Below are positions 1 to 16,569 of a stretch of DNA of 16,569 bases, piece by piece. The position numbers and the translations under genes were made by a program. Source of the stretch: Gemmatimonadota bacterium. Lineage in GTDB: Bacteria > Latescibacterota > UBA2968 > UBA8231. The notes under the pieces are model-generated. The model had not been told where the DNA came from, searched no databases, and was given only the letters and a program-made list of their open reading frames with translations. The stretch is from the NCBI GenBank assembly GCA_002712305.1, contig PATE01000065.1, forward strand, positions 6,917-23,485, written 5' to 3'. Position 1 is the stretch's first letter; every line of letters starts with the position of its first letter.

Positions 1-950
<950 letters not shown>

Positions 951-996
951 GGGCTGGCTGGAGCGTAAACTGAACTCAGCAAAGGAGATACACAAA

Positions 997-1028
997 GGGC
1001 GCTCCCCGCGTCGTGGCGGAGAGCGCCC
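997..1028 (-). terminator. Hairpin terminator after the acidic-protein gene
   Basis: GGGCGCTC (997-1004) pairs with GAGCGCCC (1021-1028). After one C/A mismatch the stem continues with CCG/CGG around an 8-nt loop. On the minus strand the hairpin starts 42 nt past the stop codon of the acidic protein and is followed by TTTGTGT, a short imperfect T tract. Position and stem strength fit an intrinsic terminator insulating thrC; the weak T tract keeps this from being certain. Confidence 0.6.
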
Positions 1029-1070
1029 GTGCTGAAATCGGTGCGGTCGTAACGCCGGCGCTGCGGGAGG

Positions 1071-2366
1071 TCAGCCGAACAGGGCGTCGATCTCGTCCTG
1101 ACTGATCGACGATTTCTCGTCCTTCTCTTTCTCGTCGCTACTCGAGCTCTCATCCTCTTCATCGTCGGCCTCTTCGGTGGCCTCCGGTTCCTCCTCGAGA
1201 AGAGCACTCATTTCATCGTCTGAGATTCCAGGTCCATTGCCCTCGTCCACTTCCTCATCATCGGCGTCGACGATCTCCTCGAGGTCAACATCCTCGTCTT
1301 CCACCGTCTCGTCTTCGCCCTCAAACAGTTCACCCAACTCCTCTTCGGTGTCTTCGGCCTCGTCGGAGCCTTCCTCATCTACAAAGAGACTATCTTCGAG
1401 TTCCTCAACAATGTCGGCAGCATCTTCAGCGTCCTCCGTCGGCTCCTCGAGGATCTCCGTCAGATCAACCTCGTCCGCCTCCTCCGTCTCAGCCTGGCCG
1501 TCGTCTTCCTCCAACAGATCTGATAGCTCGACGTCTTCTTCGCTCATGTCCTGCTCATCGACGCCTTCGAGCAGCTCTTCCAGTTCCTGCGTCGCTTCTT
1601 CCCCGGAGTCTGCCTCGCCATTCACCGGCTCTTCGGCGGTGGCTTCGATTTCGGCTTCGTCCTCCTCCTCGGCATCCACTTCCTCTATTTCCTCTACTTC
1701 AACCACTTGCCCCTCTTCCTCTGCCGCTTCAAGAGCTTGGGCAGCGGCCAGGGCCTCGTCTTCGTCGAGGTCCTCGTCGTCACCGATCATCTCGCCGGCG
1801 ATAGAATCGCCGTCGGCGTCGTCTTCGGCGAACAGTGCATCAACATCCGCTTCGTCGATCTCTTCTTCAACTTTTTCGTCGGATGTGTCGAAGAGGGCGT
1901 CGATCTCGTCGGTTGGATCGTCTTCAACAACGCCTGAGTCACCGTCGCTGGATCGTCTCCTGCGCCCGGGGCTGTCGGTGAACAGAGAGTCGATATCACT
2001 CTGATCGACGGTTTCAAGGGCCTCCCGTTCCTCCGTGGACAACTCCGCAGGTGGGGCCACTGCGGCCACCATCTCTTCCGGCTGGTTCAGCAAGCGGTGG
2101 AGGTAGTCGAATTCGCTTTGCAGGCGGGCCCACTGCTCTTGCCCCGCATCCCCTGCGGACAGCAAGCCGGCACTGCGGCGTACGAACTCGATGACATGGT
2201 TCATGTGTGGGAAGGCATCGTCAAAGACCGTGAGATACGCTTGGACCTTCGTATCCTTGATGTCTTCGCGGATGCGTTCGAACCACAGATTGTTGAAGAG
2301 CTTCGCCAACGCCTCGAGGGCCTCGAGGCGCTCCATGAGCTCATGTAATTCGTTTCGATTCATCAT
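1071..2366 (-). CDS. Acidic, probably disordered protein with repeated FliM-like EIDALF motifs
   Basis: This 431-residue protein belongs to no family I can name. Residues 1-95 look like a small helical domain, rich in leucine and aromatic residues. From about residue 110 the chain is dominated by Glu and Asp, with Ala, Ser and short hydrophobic islands, so it is probably disordered. A short motif recurs: DQSDIDSLF (121-129), TDEIDALF (152-159), EADVDALF (172-179), DDEMSALL (383-390) and, at the extreme C-terminus, SQDEIDALFG (422-431). Looser copies include VELSDLL (279-285) and VDLTEIL (300-306). In FliM, an N-terminal SQxEIDALL peptide binds phosphorylated CheY; carry-over of that role is inference. 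An RRRR patch sits at 135-138. The ATG at 2366 was chosen because AGGT lies 8 nt upstream and a longer start (2546) would lie upstream of the sigma-54 promoter's start site. Base composition is skewed by GAG/GAC codons. The gene appears monocistronic. Existence of the gene is secure; its role is unknown. Confidence 0.85.
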   Translation of the reverse strand: MMNRNELHELMERLEALEALAKLFNNLWFERIREDIKDTKVQAYLTVFDDAFPHMNHVIEFVRRSAGLLSAGDAGQEQWARLQSEFDYLHRLLNQPEEMVAAVAPPAELSTEEREALETVDQSDIDSLFTDSPGRRRRSSDGDSGVVEDDPTDEIDALFDTSDEKVEEEIDEADVDALFAEDDADGDSIAGEMIGDDEDLDEDEALAAAQALEAAEEEGQVVEVEEIEEVDAEEEDEAEIEATAEEPVNGEADSGEEATQELEELLEGVDEQDMSEEDVELSDLLEEDDGQAETEEADEVDLTEILEEPTEDAEDAADIVEELEDSLFVDEEGSDEAEDTEEELGELFEGEDETVEDEDVDLEEIVDADDEEVDEGNGPGISDDEMSALLEEEPEATEEADDEEDESSSSDEKEKDEKSSISQDEIDALFG

Positions 2367-2508
2367 CAGTTGACACCTGCCTGCCCTGAGTGGCCGGACT
2401 TGACTGTGCTCCCACCTTCCCTGAAAACGCCATCTGGCGAAGGGTACGGTTTTGGAGCCGACCTTCCGGTCTTCCTGTCGTGTTACAAACTTCCCCGCGA
2501 CAGATTGA

Positions 2509-2522
2509 GCAACAACCGTGCC
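2509..2522 (-). promoter_or_regulatory. Sigma-54 (RpoN) promoter for the acidic EIDALF protein
   Basis: On the minus strand the sequence reads GAGGCACGGTTGTTGCT. It has GG and GC exactly 10 nt apart and matches the consensus TGGCACG-N4-TTGC(A/T) at every strongly conserved base except the first T, which is A. Transcription would start near 2498, giving a 5' leader of about 130 nt before the ATG at 2366. Sigma-54 promoters need an ATP-driven enhancer-binding activator and often serve flagellar, chemotaxis and nitrogen genes. The match is seen directly; activity is inferred. Confidence 0.62.
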
Positions 2523-2614
2523 TCTTTTGAACAAACCTCGTGACATCGACGACGGGCGTCGTCATCAATGCGAACCCACAAGATCTTGTAGGAGCCGAAT
2601 CGACCTGCTGTGAT

Positions 2615-2679
2615 CGATGGGCATGATCTTCCGCTCCGCCATCGGTGGATCCTGGTCGCGATACGGAAAAAGCCCATCG
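2615..2679. repeat. Inverted repeat upstream of the sigma-54 promoter, possible activator sites
   Basis: CGATGGGC at 2615-2622 recurs in inverted form as GCCCATCG at 2672-2679, with 49 bp between. The pair lies about 93-157 bp upstream of the sigma-54 element, the usual distance for enhancer-binding proteins. The rest of the 358-bp gap (2367-2724) holds the promoter and the 5' leader, with no gene I can support. An 8-bp repeat can arise by chance, so its function is speculative. Confidence 0.35.
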
Positions 2680-2724
2680 CTACACCGACAAATATAACTT
2701 GCCAGTCGCCAAGCACCTATCCGG

Positions 2725-3894
2725 TCACTCGGCGTCCAATACCTTGTGGGCCTGCGCAAGACCGCCTGAAGCATCGAGTCCCGTCGCCCGCAGGCAGATC
2801 TCAAGTGCCGCGAGGAAAGTCATCAGATTCTTCGGGCTCGACGTATGCCCCATCAGGCCGATTCTCCACGCGTTGCCCTGAAATACACCAAGGCCGCCGC
2901 CGATTTCGATATCAAACTCGGTGAGCAACTGCTTCCGAACGGCCGCTTCGTCGACCTGATCCGGGACCCGAACCGTGGTCAGAGGCGGCAGCCGCAGCGA
3001 TGGCTCCTGAACCACGGGTTCGAGACCCAGTGTCTGGAGACCCGCCAGCAGCGCCTGCTGGTGTGTTCGATGACGGTTCCACCGAGACTCGAGTCCCTCC
3101 TCGTGGATCAACAGCAGGGCCTCTCTGAGCGCGTAGTTCATCGAAATCGGTGCCGTGTGATGATAGACCCGAGTCTCACCCCAGTACTGGGCGATCATTC
3201 CCAGATCCAGATACCAGCTCTGCACCTTGCTCTTGCGTGACTGGAGGGCTGAAACGGCGGACTCGCTCAAAGTGACGGGCGACAGACCCGGTGGACAACC
3301 AAGGCACTTCTGAGTGCCACTGTAGCACAGATCGATGCCGTGTGTATCGACACCGACCGAAACGCCTCCCAGGCTCGTGACGGCGTCGACCAGGAACAGA
3401 GCGCCGTGTTCTCTGGCCAGGGCGCCGATGGCCTCGAGGGGCTGGAGCACGCCCGTCGAGGTCTCCGCCTGAACAACGGCGACCAGTTTCGTCTGTGCGC
3501 CGGATTCTAACGCCACTTCGAATTGTGCGGGGTCGATCGCCTCCCCCCACGCCGCCTCGACACGCTCGACCTGGGCGCCGCAACGCTCGGCCACATCGCA
3601 CATGCGGTTCCCAAAAACACCATTTACCCCGATGACAACACGATCCCCAGGCTCCAACACATTGACGAAACAGGTCTCCATCCCCGCCGAGCCGGTGCCT
3701 GAAATGGGGATCGTCAGCTCGTTTTTGGTTTCGAAGGTGTCACGCAACAACGCCTTCGACTGTTCCATCACGTCGAGGAACACCGGATCAAGATGGCCGA
3801 CGATCGGGGCGGCCAGGGCACCGTACACTCTGGGGTGGACGTTGCTGGGCCCCGGGCCCATCAGAAGTCGCTCGGGAGGATTGAGTTGGGTCAT
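2725..3894 (-). CDS. Class V aminotransferase, alanine/serine-glyoxylate type
   Basis: This 389-residue PLP aminotransferase is of the AGXT/PucG type, which transfers an amino group from alanine, serine or ureidoglycine to glyoxylate, making glycine. Seen in the sequence: the N-terminal LLMGPGPSNVHPRV signature (11-23); GTGSAGMET (66-74) binding the PLP phosphate; STGV (146-149); D170 in the FLVDAVTSLGG motif, which contacts the pyridine nitrogen; K196 in SGTQKCLGCPPGLSP, the Schiff-base lysine; and WRIGLMGH (343-350), whose arginine holds the substrate carboxylate. Length is normal for the family. The ATG at 3894 overlaps the thiT stop as ATGA, with GGAG upstream, so translation is probably coupled to thiT. 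The amino donor cannot be read from sequence: alanine, serine and ureidoglycine enzymes share these motifs. No purine-degradation or photorespiratory gene is nearby, so a general glyoxylate-to-glycine role is the safer guess. Confidence 0.92.
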   Translation of the reverse strand: MTQLNPPERLLMGPGPSNVHPRVYGALAAPIVGHLDPVFLDVMEQSKALLRDTFETKNELTIPISGTGSAGMETCFVNVLEPGDRVVIGVNGVFGNRMCDVAERCGAQVERVEAAWGEAIDPAQFEVALESGAQTKLVAVVQAETSTGVLQPLEAIGALAREHGALFLVDAVTSLGGVSVGVDTHGIDLCYSGTQKCLGCPPGLSPVTLSESAVSALQSRKSKVQSWYLDLGMIAQYWGETRVYHHTAPISMNYALREALLLIHEEGLESRWNRHRTHQQALLAGLQTLGLEPVVQEPSLRLPPLTTVRVPDQVDEAAVRKQLLTEFDIEIGGGLGVFQGNAWRIGLMGHTSSPKNLMTFLAALEICLRATGLDASGGLAQAHKVLDAE

Positions 3895-4457
3895 GGGAAG
3901 GTCTCCGCGGCAGGTTGGGTCGCCAGACCACCACGCATGGCAAAACGACGCGCCAGCGGCAGGCCAACCAGAAGGGTCAAAAGGGTCTCAGGAATCAGAT
4001 AACTGCTGTTGTAGGCCAGAGAATAGGACCAGGCCGGTGTCCCCTCTGGCGCCAGGTCGCTAAAATAAACGAAACCCGACACCACGTGTGCTACGAGTCG
4101 CAGTGCACAAGCGGCGCCGACGCCCGCCGCCAACCGCCAAAGGGCCAGCGGCGCCCGGCCGAACAGAGCCGCAATCCCCAGACAACCGAAAGCCACAGGA
4201 TAATCGAGAGCCATCTGGATCGGATGCACGATATAAGGGGTCAATAAGAGGTTGACGAAACCATATGCTGTGCCTGCCAACACGCCGGCGCGCACCCCGT
4301 GACGCACTGCGATCATGAGAATCGGTAACATATGGAGGCTGATCGAGCCACCGTACAGCAAGTGTGGCAACTTCACTCGAAGCAGACTCAGCACCGCTGC
4401 CAGGGCGATAGCTATTCCGATCTCTGCCAGCCGCCGCGTGTTCGTTGCTGAATCCAA
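3891..4457 (-). CDS. thiT: Thiamine ECF transporter substrate-binding subunit ThiT
   Basis: This is a membrane S-component of 188 residues that captures thiamine and delivers it to a shared ECF ATPase/transmembrane module. About six hydrophobic segments are visible. ThiT hallmarks are YGGSISLHMLPI (35-46), the small-residue RxGxxAGxxYG pattern (56-66), HPIQMALDYPVAF (78-90), RLVAHVVSGFVYF (120-132) and WSYSLAYNSSYLIPE (143-157). H124, Y145 and N150 sit where the thiamine-binding His, Tyr and Asn of Lactococcus ThiT lie, judged from memory. The start chosen is TTG at 4457, because TAAGGAG lies 4 nt before it; a TTG at 4484 would add nine residues but has no Shine-Dalgarno. No EcfA or EcfT gene is in the window, as expected when one module serves several S-components. 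No TPP riboswitch could be confirmed upstream. The downstream aminotransferase starts inside its stop codon. Confidence 0.88.
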   Translation of the reverse strand: MDSATNTRRLAEIGIAIALAAVLSLLRVKLPHLLYGGSISLHMLPILMIAVRHGVRAGVLAGTAYGFVNLLLTPYIVHPIQMALDYPVAFGCLGIAALFGRAPLALWRLAAGVGAACALRLVAHVVSGFVYFSDLAPEGTPAWSYSLAYNSSYLIPETLLTLLVGLPLARRFAMRGGLATQPAAETFP

Positions 4458-4620
4458 TGAACTCCTTAAGTCGTTGCCCTGCAATCTAATGAGCGATTTT
4501 CTGTGCTCTGTCCGTCAACGATTCTCTCTGAATCCGACTATGCGGAACCGAGCTGCGCATCCGGCGTCTATCAGGTGCGGGCCAAACCCGGTCATCGGCT
4601 CGCAACCCTCCCTGAGCGGT

Positions 4621-4650
4621 CGGAGGCAGCCATCACCGTGGCAACCTCCG
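4621..4650 (-). terminator. Hairpin after the TPR-parvulin gene, possible terminator
   Basis: CGGAGG (4621-4626) pairs with CCTCCG (4645-4650), and GCC/GGC inside form a second short stem around an 8-nt loop; the two stems are separated by a symmetric 2-nt internal loop. It begins 20 nt beyond the stop codon of the TPR gene on the minus strand. No T tract follows, so it may be a weak terminator, a 3'-end stabiliser, or part of the thiT leader. The rest of 4458-4669 holds no gene that I can see. Confidence 0.35.
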
Positions 4651-4669
4651 GCCGCTTTCTTTCGGTTTG

Positions 4670-5728
4670 TCAGTTCAGGCGTTGAAGCAACATGAAGTGC
4701 TGACCAATCGAAATGATCGGGCTTACCTCACCCACAGCGAGCCCCAGGACCGCCTCCTCGACGGTGCTGACCATGTCTCCAGGCCCGAAGAAGCCCAAAT
4801 CACCCCCCTCATTTGCGTTGGGTGCGATTGAAAAGCGCGCCGCCAGTTCACCAAAGTCCTCACCGGCTTCAATCTTGTCGGCCACTTCCTGGCAGGTGGC
4901 TTGGGAACTGACCAGGATATAGCGAGCTCGCATCTTGCCCGCCATGATGGCGCGGATGCCCTCCATGTTCAGATTCAGGGCGTGAAGCAGTTGAGGATCT
5001 GAGGAGAGGGTTTTCGTCGTCTTGTACCACTCGAGGGCCTCGGCATACTGCGCCTTCCCCGCCAACAGGAAGGCGACGTTGTTGTGGGCCTCTACATCCC
5101 GCGGGTCAAGCTCGACCACCTTCCTGTAGACGACGAGGGCACTGTCGATCTGTTGCCCCTGTGTCAGCCACAACGCAAGAAGCTTGTGCGCCTGAGGATT
5201 GCCTGCATCCAGAAGCAGTGCCGTGTCAAGCTGGGTGCGAGCCGTGGCTCGTGCACCGGCCTGCAGATAGAGAAAACCCAGTTGTAGGCGGACACCGGCA
5301 TTGTCGGGGGCGATCTGCCGAGCGGTTTCTACATAGTGGACGGATGAATCGAGGCGCCCCAGGGTAAAGAAGGCATCGTTCAGCCCGGAATACGTGGCCA
5401 GTCGCTGGGGATCTTCGGCCAGTGACCGATGGAAGAGGGAGATCGCCCGCTCCGTATTGCCCGAAAGAAGGTAGAGTTGCGCCATCGGATTGAGCACCAG
5501 AGGAGACCCCGCGCCGGCGTCCAGGGCTTTCTCGTAGGTCTCCAGAGCCAGAGCCAGACGCTGCTGGGCCTCTTCTGCACTCCGTGCGCGCTGCGCCATG
5601 GCAGCATGGACCTGTGCTGTCTTGACGAGTTCATCTACGGCAGGAGTCTGCGTCGACGTGCCAGCCTCGGGCTGACCGAAGGCGGCACAGACCCGCATCA
5701 TCAGGATGATGGTCACGATCCTTCGCAT
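4670..5728 (-). CDS. Exported TPR protein with C-terminal parvulin-like (PpiC) domain
   Basis: This protein has 352 residues. A basic, hydrophobic N-terminus (1-18, ending CAAFGQ) resembles a signal peptide. Residues 50-240 are TPR-like helical repeats, clearest at 76-109, 110-143, 144-177, 178-211 and 212-244, with the usual small/aromatic spacing and DP/PDN turns. Residues 267-352 form a parvulin rotamase domain: RARYILVSS, EAGEDFGELAARFS, GGDLGFFGPGDM and LAVGEVSPIISIGQHFMLL. The first motif normally reads HILV; here the His, part of the parvulin active site, is Tyr (Y270), so isomerase activity is doubtful and the domain may only bind protein. The start overlaps the aldolase stop (TGATG), placing it last in the microcompartment operon. 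Export to the periplasm, if real, would separate it physically from a cytoplasmic compartment. Domains are clear; the biological role is not. Confidence 0.85.
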   Translation of the reverse strand: MRRIVTIILMMRVCAAFGQPEAGTSTQTPAVDELVKTAQVHAAMAQRARSAEEAQQRLALALETYEKALDAGAGSPLVLNPMAQLYLLSGNTERAISLFHRSLAEDPQRLATYSGLNDAFFTLGRLDSSVHYVETARQIAPDNAGVRLQLGFLYLQAGARATARTQLDTALLLDAGNPQAHKLLALWLTQGQQIDSALVVYRKVVELDPRDVEAHNNVAFLLAGKAQYAEALEWYKTTKTLSSDPQLLHALNLNMEGIRAIMAGKMRARYILVSSQATCQEVADKIEAGEDFGELAARFSIAPNANEGGDLGFFGPGDMVSTVEEAVLGLAVGEVSPIISIGQHFMLLQRLN

Positions 5729-6501
5729 CAGCCACTCTCGCGCAAGTGCTGGAGAACCTGCTGAGTAATCTGTGACACGAGTTGATCGGTTTCCGCTTGG
5801 GGTGCCTCACCTGGAAGCTGACAGCCGGGGCGACCTGCGATTCCGAAGCGGCTGCGCAGATCCAACAGTTCCTGAACGTGCCCTTCACCGAGGGTATTGG
5901 TCGCACCCAGTTGGCGTGCCACCAATGCGATCCGAGCGAAGTGTTCGACCGTCTCCATCTTGAAATGCGCGTCCATCACGTGTTTCCCGAGAGTCACCGC
6001 CCCGTGATTGGCCATCAGGACCGCGTCGTATTTCTCGACCAGCTCGCGCATGGGCTCGAAGATATCAGGCCCCCCCGGTGTTCCGTACGGAGCCAGTGGG
6101 ATCCCGCCGAGCAACACGATGACCTCCGGCAGGACACACTCGGTGAGATCCAGACCTGCCACGGCGAAGCCCGTCGCCGTCGGCGGATGGGCGTGCACGA
6201 CGGCTGCGATGTCGGAGCGCAACTTGTAGGCTTCCAGATGCATGCGGATCTCGGAGGAGATCTTCATCGGTCCCGACACCTGAGCCCCGTCCAAGTCGCA
6301 GATGGCGAGCATGTCCTCCGTGATAAACCCCTTGCTGACACCGGTCGGTGTGCAAAGAATGCGATCCTCCGATAGGCGGGCACTGATGTTTCCATCGTTC
6401 GCCGCGACGAAGGCCCGCTGATAGATCCGACGCCCTGCTTCGCAGATTTCGCGACGTGCGGCGAAGGCATTGGGAACTGTGGTGAGGTCGTCTGAACTCA
6501 T
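5728..6501 (-). CDS. Class II (zinc) aldolase, fuculose-phosphate type, with putative encapsulation peptide
   Basis: This 257-residue enzyme is of the FucA/AraD family. FucA-type members cleave L-fuculose-1-phosphate (or relatives) to dihydroxyacetone phosphate and L-lactaldehyde. Seen: NDGNISARL (36-43), phosphate-site TPTGVSKG (51-58), SSE with the catalytic glutamate E84, HAHPP with zinc ligands H103 and H105, and MANHGAV with the third zinc ligand H166. FucA proper is about 215 residues; here about 40 extra residues follow, a Gly/Pro-rich linker (225-237) and then an amphipathic helix (DQLVSQITQQVLQHL, 239-253). That arrangement matches the short peptides that target enzymes into bacterial microcompartments, and a shell protein gene lies two genes upstream in the same operon. 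The ATG at 6501 overlaps the preceding stop (ATGA). The exact sugar phosphate (fuculose, rhamnulose or ribulose) cannot be read from sequence. Family secure, targeting peptide likely. Confidence 0.9.
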   Translation of the reverse strand: MSSDDLTTVPNAFAARREICEAGRRIYQRAFVAANDGNISARLSEDRILCTPTGVSKGFITEDMLAICDLDGAQVSGPMKISSEIRMHLEAYKLRSDIAAVVHAHPPTATGFAVAGLDLTECVLPEVIVLLGGIPLAPYGTPGGPDIFEPMRELVEKYDAVLMANHGAVTLGKHVMDAHFKMETVEHFARIALVARQLGATNTLGEGHVQELLDLRSRFGIAGRPGCQLPGEAPQAETDQLVSQITQQVLQHLRESG

Positions 6502-7394
6502 GGTGTTGGGTATCTATGTCGTGTGATGGAGGGAAGTGAAACGCCTTGCCAGCGGCTGCCGGAAACGAGCAGGACACCGATCAACCCCGGCAGAAGAACG
6601 TTGATGAGGAACAGGAGCAGTGACGCCTGTAGAGCGACTGCCACGTCGACACCGAAGTGACCGAGGACGAAGACTGCTGCTGTCTCTCGGACACCGATGT
6701 CCATCGGTGCCAGCGGCAGCAGCGTCTTGGCCGCAAAGACCATGGGAATCCCAGCCACCGCAGCCGCCGGTACATCAGCACCCGCAGCCAACAGGCAGTA
6801 CAGCTGGCTGAAGAATACGCCATTGAACGTCAGGGCCCCGATGGCGTTACCCAACACACGCCGGCCTACATCTGGCTTGGTCATATCAGCCAGATCATAG
6901 CGGGCAGCGAGATCTCGAAGCGCAGATCGATAGCGCACGGCCAGCAGTACGCCGATTGTGCCAGAGATGACGAGCGGCCAGCGAGTGTGGGCGAAGCAAT
7001 AGCCCACCGCCAGAGCGCCGGCAACCATCGTGAAGGTCGCCGATACCGCTCGGTCTAGGGCAGTCAGCGCGCTCACCGACCGGTGCTGATCATCGACAAA
7101 CACCGCGCGTCCGAACTCCCCCACCCTGCCGGGGGACATCATGCCCAAGACGAATCCACCGAACAACGTGCGGCTGACCTGGGACGGCGTGAAGCGCCGT
7201 GGTAGCAGACGGCTCAACTGTGCCCATTTCCACCATTGAATCAGGATGCCGCCAAAACCGAGCAGGACGGCCGTGGCGAGCCATTCAAGACGAAGACTCT
7301 CTGTACTGGCGATGAGTCGGGAGGGCTCGACGTAGGCAACCACCCCCGCCAGGAGCGCGACGCCGAACAGACTGCGGGCGATGACCTGCCACAT
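6498..7394 (-). CDS. Polytopic membrane protein, LPG-synthase-TM / UPF0104 family (flippase-like)
   Basis: This 298-residue integral membrane protein has about eight hydrophobic segments. It belongs to the family named after the membrane half of lysyl-phosphatidylglycerol synthase (also AglD-like), many members of which are thought to move lipids or lipid-linked sugars. Family features seen are GMMSPGRVGEFGRAVFV (near residue 83), with its conserved SPGxxGE pattern, and PLAPMDIGVRETAAVF (near 227). There is no soluble aminoacyl-transferase domain, so lipid lysylation is unlikely. The ATG at 7394 lies 2 nt after the BMC-H stop. The frame stays open further upstream, but that part overlaps the shell gene and translates to basic, proline- and serine-rich sequence, so it was not used. 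Its stop overlaps the aldolase start (ATGA). Its role in a microcompartment operon is unclear; sugar uptake or glycolipid handling are guesses. Confidence 0.8.
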   Translation of the reverse strand: MWQVIARSLFGVALLAGVVAYVEPSRLIASTESLRLEWLATAVLLGFGGILIQWWKWAQLSRLLPRRFTPSQVSRTLFGGFVLGMMSPGRVGEFGRAVFVDDQHRSVSALTALDRAVSATFTMVAGALAVGYCFAHTRWPLVISGTIGVLLAVRYRSALRDLAARYDLADMTKPDVGRRVLGNAIGALTFNGVFFSQLYCLLAAGADVPAAAVAGIPMVFAAKTLLPLAPMDIGVRETAAVFVLGHFGVDVAVALQASLLLFLINVLLPGLIGVLLVSGSRWQGVSLPSITRHRYPTP

Positions 7395-7396
7395 GA

Positions 7397-7693
7397 TCAG
7401 GGTGTGTAGGTTGGCCCTTGGCCACCCCGGGGCAGGTGAACTTCTAGACTTGGATGAGGGCGTGGAATGACGTGGGAGGCGATGACTTCGCCCACAGCTC
7501 GGGCTGCTTCGACACCTGCGTCCGTCGCTGCACGGACAGCGGCGACATCCCCCCGTACGAGGGTTGTTACCAGGCCACCACCCACCGCTTGCCAACCGAT
7601 GACACGTACGTCAGCAGCCTTTACCATGGTGTCACTGGCTTCGACCATGGCGGCGTAACCACGTGTTTCGATCATGCCAAGGGCGTCTGACAC
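7397..7693 (-). CDS. Bacterial microcompartment hexameric shell protein (BMC-H)
   Basis: This 98-residue single-BMC-domain protein (PduA/CcmK/EutM type) forms the hexagonal tiles of a protein shell enclosing metabolic enzymes in the cytoplasm. Seen: [18 protein letters not shown] (4-21), the near-universal opening; K25, the hexamer-edge lysine (K26 in PduA); the pore loop VGGGL (37-41), Gly-Gly-Gly where PduA has Gly-Ser-Gly; [18 protein letters not shown] (43-60); and [13 protein letters not shown] (72-84) with the edge arginine R78. Length is that of a standard BMC-H plus a 10-residue tail. The start is GTG at 7693, placing the domain at the N-terminus as in homologues; GAG lies about 9 nt upstream. 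It heads a tight operon with a flippase-like protein, a tagged aldolase and a TPR protein. No BMC-P or BMC-T shell gene is in the window, so this locus cannot build a closed shell by itself. Confidence 0.95.
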
Positions 7694-7747
7694 AGGTGCG
7701 ATCTCAGTTTATGGGAGGATTCGTCGAGCCACCGCACAGAATCGGTT

Positions 7748-7776
7748 AAAATGCCGACGCCGCCGGGGATGGTCAA
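7748..7776 (-). promoter_or_regulatory. Possible sigma-70-type promoter for the microcompartment operon
   Basis: On the minus strand, TTGACC (7771-7776) is followed after 17 nt by CATTTT (7748-7753). The -35 matches five of six bases, the -10 only three. It lies in the 97-bp gap between ychF and the BMC-H gene, where no clear terminator is visible, so read-through from the ychF operon is also possible. Confidence 0.32.
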
Positions 7777-7790
7777 GGTGAGGCTCCACT

Positions 7791-8885
7791 TCAACGAAAC
7801 AGAAATGTGACCACGTCACCATCTGCGATAGGATAGTCGCGGCCCTCGGTTCGCAGCTTACCGCGGTCTCGCAGGCCGGCCAGATGACCGTCCACTTCCA
7901 TAAGATCTTCAACGGCGGCGACTTCTGCGCGAATGAACCCCTGCTCCATGTCTGAGTGGATGCGTCCCGCCGCCCTGGGGGCCAGCATGCCTCGGGGCAG
8001 TTGCCAGGCCTGAAGCTTGTCGTTGGCCAGTGTGTAGAAGGTGACCAGATCGAGCAAGGCATAGGCACCGTGAATCAGACGCTCTACGCCACGCTCCGTC
8101 AGCCCCAGTTCAGCAAGAAAGGCCTCGATCTCATCGGCATCGTCCAACTGGGCAAGCTCTGCCTCGATCTGTGCGGAGAAGAGCAGGACCTTGCCTGCTC
8201 CCACTCGCTCACGCAGACCCTCTACCATCTGTGTCGCCTCGGTAGCCTCCGCCTCTCCCACATTCGCAATGGTGAGCATGGGCTTGGAGCTGAGCAGATT
8301 ATATCCCCGCAGTACATCACGCTCGTCGCTCGGTAGATCGAGATCATGCACGGCGATCCCATCGCTCAGGCCCGCTTGGACAGCCTGCAGTGCCTGCAGT
8401 TCGGTACCTCGATCTGAGCGCGGGTCTGATCGTACCACCTTGTCGAGCGTCGGTAGATTGCGTTCGACCATCTCAAGGTCAGCCAGCAACAACTCGCTCG
8501 TGATCACATCCACATCCCTCACGGGATCCAATCCACCATCGACATGGCTCACAGAGGGGTCGTCGAAACAGCGTACGACGTGCAGAAGAGCATCCGTGTC
8601 CCGCACATCGGCGAGAAACTGATTGCCTCGCCCCTCGCCCTGACTTGCGCCCCGGACCAAACCGGCAATATCAGTGAACTGGATCGTTGTCGACGTGACA
8701 CTCTCCGGTTTCAGCAGAGAGTTGAGTTGCGTCAAACGTTCGTCAGGGACGTCGACAATGGCCACATTCGGCTCAATGGTGCAGAAGGGGTAGTTCGACG
8801 CCTCGGCGTGGCCCTCGGTCAGGGCATTAAAGAGGGTCGACTTTCCTACATTGGGTAGACCGATGATGCCGGTGGATAGACTCAT
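7791..8885 (-). CDS. ychF: Ribosome-binding ATPase YchF (Obg family)
   Basis: This 364-residue P-loop protein is near the family's usual 363. YchF/Ola1 proteins bind ribosomes and hydrolyse ATP rather than GTP, with links to stress responses. Seen: Walker A GLPNVGKST (9-17); NYPFCTIEPNVAIVDVPD (31-48), the family-typical switch region; DIAGLV (72-77) as the DxxG motif; GASQGEGRGNQFLADVR (79-95); and NVGE (208-211) in place of the NKxD guanine-specificity motif, which is normal in YchF. A helical insert (about 128-170) precedes it. The C-terminal TGS domain (281-363) holds LQAWQLPRGMLAPRAAGRIHSDMEQGFIRAEV-type residues, typical of the family. The start codon overlaps the rqcH stop (ATGA), so it is translationally coupled and last in the valS operon. 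The family call is very secure. Confidence 0.96.
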   Translation of the reverse strand: MSLSTGIIGLPNVGKSTLFNALTEGHAEASNYPFCTIEPNVAIVDVPDERLTQLNSLLKPESVTSTTIQFTDIAGLVRGASQGEGRGNQFLADVRDTDALLHVVRCFDDPSVSHVDGGLDPVRDVDVITSELLLADLEMVERNLPTLDKVVRSDPRSDRGTELQALQAVQAGLSDGIAVHDLDLPSDERDVLRGYNLLSSKPMLTIANVGEAEATEATQMVEGLRERVGAGKVLLFSAQIEAELAQLDDADEIEAFLAELGLTERGVERLIHGAYALLDLVTFYTLANDKLQAWQLPRGMLAPRAAGRIHSDMEQGFIRAEVAAVEDLMEVDGHLAGLRDRGKLRTEGRDYPIADGDVVTFLFR

Positions 8886-10570
8886 GCATCATCCTCCGGA
8901 ATCAGTTCGGGCCTCACCATGATCGTCTTCTCGCGCTTCATGACCGCGAGCCCGGGCGGGGCGCCCCTTGGTTTGGAGACGAATTTGGCCATCGTATACA
9001 CGACGGGCACCTTGCTAGCCGTACGGCCTTTGCTCCAATAGGCAGCCACGGCGGCGGCCTCTTCGAGGGTCCGTTTGTCGGGCTCCTGAGTGTGCCCCTC
9101 TCGCCGCAGCAACACGTGCGAACCGGCATATCCATGCGCATGAAACCAATAGTCGTTCTGTGCGGCGAGTCGATGCGTGAGGGTGTCGTTCTCTTTGTTG
9201 TTTCTACCTGCCCATACACACCAGCCGGACGTTGTACGGTAGCGGCGGGGTCGTGCCCCCTGCCGGTCATCGTTGATCCGCTCGCCCTTGCCTGCCTGTG
9301 ACCCGTGCCCCATCTCCGTCTCCATTGCTTGCCATTCTTGATCTGTCAGCTCGCCGGCCGGATCACGGACTCGCGCGAGCAGATCCGTGATCCGTTTCAG
9401 TTCGTGGCGTGACTCTAGAATCTTCTCAGGAAGTACCTGACCACGGCGCCGAAGCTTCTGTGCCTGCTTCAACATCTTCGCAGCCAATTGAGAGGCCGAC
9501 TGTCCGGGCTCAAGTTCGAAGCAGAGCATCGCCGAGGGCGCCGCAAAGGGGTCGGGGATTTCGACGCGTCGCGCCCCTGGAGGAATCTGTGACGATTCGG
9601 CCAGTAGCAGGCTGCCCTGCCGTTCGTGTTGATCGGCGGTGGCCGCCTCATCGAGATCTGCTTCCATCGCCTGCAGGCTGTGTTGGATCCGATGCTGGCG
9701 TCGTCTCAGGTATTGTTCCAACTTTCTGACTCGTGGCTCAACGGGTGCAGCCTTCTGGCGAGGGGTCGCCAGGGCTTCGATCAGGCTCTCATGGGTCGTG
9801 GTGTGGACTGATCCTATGGGCTGGACGACCGACACCTGATGTCCGTCGCCCTCCTCCCACGACCAGCAGCCAGGCCCCGTTGTGCCATACAGGGCTTCTG
9901 CCTCGATCCACAACCGTTCCCACTGCGCGGGCGAAAGATCACCGAGCTTTGCGGAATCATCGATCTGCGCCCGATCGCACAACACGCGAACCATGGCGCC
10001 CGTCGCTCCCGCCAATGTTCGCGGGAGCCAACGTCGAAGATGATCCTGCCCTTCTGTGTCGATCCGAACCGAATCGAGGCCGTCCGTGCCGGGCAGTAGG
10101 CGATCACTCGACGGTGGCAGGTAGGGTTCACCCAGCCCACATGAGCGCCGGTCTTGCTGGGCTTGCCAATTCCCCAGTCGATGCCCCCGGCCTTCGCTGA
10201 CGAGTACGGCGCGAAATCTCGGCGGAATCAGTTCAAAGTAGAGCTTGGCGTATGTCGGTTTTCCGTCTCGATCGGGGCGCTGGAGCCGAAGCCAAAGACA
10301 GCGGTCTCGGGGGGTCGTTCCAGCCTCAACGAATTCTGCGTTCAAGAGGAACCGCTCCGCTCTCGATGGTGTTGTGTCGTCGTCGCTGAGAGGGCTTGGC
10401 ACCAACGTGAATGCCGCCGGTGCGTGATAGGTTAGTTGAACAAAGCGATCGGCACTGAACTGAATCTGCAGCCCTGATCGGTCGTGTTCGACACTGGAGA
10501 TGGACGTCGCTGCCAGGTGGCCATCGAGACACCGGGCCAGATGGGCCAGCGTCGGCAGATCGAAGCGCAC
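8882..10570 (-). CDS. rqcH: RqcH/NFACT ribosome quality-control protein (Rqc2 homologue)
   Basis: This 562-residue protein has normal length for the NFACT family, once annotated as fibronectin-binding. RqcH binds split 50S subunits carrying a stalled peptidyl-tRNA and recruits tRNA-Ala to add a C-terminal alanine tail that marks the nascent chain for degradation. Seen: NFACT-N domain (1 to about 215) with the conserved D89-R90 pair in PRDRCLWLRL, equivalent to the D97/R98 pair needed for tailing in Bacillus RqcH; basic helical regions likely forming the coiled-coil arm (about 278-315 and 360-402); and an NFACT-R domain (about 445-545) with GWCVWAGRNNKEND, NDYWFHAHGYAGSHVLLR and KPRGAPPGLAVM. 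It begins 10 nt after the OmpA-domain gene and its stop overlaps ychF (ATGA). Clustering with valS and ychF suits a translation role. Activity is inferred from the family. Confidence 0.93.
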   Translation of the reverse strand: MRFDLPTLAHLARCLDGHLAATSISSVEHDRSGLQIQFSADRFVQLTYHAPAAFTLVPSPLSDDDTTPSRAERFLLNAEFVEAGTTPRDRCLWLRLQRPDRDGKPTYAKLYFELIPPRFRAVLVSEGRGHRLGNWQAQQDRRSCGLGEPYLPPSSDRLLPGTDGLDSVRIDTEGQDHLRRWLPRTLAGATGAMVRVLCDRAQIDDSAKLGDLSPAQWERLWIEAEALYGTTGPGCWSWEEGDGHQVSVVQPIGSVHTTTHESLIEALATPRQKAAPVEPRVRKLEQYLRRRQHRIQHSLQAMEADLDEAATADQHERQGSLLLAESSQIPPGARRVEIPDPFAAPSAMLCFELEPGQSASQLAAKMLKQAQKLRRRGQVLPEKILESRHELKRITDLLARVRDPAGELTDQEWQAMETEMGHGSQAGKGERINDDRQGARPRRYRTTSGWCVWAGRNNKENDTLTHRLAAQNDYWFHAHGYAGSHVLLRREGHTQEPDKRTLEEAAAVAAYWSKGRTASKVPVVYTMAKFVSKPRGAPPGLAVMKREKTIMVRPELIPEDDA

Positions 10571-10580
10571 GTTTCGCCGA

Positions 10581-11306
10581 TCACTCCCAGACGATGACTT
10601 CGATGCGTCGGTTCAGCGCCTTGTTTTCGCGCGAGTCGTTGGGCACCAATGGTCGAGACTCCCCGAATCCACGGGCCTCAATCATTCCAGCTGAGATGAA
10701 GGCATAGTTGTTGATCAGGTATTGTCGAATCTCGCCGGCACGCTGTTCGGAGAGGCGTAGATTGGACATATCCTCGCCGTCGCTGTCGGTGTGTCCCTCG
10801 ATGACGAGTTTCGCTGGACTGAACATCTGTACGAATTCAGCCACTTTGGCGAATTCGGCTTGCGCACGCGGATTGAGGGCAAACTGCCCCGCATCAAACA
10901 ACACACCAGAGTCGAGGATCAGCCGCGGAACGACCAGGTCGTTCTTGAGGACCGTCTCCAGTTTGATCACAGCCTGTGACATCATCGGTTCGTGCGGCGT
11001 GAACACACCCACGCTCGAACCCCGTTGCGAATCGGTGATGGTCATGGTTCCGATGAAGAGCCTCAATGGCTCCGGCATGCGTCGAGACAGCCTGTGCTCT
11101 CGGTACACGTTTAGAATGTCACCCCGGAATATGCTCGTCTCGACACCCCGATCGATCAGATAACGCCGATCGTCCAGCATCGCCTGGGATCGACCTCCGG
11201 AGTTTGGCTGGTTGATCACGCCCACCACGCGCGGCGGCGCGAACTGTGCAGAAACAGGAATCGCCGCGATCGACATCAGGCACACAAGACCCCATCGGCG
11301 CATCAT
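10581..11306 (-). CDS. Periplasmic OmpA-domain peptidoglycan-binding protein
   Basis: This protein has 241 residues. An N-terminal signal peptide (MMRRWGLVCLMSIAAIPVSA, with cleavage likely before Q21) directs export. Residues about 26-110 form a small unnamed domain with GDILNVYRE (62-70) and FIGTMTITD (84-92), reminiscent of SH3-like beta modules. Residues about 129-240 are an OmpA C-terminal domain: LILDSGVLFDAGQFALNP, LVIEGHTDSDG (167-177), NLRLSEQRAGEI (182-193), ARGFGESRPLVPND (211-224) and the closing NRRIEVIV (232-239). The Asp and Arg positions that grip diaminopimelate in this family appear conserved. There is no lipobox Cys and no beta-barrel, so it is probably soluble in the periplasm and anchored to the wall. 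It sits between valS (start overlapping the valS stop) and rqcH, an odd place for an envelope protein. The domain call is secure. Confidence 0.9.
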   Translation of the reverse strand: MMRRWGLVCLMSIAAIPVSAQFAPPRVVGVINQPNSGGRSQAMLDDRRYLIDRGVETSIFRGDILNVYREHRLSRRMPEPLRLFIGTMTITDSQRGSSVGVFTPHEPMMSQAVIKLETVLKNDLVVPRLILDSGVLFDAGQFALNPRAQAEFAKVAEFVQMFSPAKLVIEGHTDSDGEDMSNLRLSEQRAGEIRQYLINNYAFISAGMIEARGFGESRPLVPNDSRENKALNRRIEVIVWE

Positions 11307-14083
11307 AACATTTCCAGACTGGCTTCGAGTTTCTGCAAGGTGTCGGCGTATTCCTCCCGGCGCTGCCGCTCCTTTTCTACAACCTGCGGTGGCGCCTTTT
11401 TAAGGAAACCTTCGTTGCCCAGCTTGCCGTCAAGGCTGCGTAGCAGCCCCTGGAACTTCTTGATTTCCTTGGCCAATCGTTGCCGCTCAGCATCGACATC
11501 GATGAGCCCCGCCAGGGGTACGTAGATCTCGATATCCCCCACCACACCACTGCCCGACGAGGCGGGCTGATCCACCGCCACACCGATCTTCACCTGTTCA
11601 GCTGCCGTCAACACGCTCAGATCGCCCTGCAGCTGCCGCAGAAGGGAGGCCGTCTCTTCATTCGCAGCACTGATGACCAACTCGACTTTCTTGCCCGGCG
11701 GAACATTCAGCTCGCTACGGATCGTGCGCACACCGGCCACCACGTCCTGCAGCAGCGTCATCTGCTCTTCGGCGGTCTCGTCGATGCCGTCTACCGCCTC
11801 GGGCCAGGTTGAGACCATGATGCTATTTTCTCGGCCTTCGGCTCCGGGCAGTTGCTGCCACAGTTGCTCGGTGATGTAGGGCATGATGGGATGCATCAGG
11901 CGCAGGGCCTGTTCAAGCGTCTGCACGAGCACGGCTTGAACGTGGGCCTTTTCCTGCTGGCTGCCGTGGAGGAGACGTGGTTTGGCCAGCTCGATATACC
12001 AGTCACAATAGTCGCGCCACAAGAAGTCGTAGATCGTCCTGGTGACCTCGGCGAATCGATACGACTCGAACCCCTCATTTACCAGACCGATCGTTCGCGT
12101 CAGACGGCTCAGAATCCAGCGATCAGCCAGGGCGGGTTCTGCGCCCCCGGAACTCTCGACGGAGTCATCGTCCAGGTTGAGCAATACATAGCGAGCCGCA
12201 TTCCAGAGTTTGTTGCCGAAGTTCCGGCCCGCCTCGGCGGAGAGGCTCGACTGCACCTGGTTGTTCTCAATCTCGGCATCAAAGCGAAGATCCTGCGACG
12301 TGCCGCACTGGCTCAACAGACTGTAACGCGTGGCATCTGCTCCATAGAGGCTGACCAGGTCGAGTGGATTGAGCCCGGTTCCTAGACTCTTGCTCATCCG
12401 TCGGCCGTCTTTCGTCTGCACCGTCGGATGGACCAGTACCGTCTTGAACGGAATCTCGTCGACGAACTCGAGGGCCGTCATCACCATCCGAAGCACCCAC
12501 AGGTTCAGAATATCACGGGCCGTAATCATCAGATCTGTAGAATGGAAGTAAGCCAGATCCGCCGTTTTCTCAGGCCAGCCCAGCGTCGCAAAGGGCCATA
12601 ACGCGGATGAGAACCACGTGTCGAGGACATCGGGATCCTGAACGAGACTGCGTCCATCGCAATCGGGACAACTATCTGGGGCTGTCACCTGCACGATGGG
12701 TTTGGCCCCGTGAGCGACGGAGACACGAAATGCCCCGTCTTCGAGGGCCTTTTCACGACTCAGTCCCCCAAGTGGCTGGAGTCCGTCCCCACTGCACTCG
12801 ATACAGTAGTAGGCGGGGATACGGTGTCCCCACCATATCTGCCGGCTGATCGCCCAATCGCGGATGTTGTCTAGCCAGTCCAGCGCGGCCTCACCAAAGC
12901 GCTCGGGGACGTAGTTCACCTGCTGGCCTTCGATCACGGGACGCGTCTTGGCTGCCAGCGACTTCATGTCCATGAACCACTGCTCCATCGGCAGTGGCTC
13001 GATCACGGTGCCGCATTTGTCGTGATGAGGAACGGCATGTTCGTGGTCTTCGATCTTGACCAGGTACCCCCCGGCTTCGAGGTCTTCCACCACGGCTTTT
13101 CGACAGGCGTAGCGATCCTGCCCCGCGTAGGAGCCAGCATGGGACGTCATCGTTCCCTCAAAACCGATGACGACGATCTGTGGCAGATCGTGCCGTTCAC
13201 CGACTTCGTAGTCATTGGGATCGTGCGCAGGCGTCACCTTGACCGCGCCGCTGCCCATTTCCGGATCGGCGTATTCATCGGCCACGATGGGGATCGGACG
13301 ATCCATCAATGGCAGCATGACACGTTTGCCAATCGCGTCGCGCCAGCGTGTGTCGGTAGGATGCACGGCCACCCCCGTGTCACCGAGCATCGTCTCGGGA
13401 CGTGTGGTGGCCACGACCACATCGGGGCCGCCGTCCATGCCAGGATACCGAAGGTGCCATAGATGGCTCTGCAGTGGTCGTTCCTCGGTCTCCAGGTCGG
13501 AGATGACCGTGCCGCACTTGGGGCACCAGTTCACCATCCGTGTTCCGCGATAGATCCACCCCTCTGTCTGGAAATGTTCAAAGGCGGTCAGAACCGCCTC
13601 GACATAACCATCGTCGAGGGTGAATCGAGAACGATCCCAGTCATAGCTTGCGCCAAGTTTGCGCAGCTGTTGGTAGATCGTATCTCCGTATTTCTGGCGC
13701 CATGCCCAGATCTTTTCGATCAGCGCCTCGCGCCCCACATCATATCGAGTCTTGCCCTCTTCGGCGGCGAGCTGCTCCTCCACTTTCATCTGCGTCGCAA
13801 TACCAGCGTGATCCGTACCGGGAAGGCACAACGTTTCGTAGCCCTGCATGCGCTTACGGCGGATGACGGCATCGTGGATGGCATGCTGAATGGCGTGGCC
13901 CATGTGCAGCTCACCGGTCACGTTTGGCGGCGGGATCGTCACACAATAAGAAGGCCGCCCCGAATCAGCGTCGGCCTTGAAGTATCCCGCATCCTCCCAG
14001 CGCTGGTACCATTCGGCTTCGCAATCGCCTGGTTCGTAGGTGCTGGGTAGTTCGTTCACGGAAGGCATGGGCAGACGGTTCAT
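11303..14083 (-). CDS. valS: Valyl-tRNA synthetase
   Basis: This 926-residue class I aminoacyl-tRNA synthetase charges tRNA-Val in the cytoplasm. In order: HIGH motif as PPPNVTGELHMGH (51-63), LPGTDHAGIATQ (87-98), zinc-ribbon-like CPKC (187-190), the CP1 editing domain with TTRPETMLGDTGVAV (226-240) and GSGAVKVTPAHDPNDYE (277-293), a second Cys-rich site (CIEC 427-430, CPDC 472-475), KMSKS as RMSKS (562-566), the anticodon-binding helical domain, and a C-terminal tRNA-binding coiled coil rich in Lys, Arg and Glu (last 65 residues). The length is slightly above that of many ValRS. The ATG at 14083 was chosen; the ATG at 14068 (five residues shorter) is also possible, and neither has a strong Shine-Dalgarno. 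Upstream in-frame sequence is basic and proline-rich and was excluded. It heads the operon valS-ompA-domain-rqcH-ychF. The family call is very secure. Confidence 0.97.
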   Translation of the reverse strand: MNRLPMPSVNELPSTYEPGDCEAEWYQRWEDAGYFKADADSGRPSYCVTIPPPNVTGELHMGHAIQHAIHDAVIRRKRMQGYETLCLPGTDHAGIATQMKVEEQLAAEEGKTRYDVGREALIEKIWAWRQKYGDTIYQQLRKLGASYDWDRSRFTLDDGYVEAVLTAFEHFQTEGWIYRGTRMVNWCPKCGTVISDLETEERPLQSHLWHLRYPGMDGGPDVVVATTRPETMLGDTGVAVHPTDTRWRDAIGKRVMLPLMDRPIPIVADEYADPEMGSGAVKVTPAHDPNDYEVGERHDLPQIVVIGFEGTMTSHAGSYAGQDRYACRKAVVEDLEAGGYLVKIEDHEHAVPHHDKCGTVIEPLPMEQWFMDMKSLAAKTRPVIEGQQVNYVPERFGEAALDWLDNIRDWAISRQIWWGHRIPAYYCIECSGDGLQPLGGLSREKALEDGAFRVSVAHGAKPIVQVTAPDSCPDCDGRSLVQDPDVLDTWFSSALWPFATLGWPEKTADLAYFHSTDLMITARDILNLWVLRMVMTALEFVDEIPFKTVLVHPTVQTKDGRRMSKSLGTGLNPLDLVSLYGADATRYSLLSQCGTSQDLRFDAEIENNQVQSSLSAEAGRNFGNKLWNAARYVLLNLDDDSVESSGGAEPALADRWILSRLTRTIGLVNEGFESYRFAEVTRTIYDFLWRDYCDWYIELAKPRLLHGSQQEKAHVQAVLVQTLEQALRLMHPIMPYITEQLWQQLPGAEGRENSIMVSTWPEAVDGIDETAEEQMTLLQDVVAGVRTIRSELNVPPGKKVELVISAANEETASLLRQLQGDLSVLTAAEQVKIGVAVDQPASSGSGVVGDIEIYVPLAGLIDVDAERQRLAKEIKKFQGLLRSLDGKLGNEGFLKKAPPQVVEKERQRREEYADTLQKLEASLEML

Positions 14084-14200
14084 CCATTCTACGGAAGTGG
14101 TGTTTGCGAGACATCGATTCAGTGGTTGATTCAATGGATCAGGGCAGCCGCGCACCGGAGCTACGTCGCTCGGGCGTGGATCGCTCTGCCTGAGGCGGGC

Positions 14201-14213
14201 GCGTCTAAGACGC
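14201..14213. repeat. 13-nt palindrome in the valS leader
   Basis: GCGTCTAAGACGC is a perfect inverted repeat with arms of 5 bp around a 3-nt centre. It lies 10 nt downstream of the predicted valS transcription start (about 14224), so it could be an operator or an RNA hairpin at the 5' end of the transcript. No T-box sequence (tRNA-sensing leader) was seen in the region. Confidence 0.4.
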
Positions 14214-14230
14214 TGCGGCATAACCTGTTG

Positions 14231-14259
14231 AATATAGACTCGACGTCTGACTGCGACAA
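14231..14259 (-). promoter_or_regulatory. Sigma-70-type promoter for the valS operon
   Basis: On the minus strand, TTGTCG (14254-14259) and TATATT (14231-14236) are separated by exactly 17 nt. They match four and five of six consensus bases. Transcription would start near 14224, giving a leader of about 140 nt before valS. It is back-to-back with the predicted murQ promoter. This is the best housekeeping-type promoter match in the window. Confidence 0.5.
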
Positions 14260-14285
14260 TCGCAAGACGTGCCGGTCTGTATCAC

Positions 14286-14314
14286 TTTCCGATACGGGCA
14301 ATGCCCCCTATACT
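14286..14314 (+). promoter_or_regulatory. Possible sigma-70-type promoter for murQ
   Basis: TTTCCG (14286-14291) and TATACT (14309-14314) are 17 nt apart. The -10 matches five of six bases; the -35 only three. Transcription would start near 14321, about 90 nt before the murQ ATG. The 327-bp region 14084-14410 otherwise holds the valS promoter, a palindrome and a possible 16-codon leader ORF. Confidence 0.38.
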
Positions 14315-14410
14315 CCCCTGCCCCGCCGTATCGATCGATCCACCGTTAGAGCAGAAAAAACCACCCCATGACTCCCGGCCGCCAACGACTGATCTCCATG
14401 ACAGACGCCC

Positions 14411-15322
14411 ATGACTGATTGGGCCTCGCTGTTGACCGAGCAGCGCAATCCTGCCAGTGCCCATATCGACGAGGTGTCCACGCTCGAACTGGTCAAGATC
14501 ATCAATGCCGAGGATCTGCGAGTGGCCCCCGCCGTGGGACATGTCCTTGAGCACGTGGCTCAAGCCGTAGACCTTGTCGCGGATGGATTCAGACAGGGCG
14601 GGCGTCTGTTCTATCTCGGAGCAGGGACCAGCGGCAGGTTGGGAGTCCTGGACGCCTCGGAGTGTCCTCCTACCTACAGTGTCAGCCCTGAAATGGTCCA
14701 GGGGCTCATCGCCGGTGGCGAACGGGCGGTCTTCCGCGCCGTTGAAGGCGCAGAGGACGACTCAAAGGGGGCGGTTGAGCGGTTGGAGGCACATCAGATT
14801 GGCGACCACGATGTGGTCATGGGCATCGCGGCAAGTGGAGTGACACCCTGGGTTCTGGGTGGGCTCGAACATGCTCGAAACGCCGGTTGTGGCACCGTGT
14901 TCTTCACCTGCAGTCCGAGCGCAGCACGCCTGGTCGACGTGGACATCAAGATCGTTACCGAAGTAGGGCCGGAGGTCGTGACAGGCTCGACACGCATGAA
15001 GGCCGGAACCGCAACAAAACTCGTCCTCAACACGATCACCACGGGCGCGATGATCCGTCTGGGCAAAACGTACGGGAATCTGATGGTGGATCTGCAGCCC
15101 ACGAACAACAAGCTTCGTGATCGGACCGTGCGGATCCTGTGCGAACTGACCGATCTTCCCCGCGAGGAGGCGACACGGGCGCTCGACGAAGCCTCGGGTG
15201 AACTCAAAGTGGCACTTCTGATGCAACTGTCCCAGATCGACGCCACCGAGGCCCGACACCGACTTGAGGCCCATGGGGGGGTCATGAAGTCGGCGATGCA
15301 CGCGCAGGGCGGACAGGGTTGA
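14411..15322 (+). CDS. murQ: N-acetylmuramic acid 6-phosphate etherase
   Basis: This 303-residue cytoplasmic SIS-domain enzyme removes the lactyl ether from MurNAc-6-phosphate, giving GlcNAc-6-phosphate and D-lactate during peptidoglycan recycling or MurNAc catabolism. Seen: opening TEQRNPAS with downstream LELV (9-27); FYLGAGTSGRLGVLDASECPPTY (67-89) with conserved glutamate E84; AVEGAEDD (110-117) with E115, the likely partner in acid/base catalysis; GIAASGVTPWVLGGLEHAR, the sugar-phosphate-binding SIS loop; GSTRMKAGTATKLVLNTI, the MurQ signature; and a C-terminal helical part. Length matches the family (about 300). The start at 14411 has no clear Shine-Dalgarno; a small overlapping ORF just upstream might provide ribosomes by reinitiation. 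The stop overlaps the aldo/keto reductase start (TGATG). No MurNAc kinase or PTS gene is visible in the window. The family call is very secure. Confidence 0.95.
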   Translation: MTDWASLLTEQRNPASAHIDEVSTLELVKIINAEDLRVAPAVGHVLEHVAQAVDLVADGFRQGGRLFYLGAGTSGRLGVLDASECPPTYSVSPEMVQGLIAGGERAVFRAVEGAEDDSKGAVERLEAHQIGDHDVVMGIAASGVTPWVLGGLEHARNAGCGTVFFTCSPSAARLVDVDIKIVTEVGPEVVTGSTRMKAGTATKLVLNTITTGAMIRLGKTYGNLMVDLQPTNNKLRDRTVRILCELTDLPREEATRALDEASGELKVALLMQLSQIDATEARHRLEAHGGVMKSAMHAQGGQG

Positions 15323-16272
15323 TGGAGACTGTCGATTTCGGCACGACCGGTCTGCGTTGCTCGCGCCTGGGATTGGGTACGGTTGAACTGGGTCTGCCCT
15401 ACGGGTTGTCGAAGGAATCGCCACCCGACGACGCGGCGTGCATCCGCCTGCTGCACCAGGCCGTGGACGGAGGCGTCACCTACATCGACACAGCCGCCGC
15501 CTACGGGCGCAGCGAGGAACTGGTTGGGCTCGCGTTTGGTGGTCACCCTTCACGGCCGCTGATTGCAACCAAGGTTGCCTTGCGAGACGCAGCGGGTGAC
15601 CCGGTAGCCGCCCCCGACCAACCGGAACACGTTCGGGCAAGCGTGCATCGCAGCCTCCGACTCCTGCAGACCGACAATCTCGACATTCTACAGATCCACT
15701 CCGCGGCGGATGCTTTCCTCCACGACGAACTCGTGACGACGATGCAAGGGCTCGTCGACGAAGGTATTGTGGGGATCTGGGGCGCTTCTACCTATGGCTT
15801 GGAGGCTCCCGCCGATGCACTCGAAGAGGCGAAACTCCGTGTCCTGCAGGTCGCCTACAATGTGTTGGACCGGCGCCTCGAGGAGGAACTATTGCCCAAG
15901 GCGCGCCGACAAGGGGTTGCCATCGTACTGCGATCGGTTTTTCTCCAAGGGGTGCTGTCGGACCGACGACGCCAGTTGCCGTCAAGCATGGCCAGTCTGG
16001 CACGGGCAGCCGACGAGGTGGCCCTCATTTCGGATCAGGCGGGTCTGTCCCTTTCTCAGTTGGCGCTCCGATACGTCCTGTTCAGCGATGTGGGCAATGT
16101 CACCATCGTGGGCACGGCACATGCTCAGGAACTGGCGCAGAATCTGGCGGCGTCGACAGCGGGACCGTTGCCTTCAGATGTTGTGGCGGCCTTGTCCCAT
16201 GTCGAGGTTGAGGATTCCGAGTTGCTGCATCCGAGCTCCTGGCCCGAACAACCCATTCCATCCACCCGATAA
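15322..16272 (+). CDS. Aldo/keto reductase family oxidoreductase
   Basis: This 316-residue (beta/alpha)8-barrel enzyme uses NAD(P)H to reduce aldehydes or ketones, or runs in reverse on sugars. The catalytic tetrad is visible: D and Y in TYIDTAAAYGRSEELVG (near residues 54-69), K in LIATKV (near 83), and H in LDILQIHSA (near 120). VGIWGASTYG and LQVAYNVLDRR follow, as in sugar-dehydrogenase-like AKRs, and the C-terminal FSDVGNVTIVGTAHAQELAQNL is the cofactor phosphate-binding segment. The ATG at 15322 overlaps the murQ stop (TGATG); a TTG one codon earlier is in frame but the ATG is preferred. Coupling to murQ suggests it acts on a sugar or on a product of amino-sugar recycling such as a hydroxy acid, but the substrate cannot be read from sequence. 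Confidence 0.92.
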   Translation: METVDFGTTGLRCSRLGLGTVELGLPYGLSKESPPDDAACIRLLHQAVDGGVTYIDTAAAYGRSEELVGLAFGGHPSRPLIATKVALRDAAGDPVAAPDQPEHVRASVHRSLRLLQTDNLDILQIHSAADAFLHDELVTTMQGLVDEGIVGIWGASTYGLEAPADALEEAKLRVLQVAYNVLDRRLEEELLPKARRQGVAIVLRSVFLQGVLSDRRRQLPSSMASLARAADEVALISDQAGLSLSQLALRYVLFSDVGNVTIVGTAHAQELAQNLAASTAGPLPSDVVAALSHVEVEDSELLHPSSWPEQPIPSTR

Positions 16273-16296
16273 CCTGACTAAATCGTGCGGAGCGCC

Positions 16297-16569
16297 ATGA
16301 CCGACGTAGCCTACGATGCCTGGTATTTCATCCCTGCCGATCCGACTCCTGCAGAACCGCCTGAAGAGGGGCGCGTTTACTCAAGCCAACCGCCCATGAT
16401 GGGAACCATGGCGGTCGACGCAGGATCCAGCGTCGCCTTCAACATACCCGCCGGCACGGGCGAACTGAGAATCACCGTCACGACCACAGGCCTGAGCGCG
16501 GAGGGTCGCGGCCCGGATGCCATGCAGGTCTTTATGGGCGACGCAGTGGATGGCCCGCTCAAACAAGAA
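16297..16569 (+). CDS. Hypothetical protein, N-terminal 91 residues (3' end outside window)
   Basis: An open frame starts at ATG 16297, 24 nt after the aldo/keto reductase stop, with GGAG 4 nt upstream of the start, and runs off the window. I do not recognise a family. The visible part begins with MTDVAYDAWYFIPADP, is proline- and acid-rich near residues 14-26, and then shows alternating beta-type segments (GTMAVDAGSSVAF, ELRITVTTTGL, MQVFMGDAV). That pattern could be the start of a beta-sandwich such as a carbohydrate-binding module, but this is a guess. There is no signal peptide, so if it is surface-exposed it uses another route. Same strand and short spacing suggest it is the third gene of the murQ unit. 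Confidence 0.7.
   Translation, partial: MTDVAYDAWYFIPADPTPAEPPEEGRVYSSQPPMMGTMAVDAGSSVAFNIPAGTGELRITVTTTGLSAEGRGPDAMQVFMGDAVDGPLKQE

Follow-up and report, generated by a model that had tools for sequence, protein, structure and literature searches.

The gene at positions 1071-2363 of the window (the whole stretch of DNA analysed here, 16,569 nucleotides) encodes a protein that appears to derive from CheZ, the chemotaxis phosphatase, through loss of the hairpin; it consists of a CheZ-type N-terminal region, an expanded acidic linker and multiplied docking peptides. This reading follows from the alignment of its head with the CheZ N-terminus and from the absence of the phosphatase hairpin. The protein probably acts in multivalent, non-catalytic capture of CheY~P, as a buffer or as a localising hub.

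The gene and the parts of its product

The gene lies on the minus strand and its homologues begin at the same methionine. An alternative start methionine at 2366 gives 431 residues, which explains the numbering, higher by one, of an earlier description made from the letters alone (the sequence-only reading). The following parts were distinguished, all on the minus strand.

1071-2363, minus strand: whole gene, 430 residues plus stop
2154-2363, minus strand: residues 1-70, homologous to the CheZ N-terminal helical region (hhalign with shuffle controls, profile matches to three CheZ)
2079-2363, minus strand: residues 1-95, helical head under strong purifying selection (AlphaFold2; substitutions between the source genome G000 and its sister G001)
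1074-2078, minus strand: residues 96-430, acidic, probably disordered tail, 45% D/E (composition)
1980-2006, minus strand: docking motif 1, DQSDIDSLF, residues 120-128 (V[DG]Q.DID[AS]LF conserved in several genera)
1890-1910, minus strand: docking motif 2, DEIDALF, residues 152-158 (sequence, shuffles)
1830-1850, minus strand: docking motif 3, ADVDALF, residues 172-178 (sequence, shuffles)
1269-1583, minus strand: five weaker amphipathic units, LEELL, LSDLL, LTEIL, LGELF and LEEIV, residues 261-365
1197-1217, minus strand: weaker docking-like motif, DEMSALL, residues 383-389 (sequence, shuffles)
1074-1103, minus strand: C-terminal docking peptide, SQDEIDALFG-COOH, residues 421-430, where conservation within the tail is highest

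The 335 residues of the tail carry a net charge of -143, and the charge-hydropathy rule places the tail among disordered chains, in agreement with the acidic, probably disordered chain described earlier. The AlphaFold2 model of the head is all-helical with a mean pLDDT of 63, that is, of low confidence. Foldseek searches with this model and with a model of the CheR extension described below gave no significant match and leave the fold neutral either way. Searches of the whole protein against Pfam, NCBIfam and PADLOC recovered no credible family. In PDB sequence searches, the head profile gave weak coiled-coil matches only and the C-terminal peptide no match.

The head is related to the N-terminus of CheZ

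The sequence-only reading had suggested a profile search with the head. Across 64 genomes of the phylum, this search recovered only three matches beyond the orthologues (E 1e-6 to 7e-4), all of them CheZ proteins whose genes adjoin cheY in che clusters and which carry the phosphatase helix LQFQDIT[AT]Q. Two of the three were scanned against the Pfam CheZ profile, with E-values of 1.6e-10 (above the cut-off) and 2.2e-6 (just below it). We collected and aligned ten CheZ proteins of the phylum as a reference set. The hhalign alignment of residues 1-69 of the head to the N-terminus of CheZ starts at Met1 and has P 2.7e-7; the comparison with CheZ of other classes only gave P 8.1e-8. The real scores of 49-51 contrast with 22.9 for the best of 200 column shuffles and 14 for the reversed controls; the head and CheZ share 15% identity over about 65 residues. 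The alignment stops at residue 69, and the four-helix hairpin with FQDxTxQ / DxxxQ is absent: the phosphatase motif (LQFQDITxQ) was present in all ten CheZ and in none of 15 homologues of the protein.

The anatomy of CheZ comprises an N-terminal helix, a hairpin, a linker and a C-terminal CheY-binding helix (PMC7750401). Counterparts of the first, third and fourth parts are recognisable here and the second is missing. The likeness to CheZ (PF04344; PDB 1KMI) thus concerns the N-terminal helical region, the linker and the CheY-docking peptide at the very end. CheZ has the hairpin and the DxxxQ residues, whereas this protein has neither, its linker is several times longer and acidic, and its docking peptide is multiplied; moreover, the protein does not match the Pfam CheZ profile and its gene lies outside any che cluster. 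Searches of the open-access literature gave no account of a CheZ that has no hairpin or several docking peptides. The sequence-only reading, which knew no described family of this form, did not recognise the head as the N-terminal region of CheZ; with this, the protein becomes a derivative of a described family from which the catalytic module was lost.

The tail carries multiplied putative docking peptides

Four copies of a D-[IV]-D-[AS]-L-F motif had been reported in the sequence-only reading, and we recovered all four at the same coordinates when numbering from Met 2366, together with the weaker copy DEMSALL. When the tail was shuffled 20,000 times with its composition preserved, [IV]D[AS]L[LF] occurred 0.006 times on average and at most once, so that the four copies of the real tail were never reached. 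The looser unit [ILVM]xx[LI][LFIV] occurs 10 times in the tail versus 1.2 expected, and the long homologues are likewise enriched in it, with 3 to 9 units each.

Homologues of the head were found in one bacterial family, known from MAGs recorded under the names Latescibacterota, Handelsmanbacteria or Gemmatimonadetes. The complete long forms end with S-[IV]-S-[QR]-D-E-I-D-A-L-F-G or near it, and the short forms, from which the tail is mostly gone, with NED[EQ]IDALFG. The C-terminal copy is thus near-universal among the homologues with a readable C-terminus, while internal copies typically number one or two, and the source genus has four copies. The motifs are retained in homologues, the reverse of the pattern (acidic composition kept, motifs lost) that the sequence-only reading had named as contrary evidence. 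Between G000 and G001, whose synonymous divergence is saturated, the head shows 3 non-synonymous and 45 synonymous changes, the last 11 residues synonymous changes only, and the motif positions change less than the remaining tail (pN 0.07 vs 0.22).

The stop-anchored IDALFG pattern, searched in the DNA of the 64 genomes, gave 16 matches: the C-termini of 15 of these homologues and one CheR located inside a chemotaxis cluster. The reversed control gave no match in the same genomes. With a wider pattern we recovered more CheR ending with SQ[DE][DE]IDALF, several of them encoded next to receiver or CheW-containing genes, and also FliM. FliM proteins of the same bacterial family begin with M[AG]DILSQ[DE]EIDALLSA, confirming the resemblance of the C-terminal copy to the FliM N-terminal peptide that had been noticed earlier, and CheZ proteins of the phylum end with SQDDIDAL/QEAIDALF.

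It is highly improbable that the protein is an acidic disordered chain without specific partners in which the motifs are by-products of composition. Such a view would fit the 45% D/E of the tail and the variation of its length and repeats among genera, but the shuffles refute it as to the motifs, the C-terminus is exactly conserved with synonymous changes only, and stop-anchored IDALFG is exclusive to these homologues and the one chemotaxis CheR. In model bacteria, the conserved FliM N-terminal motif binds CheY (PMC7355467, PMC7534056). The identification of the multiplied motifs as putative CheY~P-docking peptides is well supported by this context of FliM, CheR and CheZ termini. The interpretation given in the sequence-only reading is thus supported in part; among the roles it suggested, the sequence does not discriminate between sponge, hub and phosphatase-localising scaffold. 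FliM, a C-ring protein, carries a nearly identical motif once, at its N-terminus; the present protein has several copies, one of them C-terminal, and the FliM middle and C-terminal domains (PF02154) were not found.

As a separate observation, several genomes (G001, G011, G007, G005 and others) encode several FliM paralogues, with up to seven matches in G001. Some of these paralogues have no N-terminal CheY-binding peptide and some have a helical insertion after it.

CheZ modules are also found in apparent fusions with CheR

The CheR proteins that share the docking peptide end with a second CheZ-like element. The following loci encode CheR in which the docking peptide SQ[DE][DE]IDALF at the C-terminus is combined with LQVGDRxxQ, a helix resembling the catalytic one of CheZ.

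L085:7444-8685: CheR with both elements
L140:3708-5054: CheR with both elements
L141:6951-8336: CheR with both elements
L142:7479-8864: CheR with both elements
L144:7469-8977: CheR with both elements
L145:2289-3512: CheR with both elements

Their C-terminal helix LQVGDRxxQKxEAL aligns with LQFQDITxQQIEAT of CheZ, including the D and Q of DxxxQ (hhalign P 1.2e-7; score 54.5 vs at most 21.5 for shuffles), and the docking peptide comes after this catalytic-type helix. Pfam did not detect CheZ in the CheR extension; the relationship emerged only when profiles were compared with those of CheZ from the same phylum. Judged from these alignments, the proteins are apparent CheR-CheZ fusions unrecognised by Pfam. 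They share with the protein studied here CheZ-derived modules and the ending [ML]SQ[DE][DE]IDALF[GND]; the LQVGDRxxQ helix and the methyltransferase are theirs only, whereas the N-terminal head and the multiple motifs are not found in them. Since the CheR helix aligns with the catalytic helix of CheZ, CheZ parts exist in this bacterial family in at least three forms: complete CheZ (in G004, G013 and G017), the CheR fusion, and the head with multiplied docking peptides. G017 holds all three. The docking peptide travels as a portable module, as the CheR fusion shows.

A reasonable though tentative proposal is that CheZ modules were redistributed in one family of flagellated Latescibacterota-type bacteria, the non-catalytic N-terminal half giving rise to a hub that captures CheY~P multivalently through as many as ten docking-like units, and the catalytic helix with its own docking peptide becoming fused to CheR.

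Proposed function

The level of CheY~P sets the motor bias, and in models it is itself set by the kinase, the phosphatase and phosphate-sink receivers. In the mechanism that we favour, CheY~P (or a CheY-like receiver) would dock on the peptides, several per chain, through the face used for FliM and CheZ. Docking would trigger no dephosphorylation, because the DxxxQ residues are missing. The head could place the chain near the motor or the array, or pair it with a real CheZ. The result would be a local store of CheY~P or a competitor tuning motor switching. CheY~P binding, the absence of hydrolysis and head-driven localisation are the steps that we infer. An analogy for the last is that the N-terminal region of Azorhizobium CheZ, a protein outside the sequence comparisons made here, suffices for polar localisation (PMC7750401).

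If this redistribution took place, a natural multivalent buffer of CheY~P would tune motor switching in these bacteria. Many-site capture of CheY~P without hydrolysis would be a different control element from those of the models, and it raises the questions of whether multivalency sharpens switching and whether CheZ can survive without its hairpin.

The protein might instead be a partner of CheZ, its head pairing with a catalytic CheZ or with the CheR-CheZ fusion and its peptides collecting and handing over CheY~P, so as to raise or position the phosphatase as ChePep does in Helicobacter. We consider this unlikely, although the head is a CheZ N-terminus and although, in G004, G013 and G017 of the same bacterial family, the protein coexists with a catalytic CheZ containing LQFQDITSQ. 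The hairpin, which is the dimer interface of CheZ, is missing here. ChePep has a receiver domain of its own, but the domain search found no receiver of this type in our protein, and nothing indicates homology between the two. ChePep of Campylobacterota is likewise an auxiliary chemotaxis protein that is confined to a single phylum and linked to the function of CheZ (PMC11237671), being needed for the polar localisation of CheZ (PMC11237671, PMC7750401).

Distribution in the family and link to flagella

The distribution of the gene was compared in 25 genomes of the family, 12 of which have an informative locus and a clear FliM and 9 no flagellar genes. We recovered the long form in all 12 informative FliM-positive genomes, versus one of the 9 without FliM or FlhA (Fisher p 4e-5, uncorrected for relatedness and with few degrees of freedom, the losses corresponding to about two independent events). 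The lone non-flagellated long form, in G002 (86% complete), is cut by the contig end. Close relatives of a che-cluster CheY were found in FliM-positive genomes only.

Four genomes without flagellar genes (G018, G021, G022 and G063, the last of which was outside the FliM search and is classed as non-flagellated from FlhA) encode a form of 148-156 residues with the C-terminal motif only. They have no FlhA or close CheY, and three of them also have no FliM or CheW. Since FlhA and a close CheY are absent there, the partner must be another receiver, or the gene a relic. In G016 and G023, also non-flagellated, a headless remnant ending with EINALFG is left.

L164 4219-4490: remnant in a non-flagellated relative, head deleted, tail end NEDEINALFG
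L166 241-508: remnant in a non-flagellated relative, head deleted, tail end NEDEINALFG

The gene is fully deleted in G020 and cleanly deleted in G015, both non-flagellated. It is improbable in our view that the receiver bound by the peptides has nothing to do with the flagellar motor and that the flagellar correlation is indirect. The short forms keep the head (dN/dS roughly 0.1-0.3) and the C-terminal motif in genomes without flagellar and CheW genes, as this would predict, but their internal motifs are gone and in related non-flagellated genomes the gene is broken (G016, G023), deleted (G020) or cleanly absent (G015). Such loss, shortening and decay allow comparative genomics to test the flagellar link.

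A requirement for chemotaxis arrays was considered and dropped, because CheW domains are missing from several FliM-positive genomes that encode the long form. G004, G008 and G013 are more than 90% complete and have FliM and FlhA with no CheW-domain match, CheZ being present in G004 and G013; their flagella are possibly controlled without a classical CheA/CheW array. In the source genome, no CheW or CheZ was found. Its nearest CheY-like gene (L198 ~5600-5890, minus strand; G000 C144) loses its frame after about 90 residues and is either a pseudogene or an assembly error. Since the completeness of the assembly is 91% and its flagellar contig does not extend as far as the operon fliM, the chemotaxis partners may be absent from the assembly rather than from the genome.

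In most genomes of the family, the gene occupies the same position between a thiamine-transporter-like and a threonine-synthase-like gene (named by recognisable sequence), which suggests vertical descent. This conserved neighbourhood is of housekeeping type, with no che or fla cluster around the gene, and gene neighbours were therefore dropped as a functional linkage. A further gene, at 7397-7693 of the window (minus strand) and at L053:4988-5278, encodes a small protein similar to the shell proteins of bacterial microcompartments and is conserved near the gene studied here in several relatives.
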